Positions 1-64,000 of a stretch of DNA of 64,000 bases are shown here, one piece after another. Both the position numbers and the translations under genes were made by a program. The stretch is from an uncultured Gemmataceae bacterium (GTDB taxonomy: Bacteria > Planctomycetota > Planctomycetia > Gemmatales > Gemmataceae). Location: positions 62,001-126,000 of the forward strand of contig CALDUY010000002.1 of NCBI GenBank assembly GCA_937923405.1, read 5' to 3'. Numbering within the stretch: the stretch's first letter is position 1; each line of letters opens with the position of its first letter. The notes under the pieces are model-generated. The model worked only from the letters and a program-made list of their open reading frames with translations. It was not told the origin of the DNA and did not search any database.

Positions 1-635
1 TCACCTACAAACTCAACGATCCGGGCATGTCGGCGTTGTGGTGCGTGATGCCGGCGCTGGAGGCGGCCATCGCTACGGGCGTGGTCGATCGCGACCGAGT
101 CGGCCTGCATGGCCACTCGTGGGGCGGTTATCAGACGGCATTTCTGATCACACAGACGCCCGCGTTCAAGGCCGCTGTCGCTGGCGCGCCTCTGACCGAT
201 CTGATTAGCATGTACAGCTCGATCTACTGGAACGTGGGCATCACCAACCAACAGATTTTCGAGTCAAGCCAGGGCCGATTCACTGGGGGTTACTGGGACA
301 TGCCCGAGGCCTACATCCGCAACTCGCCAGTCTTCCATGCCAAGAATGTTGTCACGCCGCTGATTATCCTGCACAACGACAAGGACGGCGCGGTAGACTT
401 CAATCAGGGCATCGAGTACTTCAACACGCTGCGACGGATGGAGAAGCCGGTAGTGATGTTGCAGTACAGGGGCGAGAACCACGGGTTGGCCAAGCAGGCG
501 AATATGAAGGACTACATGGTGCGGATGCGCGAGTTCTTCGATCATCACCTGCAAGGCAAGCCAGCCCCAGCCTGGCTGAAGGAAGGGGTTCCGCATCTTC
601 AGATGGACGAACATCTGAAGGAACGGGGTGAATAG
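1..635 (+). CDS. S9 prolyl-oligopeptidase-family peptidase, C-terminal part
   Basis: This is the C-terminal catalytic end of an alpha/beta-hydrolase peptidase; the gene begins left of the window and reads in frame from base 3. The nucleophile elbow GHSWGG (Ser codon near 117) is visible, followed by the charge-relay Asp region HNDKDGAVDF (near 373-402) and the His in GENHGLA (near 472-492). Order and spacing match the S9 family (prolyl oligopeptidase, DPP-IV, acylaminoacyl peptidase), which hydrolyses short peptides. The beta-propeller expected in the N-terminal half is outside the window, so localisation and any signal peptide cannot be judged. Stop TAG at 633-635. Confidence 0.85.
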   Translation, partial: TYKLNDPGMSALWCVMPALEAAIATGVVDRDRVGLHGHSWGGYQTAFLITQTPAFKAAVAGAPLTDLISMYSSIYWNVGITNQQIFESSQGRFTGGYWDMPEAYIRNSPVFHAKNVVTPLIILHNDKDGAVDFNQGIEYFNTLRRMEKPVVMLQYRGENHGLAKQANMKDYMVRMREFFDHHLQGKPAPAWLKEGVPHLQMDEHLKERGE

Positions 636-697
636 TAAAGTTGGCGGCGGGAGGTTCGGCGAGAACCTCCCGTGTCTTGGCCGAAGGTATGGGGATC

Positions 698-1627
698 ATG
701 AGTCATCGTTACCGCGGTGGGTTCACCTTGATTGAACTGCTGGTGGTCATCGCCATTATTGCCGTCTTGATTGGCCTGTTGCTGCCGGCGGTGCAGAAAG
801 TGCGTGAGGCGGCTGCTCGTTTGCAGTGTCAAAACAATCTCAAACAGATTGCATTGGCCTGCGTCAATTACGAGGTGCGTCATGGCATGTTTCCGCGGTC
901 CAACACCACTAGTCCGCCCTGGCATGGCTGGCCGGCTTTGATTTTGCCTGACCTGGAGCAGGAGAACGTCAGCAAAATCTATGTGATGTCGGCGAACTGG
1001 TATGATCCGGTCAATGAGCCAGCGCGGAATGCTCAGGTGGCGACGTTCCTTTGTCCCAGCGCCAGTCGTGGACGGATTGGCCAGTCGGACGTGGCGGGTG
1101 CGCCTGGCTCACCCTTTTCCGGGGCCGCCTGGGACTACACCAATGTCTCGGTCGTCGCTCAGCCGTTGCTCGCTTATTTGAACTATCCAGATCCGGCAAG
1201 TTACCCTTTAATCTGGCGCGGCGTGATGAGTTCTACCGGATCGACGGTGGCCCAGATCACCGACGGGCTGTCCAACACCCTGCTGGTGACGGAAGATGCC
1301 AACCGCCCGGAATACTGGGTCAAAGGCCGACGGATACTGCATCTCATCCCTCCGTTTGGTGGAGCCGGTCCCGGCGTCGCCACCGGCGGCGTCTGGGCCG
1401 ACCATCAGAAAGGATTCGGCATCGAAGGAACCAGTCCCGATGGGCTGACGTTGATCGGCGAATGTGCCATCAACTGCAACAATGCCTACGAGATTTATGC
1501 CTTTCATCCCGGTGGGGCGAACGCGGCGATGGCCGATGGCAGCGTCCGTTTTCTGCGCGAATCGATCTCGATCCGAACGCTGGCGGCGCTAACCACTCGT
1601 GCTGGTGGGGAAGTGATTAACGAGTAG
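698..1627 (+). CDS. DUF1559 domain protein with type II pseudopilin-like N-terminus
   Basis: A prepilin-type N-terminal methylation motif, GFTLIELLVVIAIIAVLIG, lies about nine residues from the start, followed by the conserved DUF1559 core and the C-terminal signature HPGGANAAMADGSVRFL. DUF1559 proteins are an expanded planctomycete family of pseudopilin-like, probably membrane-tethered extracytoplasmic proteins; their role is unknown. The ATG at 698 is preferred because GAAGG lies about 10 nt upstream and it puts the methylation motif at the N-terminus; the reading frame is open further upstream to 641. It is a single gene, not part of a pilus operon. Confidence 0.9.
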   Translation: MSHRYRGGFTLIELLVVIAIIAVLIGLLLPAVQKVREAAARLQCQNNLKQIALACVNYEVRHGMFPRSNTTSPPWHGWPALILPDLEQENVSKIYVMSANWYDPVNEPARNAQVATFLCPSASRGRIGQSDVAGAPGSPFSGAAWDYTNVSVVAQPLLAYLNYPDPASYPLIWRGVMSSTGSTVAQITDGLSNTLLVTEDANRPEYWVKGRRILHLIPPFGGAGPGVATGGVWADHQKGFGIEGTSPDGLTLIGECAINCNNAYEIYAFHPGGANAAMADGSVRFLRESISIRTLAALTTRAGGEVINE

Positions 1628-1717
1628 GCCGCCCCGCCATGCTAGTCGACGCACTGGCGCGGCAGCTGCTACCTTGAGCGAAGGCACTGCCCTTGTACCC
1701 CAAAGGAGTCATCAGAC

Positions 1718-2872
1718 ATGGCCCGGGATGCTAAAAAATACGGCTTCGCCACCAACGCCATTCACGCGGGACAGGATCCCGACCCAGCCACTGGGGCGAC
1801 GGTTGTGCCGATTTACGCGACTTCGACCTACACCCAGGCCGCTCCGGGCCAGCACAAGGGCTACGAATACTCGCGCTCGGGCAATCCGACTCGCACGGCC
1901 CTGGAAACCTGTCTGGCCGCTCTCGAAGGCGGCGAGAAAGGATTGGCCTTCGCCTCGGGACTGGCGGCAACGACGGCTGTGTTGTCGCTGTTGCGGCCTG
2001 GCGAGGAGGTCATCGCGGCTTCGGATCTGTACGGCGGCACTTACCGCCTGCTGGAGAAAGTCTTTCGTCCCTGGGGGTTGGTCACGCACTACACCGACGA
2101 TCCCAGCCCGCAAGGGTTCTCCCGCGTGCTGACTCCGAAGACCAAGCTGGTCTGGATCGAAACACCAACAAATCCTCTCCTGCAAATCCTTGATATTGCG
2201 GGTATTGCTGAGCTGGCCCATCGTCATGGCGCGCTGTTGGCTGTCGATAACACTTTTGCCTCGCCCTATCTCCAGCAACCGTTGCGTCTGGGAGCTGACT
2301 TAGTTGTCCACAGTACGACCAAGTATCTCGGCGGCCATTCCGACGTGGTCGGCGGTGCGGTCATCGGACGGAGCGAATTGCTCAAGCCGATTCAGTTCTA
2401 CCAGAACGCGGCGGGAGGTGTGCCCGGACCGTTCGATGCCTACCTCACTTTGCGCGGTTTGAAGACGCTGGAAGTGCGGATGCGCAAGCACTGTGAGAAT
2501 GCCCGTCGATTGGCTGGTTGGCTCGCCGAGCATCCTAAGGTCGAGCGGGTCTATTATCCGGGGTTGGCGTCGCATCCAGGGCACGATCTGGCAGCGCGGC
2601 AAATGCGGGACTTCGGCGGCATGCTCAGTCTTCGGTTGCGGGGCGGCACTGAGGCTGCTCAGCGCTTTCTGACACGCACTCGCCTGTTCAGTCTGGCCGA
2701 AAGTCTCGGCGGCGTTGAGTCGCTGGTTTGCCATCCAGCCACGATGACACACGCCAGCATTCCTCCGGAGATTCGCCTAGCGCGTGGCGTGGATGACGGT
2801 TTGATCCGCCTCAGCGTCGGTATTGAGGACGTGGAAGACCTCGAAGCCGATCTGCAAACTGCTCTGAACTGA
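1718..2872 (+). CDS. Cystathionine gamma-synthase/lyase-family PLP enzyme
   Basis: 384 aa, typical of the Cys/Met metabolism PLP family. Visible signatures are the phosphate-binding YSRSGNPT (residues 51-58), the active-site Asp in LLAVDNTF (near 177), the PLP lysine in STTKYLGGHSD (Lys202) and the C-terminal SVGIED. Likely reactions are cystathionine gamma-synthase (O-acylhomoserine plus cysteine) or cystathionine gamma/beta-lyase in cytoplasmic methionine/cysteine transsulfuration. Sequence alone does not separate MetB from MetC/CGL. AAAGGAG precedes the ATG at good spacing. No sulfur-metabolism neighbours are visible; the next gene is convergent. Confidence 0.88.
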   Translation: MARDAKKYGFATNAIHAGQDPDPATGATVVPIYATSTYTQAAPGQHKGYEYSRSGNPTRTALETCLAALEGGEKGLAFASGLAATTAVLSLLRPGEEVIAASDLYGGTYRLLEKVFRPWGLVTHYTDDPSPQGFSRVLTPKTKLVWIETPTNPLLQILDIAGIAELAHRHGALLAVDNTFASPYLQQPLRLGADLVVHSTTKYLGGHSDVVGGAVIGRSELLKPIQFYQNAAGGVPGPFDAYLTLRGLKTLEVRMRKHCENARRLAGWLAEHPKVERVYYPGLASHPGHDLAARQMRDFGGMLSLRLRGGTEAAQRFLTRTRLFSLAESLGGVESLVCHPATMTHASIPPEIRLARGVDDGLIRLSVGIEDVEDLEADLQTALN

Positions 2873-2913
2873 GCCGAGAAGAGAGAGCCTTTTGTCCCGG
2901 TATGAAGTTCGTG

Positions 2914-2970
2914 CGCGGGCTAAAGCCCGCGGCTCCCACCATCCCCGGTAGTCGCAGGCTTCAGCCTGCG
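2914..2970. repeat. Pair of short GC-rich palindromes (family A)
   Basis: Two hairpins sit between convergent genes. The first has stem CGCGGGC / GCCCGCG with loop TAAA (2914-2931). The second has stem CGCAGGC / GCCTGCG with loop TTCA (2953-2970). A closely similar pair, with the same order and spacing, occurs at 50901-50955, also between convergent gene ends. They could act as bidirectional terminators or mRNA 3' stabilisers; no strong T-run follows either hairpin. Confidence 0.75.
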
Positions 2971-3001
2971 TCCCACTACCATTCGCCTATAAGCTATCGA
3001 T

Positions 3002-5245
3002 TTACTCTTCGATGCGTTTGTAGATGCGTTCAAACTCGGCATTGCAGCGCTCGAAGGCGGCGATCAAGCTGGGATCAAACTGCCCCAGACTGCGTTCAAT
3101 GATGATGCGAATAGCACTAGAGTGCGATACAGCCGGTTTGTATAGCCGCATCCGCCGCAGCGTGTCGTAGACATCGGCGATGGCCACGATCCTTGCTGCT
3201 GGCGGGATAGCGTCTCCGGCCAGGTGGTCGGGGTAGCCTTTGCCGTCGAAGCGTTCGTGATGATGCCGCACGATTACCCGGGCCATGCCGAGAAACTCCA
3301 ACGCCGCGCCGTACTCTTTGGCTAGCGACGCCAAGATCTGATCACCGATCACCGGGTGCGTCTCGACCAGGGTTCGTTCGGTCGGCGACAGCGACGCGGG
3401 TTTGAGCAGAATGTCATCGGGCAAGCCAATTTTGCCGATGTCATGCAGGGGCACACAGCGTTCGAGTTGTTCCAGGAACCGGTCATCGACCAGTCCCTGC
3501 CACGGGGGAGACTTGGCCGCTTCCATCGCTAGCGTGCGGCAGTAGAGCTGCATCCGTTTGAGATGACCGGGCGTTTCTCCATCGCGCGATTCCGCGAACT
3601 TGGCCATCGCGAACAGCAGGGCGTTGTGGGCCTCACGAAGGTCTTCGCCGCGAGCTAACAGGCTGTCTTCCAGTTGTTGATTGACCTGTAGCAGTTGCTC
3701 GGTCAGCTGGGCCGCTCTATCCTGGGCCGCCTTTAACTGCAAGGCATGCTGCACCTTGGCGATGAACTGTCTCAACTCATAGGGTTTAGGGATGTAGTCG
3801 TCCGCGCCGCGTGGCAGAGATTCGGAAAGCTCGTTCTGATCCCCGGTGCCGGAGATGATGATAATCTTCAAGTGCGGATCGTCGCTGCGCTCGCGGATTT
3901 GCCGGCAGACTTCATAGCCGTTGACATCAGGCAACGCCAGATCTAACAGAATGAGATCAAACTTGTTTTGCTGAATCGCCTCCAGCGCACTTTTGCCGTC
4001 GCGAACCTCGACGCACTTGCCGCCTAGCTGCTCCAGCGTGGTGCGATGCAGGACGCGAACGCGCATTTCGTCGTCGACGATCAGCACACGAAAACGGTGC
4101 CCGTGGCTCTCGGATAATGCAGACTCTGTGGATATTAATTGTGGCCCACAGTTGGCAAATAGGAACGGACGCAAGGCATTCATCACCGCCAACGCCGACG
4201 ACGGACGCTCCGCCGGGTTCCGCGTCAGCATGCGGTTCACCAGTTCGTCTAGTTCGAGTGGCACGTCGGAACGTAGCGAGCGAAGCCGACGTGGTTCTTG
4301 TTGTTGCAACACACGCAGGGCGTGGCCCACATGAGCCTGGTATGGATACGGGCCTTCACCGGTGAGCAGCCAGAATAACGTCGCTCCCAGACCGTAAATA
4401 TCTGCTTCTTTGCCGACTTGTGACGGATCGTGGCTTTGCTCGGGAGGCATGAATTCCACGGAACCAAGCAAGGCCCGTTGATCGGTGAGTCGGCTGGAGA
4501 ACTGTCGCGCCAGGCCAAAATCGACGAGCTTCACGGCCTTGGCTCCGGTCAGCAACAGATTCGACGGTTTCAGGTCGCGATGAATCAAATGGCGGTCGTG
4601 AGCAGCTTGTAGCCCAGAGGCAGCCTGATAGATAAAATGACAAGCGTCGGTCACAGATGGCACGCCGTTTCGGACCACGTACTTTTCCAGGTCGCCTCCC
4701 TCGACCAACTCCATGACCAGATAGATCAGAACTGGAGAGCCGTTGCAAGCTTCCAATTCGCCAGCATCCAACGCCAGCACCACATTCGGATGCGATAGTT
4801 CGGCCAGCAGACGCATCTCGCCGTAGAATCGCTGCTTGACGGAGGCGGGACAATCCTCATCGACAGGTAACACCTTGATGGCCACTCGGCGATGCATCAA
4901 ACGATGCTCGGCCAGGTAGACCGTGCCCATGCCGCCTCGGCCCAACTCGTCCAGCACGCGATAACTGCCGAGTACCAAGCCGTGAACATTCCCCAACAGC
5001 ACCCGCTCGAACTGATACATGGTCAGTACGCCGGCTTGAACTAAGGCGGCTCCAAGCTTCTCCTCAGAGGTGTAATCACGTAGTCGATCGACTCGCTCGC
5101 TGAGGAAATTGCCGCGTTCGGAGTAGCCGATCAAACCGATCTGTCCCAGTCGATCGAGGAATTGTCGCGCCTTGGCCGGAAGCATGTAATCGGCCTCGGA
5201 GCGGGAGCGGGAGCGAGCCGAGTCGGGCGTAGATGCGAAGGTCAT
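3002..5245 (-). CDS. Ser/Thr kinase - receiver - HD-GYP fusion protein
   Basis: 747 aa from the ATG at 5245 (GGGA about 7 nt upstream; a TTG 15 nt earlier is possible). In order: an N-terminal region of about 90 residues; a Hanks-type kinase (about 95-360) with glycine loop GRGGMG, Lys124 in VAIKV, HRDLKPSN (Asp224) and DFG (242-244), all intact; a CheY-like receiver (about 385-505) with VDDE and phospho-acceptor Asp435 in LLDLALPD; a coiled linker (about 505-545); and an HD-GYP phosphodiesterase domain (about 545-735) with HDIGK (His-Asp near 601) and FDGKGYP (666-672). HD-GYP domains hydrolyse cyclic-di-GMP. The fusion suggests two phosphorylation inputs, Ser/Thr autokinase and His-Asp phosphorelay, controlling one second-messenger output. 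There is no TM segment, so it is probably cytosolic. Confidence 0.93.
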   Translation of the reverse strand: MTFASTPDSARSRSRSEADYMLPAKARQFLDRLGQIGLIGYSERGNFLSERVDRLRDYTSEEKLGAALVQAGVLTMYQFERVLLGNVHGLVLGSYRVLDELGRGGMGTVYLAEHRLMHRRVAIKVLPVDEDCPASVKQRFYGEMRLLAELSHPNVVLALDAGELEACNGSPVLIYLVMELVEGGDLEKYVVRNGVPSVTDACHFIYQAASGLQAAHDRHLIHRDLKPSNLLLTGAKAVKLVDFGLARQFSSRLTDQRALLGSVEFMPPEQSHDPSQVGKEADIYGLGATLFWLLTGEGPYPYQAHVGHALRVLQQQEPRRLRSLRSDVPLELDELVNRMLTRNPAERPSSALAVMNALRPFLFANCGPQLISTESALSESHGHRFRVLIVDDEMRVRVLHRTTLEQLGGKCVEVRDGKSALEAIQQNKFDLILLDLALPDVNGYEVCRQIRERSDDPHLKIIIISGTGDQNELSESLPRGADDYIPKPYELRQFIAKVQHALQLKAAQDRAAQLTEQLLQVNQQLEDSLLARGEDLREAHNALLFAMAKFAESRDGETPGHLKRMQLYCRTLAMEAAKSPPWQGLVDDRFLEQLERCVPLHDIGKIGLPDDILLKPASLSPTERTLVETHPVIGDQILASLAKEYGAALEFLGMARVIVRHHHERFDGKGYPDHLAGDAIPPAARIVAIADVYDTLRRMRLYKPAVSHSSAIRIIIERSLGQFDPSLIAAFERCNAEFERIYKRIEE

Positions 5246-5492
5246 AGTTGATTCCCACAAGCCAGCCGGGGAGCGAGATCCTGCGCTGCAAACATAGTTC
5301 GGAATCCGCCCACGAGCAAAACGATTGTCCGCAGATTTCGCGGCGGTGAAGGGACTTGGCTCCGCCGCTTCAGACAGCTTGTCTTACTGCCTTGCCAATC
5401 TGGGACGGGGACCATACCTCAACTGTAGATATCCGGGCCGACGACCCGGCCTGGCCTCCCTGTATTGACTGTAGCGTTTGAGGAGAAATCGA

Positions 5493-6080
5493 ATGAAGAA
5501 CCTGACGCGCGTGATGGCGTTTGCTCTGATGCTGCTACTGGTGGCGGTTTTGGTCAACAGTTCAGCTAGAGCAGCGGAAGACGAGGAGGTCAAGAAGGCC
5601 CAGGCCGAGATTCTCGCTTTGGCGAAGAAGCTTTCGGAAGGCAAGGACGTTGCCCAAGAAGCCCAGGCGATCCGCAAGAAGTACGACGATCTGAACACTA
5701 TCATGCATGCCTACAAGCCCAGCCCCAAAGGTGGCATCGGCACCGGTCTGGAACCCAAAGCCGGCGATGGTATCGAGATCAAGTTGATTAACCTGGGCAA
5801 GCGCGCCCTACCTGCCGCTACCTTGGCTAAGGAGAAGGACGCACTGCTCAAGTCTGCTTATGTGAACTTGGCGATCGGCGAAATCACCATGCACTATGCG
5901 CCAGAAAAGCCCCGAGGCGGCAAGGGAGCCAAGGAGTGGAAGCAGTTCACCGAGGACATGAACAAAGGCACCAAGGAACTGATCCAGGCTTTGAAGGATG
6001 CCAACCCTGCCAACGTCAAGAAAGCTGCTCTCGACGTCAACAACGCCTGCCAGAATTGTCACTCCGACTTCCGGGATTAA
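5493..6080 (+). CDS. Secreted cytochrome c with C-terminal haem motif
   Basis: 195 aa with an N-terminal signal peptide (hydrophobic stretch MAFALMLLLVAVLV, likely cleaved after ARA). The only haem-binding motif, CQNCH, lies six residues from the C-terminus (about 186-190). A C-terminal CXXCH on a mainly helical protein is the arrangement of class II cytochromes c (c', c556). The predicted role is periplasmic electron transfer or ligand binding. The start is fixed by GAGGAG 7 nt before the ATG; an in-frame upstream codon at 5478 lacks a site. Monocistronic, with a hairpin terminator at 6112-6143. Confidence 0.8.
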   Translation: MKNLTRVMAFALMLLLVAVLVNSSARAAEDEEVKKAQAEILALAKKLSEGKDVAQEAQAIRKKYDDLNTIMHAYKPSPKGGIGTGLEPKAGDGIEIKLINLGKRALPAATLAKEKDALLKSAYVNLAIGEITMHYAPEKPRGGKGAKEWKQFTEDMNKGTKELIQALKDANPANVKKAALDVNNACQNCHSDFRD

Positions 6081-6111
6081 CCGAATTTCCCCTCCCGACC
6101 TAACTAACCAC

Positions 6112-6143
6112 GAGGCCGACGAGCTGCTCTACTCGTCGGCTTC
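6112..6143 (+). terminator. Hairpin downstream of cytochrome c gene
   Basis: Stem GAGGCCGACGAG / CTCGTCGGCTTC, 12 bp with one G-T pair and an 8-nt loop, 32 nt after the stop codon. The T-tract after it is weak. It may also serve the convergent glycosyltransferase gene ending at 6213. Confidence 0.6.
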
Positions 6144-6212
6144 GGGCTTGTCTAGCAGTCCTTGATGAGAGTTGCAGATGCTTAATGGCAGTATAGACTA
6201 CAAACAAGATCG

Positions 6213-7958
6213 TTAATATCGAACAAGTGAGGGAGACGTCGGAACCAGCTCTGGTCCGGGAGCGCGGCCGGTCGCCTGCATCGGAGAGATGTATACCGGG
6301 CCGCGATGCCGTGGTAATTCCGGATGCAACTGTAGGCGATACAGCCCCATCCGCAAGAGGGGTTGCTTTCCCTCGTCCTGGGTACGGCTGCTCTCCAGCA
6401 CTAGTTCGCAACGGGCATAAGGTTCGTAGCGCGGCACACTGTAGCGACGAGTCACGACATACACTTCCCCATCGACTTCCTCGCGGAGCAGGAACGAGGG
6501 ATTGTGCAGCAGTTTGGCACGTCCCTCAAAATAGTAGAGAAACCATGACGAGCCGAGCGGGCCACAGTCATCGTGGACATACAGGGCCGCACTAGCTGGA
6601 AGCGTGGCACATACTCGCTCGACCAGGGCACGGTCGCCGACGAAACGATCCTCAATGAGAGTCAGAAAGGCGTGGCCGAACCAGTGTAGCGGCAGCAGCA
6701 GCACAAATAGAGCAATGGCCGCGATGCGGAGTTGTTCGCGACTGAGAATCCACCAGTAGGCCAAAACCAGCACCGGCCAGCCGAGCGTGACGATCGGTTG
6801 CAGCTTGCCCAGAGGAGAGCCGAACAGATGCAGCGCGAGCAGGCCAGGTAGTCCCACGCCGGCGAGCATCGGCCAGGGTTGACGGAGCCAGTTCTGGGTC
6901 GGCAGCCATTGCCACAAACGCACCATACCCAGTGACGAAAGAACCGCCCACGGTGCCACGGCGTGCAGCAGGTAGTGATGATGCTTTCCCTGGGGAATGG
7001 AGAAGAAGGCGATCGGCACCAGTGCCCAGCACCAGAGAAAGCGTTCCGGGGTGCGCCCGTGGCACAGGGCGGCTCGCCACGAGGTCGCTAACCCAATGCC
7101 GGCCAGAATCGTCCAGGGAAAGAGAATCCACGGCAGATGGACCAGGTAGTACCACACCGGCTCACGCATGTAGCCCTGGTTGTAGCGTCCCGCATAATCA
7201 TGAGTCCACAGCTCCACAATGTCGGGATAACGACAGTAGGCAGCCGTGGCCCAGGCAGAGCCGACCAGCAAGAAGGCGAGCCAGCCCGGCAGCCAGACGT
7301 AACGGCGCAGCATCGCCCAGCGATCCGAGCCAGCCAGAAGGTAGACCGCGATGGGCAGTAGAATCATCAAGTCGCCGAAGAACAACCCCTTGACCCAATT
7401 TGCCATGCCGACGACGATGAAGAAGGCCAGCACCGCGAACGGCCGTTTGCCCAGGAACCTCTCGGTGCCCGGAGCAGCCGGACGTTCGCGATATTCCAGG
7501 TGAACGAACAACGCCATCGCGCCGGTGACGATTCCGCACAGAAACATGTCGCATTCCGGACCAGTCGCGTAGTGACTGAACTCACGGATGGTAGCCAGAA
7601 TCAGTCCCGACATGAGTCCCACAGCACGGCCATACCACAGCGAGCCCATCCAGGCGACCAGGAGCACGCAGGGAAAAGCGACAAACAGCGGAGCCATACG
7701 ATAGGCCGGGGCCGAATCGCCCAGCATCGCGATGAACGGCATGGTCAGCCAGAAAGGCAACGGTGGACGTTCCAGCCAGGGCCGACCGCCATAGTGCGGG
7801 ATGATCCAGTCGCCGTCGGCCCGCATCTCCCGGATGTTGATACAACCGACTGTTTCGTGCGAGGTCAACGTCCGATCGAACCAAAGGGCGAACGCACCGA
7901 TCAGAAAACAATACAGCGCCAGGAGCAGATAATCCGAACGACGTAACGGGGACGGCAT
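6213..7958 (-). CDS. GT39/ArnT-like membrane glycosyltransferase
   Basis: 581 aa polytopic membrane protein. The first TM is followed by the luminal loop with acidic residue and W-x-E-R-P-P-L-P motif (WLERPPLPFW, near residue 62) typical of the PMT_2/ArnT/dolichyl-phosphate-mannose GT-C superfamily. About ten further hydrophobic helices follow, then a soluble C-terminal region of about 130 residues. Such enzymes move a sugar from a polyprenyl-phosphate donor to protein, lipid A or glycan on the outer face of the inner membrane. Substrate cannot be assigned. CAGGAG precedes the ATG. Convergent with the cytochrome c gene. Confidence 0.82.
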   Translation of the reverse strand: MPSPLRRSDYLLLALYCFLIGAFALWFDRTLTSHETVGCINIREMRADGDWIIPHYGGRPWLERPPLPFWLTMPFIAMLGDSAPAYRMAPLFVAFPCVLLVAWMGSLWYGRAVGLMSGLILATIREFSHYATGPECDMFLCGIVTGAMALFVHLEYRERPAAPGTERFLGKRPFAVLAFFIVVGMANWVKGLFFGDLMILLPIAVYLLAGSDRWAMLRRYVWLPGWLAFLLVGSAWATAAYCRYPDIVELWTHDYAGRYNQGYMREPVWYYLVHLPWILFPWTILAGIGLATSWRAALCHGRTPERFLWCWALVPIAFFSIPQGKHHHYLLHAVAPWAVLSSLGMVRLWQWLPTQNWLRQPWPMLAGVGLPGLLALHLFGSPLGKLQPIVTLGWPVLVLAYWWILSREQLRIAAIALFVLLLPLHWFGHAFLTLIEDRFVGDRALVERVCATLPASAALYVHDDCGPLGSSWFLYYFEGRAKLLHNPSFLLREEVDGEVYVVTRRYSVPRYEPYARCELVLESSRTQDEGKQPLLRMGLYRLQLHPELPRHRGPVYISPMQATGRAPGPELVPTSPSLVRY

Positions 7959-8471
7959 GCGTCGACTCCTGTTTCGTGGACGACTCCGGTTCGACGAACC
8001 TTCGCGACGCCGTCAGATAGCTAGCGAACCGCGACGGGTCAAGTCGAGCCACTCTTTCACCGAGTAAATCGCTCCGGTTTGCCGATTTTGCCAGGTCGCT
8101 GATCGACGTGAAAGTAGGAGGAGTTGAATACTAGCTACGAACCGCGTAACTCCGAAAGGTCATGAATTGCAGTGATTGTGCGTCTATGGGCCAGGCAGCC
8201 CACGAAGCAAAATTCCACTTTCTGATTCAAGTTGCTCAGTAGATTCTGCCGATCTAACCAAGGCGAACTGTCTCGCGCCAAAAGGTGTTGCATTGCAGCA
8301 AACCAGGAAACGATGAGAGACCGGCCAAAACGAGCACGAGCATCGATCCGTTACGATTGGCTCTGCCTAGAAAGGCATCGATATACCGGGCTCTCCCAGA
8401 ATTTCCCCAGCGCCGAGACTACCAGCCCAATCCGAGTTGCCTTCACTCGTCGTCTCGCAAGGAGCCTGTCG
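7959..8471. other. 513-bp divergent intergenic region
   Basis: This separates the divergent starts of the glycosyltransferase (minus) and the autotransporter-like gene (plus), so promoters for both should lie here. I could not assign convincing -35/-10 boxes, a riboswitch or a small ORF. The frame of the downstream gene is open through about 240 nt of it, but without signal-peptide character. Confidence 0.5.
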
Positions 8472-10640
8472 ATGACCTGCACTAGCCGATTGCTCCTCAT
8501 CCTGTTCGTTGGGGTCGCGGTTTGCGCGGCGCGAGCAGACGAAAAAATCGAATTGATGGGACCGCCGCCTCCGGAACGGCTGCCGATGATCCTTCCCGCG
8601 GTGCCGCCCGCAGATCTGCCACCGCTCGAACCTAAGACTACCAAGGACGAAGCCGCCAACAAGGATTCGGTCCCCGTGGTGGTGACGCCAGTTACTCCAC
8701 TGGCTTCGGTGGCAAGTAACGGTGGAATCGAAGAGTTGTTTGGGCGCTTTTTGCCGCGTATCGGCTATAGCTACGATGCCTTCGACACGGTCGGACGCGA
8801 CGGCGGGCTGTCGGCATTTCAGCTGTTCTTGCCCTTCTGGCAGGATCGCGACTCGACTCGGCTGCTGTTCTCCGACTCGCGCCTGCTGCTCTTCGATGCT
8901 CGTGGCACTGTCGGAGCGAACCTGGGGCTGGGCGGTCGGCTCTTTTCGGAAACTCTGGGCTGCACACTGGGCGGCTACCTTTACTGGGATTATTCCGACA
9001 CGGGCCGCGCTAGCTTTAATCAGGTGTCTGGCGGAATCGAGACGCTCGGCGATCGAGTCGATGCGCGGGCCAACTTCTACGTCCCGATCGGGCGAGATCG
9101 CAAGCAGGTAGATCAGTTCTTCACGGCCAACACCGAACCATACTTCCAGAACAATCTGCTGTACGTCGGTGGCGGTCAAGGAGTGAAGTTCTTCGAGCAA
9201 GCGTTGTACGGGTTCGACACCGAAGCCGGGCTGAAACTGCTGGCCATCGAAGGGTTGGAATTGCGAGCCTTCGCTGGCATGTATCACTATCAGGGTGAGG
9301 CCGCCCAGCAAGCCTGGGGGCCGCGCGGTCGCCTCGAAGCTCGCGTGCGCGACTCCGTGGCGGTCGGCTTGAGTATCCAGAACGACCGACTCTTCGGCAC
9401 AACGGTCAACTGCAACTGTTTGATCTCCTACGGGCGTCTCTCTGGTCGCTCCTACAACGATGGTCCGTCGGCTCCCCTCATGGCCAGTGATCGGCTCGGC
9501 GATCCCGTGGTGCGAATGCAGCATGTCGCCGTCGATCGCCAACAGCAAAACTACGTCGTCGCCGGTACACCGGTAGTCGATCCGCGAACGAATCAGCCCT
9601 ACCTGTTCCTGCACGTTGCTCCCGGGGGGAACAGCGATGGCTCGTTCGAGAATCCGTATCAGTCGCTGGCTCAAGCGTTCGCCGATCCGCGCTTTGCCCA
9701 GGGCAATGTCGTCGTCTATGACCGCTCAGGCGGAGTGTATCAGGGGAATGTCAAGTTCGCCGAAGGTACTCAGTTACTCTCTAGTTCGGCGCTGCAAGTG
9801 CTGCGAACCACGGATGGCTCGATCATCGTACCGCATTCTGGGACTGGCGGACCTCTTCCACGCATTCAAGGTACCGTCTTCCTGGCCAGTCACAGCACCA
9901 TCTCAGGGTTTGATCTGGTCGGTGTGGGCCGTGGTGCGGTCCTCGGCGGCGAGAGACAGCCGATCCGCGACGTCGCCTTGCTCAACAACCAGTTCTCCGG
10001 CCAGGGGGCCTCGGTCTGGTTGCCGAGCGTAGCCGGCTTGGTTCACCTGGAAAACAACCGCTTCGTCGCACCTGAGGTGGCTGGAATCATGTTGGGGACA
10101 CGTGGACTCGATACTGCTACTATTCAGACCCGCAATAATCAAATTAATCATGTAGGCGGCGATGCCATTTCCGTGGTCGCCACCGATCTCAGTCAGATCC
10201 AGACGACGATCAGCCACAACAAGATCGACGAGGCGCGAGGCAACGGTATTCTGGTGATGACAGGGCCAACAGCCCAGGCCAAGATCGACGCAAAAATTGA
10301 GCAAAACGAGATCCGCAATAGTGCATTACAGGGGAGCGGTGGCGTCACTGTGCTGACCACGGGCAGCGGCGAATCGAAGATCACCGCTTCGGTCAAGAAC
10401 AACCAGCTGCTCAACAACGAAGGGCCGGGCTTCACCGCTCGAGTGTTCGGGCCGAACACTCTGGCTTTGGATTTGTTCACCAACAAATCGCTCAGCAATC
10501 GTTCGATGTTTGGCTACCTGTTGCAGCAACAAAATATCGGCGAGTTTCAGTTAGTTGACCCCAGTACGTTGGGGTCGCGCAACGTCGGCAGCGTGATGAC
10601 CACGGGGACGATCAACGAGATTCCGGCCTTGCCGAACTGA
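8472..10640 (+). CDS. Inverse-autotransporter-like protein with beta-helix passenger
   Basis: 722 aa from the ATG at 8472, chosen for AAGGAG about 8 nt upstream and because it opens directly into a signal peptide (LLLILFVGVAVCAARA). After a Pro-rich linker, residues about 85-320 resemble the inverse autotransporter (intimin/invasin, type Ve) barrel: a run with LLLFDARGTVGANLGLGGR and alternating aromatic/Gly strands. Residues about 380-700 look like a right-handed parallel beta-helix, with Asn-rich turns repeating about every 22-25 residues (LLNNQFSGQ, HLENNRFV, ISHNKIDEARGNG, IEQNEIRNS, VKNNQLLNN). The predicted role is a surface-displayed adhesin or carbohydrate-active passenger. A TolC-like trimer or lyase is less likely. 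Domain calls are by eye. Confidence 0.7.
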   Translation: MTCTSRLLLILFVGVAVCAARADEKIELMGPPPPERLPMILPAVPPADLPPLEPKTTKDEAANKDSVPVVVTPVTPLASVASNGGIEELFGRFLPRIGYSYDAFDTVGRDGGLSAFQLFLPFWQDRDSTRLLFSDSRLLLFDARGTVGANLGLGGRLFSETLGCTLGGYLYWDYSDTGRASFNQVSGGIETLGDRVDARANFYVPIGRDRKQVDQFFTANTEPYFQNNLLYVGGGQGVKFFEQALYGFDTEAGLKLLAIEGLELRAFAGMYHYQGEAAQQAWGPRGRLEARVRDSVAVGLSIQNDRLFGTTVNCNCLISYGRLSGRSYNDGPSAPLMASDRLGDPVVRMQHVAVDRQQQNYVVAGTPVVDPRTNQPYLFLHVAPGGNSDGSFENPYQSLAQAFADPRFAQGNVVVYDRSGGVYQGNVKFAEGTQLLSSSALQVLRTTDGSIIVPHSGTGGPLPRIQGTVFLASHSTISGFDLVGVGRGAVLGGERQPIRDVALLNNQFSGQGASVWLPSVAGLVHLENNRFVAPEVAGIMLGTRGLDTATIQTRNNQINHVGGDAISVVATDLSQIQTTISHNKIDEARGNGILVMTGPTAQAKIDAKIEQNEIRNSALQGSGGVTVLTTGSGESKITASVKNNQLLNNEGPGFTARVFGPNTLALDLFTNKSLSNRSMFGYLLQQQNIGEFQLVDPSTLGSRNVGSVMTTGTINEIPALPN

Positions 10641-10761
10641 GCCGTTCCGTCTTGTAGGGAGTGCGTTGCGTCAGGGAACCAAGTTGACGCGAGCCATCGG
10701 CAAGCTACACTGAAGTAACCTGCCGATTCGCCTCCCTGCCAAATACGAGGAACGGCCAACC

Positions 10762-12252
10762 ATGCTCCGCCTCTTGGGTTCACGGAAACAGTTCTGCGAT
10801 GGACTCAGCCGACGTGATTGGCTGCATCTGGGAGCGTTGACCCCACTGGGGCTGCACTTAGCCGGGGCGTTTCGTGCCCAGGCGAGGGCCTCGTCTTCGT
10901 CGGCTCGGGCGGCGGGGTTCGGCCAGGCCAAACGCTGTATCTTACTCTGCCTGTGGGGATCACCCAGCCAACTCGAAACACTCGATCCCAAGCCCGATGC
11001 TCCCGTCGAAGTGCGCGGGGAACTCGGTTCGATCCCGACAAAGATTCCCGGAGTGCGCCTGGGGGAAATTTTTCCGCGAACAGCTCGGCTGCTCGATCGG
11101 CTGTGCGTGCTGCGCTCCCTGACGCATCCCTATCCGATTCATGGTGTGGCCTATGCCACGACCGGTGTGCCGACCTCCGATATTCCCTTGGAGACCAACG
11201 CTCGGGACTCACGGCACTGGCCGTTCATCGGCTCGGTGATCGCTTATCTGGCGGAGAAGCAGGCTCGTTCCGTGCCGACGGTGCCAGCCAACTTCGCCCT
11301 GCCGTTCTACTTTGGCTCGAAGCGCGGTCCAGCGCGATCGGGGCCGTTCGGCGGCTTCCTTGGACCGGCCTATGATCCGGTCTACTCCGAGTTCCGCGCC
11401 GAGGGCATTCGCGTCGTCGAACGAGATGCCGGTACTCCGGGAGTACCGCCGAAGATGGTCGCCGACCCCTACATCGGCATTCGCCCCGAAGATCGCTTTG
11501 AGCTAGGCGGTCCGTCGGCGGAGATTACCCTCGATCGCCTCGATCGTCGCGTGTCACTGGTCCGTCAGTTGGAGACCCAGTCGCGCAAGGTCGATCAGTT
11601 GGGCAACGAAGGAGTGTTTGACCGGCATCAGTCGCTGGCGATGTCGGTGCTGACCTCGGGCAAGCTCCGCGCCGCGCTGGACGTGCAGAAAGAGCCGGCC
11701 TCCCTCCGCCAACGCTACGGCATGACGCTGTTCGGACAGTCTTGTCTGGCAGCGCGGCGCGTTCTGGAAGCGGGCGGCAAGTTCGTCACCGTCTTCTGGG
11801 ATGAATACGGCCTGTTCAACACCGGCTGGGACACTCACGTTCATCACTACCCCAGGCTGCGTGAGGAACTTGGCCCAGGCTTCGACATGGCCTTCAGCAG
11901 CCTCATCACCGACCTAGAAGCACGCGGCATGCTCGACGATACCGCCGTCGTCGTACTCAGCGAGCATGGCCGTACTCCACGGGTGCAGAACGTCAAGGGC
12001 GGCGGACGTGATCATTGGTCGCTGGCCTACTCGGCGCTGTTCGCCGGCGGCGGCTTTGCTCGCGGTCGTGTCCTAGGGCGTACCGATCGCATCGGCGGCA
12101 CCGTGGCCGAGCTACCTTTCTCGCCCAAGGATGTGCTGGCCACGCTATACCATCTACTCGGCATCGATCCGCACCTGGAGATCCACGATCGCCTGGGACG
12201 ACCGATGCCCGTAGGTAGCACCGGACGGGTTCGCAGTGAACTATTGGCTTGA
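10762..12252 (+). CDS. DUF1501 domain protein
   Basis: 496 aa. An N-terminal twin-Arg-like signal (SRRDWL followed by a hydrophobic stretch) leads into a DUF1501 fold, a relative of sulfatases and alkaline phosphatases. Visible signatures are ILLCLWGSPSQLETLDPKP, NTGWDTHVHHYPRL, VVVLSEHGRTPRV and GRDHW. Members are numerous in planctomycetes, often paired with DUF1549/1553 proteins, and have unknown activity; no partner is adjacent here. GAGGAA lies before the ATG. The 3' end overlaps the convergent cyclase gene by 12 bp. Confidence 0.9.
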   Translation: MLRLLGSRKQFCDGLSRRDWLHLGALTPLGLHLAGAFRAQARASSSSARAAGFGQAKRCILLCLWGSPSQLETLDPKPDAPVEVRGELGSIPTKIPGVRLGEIFPRTARLLDRLCVLRSLTHPYPIHGVAYATTGVPTSDIPLETNARDSRHWPFIGSVIAYLAEKQARSVPTVPANFALPFYFGSKRGPARSGPFGGFLGPAYDPVYSEFRAEGIRVVERDAGTPGVPPKMVADPYIGIRPEDRFELGGPSAEITLDRLDRRVSLVRQLETQSRKVDQLGNEGVFDRHQSLAMSVLTSGKLRAALDVQKEPASLRQRYGMTLFGQSCLAARRVLEAGGKFVTVFWDEYGLFNTGWDTHVHHYPRLREELGPGFDMAFSSLITDLEARGMLDDTAVVVLSEHGRTPRVQNVKGGGRDHWSLAYSALFAGGGFARGRVLGRTDRIGGTVAELPFSPKDVLATLYHLLGIDPHLEIHDRLGRPMPVGSTGRVRSELLA

Positions 12253-13950
12253 GCTGAGCCGTCGCACCGCTCGCCCTAAAGTAGTAACGGCAAACACCAG
12301 CGGATACATCTGCTCGAAGTACCACAGTTTGGCGAAGTAGAAGCCGATTGGCGTGGGCTGATGCAGCCGACCTTGCTCGACGGCGTCGATCAGCCAAGCC
12401 AGACCACGCTGCGTCGCCTCGGCGGACGACGTCTCCAGCAACGCCTCGACGGCCAGCGCCGTTTCTTCAACGCTGGAAGGTGTGCCCTTGCAACCGCCCC
12501 AGCCGCCGTCGTCGTTCTGGTTAGCGATCAACCAGGCAATCCCGCGGCGCGCGGGTTCGCTGTCCAGCAAACCCAGGTCGCGATACGCCGCCAAGACACG
12601 CGAGGTGCCGTAGGTCGGGTTGATGTCGTCGGGAGCGAACTGGTTGCCGAACCACAACGGTAACCACGCGCCATCGTCTCGCTGCGACTGTTTCAGATAA
12701 ACCAAGGCTCGACGGATCGGTTCGTCGTACCCCTCCAGAGCGTGCCAGGCACGAACGGCGTGAGCGGTCAAGTCCGTGCCGCTGCGATCGAACGGCAGTT
12801 GGCCCCACCCACGGCAGAAAGTCGGTACACCGCCGTCGCGATTCTGCAACCCGACTAGCCAGTCCGCCGCACGATAGGCTGCCTCACTCGGTTGGCCGAG
12901 TAGGTGCGTCAGGGCTAGGATCGCCCCCGGGGTGTCGTCGGCGTCAGGCACACCGCCGGGCAACGGCGTCCACGACCAACCTCCGGGATCGGCTCCGGTG
13001 TACGGATGCCGCGCTTGATACTGCTGTCGTAGGAGAAACTCCACCAGCGACGACGTAGAGCCGAGACACTTCAGATCGTCCGCCGCTGCCAGGGCGTTGA
13101 TGCTCAACGTCGTGACCCAGGTGGACAAGTTTGTGTCAATCGGCCACGAACCATCGGGACGAACGGAAGCGACAATGAACTCGATACACTGACGAACCAC
13201 TGGGGGCTTGGCCTTGCCCGTCGAGGCCAGGGCTAATGCGACGAAACTGGTCAGCGGAGTTGCTTCGAGGAAGCCGCCGTTGCTGGGCTGAATTCGTGCC
13301 AGGACACGCAAACTCGGAGCGATGGCCCAGCGTCGCCAGACAGCCCAGCTGCGGCGATGATGATGCACAGCCTGACCGATGGCGATCAGCGCGGGCAAAG
13401 CGTAGCTGACGACACGCAGACGGAGGACGCGATACCACGCCTGCGGAAAGCAGGACAGCTCGAACGGCAGCGAGGGCACTTCGGACCAGGGCACCAAGCC
13501 GGCCAAGGCACTGGTCATCAGGATCGGCACGGAGAAGGTGCGATCCTTGCCGTAGCGGCGTCGCACCGCCTCGGCGAGTTCACTGGGCGTCTGGCCGTGA
13601 TGTGCCCGCAACCAGGTTTCGCTCTTGTCTAGAGCGTCGGTAAAGATGTGGGGCTGTCCCGTCAAATGAAACGCCGCTCGACACAGCATCGTCGTCGAGA
13701 TGTTGGAGAAGCTGACGACGGTATCGCCCCAACCGCCATCGGCGTTCTGATGCTCGGCCAGCCAGCGCAGACCTCCGGTGATCAGACGCTCGTGAGCGAC
13801 TCGATCCACCAGGGCTAGTGCGCTGACGGCGACGGCAGTCGAAAGCGCCGAGGTGGACAGTTCCCCGACCCAGTGCCCCGCCTCAGTTCGCTGGGCCAAC
13901 AAGGCCTCTCGCGCTGTGTGATACGCTTGTCGAAGTTTCTGGGTGAACAT
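12241..13950 (-). CDS. Squalene-hopene-cyclase-like terpene cyclase (class II)
   Basis: 569 aa, somewhat shorter than typical squalene-hopene cyclases (about 630). Several QW repeats are visible (QNADGGWG near 70, RPDGSWP near 266, QNRDGGVPTF near 370, QNDDGGWGG near 470). The class II protonation motif DXDD is present as DADDT (336-340), so catalysis is plausible. Canonical SHC has DVDDTA followed by an aromatic-rich pocket; this copy is divergent, and the substrate may not be squalene. The ATG at 13950 overlaps the TGA of the small ORF upstream (TGATG), indicating translational coupling; a GTG one codon earlier is an alternative start. Last gene of the 16.0-12.2 kb minus-strand run. Confidence 0.8.
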   Translation of the reverse strand: MFTQKLRQAYHTAREALLAQRTEAGHWVGELSTSALSTAVAVSALALVDRVAHERLITGGLRWLAEHQNADGGWGDTVVSFSNISTTMLCRAAFHLTGQPHIFTDALDKSETWLRAHHGQTPSELAEAVRRRYGKDRTFSVPILMTSALAGLVPWSEVPSLPFELSCFPQAWYRVLRLRVVSYALPALIAIGQAVHHHRRSWAVWRRWAIAPSLRVLARIQPSNGGFLEATPLTSFVALALASTGKAKPPVVRQCIEFIVASVRPDGSWPIDTNLSTWVTTLSINALAAADDLKCLGSTSSLVEFLLRQQYQARHPYTGADPGGWSWTPLPGGVPDADDTPGAILALTHLLGQPSEAAYRAADWLVGLQNRDGGVPTFCRGWGQLPFDRSGTDLTAHAVRAWHALEGYDEPIRRALVYLKQSQRDDGAWLPLWFGNQFAPDDINPTYGTSRVLAAYRDLGLLDSEPARRGIAWLIANQNDDGGWGGCKGTPSSVEETALAVEALLETSSAEATQRGLAWLIDAVEQGRLHQPTPIGFYFAKLWYFEQMYPLVFAVTTLGRAVRRLSSSQ

Positions 13951-14204
13951 CACTCACTTGTACTCTGGCCATTCGAGGAGCGAGTGTCCGAACTTGGCTG
14001 TTCCGCGAAATCTAGAGAGACAACCAACAATGGTTCGATCAGAACAAATGAATTATCATCGGGATTGATGACAGCGACTCGACGAGGGGCCGCAGCGATG
14101 CAGTCTAGGTGCGGAACGAAAATCATGCGTCCATCTGCTAACCGTAAATGAAAAGGTTGAAACGGTGTTGCTCACATCGCCTCACGAATGCTGGTTACGT
14201 CCAT
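13950..14204 (-). pseudogene. Small conserved ORF (copy B) with nonsense codon at position 11
   Basis: Reading from the ATG at 14204 gives MDVTSIREAM, then TGA (14172-14174), then an open, well-conserved frame (TPFQPFHLRLADGR ... IEPLLVVSL ...) to a TGA at 13950-13952 that overlaps the cyclase start. It is paralogous to copy A immediately upstream: both share xxV..IREA at the start, RLADGR and EPLLVVSL. Length is 84 codons including the internal stop. A CGA-to-TGA change would explain the lesion. No good downstream start precedes the conserved core. The function of this planctomycete-type small protein family is unknown to me. Confidence 0.75.
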
Positions 14205-14294
14205 CGGGTCACTCTCCCAAGGTATTTCGAGGAGCTATCGCTTCACAGATCGAACTCGGACCACCAAGTATCAGACGACCGATGGAGTGAATGC

Positions 14295-14575
14295 TCAGGC
14301 AGGAGCATTCTGACCGTTGCCCTCTTGCGTTCCGGGGCTTGGATACTCGCTTGGCTGCTCCGGAGGCATCTGTTCGAGAGAGACAACCAACAGTGGCTCC
14401 ACGATCGACATTTTGCCTTCCTTGTTATACACCACCACCTCGCGGTTATTAGGAGCCACGAAGATGTAGTCGGGATGCTCTACTGTCAGTTCCCGACCAT
14501 CGGCCAGGCGCATACTGAAGGGACGGAACGGAACGGAACAGTTTTAATCGCTTCACGGATTGCTTGTACGTTCAT
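14295..14575 (-). pseudogene. Small conserved ORF (copy A) frameshifted by a 5-bp repeat expansion
   Basis: The ATG at 14575 lies 3 nt after the stop of the ferredoxin-like gene and reads MNVQAIREAIKTVPFR. It then runs out of frame and stops after about 29 codons. The conserved continuation (MRLADGRELTVEHPDYIF ... VEPLLVVSLEQ) is open from 14513 to 14295 in another frame. Removing one copy of a GGAAC pentamer from the three tandem copies at 14525-14539 restores one continuous frame, reading VPFRPFSMRLADGR across the join. Either a recent pseudogene, a slippage-controlled gene, or a sequencing error. The remaining frame of about 72 codons could be translated on its own from the ATG at 14513. 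Confidence 0.75.
14525..14539. repeat. Three tandem GGAAC pentamers inside a small ORF
   Basis: GGAAC repeated three times, preceded by a partial GGAC copy at 14521-14524. Unit length 5 is not a multiple of three, so each gain or loss changes the reading frame of copy A on the minus strand. Two units would keep the ORF in frame. Confidence 0.85.
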
Positions 14576-14578
14576 CGC

Positions 14579-15568
14579 TTAAATCTCCAATTCATCCAGA
14601 CCGTCGACGAGGGCGTCGAGGTCGTCTTTCGGCGCGGCCGGTTTGTGTGCTTGCCGCTTCGGGATCCCCACCGTCAGACCGACGGCCTGGCGACCCTCCT
14701 TGACCAACTCCGCGTCGCGTTCCTGGGCAGCAATCGCCAAAGCGTCGCCTCCGCCGAACAGTTTCGTCAAATCGATCTTGAGTCCACTCACGCCGCTGAC
14801 GGGAGCGCCGGCGATGCCTGGCGTCTTATGTTCGGGAAACATGATGGCGTTCTCGGGACAAACGCGACTGCAAGCGGGACAACCCTTCTTGCAAGCGTCC
14901 TGGTTTTCGACGACGAGGCGTTCCAGCGAGTCGACCCCATAGACGCCGAACAGGCAAAAATCGAGGCACTCCATACAGTTGGTGCAACGGCTGTAGTCGA
15001 TCACTGGGTACCAGCGTCGTGCTGGCGGAGTGAGCAATTGCTCGGGCGTGAAGCCGTTGCTGCTTGGTTTGGCCACACCTAGCTGCAGTAGAGGCGTGCC
15101 GTTGCGGCTAGCTCGACGAGCCTGGCATTCGGCAGCGATGCGCTTCACCTCATCGACATAGACCCGATGGTCGCTGTGGTCGCGTAGATCCAAGCAGTAG
15201 ATCCAGCGATCCGGCACGTCGGTGGCACCGATGCCCTTGGGCGGTTGGGGCTGTTCCTCCTCGTCGTCGGCTTCGCTTTGCTTGGTGATCTGGCTTTCGC
15301 CGAGTCGTCCCTTGATACCGTCGCGATCGAGCAGCCAGAACGCCGCTCGGGGATACATCCACGAGAGAACGACCATGTCGCCGCTTATGCCTTCGAGAAA
15401 CAGTCGTCCTGTGTGGTTTTCGTCCAGGTCGTACAGGTGCGGTACGATGGAGAGTTCAACGGCTGGCTCCAGCAGCAGAGCGGCGGCGATGCTCTCTTCT
15501 AAGGCTCGCTTGAGCGGGTGTTTGCCTTGGGCCTGGGACAGAACCACGGTAATGCGATGTCGGCTCAT
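14579..15568 (-). CDS. Two-cluster 4Fe-4S ferredoxin-like protein
   Basis: 329 aa. An N-terminal Rossmann-like region (about 1-160, with the acidic insert DDEEEQPQPP) precedes an iron-sulfur region with CTNCMECLDFC (near 206-216) and CKKGCPACSRVCP (near 240-252). Both are arranged as bacterial-type 4Fe-4S motifs, the second with an altered spacing. The C-terminal tail is charged. It is a likely cytosolic electron carrier or a subunit of a redox complex. It starts 6 nt after the GcvH-like gene (GAGGA overlapping that stop), so the two are probably co-translated. The specific family is not recognised. Confidence 0.75.
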   Translation of the reverse strand: MSRHRITVVLSQAQGKHPLKRALEESIAAALLLEPAVELSIVPHLYDLDENHTGRLFLEGISGDMVVLSWMYPRAAFWLLDRDGIKGRLGESQITKQSEADDEEEQPQPPKGIGATDVPDRWIYCLDLRDHSDHRVYVDEVKRIAAECQARRASRNGTPLLQLGVAKPSSNGFTPEQLLTPPARRWYPVIDYSRCTNCMECLDFCLFGVYGVDSLERLVVENQDACKKGCPACSRVCPENAIMFPEHKTPGIAGAPVSGVSGLKIDLTKLFGGGDALAIAAQERDAELVKEGRQAVGLTVGIPKRQAHKPAAPKDDLDALVDGLDELEI

Positions 15569-15574
15569 GGGAAC

Positions 15575-16039
15575 TCAGTCCTCGTTGATTTTGCCTTTAA
15601 TCATCCGCTGGGTGTTTTCCCAGTTATCGGAGAGAAATTGGTGGTAATCCTGCACGCTCAGCAGGGGGGAGTCGTCGTTGGTTTGCAGTTCAAAGAGCCA
15701 GCCTGCGTCGTAGCCGGAGACGTTGATCGCCGAGGGATCCTGCAACAGCGCTTCGTTGAAACGGAGTAGGGTTCCCGTTAACGGAGCAAACAGATCGGAT
15801 TCGGCCTTGGACGTTTCAATGTGGCCGATTTCCTGCATCCGCTTCACTGCGTCGCCTGGATCGACCGACCAGCTGAGAAAGTACACGTCCTGCATCAGCC
15901 GCAACGCGTAGCTGGTAAAGCCGAACCGCCACAGACCCGGTGAGGTAGAAACGGCCCACATGTGGTTACGAGTATAGCGGCGATCAGCAGGCAGTAGGGC
16001 GGCATACTTGCCCATGTGAAACGTCATCGACTCGGACAT
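15575..16039 (-). CDS. GcvH-like lipoyl-domain protein
   Basis: 154 aa with the H-protein fold signature: YTRNHMWA near the N-terminus, and the lipoylation site IETSKAESD with Lys near residue 79. The C-terminal half follows the GcvH pattern (GTLLRFNEAL, AGWLFELQ). Classical GcvH shuttles the aminomethyl group between the P, T and L proteins of the glycine cleavage system, but none of those is in the window. Here it leads an operon with an Fe-S protein. GcvH-like lipoate-binding proteins with non-glycine roles are known, for example in sulfur-oxidising Hdr-like systems. Start at 16039; a Met four codons in is possible. Confidence 0.82.
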   Translation of the reverse strand: MSESMTFHMGKYAALLPADRRYTRNHMWAVSTSPGLWRFGFTSYALRLMQDVYFLSWSVDPGDAVKRMQEIGHIETSKAESDLFAPLTGTLLRFNEALLQDPSAINVSGYDAGWLFELQTNDDSPLLSVQDYHQFLSDNWENTQRMIKGKINED

Positions 16040-16103
16040 GGAACTTGTTCCGCGGTGGGAGAACCAGCAAGCCTACCGTTCAGTGTAGCAGTCGGAGAGG
16101 GGG

Positions 16104-16147
16104 AAAACGAGAACGTCCGCGGCGCAATTTCTAGCGTTGCGGACGTT
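16104..16147 (-). terminator. Hairpin with TTTT, end of Cys-rich gene transcript
   Basis: On the minus strand, a perfect 9-bp stem AACGTCCGC / GCGGACGTT is followed by CTCGTTTTCCC. It lies about 115 nt after the stop of the Cys-rich gene and just upstream of the GcvH-like gene, so it probably separates the two transcripts. Confidence 0.55.
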
Positions 16148-16205
16148 CGACTCGCGGCGTCCGAGAAGAAGGACGCTGGAACAGGAAGAGATGTTCCGCT
16201 GCACT

Positions 16206-16245
16206 GGCTTCTCGCGGGGAGAAAGGGTTAGCCTCGCGAGGAGCC
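16206..16245 (-). other. Long hairpin directly after the Cys-rich gene
   Basis: About a 14-bp stem (16206-16219 with 16232-16245, including G-T pairs) around a 12-nt loop, starting 17 nt after the stop at 16262. There is no T-run, so this is more likely an mRNA 3' stabiliser or part of a two-hairpin terminator. Confidence 0.5.
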
Positions 16246-16261
16246 GTTCGCGCGGTTGGGC

Positions 16262-17251
16262 TTAGCGGCTAGCCGTCAGCGTCGAAGCTGCGGAGGTGGT
16301 GAAATCGATCGTCACTTCTTTGCCAGCGGCCACATCGACTCGCCGGGTCTCCGTCACCGTCTTGCCCTCGCGAACGATCTCGGCCTTGACGGTGTAGAAG
16401 TAGCTCTTGCCCTTTTCCAATTTCGGCGTAGTGAAGGTCTGCTGGCCACTGACATTGACCGCCACGTCGTTGACCGTCAACTTGGCGTTGCTGGGCAGCT
16501 TCACGGTGACACTGGCGGGAGCCGCTTCTTCGTCGCTCTTGGCCACCGCGCCGAAGTCGGAGAAATCGACCACTGTGCTACGACCAGCGAAGACGTTTAC
16601 TTCCTTCGTCTCGGTGACCGGCTTGCCCTCGACGAGCCGTTCCGCCACGAAGGTGTAGCTGTAGGTTCGACCTGGAGTCAGCGCGGGGGAAGTATAGACT
16701 TCCTCGTCGCCGCGACGCGGCACCACATGTCCGTTGACCTTCAGGGTGATGTCCTTGCTGGCCTTGACGACAACGGTGGCGGGCCGATTGGTGTTGGCCT
16801 TAGCCTGATTGCCGGTCATGGTCGGCGGAGTGGGGATGGTCTCGGTTCCACTTGGAGCCGTCATCGCGCCACCGTCAATCACCGTGCCACCGATCACCGC
16901 GCCGCCCAGGGCCGGGACCGCGCAGCCGACGCAAGCGTAGGTCACACCCAGCGAGCAGCCGTAGCAACCATAGCACGCGCCATTCACATAAACGCCATAA
17001 GCGCACGAGCAGGAGCAACCCCAGCAGCTGCAATAGCCCGTGCAAGCGTAGCAGCCACACGTCGTCCAACAACCGTAGCACCCCGAGCAATAGCAGCCGC
17101 TGTAGCAACCCTTCCAGCAGCCATAACAGCTGTAGCACCCATAGCACCCATAGCAGCCACAATAGCAACCGCAGTGATGCTTGTGCTTGAATCCCCAGTC
17201 GGCGGACGTGGTACCGGATGTCAACGCCGCAGCTAGGACGATTCCGTACAT
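16262..17251 (-). CDS. Secreted Cys-Gly-Tyr-rich protein with two TIGR03000 repeats
   Basis: 329 aa from the ATG at 17251, chosen for the strong GGAGGAG 8 nt upstream and because it starts a signal peptide (MYGIVLAAALTSGTTSA). Mature residues about 25-112 carry 26 cysteines, mostly as GCY or CGC units with Gly, Tyr, Ser and Trp and few charged residues. After a hydrophobic/Gly and Thr/Pro linker come two copies of the planctomycete TIGR03000 domain (about 160-240 and 250-325), each with T(V/L)xVNG or LTVND, then YxYTFxAE or YFYTVKAE, then VTETxxVxVxAG. Disulfide cross-linking in the cell envelope is a reasonable inference, as planctomycete walls are reported to be proteinaceous and cystine-rich. 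Function is unproven. Confidence 0.85.
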   Translation of the reverse strand: MYGIVLAAALTSGTTSADWGFKHKHHCGCYCGCYGCYGCYSCYGCWKGCYSGCYCSGCYGCWTTCGCYACTGYCSCWGCSCSCAYGVYVNGACYGCYGCSLGVTYACVGCAVPALGGAVIGGTVIDGGAMTAPSGTETIPTPPTMTGNQAKANTNRPATVVVKASKDITLKVNGHVVPRRGDEEVYTSPALTPGRTYSYTFVAERLVEGKPVTETKEVNVFAGRSTVVDFSDFGAVAKSDEEAAPASVTVKLPSNAKLTVNDVAVNVSGQQTFTTPKLEKGKSYFYTVKAEIVREGKTVTETRRVDVAAGKEVTIDFTTSAASTLTASR

Positions 17252-17565
17252 GTAGTTTACTCCTCCCTCATGAGATAACCGGGCCGTCCCGGCCGCGTGG
17301 GTCGCCAGGCACAGGCCTTCCCCTCCACCCCGTGCGAACAGAGTGCAAGTCCATGATTGACGATAAAGCCAGATAGCCATTCCGTCAAAGGTAAACTGGG
17401 AGAATTATACAAACTGGGAGAAACAGCTTGGACAAGCTGTCGCGATTATAGCGACCAACGGGTTCTCCAAAAGCAGGAACCGGCTGGCAGGCCAGCTTTT
17501 CGGAGCCACGTCCTCCCAACCGGTCGAACCCGTACCAACTTTTCATGAGTCGCAGGGGGCTATGA
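17252..17565. other. 314-bp leader/promoter region of the Cys-rich gene
   Basis: No gene seen. It holds a candidate minus-strand promoter flanked by direct repeats (17393-17435), a perfect 7-bp hairpin (17423-17440) and an imperfect inverted repeat CTCCAAAAGC ... GCTTTTCGGAG (17465-17505) enclosing a GCTGGC/GCCAGC hairpin. The last lies just downstream of the cNMP/FHA gene and may be its terminator. Confidence 0.55.
17393..17435 (-). promoter_or_regulatory. Candidate promoter with direct-repeat operator
   Basis: On the minus strand a perfect TATAAT (17404-17409) is flanked by two identical 12-mers, TTCTCCCAGTTT, at 17411-17422 and 17393-17404. A weak -35-like TTGTCC lies at 17430-17435, with long spacing (20 bp). 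One 12-mer sits in the spacer and one over the likely start point, as expected for a repressor operator. It faces the Cys-rich gene, giving a leader of about 145 nt. Confidence 0.45.
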
Positions 17566-18420
17566 TCAAACCTTCTGCAACACCACGCGGAACCGAAACG
17601 GCGACTGCCTGTTGCCTAGAACCACCGTGTTTTCTCCCTCGATCAGCCGCGCTTCCATAATGCCACTGTGGCCGCCGATGACTCGTTCGTTCACGATTGT
17701 GCCTAAATGGCTACCACGATCACGCACCACAAAGCGATCTTCGCCAATGCGGTCGATCAGCATGTGATTGCGCGAGATGTGGAACGGTCGTTTGTCGATC
17801 AGCCACAAATCGTTTAGATCGAGCGAGTCGGACTCGTGAGCTTCACTGGCGCGACCGACGCGAAAGGGAAAGTTCTCGATCAGCACGCCATCGGGCCGCA
17901 GAATGCCGCTGCCCTCGGTTGGTGGCGAGAACAACCGCACCTGGTACTTGGTCTTAAGTCGTTCGGAGGTTGGCGGATCCGAAGCCGGTGGATCGGAGGC
18001 TGATTGGGCCAAATGACTGGCTCGGGACTCTAGCTCGCGTAGCCGTTCAAAGATCGTTCGCAAATAGCTGAGACATCGCTGCGGCTGGGCGAGCAACACC
18101 TCGGAAAATTCTTCGCTGGTCAGTCGCGAGACCTGTAGATCGGTGATGGCTCGGGCCGAATTCCGCCGCGGGCGATCGTCGATCAAGCCCATCTCCCCAA
18201 AAACCCCGCCCGGACCAAACGTGCCGATGACTTGCGGTCCTGTCGGCGTTTGGCGGACGATTTCGACCCTACCTTTCTCGATCAGATAGGCATGGGTGCT
18301 GGGATCCCCTTCCTGGAATAAATACTCGCCGGCACGGAATGACAGAAGGTTCATACATCGCCTTTTGGATTCGACTGGAGCGGGCGAGCTGCTGGGAAAG
18401 TCGTCGCCGTTGCCTCTCAT
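17566..18420 (-). CDS. Cyclic-nucleotide-binding / FHA domain protein
   Basis: 284 aa from the ATG at 18420 (GGGGAGG about 6 nt upstream, better than the Met nine codons earlier). Residues about 25-140 form a CRP/cAMP-type binding domain (LFQEGDPSTHAYLIEKGRVEI, FGEMGLIDDRPR, SARAITD). A Ser/Pro linker follows. Residues about 175-284 form an FHA domain with FRVGRASE, HISRNH and a NxxxLGTIVNERV-like core, which binds phosphothreonine peptides. No effector or DNA-binding domain is present, so it may be an adaptor linking a nucleotide signal to Ser/Thr kinase output. Confidence 0.87.
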   Translation of the reverse strand: MRGNGDDFPSSSPAPVESKRRCMNLLSFRAGEYLFQEGDPSTHAYLIEKGRVEIVRQTPTGPQVIGTFGPGGVFGEMGLIDDRPRRNSARAITDLQVSRLTSEEFSEVLLAQPQRCLSYLRTIFERLRELESRASHLAQSASDPPASDPPTSERLKTKYQVRLFSPPTEGSGILRPDGVLIENFPFRVGRASEAHESDSLDLNDLWLIDKRPFHISRNHMLIDRIGEDRFVVRDRGSHLGTIVNERVIGGHSGIMEARLIEGENTVVLGNRQSPFRFRVVLQKV

Positions 18421-18601
18421 CGTAATCCTCCCCTTGGAGGCGATCAATCAAGAATCCGGCCTGCCAACGACTCGCTTAGCTCTGCGCTGACTACTTTCTG
18501 GCGAATCAACTTCTCCATAAGCTCTATCTACTGTGAATCGAGTGGCAACGCTTCACGCTGGCTGTGCCAATCTAACCCTGGTTCCGTTTGGGAGATGATT
18601 G

Positions 18602-19195
18602 ATGTCCGCTGGATTTCCGTATTTCTGTCCGACCGAATCCCCTGAAGTCGAGTCGCTACGGCGTTCCTGGGGGTGGTTTCTCGCCTGGGGAATTCTGTTA
18701 ATCCTCTGTGGCCTCGCCGCCTTATCGCATCCAGTTTTGACCACGATTCTGGCCACGCAGATTTTCGGGGTTTTGCTGCTGATCGCGGGGGTCGCAGAAC
18801 TGGTCATCGCCTTCACGGCGCGCAGTTGGGGCGGCCTGCTGACAACGCTGTTGTGTGGATTCCTCTACCTGTTCGCTGGCGTATTGTTCCTCGATCGCCC
18901 CGAACTAGCGGCGACCGGTTACACGTTATTTCTCACCATGTTGTTCTTCGCCGCCGGAGTCGTTCGCATCGCCGCCGCGTTGACGCATCGATTTCCCGGC
19001 TGGTTTTGGATGGTTCTCAACGGCGTGATCAACATTGCTCTGGCGTTACTGATTTGGCGCGATCTGCCCGAGGCCGCCCTGTGGGTGATCGGTCTTTTCG
19101 TCGGCATCGACTTACTGTTCGCCGGCTGGACCTGGGTCATTCTGTCGTTGGGGCTTCGCCAGTTGACGTCCTCGTTGCCCATGAGCAACGGTTGA
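18602..19195 (+). CDS. HdeD-family (DUF308) membrane protein
   Basis: About 197 aa with six predicted TM helices arranged as three similar pairs, each starting from a W/R-rich loop (RRSWGWFLAWGILLILCG ..., ARSWGGLLTTLLCGFLYL ..., FPGWFWMVLNGVINIALALL). This matches HdeD/DUF308, in which an acid-stress role is known for the E. coli member only. GGGAG sits 8 nt before the ATG at 18602. It is 136 nt upstream of the TssK operon on the same strand. Confidence 0.85.
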   Translation: MSAGFPYFCPTESPEVESLRRSWGWFLAWGILLILCGLAALSHPVLTTILATQIFGVLLLIAGVAELVIAFTARSWGGLLTTLLCGFLYLFAGVLFLDRPELAATGYTLFLTMLFFAAGVVRIAAALTHRFPGWFWMVLNGVINIALALLIWRDLPEAALWVIGLFVGIDLLFAGWTWVILSLGLRQLTSSLPMSNG

Positions 19196-19331
19196 TTTTC
19201 CCTACCAATTCGAGGAGTTGGGCTAAGTTTGCCATTCCTCGGACTAGCGCGAAAATAGCGTTTGTCGGGAACCAGTTGGGTCGCTATCTTGCAGAAGTGT
19301 CGCGTTCCTACATCTGGCAGGAGAGGTAGCG

Positions 19332-20759
19332 ATGACGGCCAGGCCGGTTCACTGGCATGAGGGGATGTTTCTTCGGCCGCATCATTTTCAGGCCAATCAG
19401 CGGTATTTCTGCAAGGAGCTGGCTCGGGCCACTCGCTGGAACCAGCACCACGACTGGGGGCTACGGTCGATTTCACTGGATCTCGACGCTTTGGCCAATC
19501 ATCGCTTTGTCGTTCGCTCCCTACGCGCGCGTCTGCGCGATGGCACCCTGATTTCACTACCCGAGGATGGCGACGTACCGGTTCTCGATCTGAAACCACA
19601 TCTGGAACGGCAGTCGTCACTGACAGTCTATCTGGCCTTACCGCTGGTGCATCTGGGACGCTCGAATGTCTCCGAAGAGCGGCTCGACGCTGTTCGGTAT
19701 CGTCTGGATACTCAAGAGTTGGAAGACGAGAACACCGGAGTCAATCCGCAGCTGATCCAGGTGCGCTTGCTGAATTTACGCCTGTTGCTATCGACTCAGG
19801 ATCAAGCCGGATATGATGTGCTGCCCTTGGGGCGGATCGAAAAATCGATGCGGGCCGATGGCTTGCCTCGCCTGGATGAATCGTACATTCCACCCGTGCT
19901 GGCCGTGGATGCCTGGACGCCGCTCCAACACGGGCTGTTGCAGAATGTTCACGATCGCATCGGCAAAAAGCTTGATCTGCTCTGCGAGCAGCTGCTGTCA
20001 CGCAATATCGACTTCGATAGTCAGTCGCAGGGGGAACGGCTGTTGTTCGAGCAAACCCGAGTGCTGAATGAAGCGGTTGCCACCTTAGGAATTCTCTCCT
20101 ATGCAGAGGGAATTCATCCACTACAGGCTTACCTCGAACTTTGTCGTCTGGTCGGGGCGCTGGCGATCTTTGGGGAGTCGCGGCGAACGCCAGTTTTGCC
20201 CGCCTACGATCACGACGATTTGGGAGGCTGTTTCTACGCGGTTAAGCATCATCTCGACGCCCTCCTCGACGCCTTTGTGGAGCCAGCGTATAAGGAACGG
20301 CCCTTCGTTGGCGCAGGGTTACGCATGCAAGTGGCGTTGGAATCGCTCTGGTTGGAACCGGGCTGGAAACTGTTTATCGGTGTGGATAGTCCCTTGGAAA
20401 CTGAGGACGTAGTGCGTCTGCTGACCAAGCCAGGCGGACTGGATATGAAGGTTGGTTCTTCGGATCGCGTCGATCAGCTATTCCGACTCGGTCAGGCCGG
20501 GTTGAAGTTTACGCACACGCCCCAGCGCCCTCCGGTCCTGCCCCAACGTTCTGGCCTGATCTATTTTCAGGTCAGCGGCGAATCGCAACAAGCAGAATGG
20601 CTCCAGGTGCAAAAATCCCTGAGCCTGGCCGTGCGTTTGAACGAAACGCGGATCGCCGGCAAAATTCAGGATCAGCGACGCTTAACGATCAACACTGGCG
20701 GCGGGCAGATGACGACGCTTCAATTTACGCTGTTCGCCGTGCCTGATCTCAGTGAGTAA
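19332..20759 (+). CDS. tssK: Type VI secretion baseplate subunit TssK
   Basis: 475 aa, the normal TssK length. The N-terminal family signature VHWHEGMFLRPHHFQ (residues 6-20) is clear, and similarity in style continues through the shoulder and C-terminal head (LPLGRIEKS, FIPPVL-like SYIPPVLAV, LEPGWKLFIGV). In known systems TssK trimers join the TssFG wedges to the membrane complex TssJLM. Here no tssB, C, F, G, E, H, J, L, M, hcp or vgrG lies in the window. First gene of a tight operon: 5 nt to the next gene, then 26 nt to the MinD-like gene. Confidence 0.88.
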   Translation: MTARPVHWHEGMFLRPHHFQANQRYFCKELARATRWNQHHDWGLRSISLDLDALANHRFVVRSLRARLRDGTLISLPEDGDVPVLDLKPHLERQSSLTVYLALPLVHLGRSNVSEERLDAVRYRLDTQELEDENTGVNPQLIQVRLLNLRLLLSTQDQAGYDVLPLGRIEKSMRADGLPRLDESYIPPVLAVDAWTPLQHGLLQNVHDRIGKKLDLLCEQLLSRNIDFDSQSQGERLLFEQTRVLNEAVATLGILSYAEGIHPLQAYLELCRLVGALAIFGESRRTPVLPAYDHDDLGGCFYAVKHHLDALLDAFVEPAYKERPFVGAGLRMQVALESLWLEPGWKLFIGVDSPLETEDVVRLLTKPGGLDMKVGSSDRVDQLFRLGQAGLKFTHTPQRPPVLPQRSGLIYFQVSGESQQAEWLQVQKSLSLAVRLNETRIAGKIQDQRRLTINTGGGQMTTLQFTLFAVPDLSE

Positions 20760-20764
20760 GTCCT

Positions 20765-22591
20765 ATGTCGTCGCATCTGGTCTTACTGGAACTAATTGGA
20801 CAGGCACTGTTGCCGATGATCGCCGAGTCAGAAGCCGTTTTTGATCGCAGTCGGCTTGTTCGAGACGTTTGGGGCAACTGGGCCAAAATCTGCGATCCCG
20901 CCACACGCCAAGCGCATCTCCATGCTTTGGCCACCCTTCCGATCAACGAACTTCGTGAGCAGATCCACGAGATCGTTCGTCGCCTACTGCCCGATCAAGC
21001 CGGTCCCGAGAGCGCGGCGATGACACGCTATCTGACCGCCCTGCCTCTGTTGCTGCATCGTCTAGAGCCGCGAGGCATCGAACAGGCCGACGACCTGCTA
21101 CGTCGGCTACCACCGCGGATCCCCAACTATCTACCTGGAGATCGGGTGCCAGCCTTGGCGGACTACGAACTCGTCGAATTGATGCGGATCTCGCCTCATG
21201 CCGAAGTCTGGACTGCGCGCAATCACGAGATTCCCGAGCGTCCTTATCCCCTGATAGTGCTGTTCGATCAGGCGGAAGAAGCACGACGGGTGCTCGCCTG
21301 GCATCGCAACCAAATGGACACGCCGGGACTACTACCCGTTGAGGATTCCTTTCTGAACGCGCCAACGCCTGGGCTGCGTTTCGCCTCGGCAGGAGCGCCG
21401 AGCTTCGAGATGCGCTCGCACTTGTTTCGCGCGGTGGTTCAGACGGTCGCGACCCTACATAGTCGACAACCGCCAGCTGCCGTCGGGGCGATTCTGCAGA
21501 CCGACGTGTTCCTGCGCGAGGGGCAGGCAGCGCTTTTGGTACTCGATCCTCCCAGCGATTCCTCCCCGCGCGAGGACATGCCGTATCTGGGCCGCCTAGG
21601 CTTGCAACTACTCACCTCCCCAGAAAGCGAGTTACTCGATCTGTTAACTTCTTGTCAAGCGGCCAATCCTCAGGAGCGGCCCGCACAGGCCAACGAATTG
21701 CTGGCACGACTTCCTCTCGAAACCGTGCCGACGCCACGCCTGGAGCCGGTTGCCCCTCGACCGCGAACCCGACGAACCGGCGAAGTTTGGAAACTGTTGG
21801 ACACTCTGCAACACACTCAGCCGGAACGTCCCAAACTACTAACTAACGCCATCGGCATGCGCTTCGTCTTGATCCCGGAAGGCAAGTTCCTAATGGGATC
21901 GCCGAAAGACGAACTGGGGCGTCGCGACAACGAAGGGCCGCAACACGATGTTGTCCTGACCCGAGCATTCTATTTGGCCGTCACGCCGACCACCCAGGAA
22001 CAGTACGAGCGCGTCATGGGCATCAATCCCTCGCGGTTTCAGGGAGCAGCGGGCGGTGGCCCCGATCACCCCGTCGAGTGTATCTCCTGGCACGACGCGG
22101 TCGCCTTCTGTGCCAAGCTGAGTGAACTGCCGACCGAGGTGGAACGCGGCCACGTCTATCGGCTGCCCACTGAGGCGGAATGGGAATACGCTTGTCGGGC
22201 TGGGTCGCATACTCCGTTTCACACCGGGCCGAGTTTGTCTCCTCGCGATGCCCGCATTGATGGGGGAAATCCCTATGGCAGTGGGCCGAGCCTGCTCAGT
22301 CCGCCACACACCGGCCGAGTGGCCAGCTACCCGGCAAATCTGTTTGGCCTGCACGACATGCACGGCAATGTTTGGGAATGGTGCAGCGATTGGTATGATG
22401 CCAGCTACTATCAGCATTCGCCGCGTCACGATCCGCCAGGTCCGGAGTCTGGCGTTTATCGCGTATTGCGCGGCGGTTCGTGGCGCAACCAGGCCAGCAC
22501 CTGTCGCTCGGCCTATCGCAATGCCCTGCCGCCCAATCAACATCAGCCGTACATCGGTTGTCGAGTAGTGCTAATTGTTAGCTCAGAATAA
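20765..22591 (+). CDS. Degenerate kinase-like / SUMF1 (FGE-like) fusion protein
   Basis: 608 aa. An N-terminal helical region (about 1-120) resembles the one preceding planctomycete kinase-SUMF1 proteins. Residues about 130-320 look like a collapsed kinase domain: it opens with YELVELMRISPHAEVWTARN in place of a glycine loop and ends with NPQERPAQANELLARL, as kinase C-lobes do. There is no VAxK lysine, HRD or DFG, and the domain is much shorter than 260 aa. Residues about 360-608 are a SUMF1 domain (GMRFVLIPEGKFLMGSP, RLPTEAEWEYACRAG, NVWEWCSDW, RGGSW, CRSAYR). With one candidate Cys at the site, true formylglycine-generating activity is doubtful. Likely a scaffold acting with TssK. Confidence 0.83.
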   Translation: MSSHLVLLELIGQALLPMIAESEAVFDRSRLVRDVWGNWAKICDPATRQAHLHALATLPINELREQIHEIVRRLLPDQAGPESAAMTRYLTALPLLLHRLEPRGIEQADDLLRRLPPRIPNYLPGDRVPALADYELVELMRISPHAEVWTARNHEIPERPYPLIVLFDQAEEARRVLAWHRNQMDTPGLLPVEDSFLNAPTPGLRFASAGAPSFEMRSHLFRAVVQTVATLHSRQPPAAVGAILQTDVFLREGQAALLVLDPPSDSSPREDMPYLGRLGLQLLTSPESELLDLLTSCQAANPQERPAQANELLARLPLETVPTPRLEPVAPRPRTRRTGEVWKLLDTLQHTQPERPKLLTNAIGMRFVLIPEGKFLMGSPKDELGRRDNEGPQHDVVLTRAFYLAVTPTTQEQYERVMGINPSRFQGAAGGGPDHPVECISWHDAVAFCAKLSELPTEVERGHVYRLPTEAEWEYACRAGSHTPFHTGPSLSPRDARIDGGNPYGSGPSLLSPPHTGRVASYPANLFGLHDMHGNVWEWCSDWYDASYYQHSPRHDPPGPESGVYRVLRGGSWRNQASTCRSAYRNALPPNQHQPYIGCRVVLIVSSE

Positions 22592-22617
22592 GCCTTCCGG
22601 ACGTCGCGGATAGAGGT

Positions 22618-23385
22618 ATGGGAAAAATTCTCTCGGTACATTCGTTTCGTGGCGGAACCGGCAAGTCGAACCTGACAGCCAACCTCGCCGCAGCGCTGGC
22701 TTTGACCAGCCAAACCGGGCTACGCATTGGCATCGTCGATACCGACATTCAATCGCCCGGCATCCATCTTCTTTTCCAACTCACCGAGGCGAACTTCAAC
22801 CGAGCGTTGAACGATTATCTCTGGAGCCAATGCGCCATCGAGGACACCGCCTATGAGGTCACGCCTCCTCAACTGCGTGAGCGTGCCAATACTTTATATC
22901 TGATTCCATCGAGCATGAAAGCCGGCGAAATCGCTCGGGTGATTCGTGAAGGATATGACGTCAACCGCCTCACAGATGGCTTTCAAGATATAATAGATAT
23001 TTTACATCTTGACTATCTTTTAATCGATACGCATCCGGGCTTGAACGAGGAGACGCTACTCGCGTTGGCGATCTCCGACATGCTGATTTTGCTGTTACGG
23101 CCGGATCGCCAGGACTTCCAGGGCACCGCCGTCACCGTCGAGGTCGCTCGCAAACTTGGCGTGCCAGAATTGCTGCTCGTGATTAACAAGACTCTGCCGA
23201 CGATCGACCACGACGCTTTACGACAGCGTGTCGAAGACACCTACCTCGCCCCCGTCGCGGCAATGTTACCCTTGAGCCAGGAAATGCTCCAACTCGCTTC
23301 GGGAGGCCTGTTTCTTTTGCACTACCCCGAGCATCCGATGTCCGAGTCCATCTTGCAGCTGGCCCGACGTGTGCAAAACTCTTAA
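22618..23385 (+). CDS. MinD/ParA-family P-loop ATPase
   Basis: 255 aa. A deviant Walker A (FRGGTGKSNL, with the signature Lys replaced by Arg at its first position) begins near residue 10. A switch I Asp (IVDTDIQSPG) and Walker B hydrophobic-Asp (YLLIDTHPG) follow. Such ATPases dimerise on ATP and position cellular cargo (plasmids, septum, flagella, secretion machinery). No ParB/MinE partner is adjacent. Co-transcription with TssK suggests placing an injection-type baseplate, an inference only. The last residues do not form a clear amphipathic membrane helix. Confidence 0.87.
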   Translation: MGKILSVHSFRGGTGKSNLTANLAAALALTSQTGLRIGIVDTDIQSPGIHLLFQLTEANFNRALNDYLWSQCAIEDTAYEVTPPQLRERANTLYLIPSSMKAGEIARVIREGYDVNRLTDGFQDIIDILHLDYLLIDTHPGLNEETLLALAISDMLILLLRPDRQDFQGTAVTVEVARKLGVPELLLVINKTLPTIDHDALRQRVEDTYLAPVAAMLPLSQEMLQLASGGLFLLHYPEHPMSESILQLARRVQNS

Positions 23386-23397
23386 CCCTGTTCTCCC

Positions 23398-25455
23398 TCA
23401 CTTCCGCTTGGCGATTTCCTCCAGGGCGGTACGGGCATGTCGAGCCACGCTGGGGTGGCGGTCCTTGCTCAGCTTCTCCAGCGGTGCTCGACTCTCGTTG
23501 GTACCGATTTCCTTGAGCAGGTTGCACGCTTCCATGACAACGAAGATGTCCTTACTCTCCAAAATCGGAAGCACGGCCTTTTCCGCCTTGGGACCGATCG
23601 CCTTGAGCGCCTTGACCGCTTCGCCGCGACAGAGCGGATCGATGAGCCGCTTGGCAATCGGTTCGATGGCCTGCTCAGCTTTGAGGTTGCCCAAGGTCTC
23701 GATGGCTTCTTTGCGAGTAAAGACATCTTCATCATCCACTAATTTCGTCAAAGCGTCGATGAGGGTCGAATTCGGCTCCGACCAGGTGCCCAGAGCTTTG
23801 AGGGCGGTTTTGCGGACGAAGGAGTTCTTTTCCTCCAGCAACTCAATCAGAGTCTTGACCACCTCATCGCGGCGAGTGGGCACCGGCTTCATGGCGGCGA
23901 GTTTCTCCAGCGCCGCCAGGTTCCGGGCGAAATCGCTGCTTCGCGCATCGGCGAGCAACCCAGGCAGATCGGCCTCGGTCGTCGGCTTGGGCGGCGGCGG
24001 TTTGGGAGGATTCAACGCTTTTTCCCGCTCCTCGCCTTCCAGCAGAGTATAGCTGACTTGGATCGGCACTTTGGTCTGTGTGTTGCCGCTTTGGATCGTC
24101 AGCGAGCCGTTGAAGGTCGCACCACGCGGATACCCATTCTTGACGTCGAAGGGGATCTGTCCTTCCCCGGTGAGGTGCAGCCCCGGAGCATTGCCGGCGG
24201 CATCGACCTTCAGTTCGTAGCGTCGAGTGAGAGTCACCACGTCGCCCACGGAGGCAGAACGGCTGTAGCGCGAACGTTCGGTCGCTTGGCGTTGCCGAGT
24301 GTTTTGTCGGAGTCCTCCCGGGCCGAATGGCCCGCGGGGAATGCGTGGCGAAAACATTCCGAACGGGCGTTCGTCGGCGGATTCCTCGATGGTGCATCCG
24401 CCGGTCGTTTCCCACGCTTCGCGGTTGTCCTCGGGCAACTCGTGGATGAGGAACAGGCCAACGTCGCCCAGGAGCAGGGGCAACTGTGAGCCGCCGCTGT
24501 GCTGCCGGACATGGCCCACCCAGTCCATCTCGATCGTACTGGGCACAGGAATTCCTGAGAAACTCGGCAGACGTGGCGGACCAAATGGACGAACGCCCGC
24601 TCCGGGTTTTAACCGTTCCGATCGAGCCAGGGAGCTGTTGCAGGTCACCCGGAAGAACTGAGCCTCGCGGTCTGGGCCGAGAGTCACGGAGATCAGGGCG
24701 GTGGCCTCGGCGACACGACGTACCAGAGTTGGACCATCAAGCTTCACGTCCCAGCCGGTCGTTTGAAATGCGAGGTTATTTCTCTGTAATAGGCGTTTTA
24801 CTTCGTTGCTTGGCGCGGCAAAGCCGACTCCGGAGACGGCTTCGCCAGAGAGTTTGGAGTTGTTCACGCCAATCACTTGTCCTGTTTCGGCGACGAGCGG
24901 TCCGCCCGAATTGCCCGGGTTGATGGCGGCGTCGAGCTGAAACGAACGCCGTCCCCCCTGGGCGTTGATGCCAGAAATCGTGCCGCGTGTTGCCTTGATG
25001 TTGTCGCCTAGCACGCTAGCCAGCGGATAACCCAGCGCCCGCACTTCCTCGCCGACCTGGGCACGATCGGAGTCTCCCAAGGCCAAGGTCGGCAGATTGT
25101 TGGCCTGGATTTTCACGATGGCCAGATCGTGGGTCTCATCCACGGCCACCACCGTGCCGGGGTAAGTGCGACCGCCGATCGACACCTCGATCTTGCTAGC
25201 TCCCTCGATGACATGATGGCAAGTGATGAGTGTACCGTTAGACTGCACGACGAAGCCGGTTCCGGTGCCGCGGCGTTCGACGTCGAGTGGATTGTTGGCT
25301 TGGTTGGATTTCTGGGCATTGACAAAGCAACGCCCCTGATGCGACTCGATCACGTCGCCGCGGTCAATCTCGACGCTGACTTGGTAGACCAACGGCGTAC
25401 CTTGCCAGCGGTAACGCAGTTTTGGCCCGGCCATCTGAGCCACGGCCCCTCCCAC
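23398..25455 (-). CDS. Trypsin-like (S1C) serine protease with C-terminal HEAT repeats
   Basis: Up to 685 aa. The protease domain (about 30-240) shows an intact triad: His81 in ITCHHVIEGA, Asp110 in THDLAIVKI and Ser183 in PGNSGGPLV. A middle region (about 250-500) of unknown fold follows, then about five HEAT/PBS-type repeats (530-680, e.g. VRKTALKALG, TRKEAIETLG, AVKALKAIG). No PDZ domain and no signal peptide. The nominal start is a GTG at 25455 without a Shine-Dalgarno site; an ATG at 25434 is the alternative. The frame remains protein-like upstream (NPDAPLPGG), suggesting this was once continuous with the zinc-ribbon/TM ORF that stops 26 nt earlier. Confidence 0.85.
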   Translation of the reverse strand: MGGAVAQMAGPKLRYRWQGTPLVYQVSVEIDRGDVIESHQGRCFVNAQKSNQANNPLDVERRGTGTGFVVQSNGTLITCHHVIEGASKIEVSIGGRTYPGTVVAVDETHDLAIVKIQANNLPTLALGDSDRAQVGEEVRALGYPLASVLGDNIKATRGTISGINAQGGRRSFQLDAAINPGNSGGPLVAETGQVIGVNNSKLSGEAVSGVGFAAPSNEVKRLLQRNNLAFQTTGWDVKLDGPTLVRRVAEATALISVTLGPDREAQFFRVTCNSSLARSERLKPGAGVRPFGPPRLPSFSGIPVPSTIEMDWVGHVRQHSGGSQLPLLLGDVGLFLIHELPEDNREAWETTGGCTIEESADERPFGMFSPRIPRGPFGPGGLRQNTRQRQATERSRYSRSASVGDVVTLTRRYELKVDAAGNAPGLHLTGEGQIPFDVKNGYPRGATFNGSLTIQSGNTQTKVPIQVSYTLLEGEEREKALNPPKPPPPKPTTEADLPGLLADARSSDFARNLAALEKLAAMKPVPTRRDEVVKTLIELLEEKNSFVRKTALKALGTWSEPNSTLIDALTKLVDDEDVFTRKEAIETLGNLKAEQAIEPIAKRLIDPLCRGEAVKALKAIGPKAEKAVLPILESKDIFVVMEACNLLKEIGTNESRAPLEKLSKDRHPSVARHARTALEEIAKRK

Positions 25456-25481
25456 ACCACCAGGAAGCGGAGCGTCGGGAT

Positions 25482-25910
25482 TTAGGTGGGATCGGCATTG
25501 TTGCCGGCGATGTTCGGCGTGTTCGAGCTGGAGAAAGCCCAGATGCCGACCGCGACGCCGCCCAGTAGTAGCAATGCCGCCGCGACGCCGCCCAGGATCA
25601 ACGGTAGCGGGGGACCACTCGACACCGGGCGCTCTCGCTCTCGTCGGCGAACTGGCCGATCGTCGTCGTCGCGTCGGCGCGGTGGGCGGTCTTCGTCGTT
25701 CTCGTCGCGACGGCGGGAGCTAACTGGTTTCGGACGCGGGCTGGTCTGAATGCGTTCGACCTCGTCGATCTCGTCTTCGTCGTTCCGTGGCGGAGAAGTT
25801 CGGACAACGAACACCTCCTGGCACGACTTACAACGCACTTTTCTACCGAGCATCTCCTCGGGGACAGCCAGTGGGGTCTCGCAGTTGGGACAGCTAATCC
25901 GGGTCGCCAT
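25482..25910 (-). CDS. MJ0042-type zinc-ribbon protein with one TM helix (probable split N-terminus of the protease)
   Basis: 142 aa from the ATG at 25910 (a TTG nine codons earlier is unlikely). A zinc ribbon with CPNC (residue about 7) and CKSC (about 28) is followed by a strongly charged Arg/Asp linker (about 50-100) and one TM helix (LPLILGGVAAALLLLGGVAVGIWAF). It ends 13 residues later. In planctomycetes this module is commonly the N-terminus of a membrane-anchored protein, leaving the ribbon in the cytoplasm and the next domain outside. The protease follows at once in the -1 frame, so this may be the first half of a frameshifted gene. Confidence 0.75.
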   Translation of the reverse strand: MATRISCPNCETPLAVPEEMLGRKVRCKSCQEVFVVRTSPPRNDEDEIDEVERIQTSPRPKPVSSRRRDENDEDRPPRRRDDDDRPVRRRERERPVSSGPPLPLILGGVAAALLLLGGVAVGIWAFSSSNTPNIAGNNADPT

Positions 25911-25981
25911 AAACACACTCGCACACGTTGGAGTCAAGATGAGGAGGAGAAGGGCATTCTATCCACAAACCGCGTCGTGGT

Positions 25982-26611
25982 TCAATCTTCTGCGGAGCAA
26001 TCGGTTCGCCATCGCACCAGGTAGAGCAGGGCGAGAAAATCATACAGGGCGTGTGTCACGATGGGAGCGAGCAGGTTGTCGGTCCACAAATACAGCGCGC
26101 CCAGGTAAATGCCCATCCCAGCGGCGAAAAGAGCATAGGTCAGCGTGATGGCGTGCAAAGCGCCGAAGACCACACCGGCCAGGACGACCGCTAGCCAGGG
26201 CGACAACGGATTGCTCAACGCGTCCTGAAGCACGCCACGAAAGAGCATCTCCTCGCCCAATCCTGCCAGACAGGAGATGCCCAGTAAATCAACGAGCGAA
26301 CAGGGACGGAATAGAGGAACTAGCACTTCCTCGACAAACTGCCGCATCGACCGCAACGGTCCGATCGGCCAGCGTGTCAGAACGAGGAGCAAAAGAATCG
26401 CAGGCCCCGTCGCCGCAATACCCCAGAACAGAGCCGACCACTCCCAGCGCATTCGAGCGAGCGGCGGTTGTTCGAGCAACCAGCCGACGAGAATCGCCAG
26501 CAGGATCATCCCCCCCTCGATGACGATGCCGAGAAAGACGATGCCATGCCGGGCCGTGGTCGGATCGACTTCTGGCTCAACGTCTGGCTCGTCCTGGCGT
26601 TCGTCGTCCAT
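25982..26611 (-). CDS. CPBP-family intramembrane metalloprotease
   Basis: 209 aa with about six TM helices. The CAAX-protease/Abi signature is present: EEMLFRG (EExxxR near 120), FGALHA (near 150) and the third motif HALYDF (near 190). Acts in the membrane; substrates of bacterial members are mostly unknown. The ATG lies 3 nt after the stop of the DUF1501 gene upstream, so they are likely co-translated. Confidence 0.85.
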   Translation of the reverse strand: MDDERQDEPDVEPEVDPTTARHGIVFLGIVIEGGMILLAILVGWLLEQPPLARMRWEWSALFWGIAATGPAILLLLVLTRWPIGPLRSMRQFVEEVLVPLFRPCSLVDLLGISCLAGLGEEMLFRGVLQDALSNPLSPWLAVVLAGVVFGALHAITLTYALFAAGMGIYLGALYLWTDNLLAPIVTHALYDFLALLYLVRWRTDCSAED

Positions 26612-26614
26612 CGC

Positions 26615-28042
26615 TCAGGCAAGCACCTCGCGAACGACCTGGCCATGCACGTCGGTAAGGCGGAAATCCCGACCGGCATAGCGGTAAGTTAGTTTCTCAT
26701 GATCGAAGCCGAGCAAGTGCAATATGGTAGCTTGGAGATCGTGAACGTGGACTTTCTTTTCGACCGCCTGGAAGCCGAACTCGTCGGTCGCGCCGTGGAC
26801 ATAGCCGCCCTTGACGCCGCCGCCGGCCAGCCAAGTGGTGAAGCCCCAGTGATTATGGTCGCGACCGTTGACCTTGCCGGCGTTCGCGCCAGCTTGCGGC
26901 AGTTCGACTGTCGGCGTTCGTCCAAACTCGCCGCACCAAATGATGAGCGTTTCCTCGAACAACCCACGTTCTTTTAGATCGGTGATCAGCGCCGAGATGG
27001 CCTGATCACATTGCCCGGCGAGTCGGCGATGGTTCACCTCAATGTCGTCGTGATTGTCCCACGGCTGCCCCTCGCCGTGCCAGACCTGCACGAAACGCAC
27101 GCCGCGTTCGATCAACCGACGGGTGATGAGCAACTGCCGCGCTTGCACACTCTTGCCGTAGCGTTCGTGCACTTTGTCGGGTTCGCGGGAAACGTCGAAG
27201 GCTTCCGACGCTTCCATCTGCATGCGGTAGGCCAACTCGAACGCTTGGATACGAGCTTCGAGCTGGGCATCGCGCGACCGTTTCTGCTGATGACGCTGGT
27301 TGAGAACGCGGAGCAGATCGAGTTGCTTGCGTTGCTCGGGGAGACTGAGCCGATTGTTGCGGACGTTCTCGATCAGTTTTTCCAAGTCGGTATGGCGAGT
27401 GTCGATGTAGGTGCCCTGGTAAACGCCCGGCAAAAAGGCCGACTGCCAATTCTGCGTCTCCTGAATCGGATAGCCGCCAGGGCACATAGCAATGAAGCCG
27501 GGCAGGTTCTGATTCTCGCTACCTAGTCCGTAGGTCACCCACGACCCCATTGAGGGACGCGGCAGCCGGGCATCGCCGCAGTTGAGCAACATCAGCGACG
27601 GCTCATGGTTGGGCACGTCGGCATACATCGAACGGATAACGCAGATGTCGTCGATGTGCTTGGCGGTGTGGGCGAACAGTTCGCTGACCTCGATGCCGGA
27701 CTTGCCGTACCGTTGGAAGGTGAACGGCGAACGGAAGGCCGCTCCCGTCTTGCGCTCGGTGCGGAGATTCTTGCCGATCGGCTTGCCGTGCATCTTGTCG
27801 AGCAGTGGTTTGGGATCGAACGTATCGACGTGCGACGGCCCACCGTTCATAAACAGGTGAATGACACGCTTGGCCTTGGCGGGGAAGTGCGGCTTACGCG
27901 GAGCGAGCGGGGAAATGGCCCGTTGAGCATCGTCGGCCCATCCTTCCGAGGCTAACAGACTAGCCAGGCCCAGTGAGGCCATGCCCATTCCCGAGCGGCA
28001 GAGCATTTCGCGACGAGTAAGGGTTTGCTGAATCAGCGACAT
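26615..28042 (-). CDS. DUF1501 domain protein with Tat-type leader
   Basis: 475 aa from the ATG at 28042, chosen to begin at MSLIQQTLTRREMLCRSG, a twin-arginine-like leader; upstream frame extension is not leader-like. DUF1501 landmarks are HLFMNGGPSHVDTFDPKP, VPNHEPS, QPWDNHDDIEVN, WCGEFGRTP and GRDHNHWGF. Sulfatase/phosphatase-like fold, activity unknown. Shares family but not close sequence with the gene at 10762. The usual DUF1549/1553 partner is absent. Followed by the CPBP protease 3 nt on. Confidence 0.9.
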   Translation of the reverse strand: MSLIQQTLTRREMLCRSGMGMASLGLASLLASEGWADDAQRAISPLAPRKPHFPAKAKRVIHLFMNGGPSHVDTFDPKPLLDKMHGKPIGKNLRTERKTGAAFRSPFTFQRYGKSGIEVSELFAHTAKHIDDICVIRSMYADVPNHEPSLMLLNCGDARLPRPSMGSWVTYGLGSENQNLPGFIAMCPGGYPIQETQNWQSAFLPGVYQGTYIDTRHTDLEKLIENVRNNRLSLPEQRKQLDLLRVLNQRHQQKRSRDAQLEARIQAFELAYRMQMEASEAFDVSREPDKVHERYGKSVQARQLLITRRLIERGVRFVQVWHGEGQPWDNHDDIEVNHRRLAGQCDQAISALITDLKERGLFEETLIIWCGEFGRTPTVELPQAGANAGKVNGRDHNHWGFTTWLAGGGVKGGYVHGATDEFGFQAVEKKVHVHDLQATILHLLGFDHEKLTYRYAGRDFRLTDVHGQVVREVLA

Positions 28043-28140
28043 GGGGGATCTCATTTTGGTGGGAACAACAGCTGGCAGGTACTTTAGTTTTATTAGACAC
28101 GCCACAGGGGCAGCCTGGCAAGGGGAAACCGAGAAAGAGA

Positions 28141-28200
28141 CACGGAGGGCTAACGCCCTCCGTGACACACCACCGAGCGGAGGGCGTCAGCCCTCGGTGG
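28141..28200. repeat. Paired GC-rich palindromes (family B) after dnaK
   Basis: A perfect 10-bp hairpin, CACGGAGGGC / GCCCTCCGTG with loop TAAC (28141-28164), is followed by a second with competing stems, GAGGGC / GCCCTC (loop GTCA) or CCACCGAG / CTCGGTGG (28170-28200). They begin 8 nt after the dnaK stop on the minus strand. Possible terminator or 3' mRNA stabiliser; no T-run. Confidence 0.75.
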
Positions 28201-28207
28201 ATGACGA

Positions 28208-30157
28208 TTACTTCTTGACCTCGAACTCGGCGTCGATGACGTCGTCGGGACCGCCTTTGCCGGTGCCGGGTTCGGGGCTGGGTGTCGGACCACCGCCGGG
28301 ACCTCCCTGGAAGTAGCGTGCCAGGCTCTGAGCCGCCACCTTCAAATCGCTGACTGCCTGTTTGATGGCCTGCACGTCTTCGCCGCTGGCCGCCTTTTTG
28401 GTGCGCTCCACCGCCGAGGTGATTGCAGTTTTCTCCGAGTCGCCCAGCTTCGCCTCATGCTCCTTGAGCAGTTTCTCCACCTCGTAGATCGCCTGGTCCG
28501 CTTCATTGCGGGCGTTGATGATCTCGAGTTTGCGTTTGTCCTCGGCGGCATGGGCCTCGGCTTCCTTGCGCATCCGTTCGACTTCCTTGGGATCCAAGCC
28601 CGACGAGCCTTCGATCTTGATGTTCGCTTCCTTGCCGGTGTCTTTGTCCTTGGCTCGCACCTCCAGCACGCCGTTCTTGTCGATCGAGAAGGTGACCTCG
28701 ATCTGCGGTACTCCGCGCGGAGCCGGGCGGATGCCTTCGAGGTTGAACTCGCCCAGCAAGCGGTTCGACGGACTACGAGCGATCTCGCTTTCGCCCTGGA
28801 ACACGCTGATGGTCACCGCCGACTGATTGTCCGACGCGGTCGAGAAGATTTGCGTCTTCTCGATGGGGATCGATGTGTTGCGCTCGATCAATCGCGTCAA
28901 CCGACCGCCCAGTGTCTCTAGGCCGAGTGACAACGGCGTGACATCGACGAGCAGCACTTCGGACTTGCTGCCAAGCAGCAACTGAGCACCCTGGATGGCG
29001 GCACCGACGGCAACCACCTCGTCGGGGTTCACGCCACGATGGCCTTCCTTGCCGAAGATGTCCTTGACCAGCCATTGCACCTTGGGCATGCGGGTCATGC
29101 CGCCCACCATCACCACCTCGTCGATGTCACTCGGCTTGAGCTTGGCATCGGCCAGGGCCTGCATGACTGGCTTGCGGCAGCGCTCGATCAGGTGATCGAC
29201 CATGCGCTCGAACTGCGCTCGCGTGATCGTCATCTGCAGATGCTTCGGACCGGTCTGATCGGCAGTGATGAACGGCAGGTTGATGTCGGTCGACATCTGC
29301 TGCGAGAGATCCTTCTTGGCACGCTCGGCAGCTTCCTTGAGTCGCTGCAACGCCATCTGATCCTTGCGCAGATCGATGCCTTGTTCCTTCTTGAACGTTT
29401 CGGCAATGTGGTCGATCAACACCTGATCGAAGTCGTCACCACCCAGATGCGTATCGCCGTTAGTCGACAATACCTGGAAGACGCCTTCATCGATTTCCAG
29501 CACGGAAATATCGAAGGTGCCACCGCCGAGGTCGAACACGGCGATTTTTTCGTGTTTCTTTTTGTCCAGGCCGTAGGCCAGCGAGGCGGCGGTCGGCTCG
29601 TTGATGATGCGCATCCGCTGGCGAGTCTTTACCTTCTTTACCGGATCTTCAATTTCCCATTCAGTCTCGAAGCCGGCAATCGCCGCTGCTTCCAGCGTCG
29701 CCTGACGCTGAGCATCGTTGAAGTAAGCGGGCACGGTGATCACCGCCTTGGTCACGCGATGACCAAGATAGGACTCGGCAGCTTCTTTCAGAGTTCGCAG
29801 CACCATCGCCGAGATTTCCGGCGGCGCGTAGGTCTTGCCGTCGATTTCGACCTTGGCCGGTTCGTCGGGAGCGCCGACGATTTTGTACGGCACGAGCTTC
29901 TCTTCTTCGGTCACTTCCTTACGGCGGCGGCCCATGAACCGTTTGATGGAGTAAATTGTCCGTCGCGGATTGGTGACGGCTTGCCGCTTGGCCGGGTCGC
30001 CCACGAGCCGTTCGCCTTTGTCAGTAAAGGCGACCACGCTGGGCACCAACGGCGGCCCCTGCGGACCTGGGATTACCTTGACTTCGCCGCCCTCCATCAC
30101 CGCGACGACGGAGTTCGTCGTTCCGAGATCAATGCCGATGATTTTTTCTTCAGCCAT
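28208..30157 (-). CDS. dnaK: Chaperone DnaK (Hsp70)
   Basis: 649 aa, full length. N-terminal [15 protein letters not shown], the phosphate and hinge motifs ([27 protein letters not shown]), a substrate-binding domain and a helical lid are all in place. The C-terminus is Gly/Pro-rich and ends with [11 protein letters not shown], a DnaK-type tail. ATP-driven cytosolic chaperone, normally partnered by DnaJ and GrpE, neither adjacent. The ATG at 30157 follows GGAGCATCAAAC; the 14 codons upstream are not conserved. No CIRCE inverted repeat was seen upstream. Confidence 0.97.
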
Positions 30158-30536
30158 GTTTGATGCTCCTTTCCACGGAGGGCGTTCTTTCGATCTCACG
30201 TCACCCCTTTAAGCATAGGGACAACGGAGGGGATTATTTCGCTCGATACGTCCCTCTTCACTGTGCTTAAAGCGTCAGCAACCGCCGTGCCGAGGAGTTT
30301 TTATATTAAAAAAATGTCGCAACTGCCGAATAACAAATTGATTACGTCGAAGATGGAATCGAGAAGACAACCGCAGAAGAGAAAACGCTGTCAGTTTGGC
30401 AGGATGGCTTGGCGAGGAGCAATTTCGCTCAGGACAAACTGGCAGCAAGGCAACGCATTCGAGGCAGGGCCAACGAAAAGGAGGTCGGATCGAGCTATGA
30501 TCCGACCTCCCGATGAAGAGAAACCTTACAGATAGC
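30158..30536. other. Region between dnaK start and the coiled-coil gene
   Basis: The dnaK promoter should lie here. An AT-rich patch near 30297-30350 (unlike its surroundings) contains TATAAA on the minus strand but no well-spaced -35. No HrcA/CIRCE element. The distal end is the terminator at 30476-30510. Confidence 0.5.
30476..30510 (-). terminator. Intrinsic terminator of the coiled-coil membrane protein gene
   Basis: On the minus strand a perfect 12-bp stem GGAGGTCGGATC / GATCCGACCTCC with a 7-nt loop is followed immediately by TTTT, 26 nt after the stop at 30537. Confidence 0.85.
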
Positions 30537-32084
30537 TCAACGCCCCTGAATCGGTTTGAAGACCTTCGGTGGCGTGTAACCTACCATGTCAAGGTAGCGT
30601 CGCAAGGGAATCACAGTGACGCCGTTCTCCACGGCTTTGGCCTTCATTTCGCGTTCGAGTTTCTGATAAGCCGCCATGTACGTCTTGTCGTTGGCTTTGG
30701 GATGGTTGATGGCATCGAGAGCATCGGCCAGGATCAGATAGTCGGTTTTTGAGGTGATTCCTCGACCTTCTAGACGCGGCGCTTTCTCGTCGGAAACATC
30801 GATGTAGGCGTCAACTTCGATATTTTGACGGTTCAGCATTCTGCGTAGGTCTTCGGTGTTGTCAATGCCTTCGCCGCCCAGATCGGCCAAACCGGCGATG
30901 GCCACGTGACGTTTGCGATCGGGATCCCATGCTGGGTTGAACAGGCGATCGCCTCGCACGATGGGATCCTTCTTGAAGCTGGCCGATTCGCGTTCCGAAG
31001 TGATCCGGGCCAGAGCCAGGTTCGAGCCCAGCACACGGACGACTTCGAGGGTGCCTTTCGACTGCGGGTTCAACTGCCCATCCAAACCGACCCCGTGGAT
31101 GCTAAAGGTCAGCTGCGGCACGAGTCGATCCGCCGAGCCGAGGTTGATGTACACCATGCTGCCCTTGCGATCGAGTTCGACGATCTTCCAATCCTTCTTC
31201 CATTCACGGATGAGCTGAGCATAGCGAGCATCCTTGACCGCGTCTTCGATGGCGTCGCGTGGTTTGCCTAGCTGCTCCAGTGCTTTGACCAGCTGCAGCT
31301 CCTTGGTGTCACGCTCCTCGGAGACCGTACGAAGAGCACGCTTAGCGTCGGCCAACTCGGCGACCAGCTTTTTGTTTTGAGCCTCGAGTCGGTTGAGCAT
31401 CTTCTCCGCTTCGGCGTACTTGTCGCGCAGCTTCTGGTACTCTTCGTTTTCCTTGCGCAGGGTGTCTCCCTGGTCGGAGAGAGCGGCCAAATCGGTTTTG
31501 CGATCTTCCAAGGCGCGCTTTTTGACATCCTCCATCGCGTTCTTCAAGGAGGTGATGGTTTTCTCGGCTTCCAACTCGGCCTCCTCGCGATCGCGTTTTT
31601 CACGAGCAGCCTTCTCCTCGGCAACTCGCGCTCGGGCCTTCTCGGCCTCGATGCGTTGATCCTTCTCGCGGAGAATTTGCTCAAGAGTCTTGGGCGGAGC
31701 AGTGCTTTTTCCGGCATCCCAGGTGGGAGCCAATGCTTTGGTGTAACCGACGAAGTCATCCTTGTCGGACTGTTTGGCGGCAGCGGGGAAGGTACCGCTG
31801 TCGATCTGTTGTTTCTCTAATGCGGTTCGGGCGGCGTCATCTCCGGGAGCATGCTTGCCATCGATGATGGCACGCAGAATGCGCGTTTTGGCGTAGCCCC
31901 AGGTAGCACGGGCTTCCGCATCATCTTTCTCTTGCTTCATCTTGGCGACAGCCTTGTCTTTCTCCTCTTGCGCGGAGAAGCCCATATAGGTCGTGACGCC
32001 CAGGATGATTGTTAAGAGCACGAAGATCACCAGGGTGATAATTAACCCCAGATTGGATTCGCTACCGTCCTTTTTTTTCGCCAT
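30537..32084 (-). CDS. Membrane-anchored coiled-coil protein, unknown function
   Basis: 515 aa from the ATG at 32084 (GAGG about 8 nt upstream). A short basic N-terminus precedes one TM helix (about 13-35). Residues about 40-65 and 130-285 are strongly predicted coiled coil (KARARVAEEKAAREKRDREEAELEAEK style heptads). A globular C-terminal region (about 300-515) includes YINLGSADRLVPQ, GDRLFNPAWDPDRKRHVAIAG and IEVDAYIDVSDEKAPRLEG. The layout resembles envelope-spanning or cytoskeletal anchors. No known family recognised. Monocistronic with its own terminator. Confidence 0.75.
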   Translation of the reverse strand: MAKKKDGSESNLGLIITLVIFVLLTIILGVTTYMGFSAQEEKDKAVAKMKQEKDDAEARATWGYAKTRILRAIIDGKHAPGDDAARTALEKQQIDSGTFPAAAKQSDKDDFVGYTKALAPTWDAGKSTAPPKTLEQILREKDQRIEAEKARARVAEEKAAREKRDREEAELEAEKTITSLKNAMEDVKKRALEDRKTDLAALSDQGDTLRKENEEYQKLRDKYAEAEKMLNRLEAQNKKLVAELADAKRALRTVSEERDTKELQLVKALEQLGKPRDAIEDAVKDARYAQLIREWKKDWKIVELDRKGSMVYINLGSADRLVPQLTFSIHGVGLDGQLNPQSKGTLEVVRVLGSNLALARITSERESASFKKDPIVRGDRLFNPAWDPDRKRHVAIAGLADLGGEGIDNTEDLRRMLNRQNIEVDAYIDVSDEKAPRLEGRGITSKTDYLILADALDAINHPKANDKTYMAAYQKLEREMKAKAVENGVTVIPLRRYLDMVGYTPPKVFKPIQGR

Positions 32085-32454
32085 GGACAAAACCTCATCC
32101 GGGCTAGGACCCGAGGGGATGGATGCTCAAGATCGAGCCAGATAGGAATTTCATACCATCGAGACGAGTTCCGTGCGCCTCGATTTGCCTCACTATCCCA
32201 GTTTAAGCGGTCCCTTGTCCCTGTCAACGGAATTGGCTCGCTCGGTGAAGTAATTCGCTCGCAGATTGCCGACCTTGTCGAGTGCGCCAGTTACGCTTGA
32301 GAAATCTTTGCCTAATCGAAAAAGTATCCCTCAAGTTCTCCAGTTTTCCTGGTCGTCGATGGCGACGTAGCGCAAAGTTGCCGCGAGTTGACGCTGATTC
32401 GCTCTTTAGTCAAAGAGCGAGCTATCTTTATCTCCCCGCGGAAGGAACACACGA
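32085..32454. other. 370-bp divergent region without a gene
   Basis: Lies between the divergent starts of the coiled-coil gene and the small secreted protein gene. I found no RNA gene, strong hairpin or clear promoter boxes; a Shine-Dalgarno-like GGAAGGAA precedes the plus-strand ATG. Confidence 0.45.
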
Positions 32455-32910
32455 ATGAAGCGCACGATCCTCGCATCCGTCGCAGCCGTGGCGGTCCTAA
32501 CTGGCACCGGAACCCAGGCGAAGGCCGGCTCCTATGGCTTTGGCATCGGCATCGGGCTGTCGTTCAGCTGCTACAAGCAGCCGTGCCCGAAGGACTGCTA
32601 TGGCCCGGTCTGTGGCTATCCTGGCCCAGTCGGTGGACTGCTGTCCGACGCTGGTCACGCTCTGGCCGGCATGCATCCCAGCTATGGGGCGGCTAATCCC
32701 GCTGCCCAGGCGCTGGCTTACGGCGGCTATCCTGGCATGGGATACTATCCTACGCTGCCGGTGAATCCGGCCTTCAACCCGTACTTCGCCCACCAGGCTG
32801 CTCTCGCCTGGAGTAACCCTTACCTGAACGCCCCAACTTCACCGTATTTCCCTGCTGCTCAGAGTTATCAGACTCCAGTGGTTCCAGTTAGTCTCGGATT
32901 TGGTCGATAG
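32455..32910 (+). CDS. Small secreted Gly/Pro/Tyr/Ala-rich protein
   Basis: 151 aa. The signal peptide (TILASVAAVAVLTGTGTQAKA) is followed by a low-complexity mature chain rich in Gly, Pro, Tyr and Ala with four early cysteines (SCYKQPCPKDCYGPVC). No enzyme motif. Similar in style, though not clearly homologous, to the two small secreted proteins at 45729 and 46636. Probably an envelope structural component; function unknown. Confidence 0.7.
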   Translation: MKRTILASVAAVAVLTGTGTQAKAGSYGFGIGIGLSFSCYKQPCPKDCYGPVCGYPGPVGGLLSDAGHALAGMHPSYGAANPAAQALAYGGYPGMGYYPTLPVNPAFNPYFAHQAALAWSNPYLNAPTSPYFPAAQSYQTPVVPVSLGFGR

Positions 32911-32997
32911 TTCTCCCAGCGCCAGTTCGTGTCTGGGACGAAGTGGAGTCCTTGAGCCGCTTCTCCACTCCAGTTTGCTCCCAGCACGGCCTGGCCG

Positions 32998-35784
32998 CTA
33001 CCGCAGTTCCTCGATCGCCGCGTCCACCTTTTGCCGCAGTTTCGCGTACCTCGTCCAGTTCTTTTGTTCGCGTTCCCCCAGGCGGAAGCTACTCAGCACT
33101 TCGTCCAGCACCGCGCGGCCTCGGGCAGAGTTTTTCTCCCGCGACAACCGTTCCAGCGTCAACAAGCGTCGGTAGTCGTCGAGTCCCTCGCGCAGCTGCT
33201 CGAAATGCACTGTGGGAATCAGTTCGCCTTCGGGACTGGCGTAGCACCAAGCGTAGTCGTCCTCGCGACAGTCCAAAGCGTAATTGGGATCGCCCGCGAC
33301 GATGTTCCAGTGCCACGACAGACGGAACTTCATCCGATACTGCTTGGCGGCTTTGTACAGATAAAAACCGTAGGTCCAGCGATTGCCGCCGTTGTAGAAC
33401 GCCCAGTCGCCGCCGACCGAGTGGAGGGCCTGCACGCCCGCCTCATCGTGGTCGTTCCAGTTGGCGATATGCAATGCTTTAGAGAAGCGGAAGTGCGGGT
33501 CGTTGCGGTTTGTCCCCCGAAACGAGGTGGCCGCGGTGAAGTACGGCGGTCCCTTGGGGAAGGCTCGTCGGAACGCCTCGGCATTCTCTGAGCCGCGAAT
33601 CAGCTCGTCGCCGAGCGGCTCGTCGCCGAGGTTCCAGTAGATCGGCAACCAATCGGCCTGCTCGGCATGTCGCTGGATCGCGCCGAAGACACGAGCGACA
33701 AATTCGCTGTAATCGCGGAATCCCGCATCGCGCATCGCCGACTCGTCCTTCTTGTACAACTCCAGGCCGATCAGCGGGCAGTAGGTCACAACCGGCTGGC
33801 GGAAGCCTTCCTCACGGAACATCTGCATCTGGGCATCGCCTCGGGAAAAGTCGAGACGTGGCTGGCCATTCTCGAACCCTCGGTAGGTCAGGATCGGCAA
33901 GCCGCTAGCGGTAGTAAAGCCATATTCGCGGAGTTTGCGGAGCGATTTTTTCGCCATCTGCTGGTTCCAGTCGGCAGACTCCTCAGCGTACCAGGGCAGG
34001 TCGATGGTGTGCCCCCAGGGACCAACGGGAATGTCCACTTCGTCGAGCGTGCCCTGACGCACGGTGAAACGCAGCGGCAACGTCAACGGCTTGCCGTTCT
34101 GAGGCGTGAGGGTGACTTGGCCTTCATAGACTCCGGGCTGAGCAGTCGTCGGGACGCGCATCGTCAACCAGAAAGTGCGCGTCACCTCGGCGGGAACCGG
34201 CGCGGACGCTCCCGGAATCAACCGGCGCGGACGAAGGGTGTAGACGCTGCCCTCCGCCGTCACGCGCGTGATCCGATGCTGGACATGATGGATCGCTAGT
34301 GTAGAGCAAGGGAGGGTCGCTCGTCCTGGGCCGACGAGATCAGTCGCGCTGACTGTCACTGTGCCTAGATCGCGCAGCGGATAGATGGACACCGTCAGCG
34401 GTTCATACTCTCCGGCGAAAGCGCTGCCGGTCAGCTGGGTGATCTGCTCTGTGGCGTCGGGCCGGTCGTTGGAGTAAACCTCTTGCATGTAATCTCGGGC
34501 GAAGGCAAGGAAGCCGCGATCTTGCTCGCTGGCCGTCGGCTGAGGTTTGTCGAACGGCGGTTGATGGATCACGCGCTTAAAGGCGTTGTTGAAATGGAAA
34601 CGCCGCCGCTTCTGCACAAAGTCGAGAAACTTCTTTCCCTCGTCCGCCTTGTCGGCGGGATAGACGACGATCGCCGAGACACAACAGGCCCAGTTCTCGC
34701 CCTCAAAGTCGAGATTGAGCTGTCCGTCGCGCACGTCGGCGATGAGATGCTTCTCGCGGAAATAGGGAATCTGGTAACGGTCGAAGGTGTTGTGTTCAGG
34801 CAAATCCTCACGATCGGCGAAGCGGAAGTAGCGTCGGCGGAACGAAGCGAGATCCATCGTCTCCTCGTGGCGTACTCCCTCAACGAGGACAGCTCGTCGG
34901 CGATAGCGTTGCACCTCGCCCCAGTAGCCCGAGGGAGAGTCGAGGTTGACGAAGACGTGATACTTGCCGTTGGGCAGATCGATGGCCAAGCCGCCCTGTT
35001 CAAGGCAGAGAAAATCGCGATACAGCGGGTCGGGTTGCAAGGCGTCGAAGCCGCGCCAGATGCGGGCCTTTTTCCATCCGAAGCCACGTTCGGACGTGTA
35101 GTCCTTCGAGGGATCGAGGGGTTGGAAGCCTTCCATCAGCGGCGAGCCAGCCGGTCCCACGTCGAAGGCCCACAGGCCGTCGAAACGCATCCGTTGCGGT
35201 TCCGTGTCACGACAAAGACGGAGATTGTCGAGGTACAATGGTGCTGGATTGCCATCTTCTAGTGCGAAGACCAGCCGGGTGATGGCATTCACTTGCAGGG
35301 CTCGTCCAGGCCGCGACTTCTCGCCGACGTACAGAGCGGTCGGCACGACCAGCGTGCTAGCCCCCGGCGGCACTACCGTGGTGTAATTCACTCGCGTCCA
35401 GTAGTCGCGTGTTTGGCGATCACGAATTTCGATGGTGAGCGGCAGGGGCTGTTTGGCCGGCGTGTAGACATCCACTTCGAGAAAGTCGTAGCCACTCCAG
35501 TTCTGCGCCGCGTCTAGACTGGCATAGCCGCGATCCAGTCGCAGAGCGTACTTGCCGTCAGTGGCGTGTTCGGTGACAAGGCGTCCTCCTGAGAACGGAT
35601 TACGATCTTCAAAGGAGGTGATGAGTTTCACTTCGGGACCGTCGGCTCCAGACTCGGATTCTAAGGAAGCCTCTGGGGTCACCTGTAGCAAACAGCAGAG
35701 CAGCAGCACTGAAGCTGTCGCCTCCAACAGCGTCCGGCGCGACCGGCGTGAAGGCAATAGGTTGGGAGGTTTGGACGCATTCAT
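32998..35784 (-). CDS. Secreted DUF4091-like / glycoside-hydrolase-like protein
   Basis: 928 aa with an N-terminal Arg-rich signal peptide (RRTLLEATASVLLLCCLLQ). After it, a carbohydrate-binding-like beta-sandwich (about 45-200: LITSFEDRNPF, LEVDVYTPAKQPLPL, LYLDNLRL), then a galactose-binding-like region, and a C-terminal TIM-barrel-like half with WNLGDEPLGDEL (near 710) and WHWNIVAGDPNYALDCREDDYAW. This resembles DUF4091 and GH123-like proteins. Acidic residues in GDEP are candidate catalytic groups. Likely acts on polysaccharide outside the inner membrane; substrate unknown. Confidence 0.72.
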   Translation of the reverse strand: MNASKPPNLLPSRRSRRTLLEATASVLLLCCLLQVTPEASLESESGADGPEVKLITSFEDRNPFSGGRLVTEHATDGKYALRLDRGYASLDAAQNWSGYDFLEVDVYTPAKQPLPLTIEIRDRQTRDYWTRVNYTTVVPPGASTLVVPTALYVGEKSRPGRALQVNAITRLVFALEDGNPAPLYLDNLRLCRDTEPQRMRFDGLWAFDVGPAGSPLMEGFQPLDPSKDYTSERGFGWKKARIWRGFDALQPDPLYRDFLCLEQGGLAIDLPNGKYHVFVNLDSPSGYWGEVQRYRRRAVLVEGVRHEETMDLASFRRRYFRFADREDLPEHNTFDRYQIPYFREKHLIADVRDGQLNLDFEGENWACCVSAIVVYPADKADEGKKFLDFVQKRRRFHFNNAFKRVIHQPPFDKPQPTASEQDRGFLAFARDYMQEVYSNDRPDATEQITQLTGSAFAGEYEPLTVSIYPLRDLGTVTVSATDLVGPGRATLPCSTLAIHHVQHRITRVTAEGSVYTLRPRRLIPGASAPVPAEVTRTFWLTMRVPTTAQPGVYEGQVTLTPQNGKPLTLPLRFTVRQGTLDEVDIPVGPWGHTIDLPWYAEESADWNQQMAKKSLRKLREYGFTTASGLPILTYRGFENGQPRLDFSRGDAQMQMFREEGFRQPVVTYCPLIGLELYKKDESAMRDAGFRDYSEFVARVFGAIQRHAEQADWLPIYWNLGDEPLGDELIRGSENAEAFRRAFPKGPPYFTAATSFRGTNRNDPHFRFSKALHIANWNDHDEAGVQALHSVGGDWAFYNGGNRWTYGFYLYKAAKQYRMKFRLSWHWNIVAGDPNYALDCREDDYAWCYASPEGELIPTVHFEQLREGLDDYRRLLTLERLSREKNSARGRAVLDEVLSSFRLGEREQKNWTRYAKLRQKVDAAIEELR

Positions 35785-35919
35785 GGTGACACCGGAAACG
35801 GCGAATTCCTCTGGCGAGTCTGTGGATATTGTACGGAGAGCGATGTCTTGTCGCGCGATAGAATCGTCTATGAGTCAGCCTGGTAGTCGTCCTACGAACC
35901 TCGAACCTTCAGCAGTATC

Positions 35920-36477
35920 ATGGATCCGCAAACGGTCATCGACGCCACTCGTCGGTGGATCTCCTCGGTGGTGATCGGCTTGAACTTGTGTCCGTTCGCA
36001 CGCAAGCCATTTCAGATGGAAAAAGTCCGTTATTCGGTCAGCGCAGCCACAGAGGCAGCCGCACTCTACGACGAGCTCGCCGCGGAGCTGAACTTTCTGA
36101 CGGCCACGCCGCGCCAGCAGGTGGAAACGACGCTGCTGATCCATCCATACACGCTGGGCGACTTTCTCGATTTCAACGACTTCCTAGGCGTAGCGGAGAA
36201 CCTCGTCAAACGGCTAGGACTGCGCGGCGTGATCCAGCTGGCCAGTTTTCACCCCCAGTATCAGTTCGCCGGTACCGATCCTGACGCGGTCGAGAACTAC
36301 ACCAATCGCTCACCCTATCCGATGCTGCATCTGTTACGCGAAATCAGCATCACTGAGGTCGCCGACCAACTCGATGAGGCCGAACTACTGGCCATTCCCC
36401 AGCGTAACATCGAGCAGCTTCGTCATCTAGGGATAAAGCAGATGCGAAAGCTACTCGAAGAAACCGCTGGGTTCTGA
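35920..36477 (+). CDS. DUF1415 family protein
   Basis: 185 aa, typical family length. Conserved features include W-x-x-x-V-IGLNLCPFA near the N-terminus, TTLLIHPYTLGDFLDFNDFL, and QLASFHPQYQFAG followed by ENYTNRSPYPMLHLLRE. The Cys in NLCPFA and the His in SFHP are invariant-looking. Widely conserved cytosolic protein of unknown activity. Divergent from the DUF4091-like gene; convergent with transketolase. Confidence 0.9.
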   Translation: MDPQTVIDATRRWISSVVIGLNLCPFARKPFQMEKVRYSVSAATEAAALYDELAAELNFLTATPRQQVETTLLIHPYTLGDFLDFNDFLGVAENLVKRLGLRGVIQLASFHPQYQFAGTDPDAVENYTNRSPYPMLHLLREISITEVADQLDEAELLAIPQRNIEQLRHLGIKQMRKLLEETAGF

Positions 36478-36486
36478 CCCGTTCGC

Positions 36487-38571
36487 TTACTTACCCAGCA
36501 CCTCGCGGGCGGCAGCGACGACGGCCTCGACAGTGAAGCCGAACTTCTTTTGTAACTCTTTCAGCGGCGCGCTGGCCCCGAACGTCTTCATACCGATCCG
36601 CTTACCTCTAGGCCCGACATATTCGCCCCAGCCAAAGGTGCTGGCCTGCTCGACCGACACGCGAGCAGTAACCGACTCGGGCAGCACCTGCTCGCGATAC
36701 TCCGGATGCTTGGAGCAGTAATGCTCGAACACCTCCCAGGAGGGCATGCTGACCACCCGCGAGGCGATACCAGCGGCGACGAGTTTCTCGTGCGCCTCGA
36801 CACAGAGAGATACTTCGCTACCTGTGGCCAGCAGCAACACTTCGGGCTTGCCTCCTGGAGCGTCGGCCAGAACATACGCGCCGCGATGCAGTCCCTCAGC
36901 GGAAGCATACTTGCTCCGGTCCAATGTCGGTAACGCCTGCCGGGTCAGGATCAACGCTACTGGTTCGTGCGACAGTTGCAGGAGAAATCGCCAAGCCTCG
37001 ACCACCTCATTAGCGTCACAGGGACGCAGGGTGATCAGTCCGGGAATGGAACGCAACCCAGCGAGATGCTCGATCGGTTGATGAGTGGGACCGTCCTCGC
37101 CGACACCGATGGAATCGTGCGTGAAGATGTAGATCACGGGGATTTCCATGATGGCGGCGAGGCGAATGGGAGCGCGGCCATAGTCGCTGAAGATGAGGAA
37201 GCCTGAGCCATACGGACGCACCTTGCACAGGGACAGGCCGTTGAGGATCGCGCCCATAGCATGTTCGCGGACGCCGAAATGCAGGTTGCGGCCATTCTCG
37301 GTGGCGGAGAAGCTAGGCAGGCCTTTGAGCAGGGTCTTGGTTGAGGGAGCCAGGTCCGCCGAGCCGCCCATCAGCCACGGGATGTTCTTGGCAAAGGCGT
37401 TCAGCACCTCGCCGCTACTGTCGCGGCTGGCCTTGCCTTTGGGATCGGCGGGATAGCTGGGGAGGTTCTTGTCCCACCCTTCGGGCAGCTGCCGCTTCTG
37501 CATCCGTTCCAACTGATCCGCCAATTCGGGATAGTCCTTCTTGTACCGTTCAAACAACGCAAACCAGGCGGTGCGTAGCTCCTTGCCGCGCTTGCCCATG
37601 CCGGCGGCGAAATGCTCGCGAACCCCGTCGGGGACGTAGAATTTTTCGTCGGGTTTGGGCCAGCCGTAGTTCTGCTTGGTCAGGCGGATTTCTTCCTCGC
37701 CCAGCGGTTCGCCGTGTGCCGCCGACGTGTCTTGCTTGTTGGGGGCCCCGTAAGCGATGTGGCTGTCGACGATGATGAGCGTGGGGCGATCCGTGGTCTT
37801 ATGGAAGACCTGAATGGCTCGTGAGAGCATGTCCAAATCGTTGGCATCGCCGACACGCAGTACGTTCCAGCCCAGGCCGAGGAAGCGAGTCGCCACGTCC
37901 TCGCTGAACGCCAGCGCTGTGTTGCCTTCGATGGTGATGTGATTGTTGTCGTAGATCCAACAGAGATTGGAGAGCTGTAAATGGCCGGCGAGAGAGGCGG
38001 CCTCGTTGGAAACACCTTCCATCATGCAGCCGTCGCCAGCGATGGCATAGACACGGTAGGTGAACAGATCATAGCCCGGCTTGTTGAAGTAGCTGGCCAT
38101 CCAGCGAGCGGCAATGGCCATGCCGACCGAGGTAGCGACTCCCTGACCGAGTGGGCCAGTCGTCGTCTCTACGCCCGAGGTCCAACGGTACTCCGGATGT
38201 CCCGGGCAGCGGCTGTCGAGCTGGCGGAAGCGTTTGATGTCATCCAACGGCACTGACAGTTCACCTAGCCGTTCGTACTTGGCGTTGACCGCCTTGACAC
38301 CGGTTAGATGCAACAGCGAGTACAACAGCATCGACGCATGCCCAGCGGAGAGGACGAAGCGATCGCGATCCGGCCAGATCGGATCGTCGGGATCAAAGCG
38401 GAGGAAGCGTTGCCATAAACAGTAGGCCACTGGGGCCAAAGCCATTGGCGTGCCGGGATGGCCAGAGTTGGCCGCCTGGACCGCATCCATCGACAGGGTG
38501 CGAATGGTGTTGATGGTCAACTGGGCCAGGGGATCGACCTGACGTTCAACGCGAGCAGACGAGCCGGACAT
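36487..38571 (-). CDS. tkt: Transketolase
   Basis: 694 aa from the ATG at 38571 (GAGGAG about 6 nt upstream). Thiamine-diphosphate signatures are present: SGHPGTPM near 40, GDGCMMEGVSNEAASLAGHL with the metal-binding region, and the second-domain HDSIGVGEDGPTHQPIEHLAGLR. Moves two-carbon ketol units between sugars in the cytosolic pentose phosphate pathway. The C-terminal domain is complete. Downstream in the same direction from the radical SAM gene (80 nt gap). Confidence 0.96.
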   Translation of the reverse strand: MSGSSARVERQVDPLAQLTINTIRTLSMDAVQAANSGHPGTPMALAPVAYCLWQRFLRFDPDDPIWPDRDRFVLSAGHASMLLYSLLHLTGVKAVNAKYERLGELSVPLDDIKRFRQLDSRCPGHPEYRWTSGVETTTGPLGQGVATSVGMAIAARWMASYFNKPGYDLFTYRVYAIAGDGCMMEGVSNEAASLAGHLQLSNLCWIYDNNHITIEGNTALAFSEDVATRFLGLGWNVLRVGDANDLDMLSRAIQVFHKTTDRPTLIIVDSHIAYGAPNKQDTSAAHGEPLGEEEIRLTKQNYGWPKPDEKFYVPDGVREHFAAGMGKRGKELRTAWFALFERYKKDYPELADQLERMQKRQLPEGWDKNLPSYPADPKGKASRDSSGEVLNAFAKNIPWLMGGSADLAPSTKTLLKGLPSFSATENGRNLHFGVREHAMGAILNGLSLCKVRPYGSGFLIFSDYGRAPIRLAAIMEIPVIYIFTHDSIGVGEDGPTHQPIEHLAGLRSIPGLITLRPCDANEVVEAWRFLLQLSHEPVALILTRQALPTLDRSKYASAEGLHRGAYVLADAPGGKPEVLLLATGSEVSLCVEAHEKLVAAGIASRVVSMPSWEVFEHYCSKHPEYREQVLPESVTARVSVEQASTFGWGEYVGPRGKRIGMKTFGASAPLKELQKKFGFTVEAVVAAAREVLGK

Positions 38572-38651
38572 GCCTTCTCCTCGAATGGGGTCGCATGGGT
38601 AATAGCGCGGCCTATTGTATGGAGAACCTCGGTCAGCTGCGACTCGCCGGC

Positions 38652-39470
38652 TCAATCGGTTGACATTAGCTGGAGCGACTCACTAGGCGGCGGGAAAAAT
38701 CCCTCTTCGGCCTCATACACCGTCAAAGTCCGTCGCAGCAGTTCGACACAGCGAAGGTAGTCGGCTTCGCTCCACTGGCGACGAGCCAGTTCCTGTCGAG
38801 CAGCTGGGCCAGTGTCCGCGCCGAACGGCGTGCGGGCTTGATGGAAGTGTTGCACCACCACGACGGCGGGGCGGCATGCCACCAGACGAGCGACGAACGC
38901 TTCCGGATCGCGAAGCGGCAACATCGGCGTGACACAGATGCCCACAGCCAGGCCCGCTTGTCGCAATGTCTCGACGGCGGCCCAGCGACGCTCCAACGGC
39001 GGCGCTTTCGGCTCGAAGGCACAGCGAACCTCTTCCTCATCGGTAGGAATCGACATATTCACCCGAAGAGAGCGAAATTGTCGTAATAGATCGACGTCAC
39101 GCACCACCAGCGGACCGCGTGTCTGTACCAGCAGCCGGGGTTGATGCGGGAGCATGGCGTCGAGAATGCCGCGGGTCAGTTTTAGGCTACGCTCGACCGG
39201 CACATAGGGATCGGTAACGCTACTAAGATAGACCGCCTGTCTCGCCACCTTGTGGGCCTGTCGCCGAGCTAGTTCGACGGCGTTGCTCTTGGCCACCAGC
39301 CAGCGGCCCCAGTCTTGGAGGGGGCGGCGATTCTGCGGTAGAAACGCCGCGTAGCAGTAGCTACAAGCGAAGGTGCAGCCCAGATAGGGGTTGCAGGTCC
39401 AGGCAAACCCGCCGCGCTGGATGAACCCCGTGGCCGGACTGAAGATACTCCGAGCGTTGACTTGTTCCAT
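38652..39470 (-). CDS. Radical SAM protein (SPL/Rv2578c-like)
   Basis: 272 aa. N-terminal cluster motif CTFACSYC (CxxxCxxC, Cys near 32, 36 and 39) preceded by NPYLGC, as in the spore photoproduct lyase-like Rv2578c family. The barrel continues through VYLSSVTDPYVPVE and VGICVTPMLPLRDP. Binds one 4Fe-4S and SAM; the reaction is not established for this subgroup. No DNA-repair neighbour. Confidence 0.85.
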   Translation of the reverse strand: MEQVNARSIFSPATGFIQRGGFAWTCNPYLGCTFACSYCYAAFLPQNRRPLQDWGRWLVAKSNAVELARRQAHKVARQAVYLSSVTDPYVPVERSLKLTRGILDAMLPHQPRLLVQTRGPLVVRDVDLLRQFRSLRVNMSIPTDEEEVRCAFEPKAPPLERRWAAVETLRQAGLAVGICVTPMLPLRDPEAFVARLVACRPAVVVVQHFHQARTPFGADTGPAARQELARRQWSEADYLRCVELLRRTLTVYEAEEGFFPPPSESLQLMSTD

Positions 39471-39502
39471 CGTGGAGACTCACCCTGCCTCGTACAGCTG
39501 GC

Positions 39503-40175
39503 TTATTTCTTCCGAGAACCTTTTCGTATCGGAGTCGGCAACTTCTCGAACAGTTGCCGAAGCGGCAACGAGAAGCCGAGAAGCAGCGAACCTCCCTTCA
39601 GAGTGTCTGTTGCTTCCAGCGTCTCACTGGCGTCTGGAGCCGTGTAGACCCTGACTGTTCGCTTTATCGGATCGACGAGCCACACCACCGAGGTGCCTGC
39701 GAGGAAATACTCTTTGAGTTTGCGGCGTATCTCGCCAGCTGTGTTGCTGACGCTGAGAATCTCGACTGCAAGATCGGGAGTCAACGAGGGGATCGGCTCA
39801 GTGGCGACTTTCCCCTGGGGAAACTTCTCCCAGCGAACAAAAGCGACATCCGGTACGCCGACCAGTTTGTTCATCAGACGAATGGTTCCCTGCTCACCAG
39901 TGATACAGCCCAGGTGGTGTTGTTGATTGTAGAGTTGAAAGGGCAAAAGCAATCTGCTGGGCAAGAAACGATTCCATGTAGCCCGCCGGGTTCTCCACGA
40001 GAACTCCCTCGATGAGTTCGCAGATCCGACCTGTTCGACGTTGAAAGGCCAACAGATGCTTTTCCGTCGCTTTGCCCGGAGTCGGTCGTAGCAACACTCG
40101 GCTAGCGGGAACATCACCTAGACTGGTTAACAGATCCGCGAGTGTGGCATCAGGCTGTGACCATAGGGGAGACAT
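39503..40175 (-). pseudogene. Uma2-family endonuclease-like gene, frameshifted
   Basis: An N-terminal half reads from the ATG at 40175 (GAGGAA before it): TLADLLTSLGDVPASRV, RICELIEGVLVE, FLAQQIAFALST. A C-terminal half continues in the next frame from about 39945: GEQGTIRLMNKLVGVPDVAF, LTPDLAVEILSVSN, IRRKLKEYFLAG, VVWLVDP. Together they match the Uma2/DUF820 restriction-nuclease-like fold (PD-(D/E)XK: PDLAVEI). A net +1 shift, one inserted or two deleted bases near 39930-39950, separates the halves. Probably inactive. Confidence 0.75.
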
Positions 40176-40385
40176 CGACAGGTTCCTCGGGGCGGTGGTG
40201 CGTCTCGGTGGCTGCATTATTGCCCAGACCAACGAGGTGTCGCAAGGGAAGGTCGAGTTGAGAGGTCCATCAGAAGAGCCGCTCTCTGAAGCGGTTGAAT
40301 TTCTTGTTCCATGGAAACGTCTTCGCTATGGTAGACGTGGCTTCCGAACCGGCCTGGGAAAGCACTAGATGGAGGATCCTTGTCG

Positions 40386-42224
40386 ATGCCTGAACGCCAG
40401 CGATTCACTCTGCACCTGCCCGGCCTGCTGAAAGTGCTGGCGGAACATCTCTATACCTCGAAAAAGGTCGGTATTCGCGAACTGATCCAGAACGCTCATG
40501 ACTCCTGCTTGCGTCGTAGGATCGAACTGGCGGAACCGCATTATCGACCACGCATCGACATCGAACTTGATGTTCCGGAACGCCTCATTACCATTCGCGA
40601 CAATGGCATCGGGCTGACAGAAGAGGAAATCGGATCGTATCTGGCGACGATTGGACGCGGCTACACCCGTGAGTTGCGAGAGCGGCTGGCTTTTTCCTCT
40701 CCGGAGGAGGCCGCCGAGCTGATCGGGCAGTTCGGCCTGGGCTTTCTCAGCGCCTTTCTCTTGGCGAGTGAAGTCACCTTGGTGACGCGCTCGGCACAGG
40801 GTGGGCCGGCTTTGCGCTGGTTCTCGACCGGCGATGAACACTACGAACTGCAATCCGGCCAGCGCGACGAGGTCGGCACCACGGTGCTGCTCCGTATCAA
40901 ACCCTCGGCCACATTCATTCTCAACGAGCAGGTGTTGCAGGAAGCTATTCGCACCTATGCAGAGTTTCTGACTATTCCAATCTATTTTAATGGTGAAGAA
41001 ACGCCCATCAACTTGATGACGGCTCCCTGGGAAAGTGACGATCCTCAGCAGGCGACGTTGGAGTACATTCGCCGAGCCTATCACGGTACCCGGCCACTTT
41101 GTGTGTTTCCGCTGCATCCTAGCCGTGTCAGCATCGGCCATGACTCGATCACCGTGCCGCTAGAGGGCTTTTTGTTCGTGCCGCCTGGCTCGGTGGCGTC
41201 GGTGCGGGAGTACGGCGATTTACGCATCTTCATTCGCCGCATGTTCATCTGTGAACGCGAGCGCGATCTGCTGCCGCCCTGGGCGCGGTTCGTGCGCGGC
41301 GTGATCGAGTGCCCGCTGTTGCAACCGACGGCCTCGCGCGAGAGCATTCATCAAGACGACAATTTCGATCTAGTTCGTCGGGCTATCGAAATGCAGTTAG
41401 GCCAAAGCGTGCAGCGACTGGCTCACGACGAACCAGCCACTTGGCGGAAGGTAGTGCGCGGTCATTCCGACGTCATCATTGGTTGGGCCGTCAGCGACTC
41501 CACCTTTTTTGATCGAGTCGAGGAGATTGTTCCCTTTCGCACCACGCGCGGTTCGCTCAGCTTACCGGAGTATCTCGATCTCTCCGGAGGGACAATCTAC
41601 TTTGTCACACGCGAACTAGGATCGCTGCAGGAACAGGTACTGGCCGAAGGTCGTGATGTGCCGGCCATCGATGCCTCGTGGTTTTCCGTTGTGCCGTTTC
41701 TGGAGATGTACGCTCAGCGGCATCCCGAGGTGAAACTGGTGCAACTGGACGGCGAATCGCAGCAACTGTTGCGACCGATTCCCGAGGGCCGCTTCGCGGA
41801 CTTACTGCGGTTCTTTCGCGGGCAAAACATACGGGCGGCGATGGCAGCCTTCAAGCCGAGCGAAGCACCGGCCCTGATGCTATACCCCCAAGGAGCGGAA
41901 TTAGTCCGTGAGGCGGAGGCGAGCCTGGAATCCGGCGACCTGCCCCCGCCGCTGGCCGGACTGGTGAGCCAGTACATCGAAAATCGCCTGGGCGATCGCG
42001 AGGAGTTAGCAGGGACGTTGTATCTCAACGCTAACAATCTGCTCATTCGCCGATTGACTGAGCAACCTCCTCCGCTGGAGACGCGCAACGCCGTGCTGAC
42101 GTTGGTCTATCAGTTAGCTCGGCTCTTTGCTGGCCGTATGCTCACGGCAGCAGACGTAGTCCACGCTTTTTCCGGAGTTACCCGCTCTCTACAGGGGCTA
42201 ATAGCGGCGCGATCCGAGGCATAA
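40386..42224 (+). CDS. HSP90-family (GHKL) ATPase
   Basis: 612 aa from the ATG at 40386 (GGAGG about 10 nt upstream). The Bergerat fold is complete: IRELIQNAHDSC (N-box, Asn near 36), IRDNGIGLT (DxGxG), and GQFGLGFLSAF (G2 box). A middle domain (about 220-410) and a C-terminal dimerisation-like region follow. The length matches HtpG, but sequence beyond the ATPase motifs is divergent, so it belongs to the HSP90-like proteins rather than classical HtpG. Cytosolic; clients unknown. Convergent with the response-regulator gene, 1 nt apart. Confidence 0.85.
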   Translation: MPERQRFTLHLPGLLKVLAEHLYTSKKVGIRELIQNAHDSCLRRRIELAEPHYRPRIDIELDVPERLITIRDNGIGLTEEEIGSYLATIGRGYTRELRERLAFSSPEEAAELIGQFGLGFLSAFLLASEVTLVTRSAQGGPALRWFSTGDEHYELQSGQRDEVGTTVLLRIKPSATFILNEQVLQEAIRTYAEFLTIPIYFNGEETPINLMTAPWESDDPQQATLEYIRRAYHGTRPLCVFPLHPSRVSIGHDSITVPLEGFLFVPPGSVASVREYGDLRIFIRRMFICERERDLLPPWARFVRGVIECPLLQPTASRESIHQDDNFDLVRRAIEMQLGQSVQRLAHDEPATWRKVVRGHSDVIIGWAVSDSTFFDRVEEIVPFRTTRGSLSLPEYLDLSGGTIYFVTRELGSLQEQVLAEGRDVPAIDASWFSVVPFLEMYAQRHPEVKLVQLDGESQQLLRPIPEGRFADLLRFFRGQNIRAAMAAFKPSEAPALMLYPQGAELVREAEASLESGDLPPPLAGLVSQYIENRLGDREELAGTLYLNANNLLIRRLTEQPPPLETRNAVLTLVYQLARLFAGRMLTAADVVHAFSGVTRSLQGLIAARSEA

Positions 42225-42225
42225 C

Positions 42226-43653
42226 TCAAGAGGCGGCCCGGCGTTCGTTCAGGCGGTTCAATTTGTTGTAAATCGTCTTCAGACTGATGCCCAACTCGGC
42301 AGCGGCCAAGGTCTTGTTGCCGCCGTGTTTCTCCAGCGTTCGCAGCAGATGCTCTTGCTCGATTTCCTCCAACGTTCGCGGCGTATAGTCATAGCTCTCC
42401 ATTAAGGGGCGCGTTGGTGTGTTAACGCGACGTACCAGATTCGGCAGATGCGCGGGGGTGATCTTGTTGCCGCCCGAGACGATTAAAGCACGCTCCATAA
42501 CATTGGCCAACTCGCGCACGTTGCCGGTCCAATCGTGCTGTTGCAAAGCCTGCATGACTTCCGGCGTGAGCAAATGAATTACCTGCTCCGGAGGACGGCG
42601 AGCGGCTCGGGCGAGCAGATGCAGGGCCAACTCCGGAATGTCCTCGCGACGTTCGCGCAAGGGAGGCAACCGTACTTCAAAACTATTGATGCGGAAGTAG
42701 AGATCTTCACGAAACTCGCCGTCCGCGATCATCTGACGCAGGTCGCGATGGGTGGCACAAACCACGCGCACATCGCTGCGGAACGGCTGGGTGTCGCCGA
42801 CTCGCCGCACCTCCTTCGATTCCAAAAATCGCAGCAACTTTACTTGTACGTTCTTGGGCAGTTCGCCGACTTCGTCGAGGAAAACAGTACCACCATTAGC
42901 CACTTCGAAGATGCCTTTATGATCTTTTTCGGCGCTGGTGAAGGCTCCCTTGCGATGGCCGAACAGTTCGCTCTCGACGAGATGCTCGGCCAGGGCACCA
43001 CAGTTGACCGGGATGAACGGCATGTTCGCTCGATTGGAGAGTTGCCACAGTGTTCGGGCGGCCAACTCCTTTCCGCATCCCGTTTCTCCGAGAATCAATA
43101 CTGTCGCCTCGGTTGGAGCGACCATCGCTAAAAAACGATGCACCTCCTGCATGGCCGGCGATTTGCCGATCAGCGTACTCGGTCCTTCGGCCTTCTGCAC
43201 CCGACTTTCCAGGGCCAGGTTCTTGTGCTTCAACTCGCGACGATCGGCCATTCGAGTCAAGACGGCCTCGATGTCGGCGAGTTTGCACGGTTTGGTAATG
43301 TAGTCGGCTGCGCCTAGTCGCATGGCCTGCGTCGCCGTTTCGATCGAGGCATGGCCAGTCATGACCACGGCCTCGGTGTCGGGGCTGATCTTCTTGAGAT
43401 GCTCCAGCACATCCAGTCCGGAGAGTCCCGGCATACGCAGATCAAGAATCGCGGCGTCGAAGGTGCTTCGCTCCAACGCTTTCAGGGCGGCGCGGCCATC
43501 CTCGCACACCGTGACATGATGCCCTAGACGGGGCAACTCGGAGCGCATAAATTCTCGCAGCGACATCTCGTCATCGACAAACAATACCCGTAAGCTGCGA
43601 TGCGGGCCCACGCGAGGCTGACCGACCGATCGGGGAGTGAGGCTGTCGTTCAT
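42226..43653 (-). CDS. Sigma-54-dependent NtrC-type response regulator
   Basis: 475 aa. Receiver (about 20-135) with VDDE and phospho-Asp in AAILDLRMPG; AAA+ domain (about 165-400) with Walker A GETGCGKE, GAFTSA loop (ELFGHRKGAFTSA, a variant of GAFTGA that contacts sigma-54) and FLDEVGELP; C-terminal Fis-type HTH (LAAAELGISLKTIYNKL). Activates sigma-54 promoters on phosphorylation. The kinase gene lies 24 nt upstream, so the two form an operon. Target promoters not identified. Confidence 0.93.
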   Translation of the reverse strand: MNDSLTPRSVGQPRVGPHRSLRVLFVDDEMSLREFMRSELPRLGHHVTVCEDGRAALKALERSTFDAAILDLRMPGLSGLDVLEHLKKISPDTEAVVMTGHASIETATQAMRLGAADYITKPCKLADIEAVLTRMADRRELKHKNLALESRVQKAEGPSTLIGKSPAMQEVHRFLAMVAPTEATVLILGETGCGKELAARTLWQLSNRANMPFIPVNCGALAEHLVESELFGHRKGAFTSAEKDHKGIFEVANGGTVFLDEVGELPKNVQVKLLRFLESKEVRRVGDTQPFRSDVRVVCATHRDLRQMIADGEFREDLYFRINSFEVRLPPLRERREDIPELALHLLARAARRPPEQVIHLLTPEVMQALQQHDWTGNVRELANVMERALIVSGGNKITPAHLPNLVRRVNTPTRPLMESYDYTPRTLEEIEQEHLLRTLEKHGGNKTLAAAELGISLKTIYNKLNRLNERRAAS

Positions 43654-43677
43654 GCTTCCTGCTCCTTCCGTGGAGAA

Positions 43678-45303
43678 TCATGCCGCTCGGGCGAGCGATT
43701 GCCCGCTGGGGAGTACCTTGGCTGGCTCCTGGGGACTGATCGGCAAGCGTACCGTGAACGTACTTCCCATGCCTACTCCAGGGCTGGTGGCCTCAATCTC
43801 GCCTCCATGCTGCGTGACAATCAGATGACTGATGGTCAGGCCCAACCCCGTTCCTTTGCCCGAACGACTGCGCGTGAAGAACGGCTCGAAAATGTTGTTC
43901 AGCACTTCGCGACTCATGCCGACACCGGTATCGCTAAAGCGAAGCTCGGCTCGGCCCTCGCGTTTGGACAGGCGAATCACCAGTTGACCGTTCTCGTCCA
44001 TACTCTCTAAAGCGTTGACCACAAGATTCAAGATCACCGACTTGATCTCTTCGGCGTTAACCCAGGCGGTGACTCGACCTCCAGGCATGTCGCGCGGCAC
44101 CTCGAAGAGGATCTGCTTGCCCTTGTGATTGGGGAGATGCTGAGTGACGTCGAGGACGGCTTGTACCAGACTACACAGATCCGTCATCTCGCGTTTTGGT
44201 TCGCCAGTACGACTGAACTCTAGTAAGCGTTCCGTGATGTGCTTGCAGCGAAACGCTTCGTCCTGAATCATCCGCAGATACTTGGCGAAGACCTCGAACT
44301 CCTCGCGAGCACGACCGGAGGCGCGAGCGGCCTGCATCAGTTCGTGCAGACGCGCTTCCAACGCTTCGCCGCAGAAGGCGATCGACGCCAGTGGATTGTT
44401 GATCTCATGAGCGACGCCGGCGGCGAGGAAGCCGACTGACGCCAATCGTTCGGAACGCACCAACTGGCGGCTGCGTTCGTCAACGCGGCGATTCAGATCC
44501 TCGTACAGTTCGCAGAGCCGACCGAGCATCTCGTTGAAGGCGCGGGCTAACTCTTCCATTTCGTCGCCCGAGTTTAAGTGAATGCGATGCTGAAGATCGC
44601 CAGCGGCGACGCGACTAACTCCCTGTTCGAGATCGCGAATGGGCGAAAAGACCCAAGCGTAGAATGAACGCATCAGTCCCGCCATGACCACCAGACCGAC
44701 AATGCTGGAGGGAATCAGAATCAGCAAGGCTCCTTGGTAGTGCTTGCGCGATTCGTTGAGGCGGTGGCCGAGTTCTTCCTTAAGATGATCGCGTAGATCC
44801 AGCACAGCGGCAGTCAGCGCCGACTTGGAATCGTGAACCGCGGCCAGATGTTGTTCCTCGACTACGTCGTTCTTGCCATCCTGCACCGCTGGGCCGAAGC
44901 GGCTGAGCATGGCCCGGTGGAAGGCTTCGAGATCCTGACGAATCTGCACCAATTGCTCGCGTTCCCAGATTCCGCGCAGTGGGTCGTAGTTGACCGCTCC
45001 CGCCTCGTTTAACTCCTCTTCGTAGGCTTCCAGGGCAGTGCGAACTTTTTTGATCGACACGGGCAAGCGTTCGGGATGGTCGTTGATGACATCGAGAATG
45101 TGGTCGTTGGAAACTAACTCGAAGACGGCGCGGGTGAGTTCCTCGGCGGCGATGAGTTCGGCGATACGAACCCGGATACCGTTCATCGTCAGATAGTACG
45201 ACCACAGGGCGCGAGAGGCTCCCAAGAGGAGCAAGGCCATGATGACCACGACCATTCCCAGCCCGAGCATCAGTTTGTGGCGGATACGCCAACGCGAAGC
45301 CAC
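43678..45303 (-). CDS. Membrane sensor histidine kinase (HAMP)
   Basis: 541 aa from a GTG at 45303, preceded by GGAGGGG at good spacing; the longer upstream frame is rich in Ser/Pro and lacks a site. First TM about 15-35 and second about 205-230, enclosing an extracytoplasmic helical sensor region of about 170 residues. HAMP follows (about 230-285), then HisKA with VAHEINNPLAS (phospho-His) and HATPase boxes (NLVVNALESM, FSDTGVGM, GTGLGLTIS). Cognate of the NtrC-type regulator downstream. The signal is unknown. Confidence 0.92.
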   Translation of the reverse strand: MASRWRIRHKLMLGLGMVVVIMALLLLGASRALWSYYLTMNGIRVRIAELIAAEELTRAVFELVSNDHILDVINDHPERLPVSIKKVRTALEAYEEELNEAGAVNYDPLRGIWEREQLVQIRQDLEAFHRAMLSRFGPAVQDGKNDVVEEQHLAAVHDSKSALTAAVLDLRDHLKEELGHRLNESRKHYQGALLILIPSSIVGLVVMAGLMRSFYAWVFSPIRDLEQGVSRVAAGDLQHRIHLNSGDEMEELARAFNEMLGRLCELYEDLNRRVDERSRQLVRSERLASVGFLAAGVAHEINNPLASIAFCGEALEARLHELMQAARASGRAREEFEVFAKYLRMIQDEAFRCKHITERLLEFSRTGEPKREMTDLCSLVQAVLDVTQHLPNHKGKQILFEVPRDMPGGRVTAWVNAEEIKSVILNLVVNALESMDENGQLVIRLSKREGRAELRFSDTGVGMSREVLNNIFEPFFTRSRSGKGTGLGLTISHLIVTQHGGEIEATSPGVGMGSTFTVRLPISPQEPAKVLPSGQSLARAA

Positions 45304-45728
45304 GAGAACACCCCTCCGGTCGGTCGCCGGAGCGTCACCCCCCTCCGGAGCATCGACCGGCGGGGACTGTACCAGAAGCGATCGATTCAAGGGAGGGCAA
45401 GTTTTTGTTCGACTTAAGCGGAAAATCGAGGAAATTTTGGAGAGAGTTGAAAGACAGAGAAGCTGCAAAATTCAGCAAAAGATTAGCGAATGTGGCGCGA
45501 ACGTAAGAAGGCGGTTCAAAGGGGAAATACGAATTGTTGCGTAAAGGAGCGATAGTTGGCCGATTCTAGAAGTGCCTGACGCACTGGATCTGAGCCTGAG
45601 AGTGGTGCGGGCAAACTGGCCTCACCGATCCGCGGGGAGCGGGGGAGTGAGGGTCGATCAGGGAAGGGTCGCGCCATGGGACAAAAAACCCTTGGCCGGC
45701 CGGGATCAACCTCCTGAAAGGAGTCGCG
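45304..45728. other. 425-bp divergent intergenic region
   Basis: Separates the kinase operon (minus) from the small secreted protein gene (plus). A stretch near 45400-45490 is notably A-rich. No clear promoter boxes or RNA structure. AAAGGAGTCGCG, identical to the leader of the gene at 46636, precedes the plus-strand ATG. Confidence 0.45.
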
Positions 45729-46331
45729 ATGAAGCGGATCGCCGTGATGGTCTGCGCCGTGCTCGGCCTGGCCTTGAGCAGCGGTAAGTGCGAAGCTAGC
45801 TGGGGCCACCTGTTCTACAGTGGATACCAGCCCTGGTGGAACATCTTCGCCAAACGGTACAAGTGCCTGACGCCGGAAGAAGAACGGCTACAGAAGTTCT
45901 GGCACGACTATTACCATGCGTTGAAAGAGTTCTACAGCGGACTCGACGCGATCGACTGGGTCGCGTACTACAAGAACCACGGCTACCAGATCAACGGGGG
46001 ATGTGGCCCCGCTGGCTGTGGCCGCATCAACTACGCTCCAGTCTTCGTCACTCCGACGTTGCAGTGGGCTGTTCCTGCAGGGGTGGCAGGTGGTCCTCCG
46101 GTCGGTCCACCGTATGCAATGCATGGTGGCATGCCCTACGGCGCTGCTGGGATGCCAGTCGCTGGTTTTCCGGGCACCACTCCATACATGCCGCAAGGAG
46201 CTAATGGCATGCTGCCGCAGGCAGTGAGCGGAGCTCCGGCGAGCGGAGGAGCCGGCAGCGGTCTGTCCAACCCCAACGGTCCGATGAGCAGCGGTGGCAC
46301 TCCGGCTAACATTCCGGGCATGCCGAACTAA
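45729..46331 (+). CDS. Small secreted Gly/Pro-rich protein
   Basis: 200 aa. Signal peptide (RIAVMVCAVLGLALSSGKCEA), then a region of about 80 residues with YKCLTPEEERLQKFWHDYYHALKEF-type helical sequence, then a Gly/Pro/Met/Ala-rich low-complexity tail (from about residue 115). No catalytic motif. Likely an envelope protein. Same ribosome-binding leader (AAAGGAGTCGCGATG) and same terminator style as the next gene. Function unknown. Confidence 0.72.
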   Translation: MKRIAVMVCAVLGLALSSGKCEASWGHLFYSGYQPWWNIFAKRYKCLTPEEERLQKFWHDYYHALKEFYSGLDAIDWVAYYKNHGYQINGGCGPAGCGRINYAPVFVTPTLQWAVPAGVAGGPPVGPPYAMHGGMPYGAAGMPVAGFPGTTPYMPQGANGMLPQAVSGAPASGGAGSGLSNPNGPMSSGGTPANIPGMPN

Positions 46332-46635
46332 CGTCCACTCTGGAGAGGCGGTGTGAGCATACACGATGGATTGTTGCTCGGACAATTCATCTACTCGGCC
46401 CCCCCTCCCCATGTGCGGGGCCAGCCCTTATGAGAGGGCTGGCCCACGCCGCTTTTTCTTTCCTGTCGATTCCTTACTTAAATCCGCGCCAACCAGTCAT
46501 TGTTCGGGCTTTTTCTCGGCGAACTGATCTTGAAATTGCCGCCGCGTGCCTTGCTGTGCGGTAGACTCTCGACAGTAGAAGGAAGTACGAGTTTCCCTCG
46601 TACTCAAGGATTGCCCCTCGCCGAAAGGAGTCGCG
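46332..46635. other. 304-bp region between two small secreted genes
   Basis: Holds the terminator of the first gene (46418-46460) and then the untranslated leader of the second. No further gene or obvious promoter boxes seen. Confidence 0.5.
46418..46460 (+). terminator. Intrinsic terminator
   Basis: Perfect 10-bp stem GGGCCAGCCC / GGGCTGGCCC with an 8-nt loop (46418-46445), followed by CTTTTTCTTT, about 87 nt after the stop. Confidence 0.85.
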
Positions 46636-47064
46636 ATGCGGACTACCCTGAAACTGTCGGCTGCTCTGTTCAGCCTGCATCTGTTAGCCGGGATGGCTTC
46701 GGCTCAGTGGTGCGGCTACTACCAACCCCCCCGTGCCCCGGATTTCCAGAACACGCCGCCGTTCTGGTACAAAACGGCCTACGGCATGGTTTATGGGCCG
46801 AACTATTACGTCTATCCGAAGTTCCAGCCGTTCCAGGGGATGTTGCCTGGGCCGAACGGCCTACCCTGCAACCCCTACGGCATGTATGGCGGCTACTGTG
46901 CCGCAATGCCGGGCATCGCCGCGTTCCCCAATCACCTGTACGCTCGTAGTCCGCGCGATTACTTCATGGTCGATACGGATCCGCGCACCAGTCCGTTTAC
47001 TTACGGTCTCAGCGGATTGGGCGGCGGCTATACTGCGACAGCTCCTGTCTCGACGGAACCGTGA
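46636..47064 (+). CDS. Small secreted Tyr/Pro/Gly-rich protein
   Basis: 142 aa. Signal peptide (LSAALFSLHLLAGMASA), then a mature chain rich in Tyr, Pro, Phe and Gly with four Cys (WCGYY, LPCNPYG, GYCAAM). No known domain. Similar in composition to the genes at 32455 and 45729 and sharing the latter's exact leader AAAGGAGTCGCG. Likely an abundant envelope protein, given the strong site and terminator (inference). Confidence 0.72.
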   Translation: MRTTLKLSAALFSLHLLAGMASAQWCGYYQPPRAPDFQNTPPFWYKTAYGMVYGPNYYVYPKFQPFQGMLPGPNGLPCNPYGMYGGYCAAMPGIAAFPNHLYARSPRDYFMVDTDPRTSPFTYGLSGLGGGYTATAPVSTEP

Positions 47065-47081
47065 GCGATCTCCTGCTCCAG

Positions 47082-47122
47082 AGGCCGGCCTGGCTTCCGC
47101 CCCAGGCTGGCCTTCTGTTTTT
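47082..47122 (+). terminator. Intrinsic terminator
   Basis: 12-bp stem AGGCCGGCCTGG / CCAGGCTGGCCT (one G-T pair), 8-nt loop, then CTGTTTTTG, beginning 17 nt after the stop. Confidence 0.85.
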
Positions 47123-47277
47123 GCTCCTCTTCGCTACCTGGTCACTCGCCTCTGGCTCTCTTCTCTTCTATACATGAAAATGTAAGACTGGTTGCTGCGA
47201 TGCCAGTCTAATCCGCTGGGAAAAGCCCGCCGAACTGGCCTTGAACCCTGCTTCGACCGGGACTGGAAGGGATCGCG

Positions 47278-48039
47278 ATGAACCTGCTTGTTAAGCCGGT
47301 TCGCTCATCGCTGGGCAAAAAGTACGCCATGGCGGTGACCGGACTGTTGCTGATCGGCTTTGTCTTGGGACACATGGCCGGCAATCTTCTCATCTATCTT
47401 GGTCCGGACGCCATTAACTCTTATGCTCACGCTCTCAAGTCGAATCCTGGCTTGCTGTGGACAGCCCGGATCGGTTTGTTACTCGTCTTCGTGATTCACG
47501 TTCTACTCGGCGTGACACTGGCGCTGGAGAATCGCGCGGCACGCCCCCAACGCTACGAGTACGACGCTACCTTACGAGCCAGTTGGGCCTCTCGCAATAT
47601 GATGTTGACCGGCCTGGTGATTCTGGCCTTCGTGATTTATCACTTGGCGCACTTCACTCTCGGAGTGGTCACCACGACGGAGGACAACAAGAATTACCTC
47701 GACCTGGTGGAGGTCAAGCAGGGACTGAAGACTTATGTGCCCGAACCGTCCTTAAACCTCAGCCAGCTCGATCCCAATCAAGTCGACGCTCGGCACGACG
47801 TCTACCGCATGGTGGTGAGTGGTTTTCAGATCTGGTGGGTCAGCGTGTCGTACTGGCTGGCGATGGCTTTTCTCGGTCTCCATCTCTGGCATGGCGGATC
47901 CAGCTTTCTCCAGACGCTGGGACTGAATAGCTTTCGCTACGCAAGTGTGGTTCGACTGATCGGACCACTCCTCGCCATCCTCGTGGTAATCGGTAATAGT
48001 TCGATTCCGCTGGCCGTGATGCTTGGTCTCATCAAGTAA
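47278..48039 (+). CDS. sdhC: Succinate dehydrogenase cytochrome b subunit
   Basis: 253 aa, five predicted TM helices as in the b558-type single-anchor subunit (SdhC of B-type enzymes). His ligands for two haems are candidates in LGHMAGN, VIHVLLG, IYHLAHF and LHLWHG. Anchors SdhAB to the inner membrane and passes electrons to quinone. First gene of sdhCAB; GGAAGGGATCGCG precedes the ATG. Confidence 0.9.
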   Translation: MNLLVKPVRSSLGKKYAMAVTGLLLIGFVLGHMAGNLLIYLGPDAINSYAHALKSNPGLLWTARIGLLLVFVIHVLLGVTLALENRAARPQRYEYDATLRASWASRNMMLTGLVILAFVIYHLAHFTLGVVTTTEDNKNYLDLVEVKQGLKTYVPEPSLNLSQLDPNQVDARHDVYRMVVSGFQIWWVSVSYWLAMAFLGLHLWHGGSSFLQTLGLNSFRYASVVRLIGPLLAILVVIGNSSIPLAVMLGLIK

Positions 48040-48118
48040 GAAAGGATGAAGGCGGAAGTAGGAAAGGTGAGGTTGACATGATTGCTCAGCCGGCCTGCTT
48101 CGACCTTCAAAAGGGCAT

Positions 48119-50032
48119 ATGCAGCTTAACTCGAATGTTCCGCCCGGTCCGCTGGCCGAGAAGTGGCAGAAGCACCGCTTCGAGATGAAGCTGGTCAATC
48201 CGGCCAATAAACGGAAATATAAGATCCTAGTTGTCGGGACCGGTCTGGCAGGAGCCTCGGCAGCAGCCTCCCTAGCTGAACTTGGCTATCAGGTAGAGAC
48301 GTTCTGCTTCCAGGATTCTCCCCGCCGCGCTCACTCCATCGCTGCTCAGGGTGGCATCAACGCTGCCAAAAACTACCAGAACGACGGCGACAGTGTGTTC
48401 CGCCTCTTCTACGACACCATCAAAGGGGGCGACTTCCGCGCTCGTGAAGCCAACGTGTATCGGCTGGCCGAGGTGTCGGTCAACATCATCGATCAATGCG
48501 TGGCCCAGGGCGTGCCCTTCTCGCGCGAGTATGGCGGTCAACTGGAGAATCGCTCGTTCGGCGGTGCCCAAGTCTCGCGAACCTTCTACTGCCGTGGCCA
48601 GACCGGACAGCAACTCCTGCTCGGGGCCTACTCCGCGCTATGTCGACAGATCAGCCTGGGCAACGTCAAGAGTCACCCGCGCACCGAGATGCTCGATCTC
48701 GTCGTGGTCGGCGGACGAGCTCGCGGCATTGTTGTTCGTGACTTGGTCACCGGGCAAGTGTCCAGCTACGTCGGTGATGCGGTTCTCTTGGCGACGGGTG
48801 GCTACAGTCCGGTCTACTTCCTTTCGACCAACGCCAAGGGTTGCAACGTGACCGCGACTTATCGCGCGTTCAAACGCGGAGCTTGCTTTGCCAATCCCTG
48901 CTACACCCAGATTCATCCGACCTGTATTCCGGTCACGGGCGACTATCAATCCAAGCTGACGTTAATGTCCGAGTCGCTGCGGAACGATGGCCGCATCTGG
49001 GTGCCCAAGACGCCGGGCGACAAACGGTCTCCTGATCAGATTCCCGAGAGCGAGCGCGACTACTATCTGGAACGACGCTATCCGAGTTTCGGCAATCTGG
49101 CCCCGCGCGACATCGCTTCACGGGCGGCCAAGATGGTTTGCGACGAAGGCCGAGGCGTCGGTCCGGGTGGACGCGGGGTTTACCTCGACTTCAGCGATGC
49201 CATTCGACGGCGCGGCGAAAAATACATCCGCGACAAGTACGGCAACTTGTTCGACATGTACGCCCACATCACCCACGAAGATCCCTACAAGACGCCGATG
49301 CGGATTTACCCCGCCTTGCACTACACCATGGGCGGTCTGTGGGTCGACTACAATCTGATGAGCAACATTCCGGGGTTGTTCGTACTCGGCGAAGCCAACT
49401 TCTCCGATCACGGCGCTAACCGACTTGGTGCCAGTGCCTTGATGCAGGGACTAGCAGACGGCTATTTCGTCGTCCCCTACACGTTGGGCAACTTTCTGGC
49501 CGGCTGTGCTCCAGGCGGCGTGTCCGAGACTGCCCCAGAGTTCAAACAAGCCGAACAGGAGGTCAGCGATCGGCTCAAGAAGCTGTTGGCTATCAAAGGG
49601 AATCGCTCGGCGACGTGGTTCCACCGTGAACTGGGCAAGGTGATGTGGGACGACTGCGGCATGGCTCGCAGCGAGAAGAGCCTGAAGAAAGCACTGGCTC
49701 GCATCCCGGAGTTACGCGAACAGTTCTGGCGCGAGGCCGGTGTACCAGGCAACGGGCAAGGGTTGAGTCCCGCTCTAGAAGAAGCCGGGCGAGTCGCCGA
49801 CTTCCTCGAATTCGCTGAGTTGCTCTGTATCGACGCGCTACATCGCAACGAGTCCTGCGGCGGTCATTTCCGCGAAGAGTATCAAACTCCTGACGGCGAA
49901 GCACAGCGGAACGACGCTGAGTTCAGTTACGTCGCCGCCTGGCAGTATCAGGGGCAGGACAAACCGCCTGCTCTGCATAAAGAGCCGTTGGTCTGGGAGA
50001 CCGTTCACCCCAGCATTCGATCGTACAAGTAG
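48119..50032 (+). CDS. sdhA: Succinate dehydrogenase / fumarate reductase flavoprotein subunit
   Basis: 637 aa. FAD-binding [10 protein letters not shown] (near 42), the FAD-attachment segment [11 protein letters not shown] (His near 65), the substrate loop [12 protein letters not shown], and [12 protein letters not shown] with the catalytic HYTMGG. Oxidises succinate to fumarate. A 30-residue N-terminal extension precedes the Rossmann motif. AAAAGGG precedes the ATG. Middle gene of sdhCAB. Confidence 0.95.
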
Positions 50033-50054
50033 TAATACGGGACAAGAGAGAGCC

Positions 50055-50852
50055 ATGAAGTTTACTTTGCATGTCTGGCGACAAAGTGGCCCCAACGCTC
50101 GGGGCGAGATGAAACAGTATGAGGCGACTGGAGTCAATCCTGACATGTCGTTTCTAGAGATGCTCGACGTGGTCAATCAGGAGTTGATCGCACGCGGCGA
50201 AGAGCCGATCGCCTTCGATCACGACTGCCGCGAGGGGATTTGCGGCTCGTGCGGCATCGTCATCAACGGCGTGCCTCACGGTCCACGGCGACGGTTAGCC
50301 AACGGTAAGATTGAGGCCAAGACCACTTGTCAAACTTACATGCGCGACTTCACCGACGGCCAACATCTGTGGCTGGAGCCTTGGCGTGCAGGGGCCTTTC
50401 CGGTCATCAAGGATCTGGTGGTCGATCGTAGTGCTTTTGATCGCATTATGCAGGCGGGCGGCTACATCAGTGCCAACACCGGCGGCGCACCGGATGGCAA
50501 TGCCATTCTGATTCCCAAGCGCGATCAGGAAAAGGCGATGGATGCCGCCCAGTGCATTGGCTGTGGAGCTTGTGTGGCCGCCTGCAAGAACGCCAGTGCC
50601 ATGCTCTTTGTTGCCGCCAAAGTGTCGCACCTGGGCATCTTGCCCCAAGGCCAGCCGGAACGCGCTCAGCGTGTCGTTCGCATGGTTGAGCAGATGGACA
50701 AGGAAGGGTTCGGCAACTGCACCAATTACATGGAGTGCGAGGCCGCTTGTCCCAAGGAGATCAGCCGACAGTTCATCGCTCGAATGAACCGCGACTATCT
50801 CTGGGCCCAGACGCAAGACCTGGAAACCACCAGCAGCGGTGGAGCAGGCTAG
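50055..50852 (+). CDS. sdhB: Succinate dehydrogenase iron-sulfur subunit
   Basis: 265 aa. 2Fe-2S motif CREGICGSC followed by a distal Cys (TTCQTY), then [11 protein letters not shown] (4Fe-4S) and [13 protein letters not shown] (3Fe-4S side). Passes electrons from SdhA to the membrane anchor. 22 nt after sdhA. Followed by palindromes at 50901-50955. Confidence 0.95.
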
Positions 50853-50900
50853 GGCGATCTTCAAGGTGGTGAAGCGGCAGCGGGGTATATAGCTCGTTCG

Positions 50901-50955
50901 CAGGCTAAAGCCTGGGGCTACCAACAGAACCAGTAGTCGCAGGCTTTAGACTGCG
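50901..50955. repeat. Pair of short GC-rich palindromes (family A, second copy)
   Basis: CAGGC-TAAA-GCCTG (50901-50914) and CGCAGGC-TTTA-GACTGCG (50938-50955, one mismatch). Matches the pair at 2914-2970 in order, spacing, core sequence (GGCTAAAGCC, AGTCGCAGGCTT) and position between convergent gene ends. Confidence 0.75.
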
Positions 50956-50982
50956 CTCTGCCTTACCATCTTTCGACGCCGA

Positions 50983-52227
50983 CTAGCTTTCGATTCCTTC
51001 GCCCTCGGCCAACGGTTCGAGCATCTCCAAGAGTTGCTGCGGCGACTGGCAGCGATCTTCCGGTTTGGCCAGCAGCAACATCACTGCAATGGAGAGTTGC
51101 TCAGGAATGTTCTTGTGAATGTCGATTGGCTTGCGCGGCACGGAATGGAGAATGTGGTCAATAGTCTCGGCGGGCGTGCGTCCCTGGTGCGGCGGTTGCC
51201 CCGTCAAGCGAGCATACATGACCGCACCAACGCCGTATAGATCGGTCAAGCTGTCGGGTGGCAAGCCGGCAGCTTGTTCGGGAGAAAGATAGCCGATCTC
51301 GGCGGCCAATTTCGCCTCCAGCCTGGACTCCAGTAAGGCGCTCCCCTCCAGAGAGCGGCTGAGCATCAAGTCCGCGAGTTTGATGTCCTTAGCTCGACCC
51401 ATCTCATCGCGACCCAACAGGACGTTGGCCGGCACGATGTTGCCATGCACCAGACGGCGTTCGCGGAGGAACTCCAAGGCGTGGGCCAACTGTAGCCCCA
51501 TGCGGAGGGCCGGCTTCCAGTGGCTGCGGCGTTTAGCATCCGGTTCGCGCAGCACCTGGGCCAAGCTATCTCCTTGAACGTACTCCGTGGCCAACCAGCA
51601 GTACGGTCCAGTCTTGCCGGCGTTATACAGCGTGACCAAGTTCGGATGCTTGAGCAGGAGTAGGGACTTCAGGGCCGCGGCAAATCGCTTCATTTCCGAG
51701 GGGTTTTGGGGAAATTCTGGCGACAACACCTTCAGCGCTACTTCTGCTCCGCTGTTGACGTGGGTGGCGTGAAACACCACCCCGTAATGGCCGCGACCTA
51801 GTATCTCGCCGAGTTTATAGTGCGAGATCGTCTCTCCACGCAGTCGATCGAGTTGCTCGAACGGCAGGTGCGGCAACTTGCGTGGCTCGGCGACGGCAGC
51901 GATCGCTTCTTCCTCGTCCTCGGGCGTTGGTTCGTGCGGTTCCAAACGCAGATGGGAATTGCCGATCCGCAGCACATCCTTGGTCGTCAGCTGATATTCC
52001 GTTTGCTTGGTGCCATTGATGAGGAATCCATTGGGAGCTTCGGGGACGGCACGCACTTGAATGGTATCGCCGTCGCACTCGACTTCGCAGTGAACTCGAT
52101 TCACATAGATGTCGTGCAGGGCGATGTCGGCATGCCCCTCGCGACCGATACGTCGCTTCCCTTTCTGGGGAAGCACGAAGAATTTGCGCTGATCCGCGCC
52201 ATCTAAAACGTATAGACGCCAGGCCAT
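50983..52227 (-). CDS. FHA domain plus Ser/Thr protein kinase fold, probable pseudokinase
   Basis: 414 aa from the ATG at 52227 (AGGGGG about 7 nt upstream; an earlier Met lacks a site). The N-terminal FHA domain (about 20-95) has RRIGRE, NRVHCEVE and NGFLINGTK. The kinase fold (about 137-400) keeps the glycine loop GRGHYG, Lys166 in VALK and an Asp in LADLM (286), but the catalytic loop reads HGNIVPAN (261-268), so the HRD Asp is Asn, and DFG is DLM. Catalysis is therefore doubtful. The FHA domain should bind phosphothreonine; the protein may be a phospho-dependent scaffold. Confidence 0.88.
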   Translation of the reverse strand: MAWRLYVLDGADQRKFFVLPQKGKRRIGREGHADIALHDIYVNRVHCEVECDGDTIQVRAVPEAPNGFLINGTKQTEYQLTTKDVLRIGNSHLRLEPHEPTPEDEEEAIAAVAEPRKLPHLPFEQLDRLRGETISHYKLGEILGRGHYGVVFHATHVNSGAEVALKVLSPEFPQNPSEMKRFAAALKSLLLLKHPNLVTLYNAGKTGPYCWLATEYVQGDSLAQVLREPDAKRRSHWKPALRMGLQLAHALEFLRERRLVHGNIVPANVLLGRDEMGRAKDIKLADLMLSRSLEGSALLESRLEAKLAAEIGYLSPEQAAGLPPDSLTDLYGVGAVMYARLTGQPPHQGRTPAETIDHILHSVPRKPIDIHKNIPEQLSIAVMLLLAKPEDRCQSPQQLLEMLEPLAEGEGIES

Positions 52228-52493
52228 AAATACCCCCTGAGAGACTCGCCAGTGGGCCACTGTGCGAGCGGTTTGGTGTGTTAGGCTGGCCGGGGGGAAT
52301 ACGAGTACATCCTTGAGTTTCTCTCAAGCCGCGTTTTCTGTCAAGTCAAGGAGAACGCGGAAACGGCTCTTATGGCAAACTCTACGGATTCGATAATTTT
52401 CGGAACTTTTCCACCTTGGGCGTGGTCTAATAGATCAACCGAAGTTAGGTGCGTTGTGGTCTGGAAGTGAGCATCCCATACGGAGAGTTCTCC

Positions 52494-53123
52494 ATGCGAC
52501 GACAGCTAATTGGCGTTCTTCTCTTGGTTGCTGCCTTTGTCTTGGTGCCCGCTGTCGAGTCGTTGGCTCAGGGGAAGAAGAAGGACGGTGAGTGGGACAA
52601 AAAGTCGGGCGGGATCGATTCAGCGACGCTCAGTCCCCAAGACTATACCGGCAAACTCGTGTCGGTGCCGGGAACCGATCGGCTGTTCGTTGTGGAGATT
52701 GAGTCGAAAAACGTGGTCGTGACCGGAATCTCGGGCGGAGGGCTACGAACGCCGCCGCGTGCCAAGACTAAATCTGTCTCGTCGAAACATCAGGTCGAGT
52801 TTCAGTTGGCCGAAAAAGCCAAAATTCGCTCCATGCTGTTGCCTGAGCAGTTCGACGACAAGGGCAACCTCAAGAAGTACTCCAACGCCGAACTGGCCCG
52901 ACTCAAAGGCAAAGATCCGCGGCAGCCCGGCTATGAGGCCTCGCTCGATCAACTCCAAGCGGGGCAAACCGTGCTAGTGACGCTGGCCCCAGCTCCGAAG
53001 CGTTCCCCCAAGAGTAAAGATGCCGACGGCCTGAAATCCGAAAAGAAACTTCAGGTGACACGACTTGTCATTCTCAGCGAAGCTACTGGGCCAACTCCCG
53101 CTCCCAAAGGAAAGAAGAAGTAG
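52494..53123 (+). CDS. Secreted basic protein, unknown function
   Basis: 209 aa from the ATG at 52494 (GGAGAG before it; the 15-codon upstream extension looks non-coding). Signal peptide LIGVLLLVAAFVLVPAVESLA, then a Lys-rich mature chain with KKKDGEWDKKSGG, a beta-rich middle (VEIESKNVVVTGI) and a C-terminal KKLQVTRLVILSEATG and Lys-rich end. No known domain. Probably periplasmic. Confidence 0.7.
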   Translation: MRRQLIGVLLLVAAFVLVPAVESLAQGKKKDGEWDKKSGGIDSATLSPQDYTGKLVSVPGTDRLFVVEIESKNVVVTGISGGGLRTPPRAKTKSVSSKHQVEFQLAEKAKIRSMLLPEQFDDKGNLKKYSNAELARLKGKDPRQPGYEASLDQLQAGQTVLVTLAPAPKRSPKSKDADGLKSEKKLQVTRLVILSEATGPTPAPKGKKK

Positions 53124-53200
53124 TCCTCCCACGCCAGGGAAACGTGCTAGACTAGCTTCGGCGCCGTCTCACCAGAGATCAAGTCGGAGTCTACCATCGC

Positions 53201-53782
53201 ATGACCGCGCATCCCTTGAAACCGATCGCTGAGCAGATGGTTCGTCTCGCCACGCGGCAAGGGTTCATCATTGAACGTGAGGTGCGCGACGCTCTGAGTC
53301 GCGCTGGCTTGGACGAGTCGCGCTGGCGCGAGGTACTCGATCTGACCGAGCCGGTGTTAAGTTATCGACGTGGCCGTTACTATCCTCCCGCACCGACGAC
53401 AGAGCGAACTGCTGGGCCTGGCGAGTCCAAGGCCATCGTCGAAGTAGTGGAACAGTTGGTAGCTCAGCATCGTCACGAGGTCGAGCGCGTCGAACGCCGT
53501 GAACAGGGCCGTGTCGAACTGGTACATCCCGTGCAGGTGGTTACCGAAGATCAGCGGACCTACACGCTGCTGACCCGCGACTTGTCCTCGTCTGGGATCC
53601 GCTTGATCGGCACACGTCGTCTGTTGGGACAAAAAATCCGGGTTCGCTTTCCATTGCGCGATCGGGCCGTCGAATTCACGGTGCGGATTCTCTGGACCTG
53701 TCCAGTGGGAGAAGATCTGGTGGAAAATGGCGGGACTTTTCTCGACGTGGCCGAGTGCGACGCCATCACTTCCATGCCTTAA
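53201..53782 (+). CDS. PilZ domain protein
   Basis: 193 aa. An N-terminal helical region (about 1-95) precedes a PilZ domain (about 100-190) with the c-di-GMP-binding RREQGR (near 98-103) and DLSSSGIRL (near 126-134). Likely a c-di-GMP receptor. Its stop overlaps the stop of the convergent WD40 gene (TTAA at 53779-53782). Thematically linked to the HD-GYP protein at 3002. Confidence 0.85.
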   Translation: MTAHPLKPIAEQMVRLATRQGFIIEREVRDALSRAGLDESRWREVLDLTEPVLSYRRGRYYPPAPTTERTAGPGESKAIVEVVEQLVAQHRHEVERVERREQGRVELVHPVQVVTEDQRTYTLLTRDLSSSGIRLIGTRRLLGQKIRVRFPLRDRAVEFTVRILWTCPVGEDLVENGGTFLDVAECDAITSMP

Positions 53783-54723
53783 CGAGCGCGACGTGGCAGT
53801 TCGAGCAGCCAGCACGAAGCGCGATCCGTTCCGGTGCAAAGTTGCCGACCATCCGGAGCGAGCGCGACGCAGAGTGGTTTCCCCAATATGGCGTGCGAAT
53901 GCAGAATCGCTCCCGTCTCGGCTTCGCGAAGCAGCACCTCGGCAGTATCGGCACTGAGCAAGCGTCGCCCATCTGCGGAATAACTGACCTGAACTACCGC
54001 CCGATGCGGTCGCTCATGCGTCGCTAGCAGCTTGCCCGAGCGAATGTCCCAAATGCGAACGCATCCGTCCTCACTGCCACAGGCCAGACGGGTTCCCTCG
54101 GGGTGAAAGCCGAGACTGTAGATCGGCTGGCCCACGTCAAGCACACGCACCGGAGCGGATTCGGCAGCCAAGGACAGTAGCTCAATGCGTCCCTCAAAGC
54201 CGGCCACTGCCACCGTCTGACCATCTGGGGCGACTGCCAGCGCGTACAGCGGCTGAGTCGAAACTTGCCGACGTTGAATAAATTGATGTGTTTGTAGATC
54301 GAAAATATAGACGGAACCACTCTCCCCAGCGCAAACCAGCAAGCCGCTGTCTGGCGTGAAGGCCAGGGCACGCACGGCTCGATCTTCGACAAACCATTTG
54401 TGCGTCTGCTCGCCGGTTCGCGGGTTCCATAGTCGCACGGTGCGATCCAGCGCGGCCGAGGCTAGGATCGTGCCCTGGCTGGAATACGCCACCGCTGTCA
54501 CTTTGTCTTGATGGCCCCGGCAAACGGCTAGGCAGTTGCCGTCTGCTGCTTTCCAGACACGAACCGTGTGATCGAAGCTGCCGCTGGCCAGGCAAGTACC
54601 GTTGGGCTGATAGGCGAGGCAAGTTACTGCACCGTCATGTCCTGCCAGTTCCCGCGCACTTTGGGCCAGCAACGAAGAACTGAGTAACAGAACCGAACCC
54701 ACTGTGAGCCGCAACGACATCAT
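53779..54723 (-). CDS. Secreted WD40-repeat protein
   Basis: 314 aa from the ATG at 54723 (GGAGGT 6 nt upstream; an ATG follows at once). The longer upstream frame is not leader-like. Signal peptide VGSVLLLSSSLLAQSA, then about seven WD40 repeats (LAGHDGAVTCLAYQPNG, SGSFDHTVRVW, CRGHQDKVTAVAYS, SAALDRTVRLW, LACGSEDGCVRIWD) forming a beta-propeller. Likely periplasmic binding scaffold. 73 nt downstream of the barrel-like gene, probably one transcript. Confidence 0.85.
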   Translation of the reverse strand: MMSLRLTVGSVLLLSSSLLAQSARELAGHDGAVTCLAYQPNGTCLASGSFDHTVRVWKAADGNCLAVCRGHQDKVTAVAYSSQGTILASAALDRTVRLWNPRTGEQTHKWFVEDRAVRALAFTPDSGLLVCAGESGSVYIFDLQTHQFIQRRQVSTQPLYALAVAPDGQTVAVAGFEGRIELLSLAAESAPVRVLDVGQPIYSLGFHPEGTRLACGSEDGCVRIWDIRSGKLLATHERPHRAVVQVSYSADGRRLLSADTAEVLLREAETGAILHSHAILGKPLCVALAPDGRQLCTGTDRASCWLLELPRRAR

Positions 54724-54796
54724 TGATTCACCTCCGTCGGAACCAGACGTGAGGCGAGGCACTGTGCCGGATTGCCGCCTGCCGGTCAAGATGATC

Positions 54797-55738
54797 TCAC
54801 CAGATGATGCGGGCTGCACCGTACAGCAGGGTGCGCGTGTAGCCGATCTCCAGATCGATGAAATTCTCTGTGCCGACACGGAATTCGAGGTTCGGCAGAT
54901 GATCGAACGGTCGGCAAGCGATGCCAGGATCGGCGATGAGAATCCGCGCTTCCATTGGGCGTTCAAAAAACAGATCTAAATTGGTGTAAACGTAGAACTT
55001 CTCGGGAATGAAATCATAGGCGAGGTGCGCGGCCAGGAACAAACTAGGATGAAACTCCTCGCCGTCGTTGCCGACCAGTTCCTTGGTGGGCAAGTAGCCG
55101 ATCGACAGATAGCGATACAGGCCACGGTCGAAATCGGTGCTAGGGAAGTAGTAGCGCAGCTCGACGCCGGCTCCGTCTTTGTAGCCGAACGGCCGTTCCA
55201 GCGAATTGCCCCGATTCAGATTGTTCAGCGAGTAGGCGAAGGCCCGCGCCTCGAAGTTCTTGTAGAAGTTCCAGGCCAGACCAACGTCCAGATCGATTTG
55301 CCGCTTGCTGAAATCCAGCATGCCCTGCGCATCGTTGGTGATGCCGTCGCCCGGCTTCTGGGCCCAGAACCGCCCCGTGGTGAAGATGTACCAGGTGCGA
55401 TCGCGCGACAGAGCGATATTGAGTAACCAATCGAACGAAAAGAGGGGATCATATGGCACGCCGTTGGGCGCGATCTTGCTGCCTACCGGAATGACGTCAA
55501 ACGACACCAGACCCCAGGTGTGCTGCCAGATGTCTGGATTCAATCCAGGATGGCCCGAGGCGATCGGGCGGTCAGTTGTGCCGAACCACCAATCATACGA
55601 AGGGGCCGATGGCGCAGGCACTGGCTCGGTGCTGGGAGCAGATGCGACCGTGACCGGCGGTTCGGAAGTTTGACCGAACGCCAGCTCTGCTTGGAGCAAC
55701 AGCAAAAGCAGAGCGCAAAATAACCCCAAGTAGCGCAT
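54797..55738 (-). CDS. Outer-membrane beta-barrel-like protein
   Basis: 313 aa. Signal peptide YLGLFCALLLLLLQAELAFG, a Pro/Ser linker, then alternating aromatic/polar strands (FSFDWLLNIALSRDRTWYIF, IDLDVGLAWNFYKNFEARAFAYSLNNL, VELRYYFPS, FYVYTNLDLFFE) typical of outer-membrane barrels. The last residues, GAARIIW, end in an aromatic as barrel C-termini do. No specific family recognised. AAAGGGGTATCG lies before the ATG. Confidence 0.7.
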   Translation of the reverse strand: MRYLGLFCALLLLLLQAELAFGQTSEPPVTVASAPSTEPVPAPSAPSYDWWFGTTDRPIASGHPGLNPDIWQHTWGLVSFDVIPVGSKIAPNGVPYDPLFSFDWLLNIALSRDRTWYIFTTGRFWAQKPGDGITNDAQGMLDFSKRQIDLDVGLAWNFYKNFEARAFAYSLNNLNRGNSLERPFGYKDGAGVELRYYFPSTDFDRGLYRYLSIGYLPTKELVGNDGEEFHPSLFLAAHLAYDFIPEKFYVYTNLDLFFERPMEARILIADPGIACRPFDHLPNLEFRVGTENFIDLEIGYTRTLLYGAARIIW

Positions 55739-55882
55739 GGTCGATACCCCTTTCCGGCGAAATAACTGCTTTCGCTAGAATCGGCATCTCACGCGCAGCA
55801 TGTCAAAGGAAGCAGATTGCGCCTTTTGCTGCGATCAATCTTTTTCGATAAGCTCGATACAGTCGATAAAGTATTCTCAGAT

Positions 55883-56386
55883 TTACGGAGTTTTTGGCGG
55901 TTCGACGGACGACGTGTGATCGTGGACGATTTTCCAGCCCGTGGCGGTGCGACGCAGCAACAGCGTAAACAGGCCTTCAGGAGTTTCCGGTTGCATCTCG
56001 ACTTTCCAGCGACCCCGGGCGAAGACATGATCGCCATTCAACGCCTGGACGTGCAGCTCGCGGAAGGAGAGTCGGCCCATCTCCTTGCCCTCTTTCTGAT
56101 AGCGCTGACGATAACGCGCGGCCAAGGCCTCCCGACCTTCAAGAATGGTTCCTCCAGTGAAGAAGGTCACTTGATCGTCGTAGCTGTCCATAAAGCGTTC
56201 TAAGTCGCCGTCATTCCACGCTTCGACTTGTTCCGCCAGGACCGCGCGAACCCGTTGCTCAGCCTCGCTGTAATTCGCCAGGTTCCAAATGTAGCCGGTC
56301 CAGAATGCTCCCACCAGCAATCCGCTGACCAGCAGAAACAGGCCAAGGATCCACACCCAGGGCCAAACTGTTTGACGTGAAGACAT
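55883..56386 (-). CDS. SnoaL/DUF4440-like protein with TM anchor
   Basis: 167 aa from the ATG at 56386 (GAGG 8 nt upstream). One TM helix (about 12-33), then an NTF2-like cone (about 45-160) with VEAWNDGDLERFMDSYDDQVTFF and the expected GREALAARYRQRY. NTF2-like domains bind small ligands; no catalytic assignment is possible. Divergent from the TolC operon. Confidence 0.78.
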   Translation of the reverse strand: MSSRQTVWPWVWILGLFLLVSGLLVGAFWTGYIWNLANYSEAEQRVRAVLAEQVEAWNDGDLERFMDSYDDQVTFFTGGTILEGREALAARYRQRYQKEGKEMGRLSFRELHVQALNGDHVFARGRWKVEMQPETPEGLFTLLLRRTATGWKIVHDHTSSVEPPKTP

Positions 56387-56520
56387 GATCAAACCTCAAG
56401 GGCTGATTCACCAGCTTGTAAAGGTGGAGACTCCTCCTCTCATATTCAAGCCAGGCAAATTGCAACGCCGATAACGAGATTACCGATTGTATCGAATCTC
56501 CGCGTGGAGTCTGGTCGATC

Positions 56521-59500
56521 ATGCGCAGAGCCAAGAATTTACTCGCCTGGTTGGTGATTTTCAGTCTGCTGTTGCCGGGAGCCGGTTGTACTCGTCGCTA
56601 CTTCCGCACCGACGCCGACAAGGACGTGGATCGCTTGTTGCAGCAGAAAGACGACGAGTTGTGGCCGCTCGAGGGTTGGCACGTCTACCCCAATCCAGCG
56701 GCCCGCTTCGGCGATGACACCAATCCGGATCGACCGCCTATGCCTCCGGACGATCCCGCGGCCCGCGAGTTGTCGCCCAATCCTCAGCATCCGTATCACA
56801 AAAGCGGCATCGGACTCGTCGAGGGGATCGGCTACCTGAAGCTGCTCGACGCCTGGGATCAGGAGAACCGCGCGGAGATCGCCGCTCGCCAACAGGAAGA
56901 AAAGCAGCGGCTACAGGAAGAAGAGGAAAAAGAAGAGGGGAATAAGGGTAAAAATGGGGCGGAGATGTTGCCGCTGCCCAAACGGTCGAACCTGCCTGAT
57001 GATGGGTTGGGGCTGCCCCCATCAGGCAAAACCGACAACCCGCCGCTGCCGAAAAATGCCGACGATGCTAGTAACCGACCCGAAAAGGACGAGAAGGGGA
57101 ACTTGCTTGACGATGCCTTGCCGACCTCGACCGCCAGTGCCGAGCCGATGCCTGCGGATGTGGTGCTGCGACGCGCTCAGGAGCTAGCTCGTCGCGAGTT
57201 GGCCGAGGCTGTTACCACCAGCGGCACCATTCCCGAGGAACAGGCCGAGGCGCGCGTCTCTCAACAACGAACCTTTTTGCTGAAGCTGGATCAAGCGGTC
57301 GAACTCGGTCTCATCAATAGTCGTGAGTATCAAACGCGACGCGAACAGGTCTATCTCGCGGCTCTGCCAGTGACTATTGAACGCTTCGCATTCGTTCCAC
57401 AGGCCTTTGCTGCTGGCACGGCTATTCGCGAACGCATCAACGGTCGACGGCCCGATGGACCGGCCCGCCGCTGGACGCTCGACTCGACGGGGGGATTTTC
57501 GCAGCTGTTTCCCACCGGAGCCTTGCTGCTACTCAGCTTCGCCAATCGCACGGTGTTCAACCTGACCAATCGGCCCGACACCAGTGTGACAACCTTCTCG
57601 TTAGATTTGGTACAACCGTTGCTCGCCGGAGCCGGCTGGGCCGTTACGCTGGAGCCGTTGACTCAGGCCGAACGCAGCCTACTGTATGCCATCCGCGACT
57701 TCTACAAGTTCCGCCAGGATTTCTACGTCGCCATCGCCGGCGGCGCGGTTGGTACGGGGGCCGACCTTCTCAGCGGTACGGTCAGCATCAGTAACGTCCT
57801 CACTCCTAATGCAACGCCCGTGGTTCAACCGCTGGGACCAATTTTTGCTCGACCGCAAATCCTACCCGGGGATGGCTTCCGCTTACCATCTATTGGCCCG
57901 CAGCGCGCGCCGATTCAAGGCTATCTGACCACACTCGTCGAAAAAGCCCAGCTAGTCAATCAGTATCGCAACATCGTCTCCCTGAGGCGCTATCTACAGC
58001 TGTTCCGCGTCTACCTGGAAGGCAGCATTGTCACCAGCACCCAGGTCAACCAGATCGAACAGCAGTTGCTCAGCTCGATCGACAATGGCTTACGACAGCA
58101 AGCGAACTATCGCCAAAGTGTGGATGAATTCAAGCTACAACTAGGCTTGCCCATGAGCCTGCGGATTGAGGTCGAGGATGGACCGTTGGAGCCGATGTTC
58201 CGACAAACGCGCCGCTTCGAGGAGATCTCGAACCAATACGAGATGCTGTCCTCTCGGGCACTCAACTTCGACTCGCCAGCGGAAGCGAATCTGTTGCGAC
58301 CGCGATTGCTGAGGATGTTGACCTCCAGCCCGCTGGTGCGGGGCACACGCATGAAGGAACGTCTCACGGAAGAGTTGGCCAACTGGACCAAAATCCCCTC
58401 GCGCAAGCCTGGAGAGGCCATCGATCCCTTCGATCGCCAGCTGGAACCACTGCTTCGCGAATTGGAAATCCTGCTGGGCCGACAGAAGGAATTCCAGCGT
58501 CGCGGAGCTGCCGACTTGCCAGAGAGAGAACGTCAACAGCTGGCAAATGTAGAGTTTCGGATCAGCGTAGGCGAATTCGAGCGAACTCTACGCTACTATG
58601 AGACCAAACCGTGGGAAGGAGCCAAAGATCCGATTGAAACCCAACGCACGCTGTTTCGCGCGGTCTATCAACGCTTTCTCACTTTGCTGGAGGTGCCGCG
58701 AAACGAACGGCTGGAACCAGTGCGACGCTCTTGGCCAGAACTTCCGCCGTTGTGCGTCGATGGGGTCGATCTGCTCAGCGAGGACGATGACCAAGTGATT
58801 GCTGCCGCTTCCCGAGCCGCGTTAGCCAACCGGCTAGATCTGATGAATCAGCGGGCCCAGTTGGTGGATAGCTGGCGAAAAATCGCCGTCGCCGCCAACG
58901 CTCTGTTGGGCACGTTCAACATCCAGTACCACATGGATACCACGTCACCGCTGAATGGGGCGCATCCGTTGGCGCTGGGTGATGGCTACACGCGACGCCA
59001 GCTGATTCTCGATACGGAATTGCCGCTGGTGCGGATTGCCCAGCGAAACGCCTATCGAGCCACCCTAATTGCCTATCAGGTACAAAGACGGCAGCTCCAA
59101 CTGGCGGAAGATCAGGTACTATTTAACACGCGGACCCAGCTGCGTACCTTGCGGCAGTTCGCTTATAGTTACCAGGCCGTCCAGAAACGGAACGTCGAAC
59201 TAGCCTATACTCAGGTAGACCAGGCATTGCAGGCGTTCAGCCAACCGCAACAACCGGTAGGACCGGAACGAGTCCCCGGTTTAGTAGGTCCGCCGGCGAC
59301 GACCGGGGGTGGGGGCGACCCTGCCGCTTTGACGCAACAGTTGTTGGCGGCCCAGAATTCTCTGTTACAAGCCCAAAATAATCTTTACAATACCTGGGTA
59401 GCCTACCTACTCAACCGCATGAGCCTCTACCGTGAAATGGGCGTGATGCGCCTGGATCCCCGAGGAGTGTGGATCGATGACGTCGCAACCTGCCACTGTT

Positions 59501-59634
59501 CAAAACCATCCCAATCCCGCCTTGGAACCTCAGCCGAAGGAGAATCCTCTGGCCAGCTCCCTCCCCCCAATGAACTCCCCCGCCCCCTCGACCAACTCCC
59601 CCCGCCCCGGTCCGTCCCGGCTCCCGGCAACTAA
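56521..59634 (+). CDS. TolC-family outer-membrane lipoprotein
   Basis: 1037 aa, twice the size of E. coli TolC. Lipobox LLPGAGC (Cys23). A long N-terminal extension (about 24-270) holds Pro-rich and Glu/Lys-rich coiled segments; the TolC-like part (about 270-960) follows, with repeats of barrel/helix character (FSLDLVQPLLAGAGW, LTQAERSLLYAIRDF). A Pro-rich tail ends the protein. With HlyD, ATPase and permease genes in tandem it forms a tripartite exporter. Its 3' end overlaps the next gene by 158 nt. Function inferred from family. Confidence 0.85.
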   Translation: MRRAKNLLAWLVIFSLLLPGAGCTRRYFRTDADKDVDRLLQQKDDELWPLEGWHVYPNPAARFGDDTNPDRPPMPPDDPAARELSPNPQHPYHKSGIGLVEGIGYLKLLDAWDQENRAEIAARQQEEKQRLQEEEEKEEGNKGKNGAEMLPLPKRSNLPDDGLGLPPSGKTDNPPLPKNADDASNRPEKDEKGNLLDDALPTSTASAEPMPADVVLRRAQELARRELAEAVTTSGTIPEEQAEARVSQQRTFLLKLDQAVELGLINSREYQTRREQVYLAALPVTIERFAFVPQAFAAGTAIRERINGRRPDGPARRWTLDSTGGFSQLFPTGALLLLSFANRTVFNLTNRPDTSVTTFSLDLVQPLLAGAGWAVTLEPLTQAERSLLYAIRDFYKFRQDFYVAIAGGAVGTGADLLSGTVSISNVLTPNATPVVQPLGPIFARPQILPGDGFRLPSIGPQRAPIQGYLTTLVEKAQLVNQYRNIVSLRRYLQLFRVYLEGSIVTSTQVNQIEQQLLSSIDNGLRQQANYRQSVDEFKLQLGLPMSLRIEVEDGPLEPMFRQTRRFEEISNQYEMLSSRALNFDSPAEANLLRPRLLRMLTSSPLVRGTRMKERLTEELANWTKIPSRKPGEAIDPFDRQLEPLLRELEILLGRQKEFQRRGAADLPERERQQLANVEFRISVGEFERTLRYYETKPWEGAKDPIETQRTLFRAVYQRFLTLLEVPRNERLEPVRRSWPELPPLCVDGVDLLSEDDDQVIAAASRAALANRLDLMNQRAQLVDSWRKIAVAANALLGTFNIQYHMDTTSPLNGAHPLALGDGYTRRQLILDTELPLVRIAQRNAYRATLIAYQVQRRQLQLAEDQVLFNTRTQLRTLRQFAYSYQAVQKRNVELAYTQVDQALQAFSQPQQPVGPERVPGLVGPPATTGGGGDPAALTQQLLAAQNSLLQAQNNLYNTWVAYLLNRMSLYREMGVMRLDPRGVWIDDVATCHCSKPSQSRLGTSAEGESSGQLPPPNELPRPLDQLPPPRSVPAPGN

Positions 59635-61438
59635 GGCCTCGCGATGGCTCCGCCTCCTCACGGGGGCGGCCATCCTCGTGGGACTCACGGGGCTTGGTGT
59701 GGTGGTTGCTTCGGTCTCTGGGCTGTTCGGTTCTCAAGCCGCCCGTGCCGATCTCATTCTTCATACCGTGGGCTATGGCAACATTCAGTTGACCATCACC
59801 GAACGCGGCCAGCTCGAATCGGCCGACAACAAAGACATCGTCTGCCGAGTCAAGGCACGCTCGGCCAATTCGACGATGGCCACCACCATTCGCTGGGTCA
59901 TCGACGATGGCTCGGAAGTGAATACCGGCGATAAGCTGATTCAGCTCGATGATTCTGGCTTGTACGAACTCCTCAAGCAGCAGCGAATCGCTCTCGATCA
60001 AGCCTACGCCAATTTCATCCAGGCCGACACTGCCTACGATATCGTCGTTAGTCAGAACAAAAGCGACATTGCCACAGCACAACTAAATCTTGAACTGGCG
60101 GAAATCGATCTGGAGAAGTACGAAAAGGGCGAATATATCCAATTGCTCCGCGAGATCGAAGGGCGTCTGATGATGGCTCGCTCCGATTTGGCGATGTGGG
60201 AGGAACGCTCGGCCTGGTCCACTCGAATGGCCAAGCCTGGACGCCGCTTCGTCACCGCCTCACAGGCTCAGGCGGATGAGGCCCGCATGAAGAGCGCTAA
60301 GATCGCTCTGGCCAAGATTGAGGAAGAAATGCGTGTGTTGAAGGAGTATACCTATCCACGCTCGAAGAAAGATTTTCAGGGCAAGATCGACGAAGGCCGC
60401 CGTGCCGTCGATCGTGTCCTGGCCCAGGCCCGGGCCAAGGAGTTGCAGGGCGACGCCGATCGCAAAGCCAAACGCTCTATCTGGGAGCAGGAGCAGATCC
60501 GCTTCAACGAGATCGAAGAAGAGATCAAGAAATGCTCCATCGTCGCGCCCCATTCCGGATTGGTGGTTTACTACGTTCCCGAACAGAGTCGCTGGGGGTC
60601 GGGTTCGCAACAGTCCACCATTGCTCAAGGCGAACCGGTCCGCGAGGGGCAGAAGCTGATGCGCATTCCCGATCTGACCAAGATGGTCGTTAATACGCGA
60701 GTGCATGAGGCGATGATCTCGCGAGTACGCGGCGAAAAGTGGCAGAAAACCGGCTTCTCGGATGGCGTGCAGGCGGCGTTGCTGCTGCAACAGGATTTTT
60801 GGTCTCGGTTTGTCGCTCAGTGCGCGTTTGACGGCATCCATGAAGAATTCAGCGAGCAGAATCGCCATCTGGAGCAGATTAAACTCTCCGACGGCTTGCC
60901 GGCCCAAGTGCGCATCGACGCTTTTCCGGATCGGGTACTTACTGGAGAGGTAAAGTTCGTAGCCACCGTCGCCTCGCAACAGGACTGGAGTTCGGCAGAC
61001 GTCAAGGTGTACCAAACTCTAGTCTCAATCAAAGAATCGGTGCCTGGACTCAAGCCAGGAATGAGCGCCGAAGTGACCATCCTGACGGATAATGCTCGGG
61101 AGAACTGTCTAGTCATCCCTGTTCAGGCGATCCTCGGCAGTGTCGAAATGGGCAGTAAGCGTCGGGTCTATGTGCAGACCCCGACTGGCCCCGAAGCTCG
61201 TGAGGTGGAGATCGGTCTCAATAACGACAAAATGGCCGAAGTGATTAGTGGCCTGGAAGAGGGCGAGGTCGTTATCCTCAATCCTCGCGCGCTGCTCTCG
61301 GATAAAGAGAAAGCCCAGTTCAGCGAAAGTCCCTACCGAAATGTCGTCGGTGGGCAGAATGGTTCGGACGGCAAAGGCAAGGGCAAAGGGAAAGGCAAGA
61401 ATCCGCCTCCTGGTTCGGGCAAGGGCGGTCCTGGGTAA
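59477..61438 (+). CDS. HlyD-family periplasmic adaptor
   Basis: 653 aa. GAGGAG at 9 nt before the ATG supports this start even though it lies inside the TolC gene. A Pro/Ser-rich cytosolic N-terminus, one TM helix (about 55-80: RLLTGAAILVGLTGLGVVVASV), a lipoyl half (VCRVKARS), a long coiled-coil hairpin (about 170-350), the second lipoyl half (KCSIVAPHSGLVVYYV) and a beta-barrel (KPGMSAEVTILTD). The tail is Lys/Gly repeats (GKGKGKGKGK). Bridges TolC to the inner-membrane MacB-type pump. Confidence 0.88.
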   Translation: MTSQPATVQNHPNPALEPQPKENPLASSLPPMNSPAPSTNSPRPGPSRLPATKASRWLRLLTGAAILVGLTGLGVVVASVSGLFGSQAARADLILHTVGYGNIQLTITERGQLESADNKDIVCRVKARSANSTMATTIRWVIDDGSEVNTGDKLIQLDDSGLYELLKQQRIALDQAYANFIQADTAYDIVVSQNKSDIATAQLNLELAEIDLEKYEKGEYIQLLREIEGRLMMARSDLAMWEERSAWSTRMAKPGRRFVTASQAQADEARMKSAKIALAKIEEEMRVLKEYTYPRSKKDFQGKIDEGRRAVDRVLAQARAKELQGDADRKAKRSIWEQEQIRFNEIEEEIKKCSIVAPHSGLVVYYVPEQSRWGSGSQQSTIAQGEPVREGQKLMRIPDLTKMVVNTRVHEAMISRVRGEKWQKTGFSDGVQAALLLQQDFWSRFVAQCAFDGIHEEFSEQNRHLEQIKLSDGLPAQVRIDAFPDRVLTGEVKFVATVASQQDWSSADVKVYQTLVSIKESVPGLKPGMSAEVTILTDNARENCLVIPVQAILGSVEMGSKRRVYVQTPTGPEAREVEIGLNNDKMAEVISGLEEGEVVILNPRALLSDKEKAQFSESPYRNVVGGQNGSDGKGKGKGKGKNPPPGSGKGGPG

Positions 61439-61457
61439 CTCCTCTTGGCGGCTTATC

Positions 61458-61507
61458 CGCTTCGCCTAAACGCTGTGGAGGGGCCTCACTCCTCGTTCGG
61501 CGAAGCG
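61458..61507 (+). other. Nested intercistronic hairpin before the ABC ATPase
   Basis: Outer stem CGCTTCGCC / GGCGAAGCG (9 bp, perfect) encloses an inner GAGG / CCTC stem. Lies between the HlyD stop and the ATPase ATG (61535). No T-run, so not a clear terminator; may set relative expression of the exporter genes. Confidence 0.55.
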
Positions 61508-61534
61508 CTGCTGTTACTTTGGGAGAACATCACG

Positions 61535-62320
61535 ATGCCGGCTGTGGTCCGCGTCATCGATCTGGTCAAGAACTACTATCTCCAGTCGGACACAGTGCGC
61601 GCGTTGCGAGGTGTTAATCTGGAGGTGGCCGAGGGCGATTTCGTCGCCTTGATGGGACCGTCCGGGTCGGGCAAATCCACCTTGCTCAACGTACTGGGTT
61701 GTCTCGATCGTCCCACAAGCGGTGAATACTATCTCGGCGAAGAAAACGTCGCACGCATGACCGACGACCAACTTTCCGAGATTCGCAGCCGTTACCTGGG
61801 CTTCATCTTCCAGTCGTATAACTTGCTCCCTCAGTACACCGTGGTGGAAAACATCGAGATTCCGCTGCTTTATCAGGGGTGTAAGCTCACCGAAGAAACG
61901 AGGCAGTGGTGTATCTCGCTGGCGGAGTTGGTCGGCCTGGGGCATCGGCTGGATCATCGGCCGCTTCAGTTGTCCGGTGGTCAGCAACAGCGCGTCGCCA
62001 TTGCCCGATCGCTGGTCAATCGTCCGCAGGTGATCCTGGCCGACGAACCCACGGGCAACCTCGACTCGAAAACGTCCGACGAAATCATGATGATGTTGAC
62101 TCGGCTCAACGCGGAGGGCAAGACCATCATCATGGTGACGCATGAAAACGACATCGCTGAATGGGCCCGTCGCGTCATCCGCATGCGGGACGGACAGATC
62201 GAGTCGGACATTCGCAACAAGCGTCCGCGTGGCTTCGGCGATTCGGTGCCCGAGCTGCCCTTGGACAATCTCACTCCGACTTCACCCGTGAATGTACCGA
62301 ACAGTTACTCTCCAGGTTGA
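61535..62320 (+). CDS. MacB/LolD-type ABC transporter ATPase
   Basis: 261 aa from the ATG at 61535 (GGGAGAA about 10 nt upstream). Walker A GPSGSGKST, Q-loop IFQSYNLLP, signature LSGGQQQRVAIARSL, Walker B VILADEPTGNLD, H-loop VTHEND. Drives the permease encoded next: its TGA overlaps the permease ATG (TGATG). C-terminal Pro-rich tail of about 25 residues. Confidence 0.94.
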   Translation: MPAVVRVIDLVKNYYLQSDTVRALRGVNLEVAEGDFVALMGPSGSGKSTLLNVLGCLDRPTSGEYYLGEENVARMTDDQLSEIRSRYLGFIFQSYNLLPQYTVVENIEIPLLYQGCKLTEETRQWCISLAELVGLGHRLDHRPLQLSGGQQQRVAIARSLVNRPQVILADEPTGNLDSKTSDEIMMMLTRLNAEGKTIIMVTHENDIAEWARRVIRMRDGQIESDIRNKRPRGFGDSVPELPLDNLTPTSPVNVPNSYSPG

Positions 62321-63696
62321 TGCCGATGCTCAGTTATTGGCTGGAAATTGTTCTCGCGATCGGCTTCGTCACGGCGCTCATCATTCCAGTCGCCATTTCG
62401 GACAAGGGACGACGAAGTTTCGTTCTTGCGGTGCGCTCCCTGTGGCTGCACAAACTGCGAGCTTTCCTCTCCGTTATGGGCATCATTATCGGCACCGGAG
62501 CTGTCATTGCTCTGATGGCATTCGGCGAAGGCAGTATGCAAGACGCCTTGGACGACATCAAGCGAATGGGAGCTACCAACATCATCATCCGTAGTGTCAA
62601 GCCTCCGGATGATGGATCGACGGCGAAGCGATCTTTTGTGGCCATCTATGGATTAACTCGTCACGATTACGAGCGCATTGCCACGCTACAGCAGTCGGGA
62701 ACGATCACTCGCATGGTGCCGATGCGTGTCTTTCCCGCTGAGATCCGCCGGCTGGAGAAACTCCATAATGGACGAATTGTGGGGACGACGCCGGAATATG
62801 CCGACGTCAATCAACTCGAACTTGCCGCAGGGCGATTTTTGACAGACGAAGACTGTCTGGAGATGCGCAATGTGGTGGTCCTGGGAGCGGCTGTAGCGCG
62901 CGATTTGTTTCCCTTTTCCGATCCACTGTCTCCCGAGAATCGAGGAACTATTCGACTTGGGCAGTATTTTTACACGGTGATCGGTGTCCTACGCGACCGC
63001 ATGCCGACGGGAGGAACCGGCGGAAGTCAGGCGGCGGAAGATTACAACCACGACGTCTACATTCCCCTAGAAACGACTCGAGCGCGCTTCGGTCGCACCG
63101 TCTTTATCCGACAATCGGGATCTCGTATGGGGGAGCAGGTGGAGTTTAGCCAGATCACCCTCACCGTTTCCGATATTGACAAGGTGCGCCCAACTGGGGA
63201 GGTGATCCGGGAGATCCTTCGTCAACATCCCCGCCAGGATTGGGCAGTCACCGTCCCATTGGATCGACTCGAAGAAGCGGAACGCACCAAGAAACGCTTT
63301 CAGATGCTGTTAGTGCTGATCGCCAGTATCTCGCTGGTGGTAGGCGGTATTGGCATCATGAACATCATGCTGGCCACGGTTACGGAACGCACGCGCGAGA
63401 TCGGCATTCGTCGTGCCCTGGGTGCCAAACGTCGTGATATCACCATGCAGTTTCTGATCGAGGCCGTGGTGCAGACGTCGCTAGGAGGAATTCTCGGAGC
63501 CGTTGTTGGGTTGAGCATCACCTTCTTGGTACCCTGGCTGGCTTCGCTTCTAGGAGAGACCTTGCCGGCCAAGGTCCACGTTCCGTCGATCTTTCTCTCG
63601 TTGGCGGTGTCGGTCACCGTAGGGGTGCTATTTGGCTGGTATCCAGCTCGGCGCGCTTCGCTGCTCGATCCGATCGAGGCGTTGCGGCACGAGTAA
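62320..63696 (+). CDS. MacB-type ABC transporter permease
   Basis: 458 aa. Starts at the ATG overlapping the ATPase stop. An extra N-terminal TM (about 5-25) precedes the first MacB helix (LWLHKLRAFLSVMGIIIGTGAV), then a large periplasmic MacB core domain (about 85-310), and three FtsX helices (LVLIASISLVVGGIGIMNIML, IEAVVQTSLGGILGAVVGL, SIFLSLAVSVTVGVLFGWYPARRA). Works with the preceding HlyD and TolC proteins to export substrates (drugs, lipids or peptides; unassigned). Confidence 0.92.
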   Translation: MPMLSYWLEIVLAIGFVTALIIPVAISDKGRRSFVLAVRSLWLHKLRAFLSVMGIIIGTGAVIALMAFGEGSMQDALDDIKRMGATNIIIRSVKPPDDGSTAKRSFVAIYGLTRHDYERIATLQQSGTITRMVPMRVFPAEIRRLEKLHNGRIVGTTPEYADVNQLELAAGRFLTDEDCLEMRNVVVLGAAVARDLFPFSDPLSPENRGTIRLGQYFYTVIGVLRDRMPTGGTGGSQAAEDYNHDVYIPLETTRARFGRTVFIRQSGSRMGEQVEFSQITLTVSDIDKVRPTGEVIREILRQHPRQDWAVTVPLDRLEEAERTKKRFQMLLVLIASISLVVGGIGIMNIMLATVTERTREIGIRRALGAKRRDITMQFLIEAVVQTSLGGILGAVVGLSITFLVPWLASLLGETLPAKVHVPSIFLSLAVSVTVGVLFGWYPARRASLLDPIEALRHE

Positions 63697-63710
63697 CCGC
63701 GACAAGTCGG

Positions 63711-64000
63711 TCAATTGCCACGGTGCCCGTTTAGCAGTGCCGATTGACCGCGCCGAAAGACCTCGCAAAGCATCTCCTGATCGGCAGCAGACAACTCGCT
63801 CTGCAGAATGGTGGCAATGGTCTTCTCCACGGGGTATTCGACCCGTTTTAGCTCCACTTTGTAGTCTTCCAGAACAGCATACGAAGCGCGTGGGTCGCCG
63901 TCGCGCGGCTGACCGACCGAACCAGGGTTAATGACCAATTTCTCGCCCACGGTCAGCACATAGGGATGATGCGTATGTCCGATGCAAACTACCTCGACGT
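63711..64000 (-). CDS. Metallophosphoesterase, C-terminal part
   Basis: Truncated by the window end; the start is outside. The frame runs IGHTHHPYVLTVG ... INPGSVGQPRDGDPRASYAVLE, the last metal-binding His motif (GHTH) and NPGSVGQPR signature of YfcE/MJ0936-type phosphodiesterases. Ends 14 nt from the convergent permease stop. Complete active site cannot be checked. Confidence 0.82.
   Translation of the reverse strand, partial: VEVVCIGHTHHPYVLTVGEKLVINPGSVGQPRDGDPRASYAVLEDYKVELKRVEYPVEKTIATILQSELSAADQEMLCEVFRRGQSALLNGHRGN

What the first reader, a model, noticed from the sequence alone, without database searches (positions are those of the whole stretch)
19332..23385. TssK, pseudokinase-SUMF1 and MinD/ParA ATPase in one operon with no other type VI genes
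Seen: three genes with 5- and 26-nt gaps, TssK with a clear family signature, and no sheath, tube, wedge or membrane-complex gene anywhere in 64 kb. Known: TssK is a baseplate trimer and MinD/ParA proteins position cargo. Inference: the trio may be a minimal or dispersed injection-type apparatus whose baseplate is placed by an ATPase, with a kinase-derived scaffold. A standalone TssK in a planctomycete is unusual.
Basis: partly seen in the sequence, partly recalled or inferred. Interest (0 to 1): 0.78.

Follow-up and report, generated by a model that had tools for sequence, protein, structure and literature searches.

The report
Scattered type VI secretion baseplate operon
The gene is a genuine part of a bacterial toxin-injection machine, but it is not a stand-alone device: the rest of the machine lies in at least five other places in the same genome. 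The two genes beside it look like an extra control module that some of its relatives also attach to this machine.

Summary
19332-20759 is a bona fide TssK (E 1e-81 to 1e-85; fold matches solved TssK). 20765-22591 is a dead Ser/Thr kinase fused to an FGE/SUMF1-like domain. 22618-23385 is a MinD/ParA ATPase. Gaps are 5 and 26 nt. TssK is not an orphan. The same assembly holds tssE-F, tssL-M', hcp-tagJ-tssC-B-A, tssG-clpV and vgrG at five other loci. So this is an ordinary-kind type VI system with dispersed genes, which is common in this class. Trio order is not conserved: in 33 of 43 TssK loci the neighbour is tssL, usually with tssM'. What survives is smaller. The ParA is a distinct ortholog group. 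All seven other Gemmataceae genomes that carry it also have tssK. In the six whose neighbourhood I read, it follows a SUMF1 gene and receiver genes. In one, that set is fused into hcp-tssE-F-G; in four it lies beside a giant gene that neighbours tssM' elsewhere. A SUMF1-(receiver)-ParA accessory module for T6SS control or positioning in Gemmataceae is the best reading; its function is inferred. Outside that family the ParA sits with FHA and glutaminase genes and does not track T6SS.

The parts
19332..20759 (+). tssK, type VI secretion baseplate subunit, 475 aa
   Evidence: PF05936 2.8e-81, TIGR03353 8.5e-85; solved TssK 5y0e E 7e-28; model vs 5y0e Foldseek E 1.3e-33 and TssK C-domain 5m2y E 9e-6; only TssK in the genome
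20765..22591 (+). N-domain + pseudokinase + FGE/SUMF1-like protein, 608 aa, no predicted TM
   Evidence: PF03781 4e-54; alignment with kinase-FGE paralogs; hydropathy scan
21137..21739 (+). degenerate Ser/Thr kinase region (about residues 125-325): Gly loop, VHRDLK and DFG motifs of the paralogs all lost
   Evidence: columns 240-520; paralogs such as L101 carry Pkinase PF00069 2.7e-26
21863..22570 (+). FGE-sulfatase/SUMF1-like domain (residues 367-602); one of the two active-site Cys positions of true FGE is Asn
   Evidence: RGGSYLCHDSYC of bacterial FGE aligned with RGGSWRNQASTC
22618..23385 (+). MinD/ParA-type ATPase, 255 aa, one-copy ortholog group in this class
   Evidence: PF10609 3.6e-16; 1hyq MinD E 2.4e-14; orthologs 53-62% identical in 33 of 249 genomes including this one, next best 38%
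22648..22668 (+). deviant Walker A RGGTGKS with Arg at the ParA/MinD signature-lysine position
   Evidence: sequence; S[FY]RGGTGKS in all 31 family rows

Best explanation
The operon carries the baseplate gene tssK of a largely complete type VI secretion system whose genes are scattered over at least six loci of this Gemmataceae genome, followed by a two-gene accessory module. TssK should act as in other T6SSs: it trimerises and joins TssF/TssG wedges to the TssL/TssM inner-membrane complex (established knowledge of the family; partners shown present here, interaction not shown). The accessory proteins most likely work in the cytoplasm as a post-translational control unit. The SUMF1-like pseudokinase would be a non-catalytic sensor or scaffold, and the MinD/ParA ATPase an ATP-dependent dimeric switch that decides where or whether the baseplate is assembled. 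In relatives, receiver-domain proteins lie between the two, which points to a phospho-signal input. Shown: gene identities, presence of the T6SS genes in the genome, loss of catalytic motifs, recurrence of SUMF1-ParA at T6SS loci. Inferred: the regulatory or positioning role.
For: T6SS genes in the same assembly: TssC C25:20231 E 2e-134; hcp, tagJ, tssB, tssA beside it; TssF C2:584079 E 2e-220 with tssE; tssL and tssM' C1:68027-70241; TssG C26 E 4.5e-105 with clpV; VgrG C3 E 1.5e-80. TssK, TssC and TssF occur in 27, 26 and 26 of the same 59 genomes. Dispersed tssK is common: only 13 of 36 TssK genes lie within 30 kb of a TssC or TssF gene (contig breaks inflate this). ParA module: G204 has hcp-tssE-tssF-tssG-SUMF1-receiver-HisKA/receiver-ParA as one tightly spaced or overlapping operon. 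Four others (three of genus g17, one of g32) have SUMF1-double receiver-ParA divergent from a giant gene that lies next to tssM' elsewhere. All 8 Gemmataceae genomes with this ParA have TssK. These ParAs form one branch with 100/99 support. Precedents: TssK complex formation is the control point of post-translational T6SS regulation (PMC10433429); a kinase-Fha axis positions T6SS in Acidovorax citrulli (PMC12607579).
Against: No interaction or localisation data. SUMF1 and ParA are not beside tssK in any other locus examined. 19 of 27 TssK-positive Gemmataceae genomes in the class sample lack this ParA, so it is dispensable for T6SS. Outside Gemmataceae the ParA sits in FHA-ParA-glutaminase (12 of 12 read) and 11 of 25 such genomes have no TssK, so the family is not T6SS-specific. 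Orthology of the SUMF1 partners is not secure: unlinked FGE domains score nearly as high. tssJ and PAAR were not searched for.
Confidence: 0.6

Rival explanations
1. The SUMF1-pseudokinase and ParA genes serve an unrelated signalling task and stand behind tssK by chance of gene dispersal; only tssK belongs to the T6SS.
For: The trio order is unique to this genome among the loci read. ParA is in FHA-ParA-glutaminase operons in other families with no tie to T6SS. T6SS genes here also sit beside unrelated genes, such as tssL directly after alaS.
Against: Two further T6SS settings of SUMF1-ParA in Gemmataceae, one inside a tssE-F-G operon; 8 of 8 ParA-positive Gemmataceae have TssK.
Confidence: 0.33
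2. One reading: a minimal or novel injection apparatus built from TssK, a kinase-derived scaffold and an ATPase, without a classical T6SS.
For: No other T6SS gene in the 64-kb window.
Against: Sheath, tube, spike, wedge, membrane-complex and ClpV genes are all in the same assembly; TssK, TssC and TssF presence nearly coincides across genomes.
Confidence: 0.02
3. The T6SS is a decayed relic: genes dispersed because the machine is no longer used, with tssK surviving in a signalling operon.
For: Genes at six loci; the kinase domain of the middle protein has lost its catalytic motifs.
Against: All matches are open frames with no internal stops and strong near-full-length scores; dispersal is seen in many relatives with intact cores.
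Confidence: 0.05

Closest known systems
Type VI secretion system (T6SS), TssK baseplate subunit (PF05936/TIGR03353; solved 5y0e, 5m30, 6giy)
   Same: Full-length sequence and fold match; TssE, F, G, L, M', A, B, C, Hcp, VgrG, ClpV and TagJ genes in the same assembly.
   Different: Genes at six or more loci instead of one cluster; TssM is about 520 aa, ends after its third TM helix, and the PF06761 C-terminal region scores above its cut-off in none of 59 genomes.
PpkA-Fha1-PppA threonine phosphorylation pathway with TagQRST (P. aeruginosa H1-T6SS); TssW-PpkA-Fha axis (Acidovorax citrulli)
   Same: Kinase-type and FHA-type regulators that control TssK/baseplate assembly or T6SS position (PMC10433429, PMC12607579). 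TagR also carries an FGE-like domain (own knowledge, not tested).
   Different: Here the kinase is catalytically dead, fused to the SUMF1 domain, without predicted TM segment, and paired with a MinD/ParA ATPase, which I do not know from T6SS loci.
MinD/ParA positioning ATPases (MinD, FlhG, CpaE/TadZ, ParC)
   Same: ParA/MinD fold with Walker A, A' and B motifs; receiver-domain partners in relatives resemble the receiver-plus-ATPase logic of CpaE/TadZ (own knowledge).
   Different: Arg replaces the signature lysine in the whole family; receivers are separate proteins; cargo unknown.
Planctomycete N-domain + Ser/Thr kinase + FGE-sulfatase paralogs
   Same: Same N-terminal domain and domain order.
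   Different: Most paralogs keep HRDLK and DFG; this one has lost both and lies in a tssK operon.

Membership tests
TssK (PF05936/TIGR03353) | Full-length match above curated cut-off | tested here: met
   273.9 bits vs 23.4; 285.4 vs 100
TssK (PF05936/TIGR03353) | N-terminal and C-terminal domains of solved TssK | tested here: met
   Foldseek to 5y0e E 1.3e-33, C-domain 5m2y E 9e-6
Type VI secretion system | TssB/TssC sheath and Hcp tube genes | tested here: met
   C25 locus
Type VI secretion system | Baseplate TssE, TssF, TssG, TssK and VgrG spike | tested here: met
Type VI secretion system | TssL and TssM of the membrane complex | tested here: met
   tssL and a short TssM with an IcmF_N-type domain at C1:68027-70241; the C-terminal part (PF06761) is not found
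Type VI secretion system | TssJ lipoprotein and PAAR tip | not tested
Type VI secretion system | Core genes clustered in one locus | tested here: not met
   six loci on five contigs; clustering is usual but not required (split loci: PMC2660368)
Type VI secretion system | Contact-dependent effector injection | not testable with these tools
   needs a bench assay
Formylglycine-generating enzyme (FGE) | Two active-site Cys in RGGS(Y/W)xCxxxxC | tested here: not met
   first Cys is Asn (RGGSWRNQASTC) against 6muj/2q17; a SUMF1-like fold, not an FGE
Ser/Thr protein kinase (PpkA-like) | Gly loop, HRD and DFG motifs | tested here: not met
   all lost in alignment with active paralogs; no Pkinase hit
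ParA/MinD ATPase | Deviant Walker A with signature lysine | tested here: inconclusive
   RGGTGKS: P-loop intact, signature Lys replaced by Arg in 31 of 31

The most novel reading that the evidence does not exclude
Gemmataceae use a dedicated MinD/ParA ATPase, coupled through a SUMF1-like pseudokinase or double-receiver protein, to place or license T6SS baseplates: a Par/Min-type spatial regulator of a type VI system.
Probability: 0.25. Interest if true: 0.72.

Novelty: new variant of a known kind. Interest (0 to 1): 0.4.

Why it matters
It closes the question of an orphan TssK: the gene belongs to a scattered T6SS, so cluster-based T6SS finders will miss or mis-call these systems in Planctomycetes. 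It also names a testable accessory module (SUMF1-like protein plus ParA, with receivers in relatives). If confirmed, that module would bring Par/Min-type positioning to T6SS assembly.

Tried and rejected
Minimal injection apparatus: rejected, sheath, tube, spike, wedge and membrane genes found elsewhere. Conserved tssK-SUMF1-ParA trio: rejected, none in the other TssK loci read. ParA as a T6SS-specific family: rejected outside Gemmataceae (FHA-ParA-glutaminase; 11 of 25 without TssK). Raw ParA x TssK association over 249 genomes (odds ratio 3.3, Fisher p 0.002) is not corrected for relatedness and is driven by Gemmataceae, so I do not lean on it. SUMF1 orthology by score gap: inconclusive. Fold search with the model of the short TssM gave no PDB match below E 0.1, so its identity rests on PF14331 in its homologs and on gene order. 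Literature searches for ParA/MinD in T6SS, planctomycete T6SS subtypes or TssM lacking the C-terminal part gave no direct precedent in the held library. Five other calls failed on coordinates and were redone.

Full report
Observation. The 475-aa product is TssK by two curated models over nearly its full length (PF05936 E 2.8e-81; TIGR03353 E 8.5e-85), by sequence match to solved TssK (5y0e E 7e-28) and by fold (model pLDDT 84; Foldseek to 5y0e E 1.3e-33). The 608-aa product has an FGE/SUMF1-like domain at 367-602. Its first 345 residues align with planctomycete proteins that carry an N-terminal domain plus an active Ser/Thr kinase. In the window protein the Gly loop, the VHRDLK catalytic loop and the DFG motif are gone, so 'pseudokinase' is right. 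The FGE domain lacks one of the two catalytic Cys positions and is unlikely to be an FGE enzyme. The 255-aa product is a MinD/ParA ATPase.

The rest of the machine. Genome-wide searches of the window's own assembly (5.78 Mb, 56 contigs, 93% complete) find one TssK, TssC on C25 in hcp-tagJ-tssC-tssB-tssA, TssF on C2 half a megabase away, preceded by tssE, TssL and a short TssM on C1 directly after alaS, TssG on C26 next to a ClpV-like ATPase, and VgrG on C3. TssK, TssC and TssF occur in 27, 26 and 26 of 59 relatives, nearly the same genomes. So TssK is part of a normal-kind but scattered T6SS. Scattering is frequent in the class: only 13 of 36 TssK genes lie within 30 kb of a TssC or TssF gene. 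Several separations are on long contigs, for example 470 kb in G047, although contig breaks inflate the count. Split T6SS loci and a planctomycete T6SS (Rhodopirellula baltica) were already reported in 2009 (PMC2660368).

Conservation of the trio. Among 43 TssK loci read, 33 have tssL nearby, usually followed by the short tssM; none but the window has this SUMF1 or ParA protein next to tssK (further loci). The trio as such is not conserved.

The ParA family. A class-wide search shows a sharp ortholog group: 33 of 249 genomes including this one, one copy each, 53-62% identical, next best 38%. Two contexts exist. In all 12 loci read from other families the order is FHA-ParA-glutaminase. In Gemmataceae, six of six other loci read have SUMF1-receiver-ParA. 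In G204 these genes close an operon that begins hcp-tssE-tssF-tssG, with overlapping or nearly abutting ORFs. In four genomes (three of genus g17 and one of g32) they diverge from a giant gene of about 1600-1740 codons whose relatives lie beside tssM' in other genomes. The window is a third arrangement, behind tssK and without the receiver. The Gemmataceae ParAs form one branch with 100/99 support. All eight Gemmataceae genomes with this ParA have TssK; outside the family 14 of 25 do. Most TssK-positive Gemmataceae (19 of 27) lack it, so it is an optional accessory.

Mechanism. TssK complex formation is the step at which known post-translational regulators act (PMC10433429), and kinase/FHA modules can set T6SS position (PMC12607579). 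By analogy, the best reading is a cytoplasmic control unit: a SUMF1-like pseudokinase as sensor or scaffold and a MinD/ParA dimerising ATPase as spatial or on/off switch, with receiver proteins as the input in relatives. The regulatory step is inference; nothing here shows binding or localisation. The main rival, chance neighbours, keeps about one third of the weight because the adjacency to tssK itself is unique and the ParA family has a non-T6SS context elsewhere.

Verdict. Observation confirmed; 'standalone/minimal apparatus' refuted; 'dispersed' correct; ATPase link plausible and now testable. The side finding that TssM in this class ends after its third membrane helix (PF06761 above its cut-off in none of 59 genomes, including those with T6SS) may deserve its own look.

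Noticed in passing
L165:13679-15247 (G000:C1:68679-70247) and homologs in 30 of 59 genomes: Planctomycete TssM is about 500-560 aa: three TM helices and an IcmF_N-type domain (PF14331), ending right after TM3. The C-terminal TssM region (PF06761) is above its cut-off in none of 59 genomes, so the envelope-spanning part of this T6SS must be replaced or missing.
   Followed up: partly
L067:13543-18645, L061, L065, L069, L172 and others: A giant, single-TM protein of about 1600-1740 aa with weak caspase-like and vWA matches lies beside tssM', tssK or the SUMF1-ParA module in many planctomycete genomes; candidate envelope partner of the short TssM.
   Followed up: partly
window 22648-22668 and all ParA orthologs: The ParA family carries Arg in place of the signature lysine of the deviant Walker A motif (S[FY]RGGTGKS in 31 of 31).
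   Followed up: no
L176-L187: Conserved FHA-ParA-glutaminase operon in non-Gemmataceae members of the class, 12 of 12 loci read; function unknown to me.
   Followed up: no
L168:6404-8263 (G000:C26): An intact Ser/Thr kinase (PF00069 7e-32) with the same N-terminal domain as the window's pseudokinase protein, convergent to tssG-clpV; possible PpkA-like regulator.
   Followed up: no
window 17566-18447 (-): cNMP-binding plus FHA protein about 0.9 kb upstream of tssK on the opposite strand, with an HdeD-like gene between; FHA proteins regulate T6SS elsewhere, but no conserved link to tssK was seen.
   Followed up: no
L165:13020-13027 (G000:C1): tssL starts within 10 nt of the alaS stop codon, an odd housekeeping-T6SS gene pairing.
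   Followed up: no
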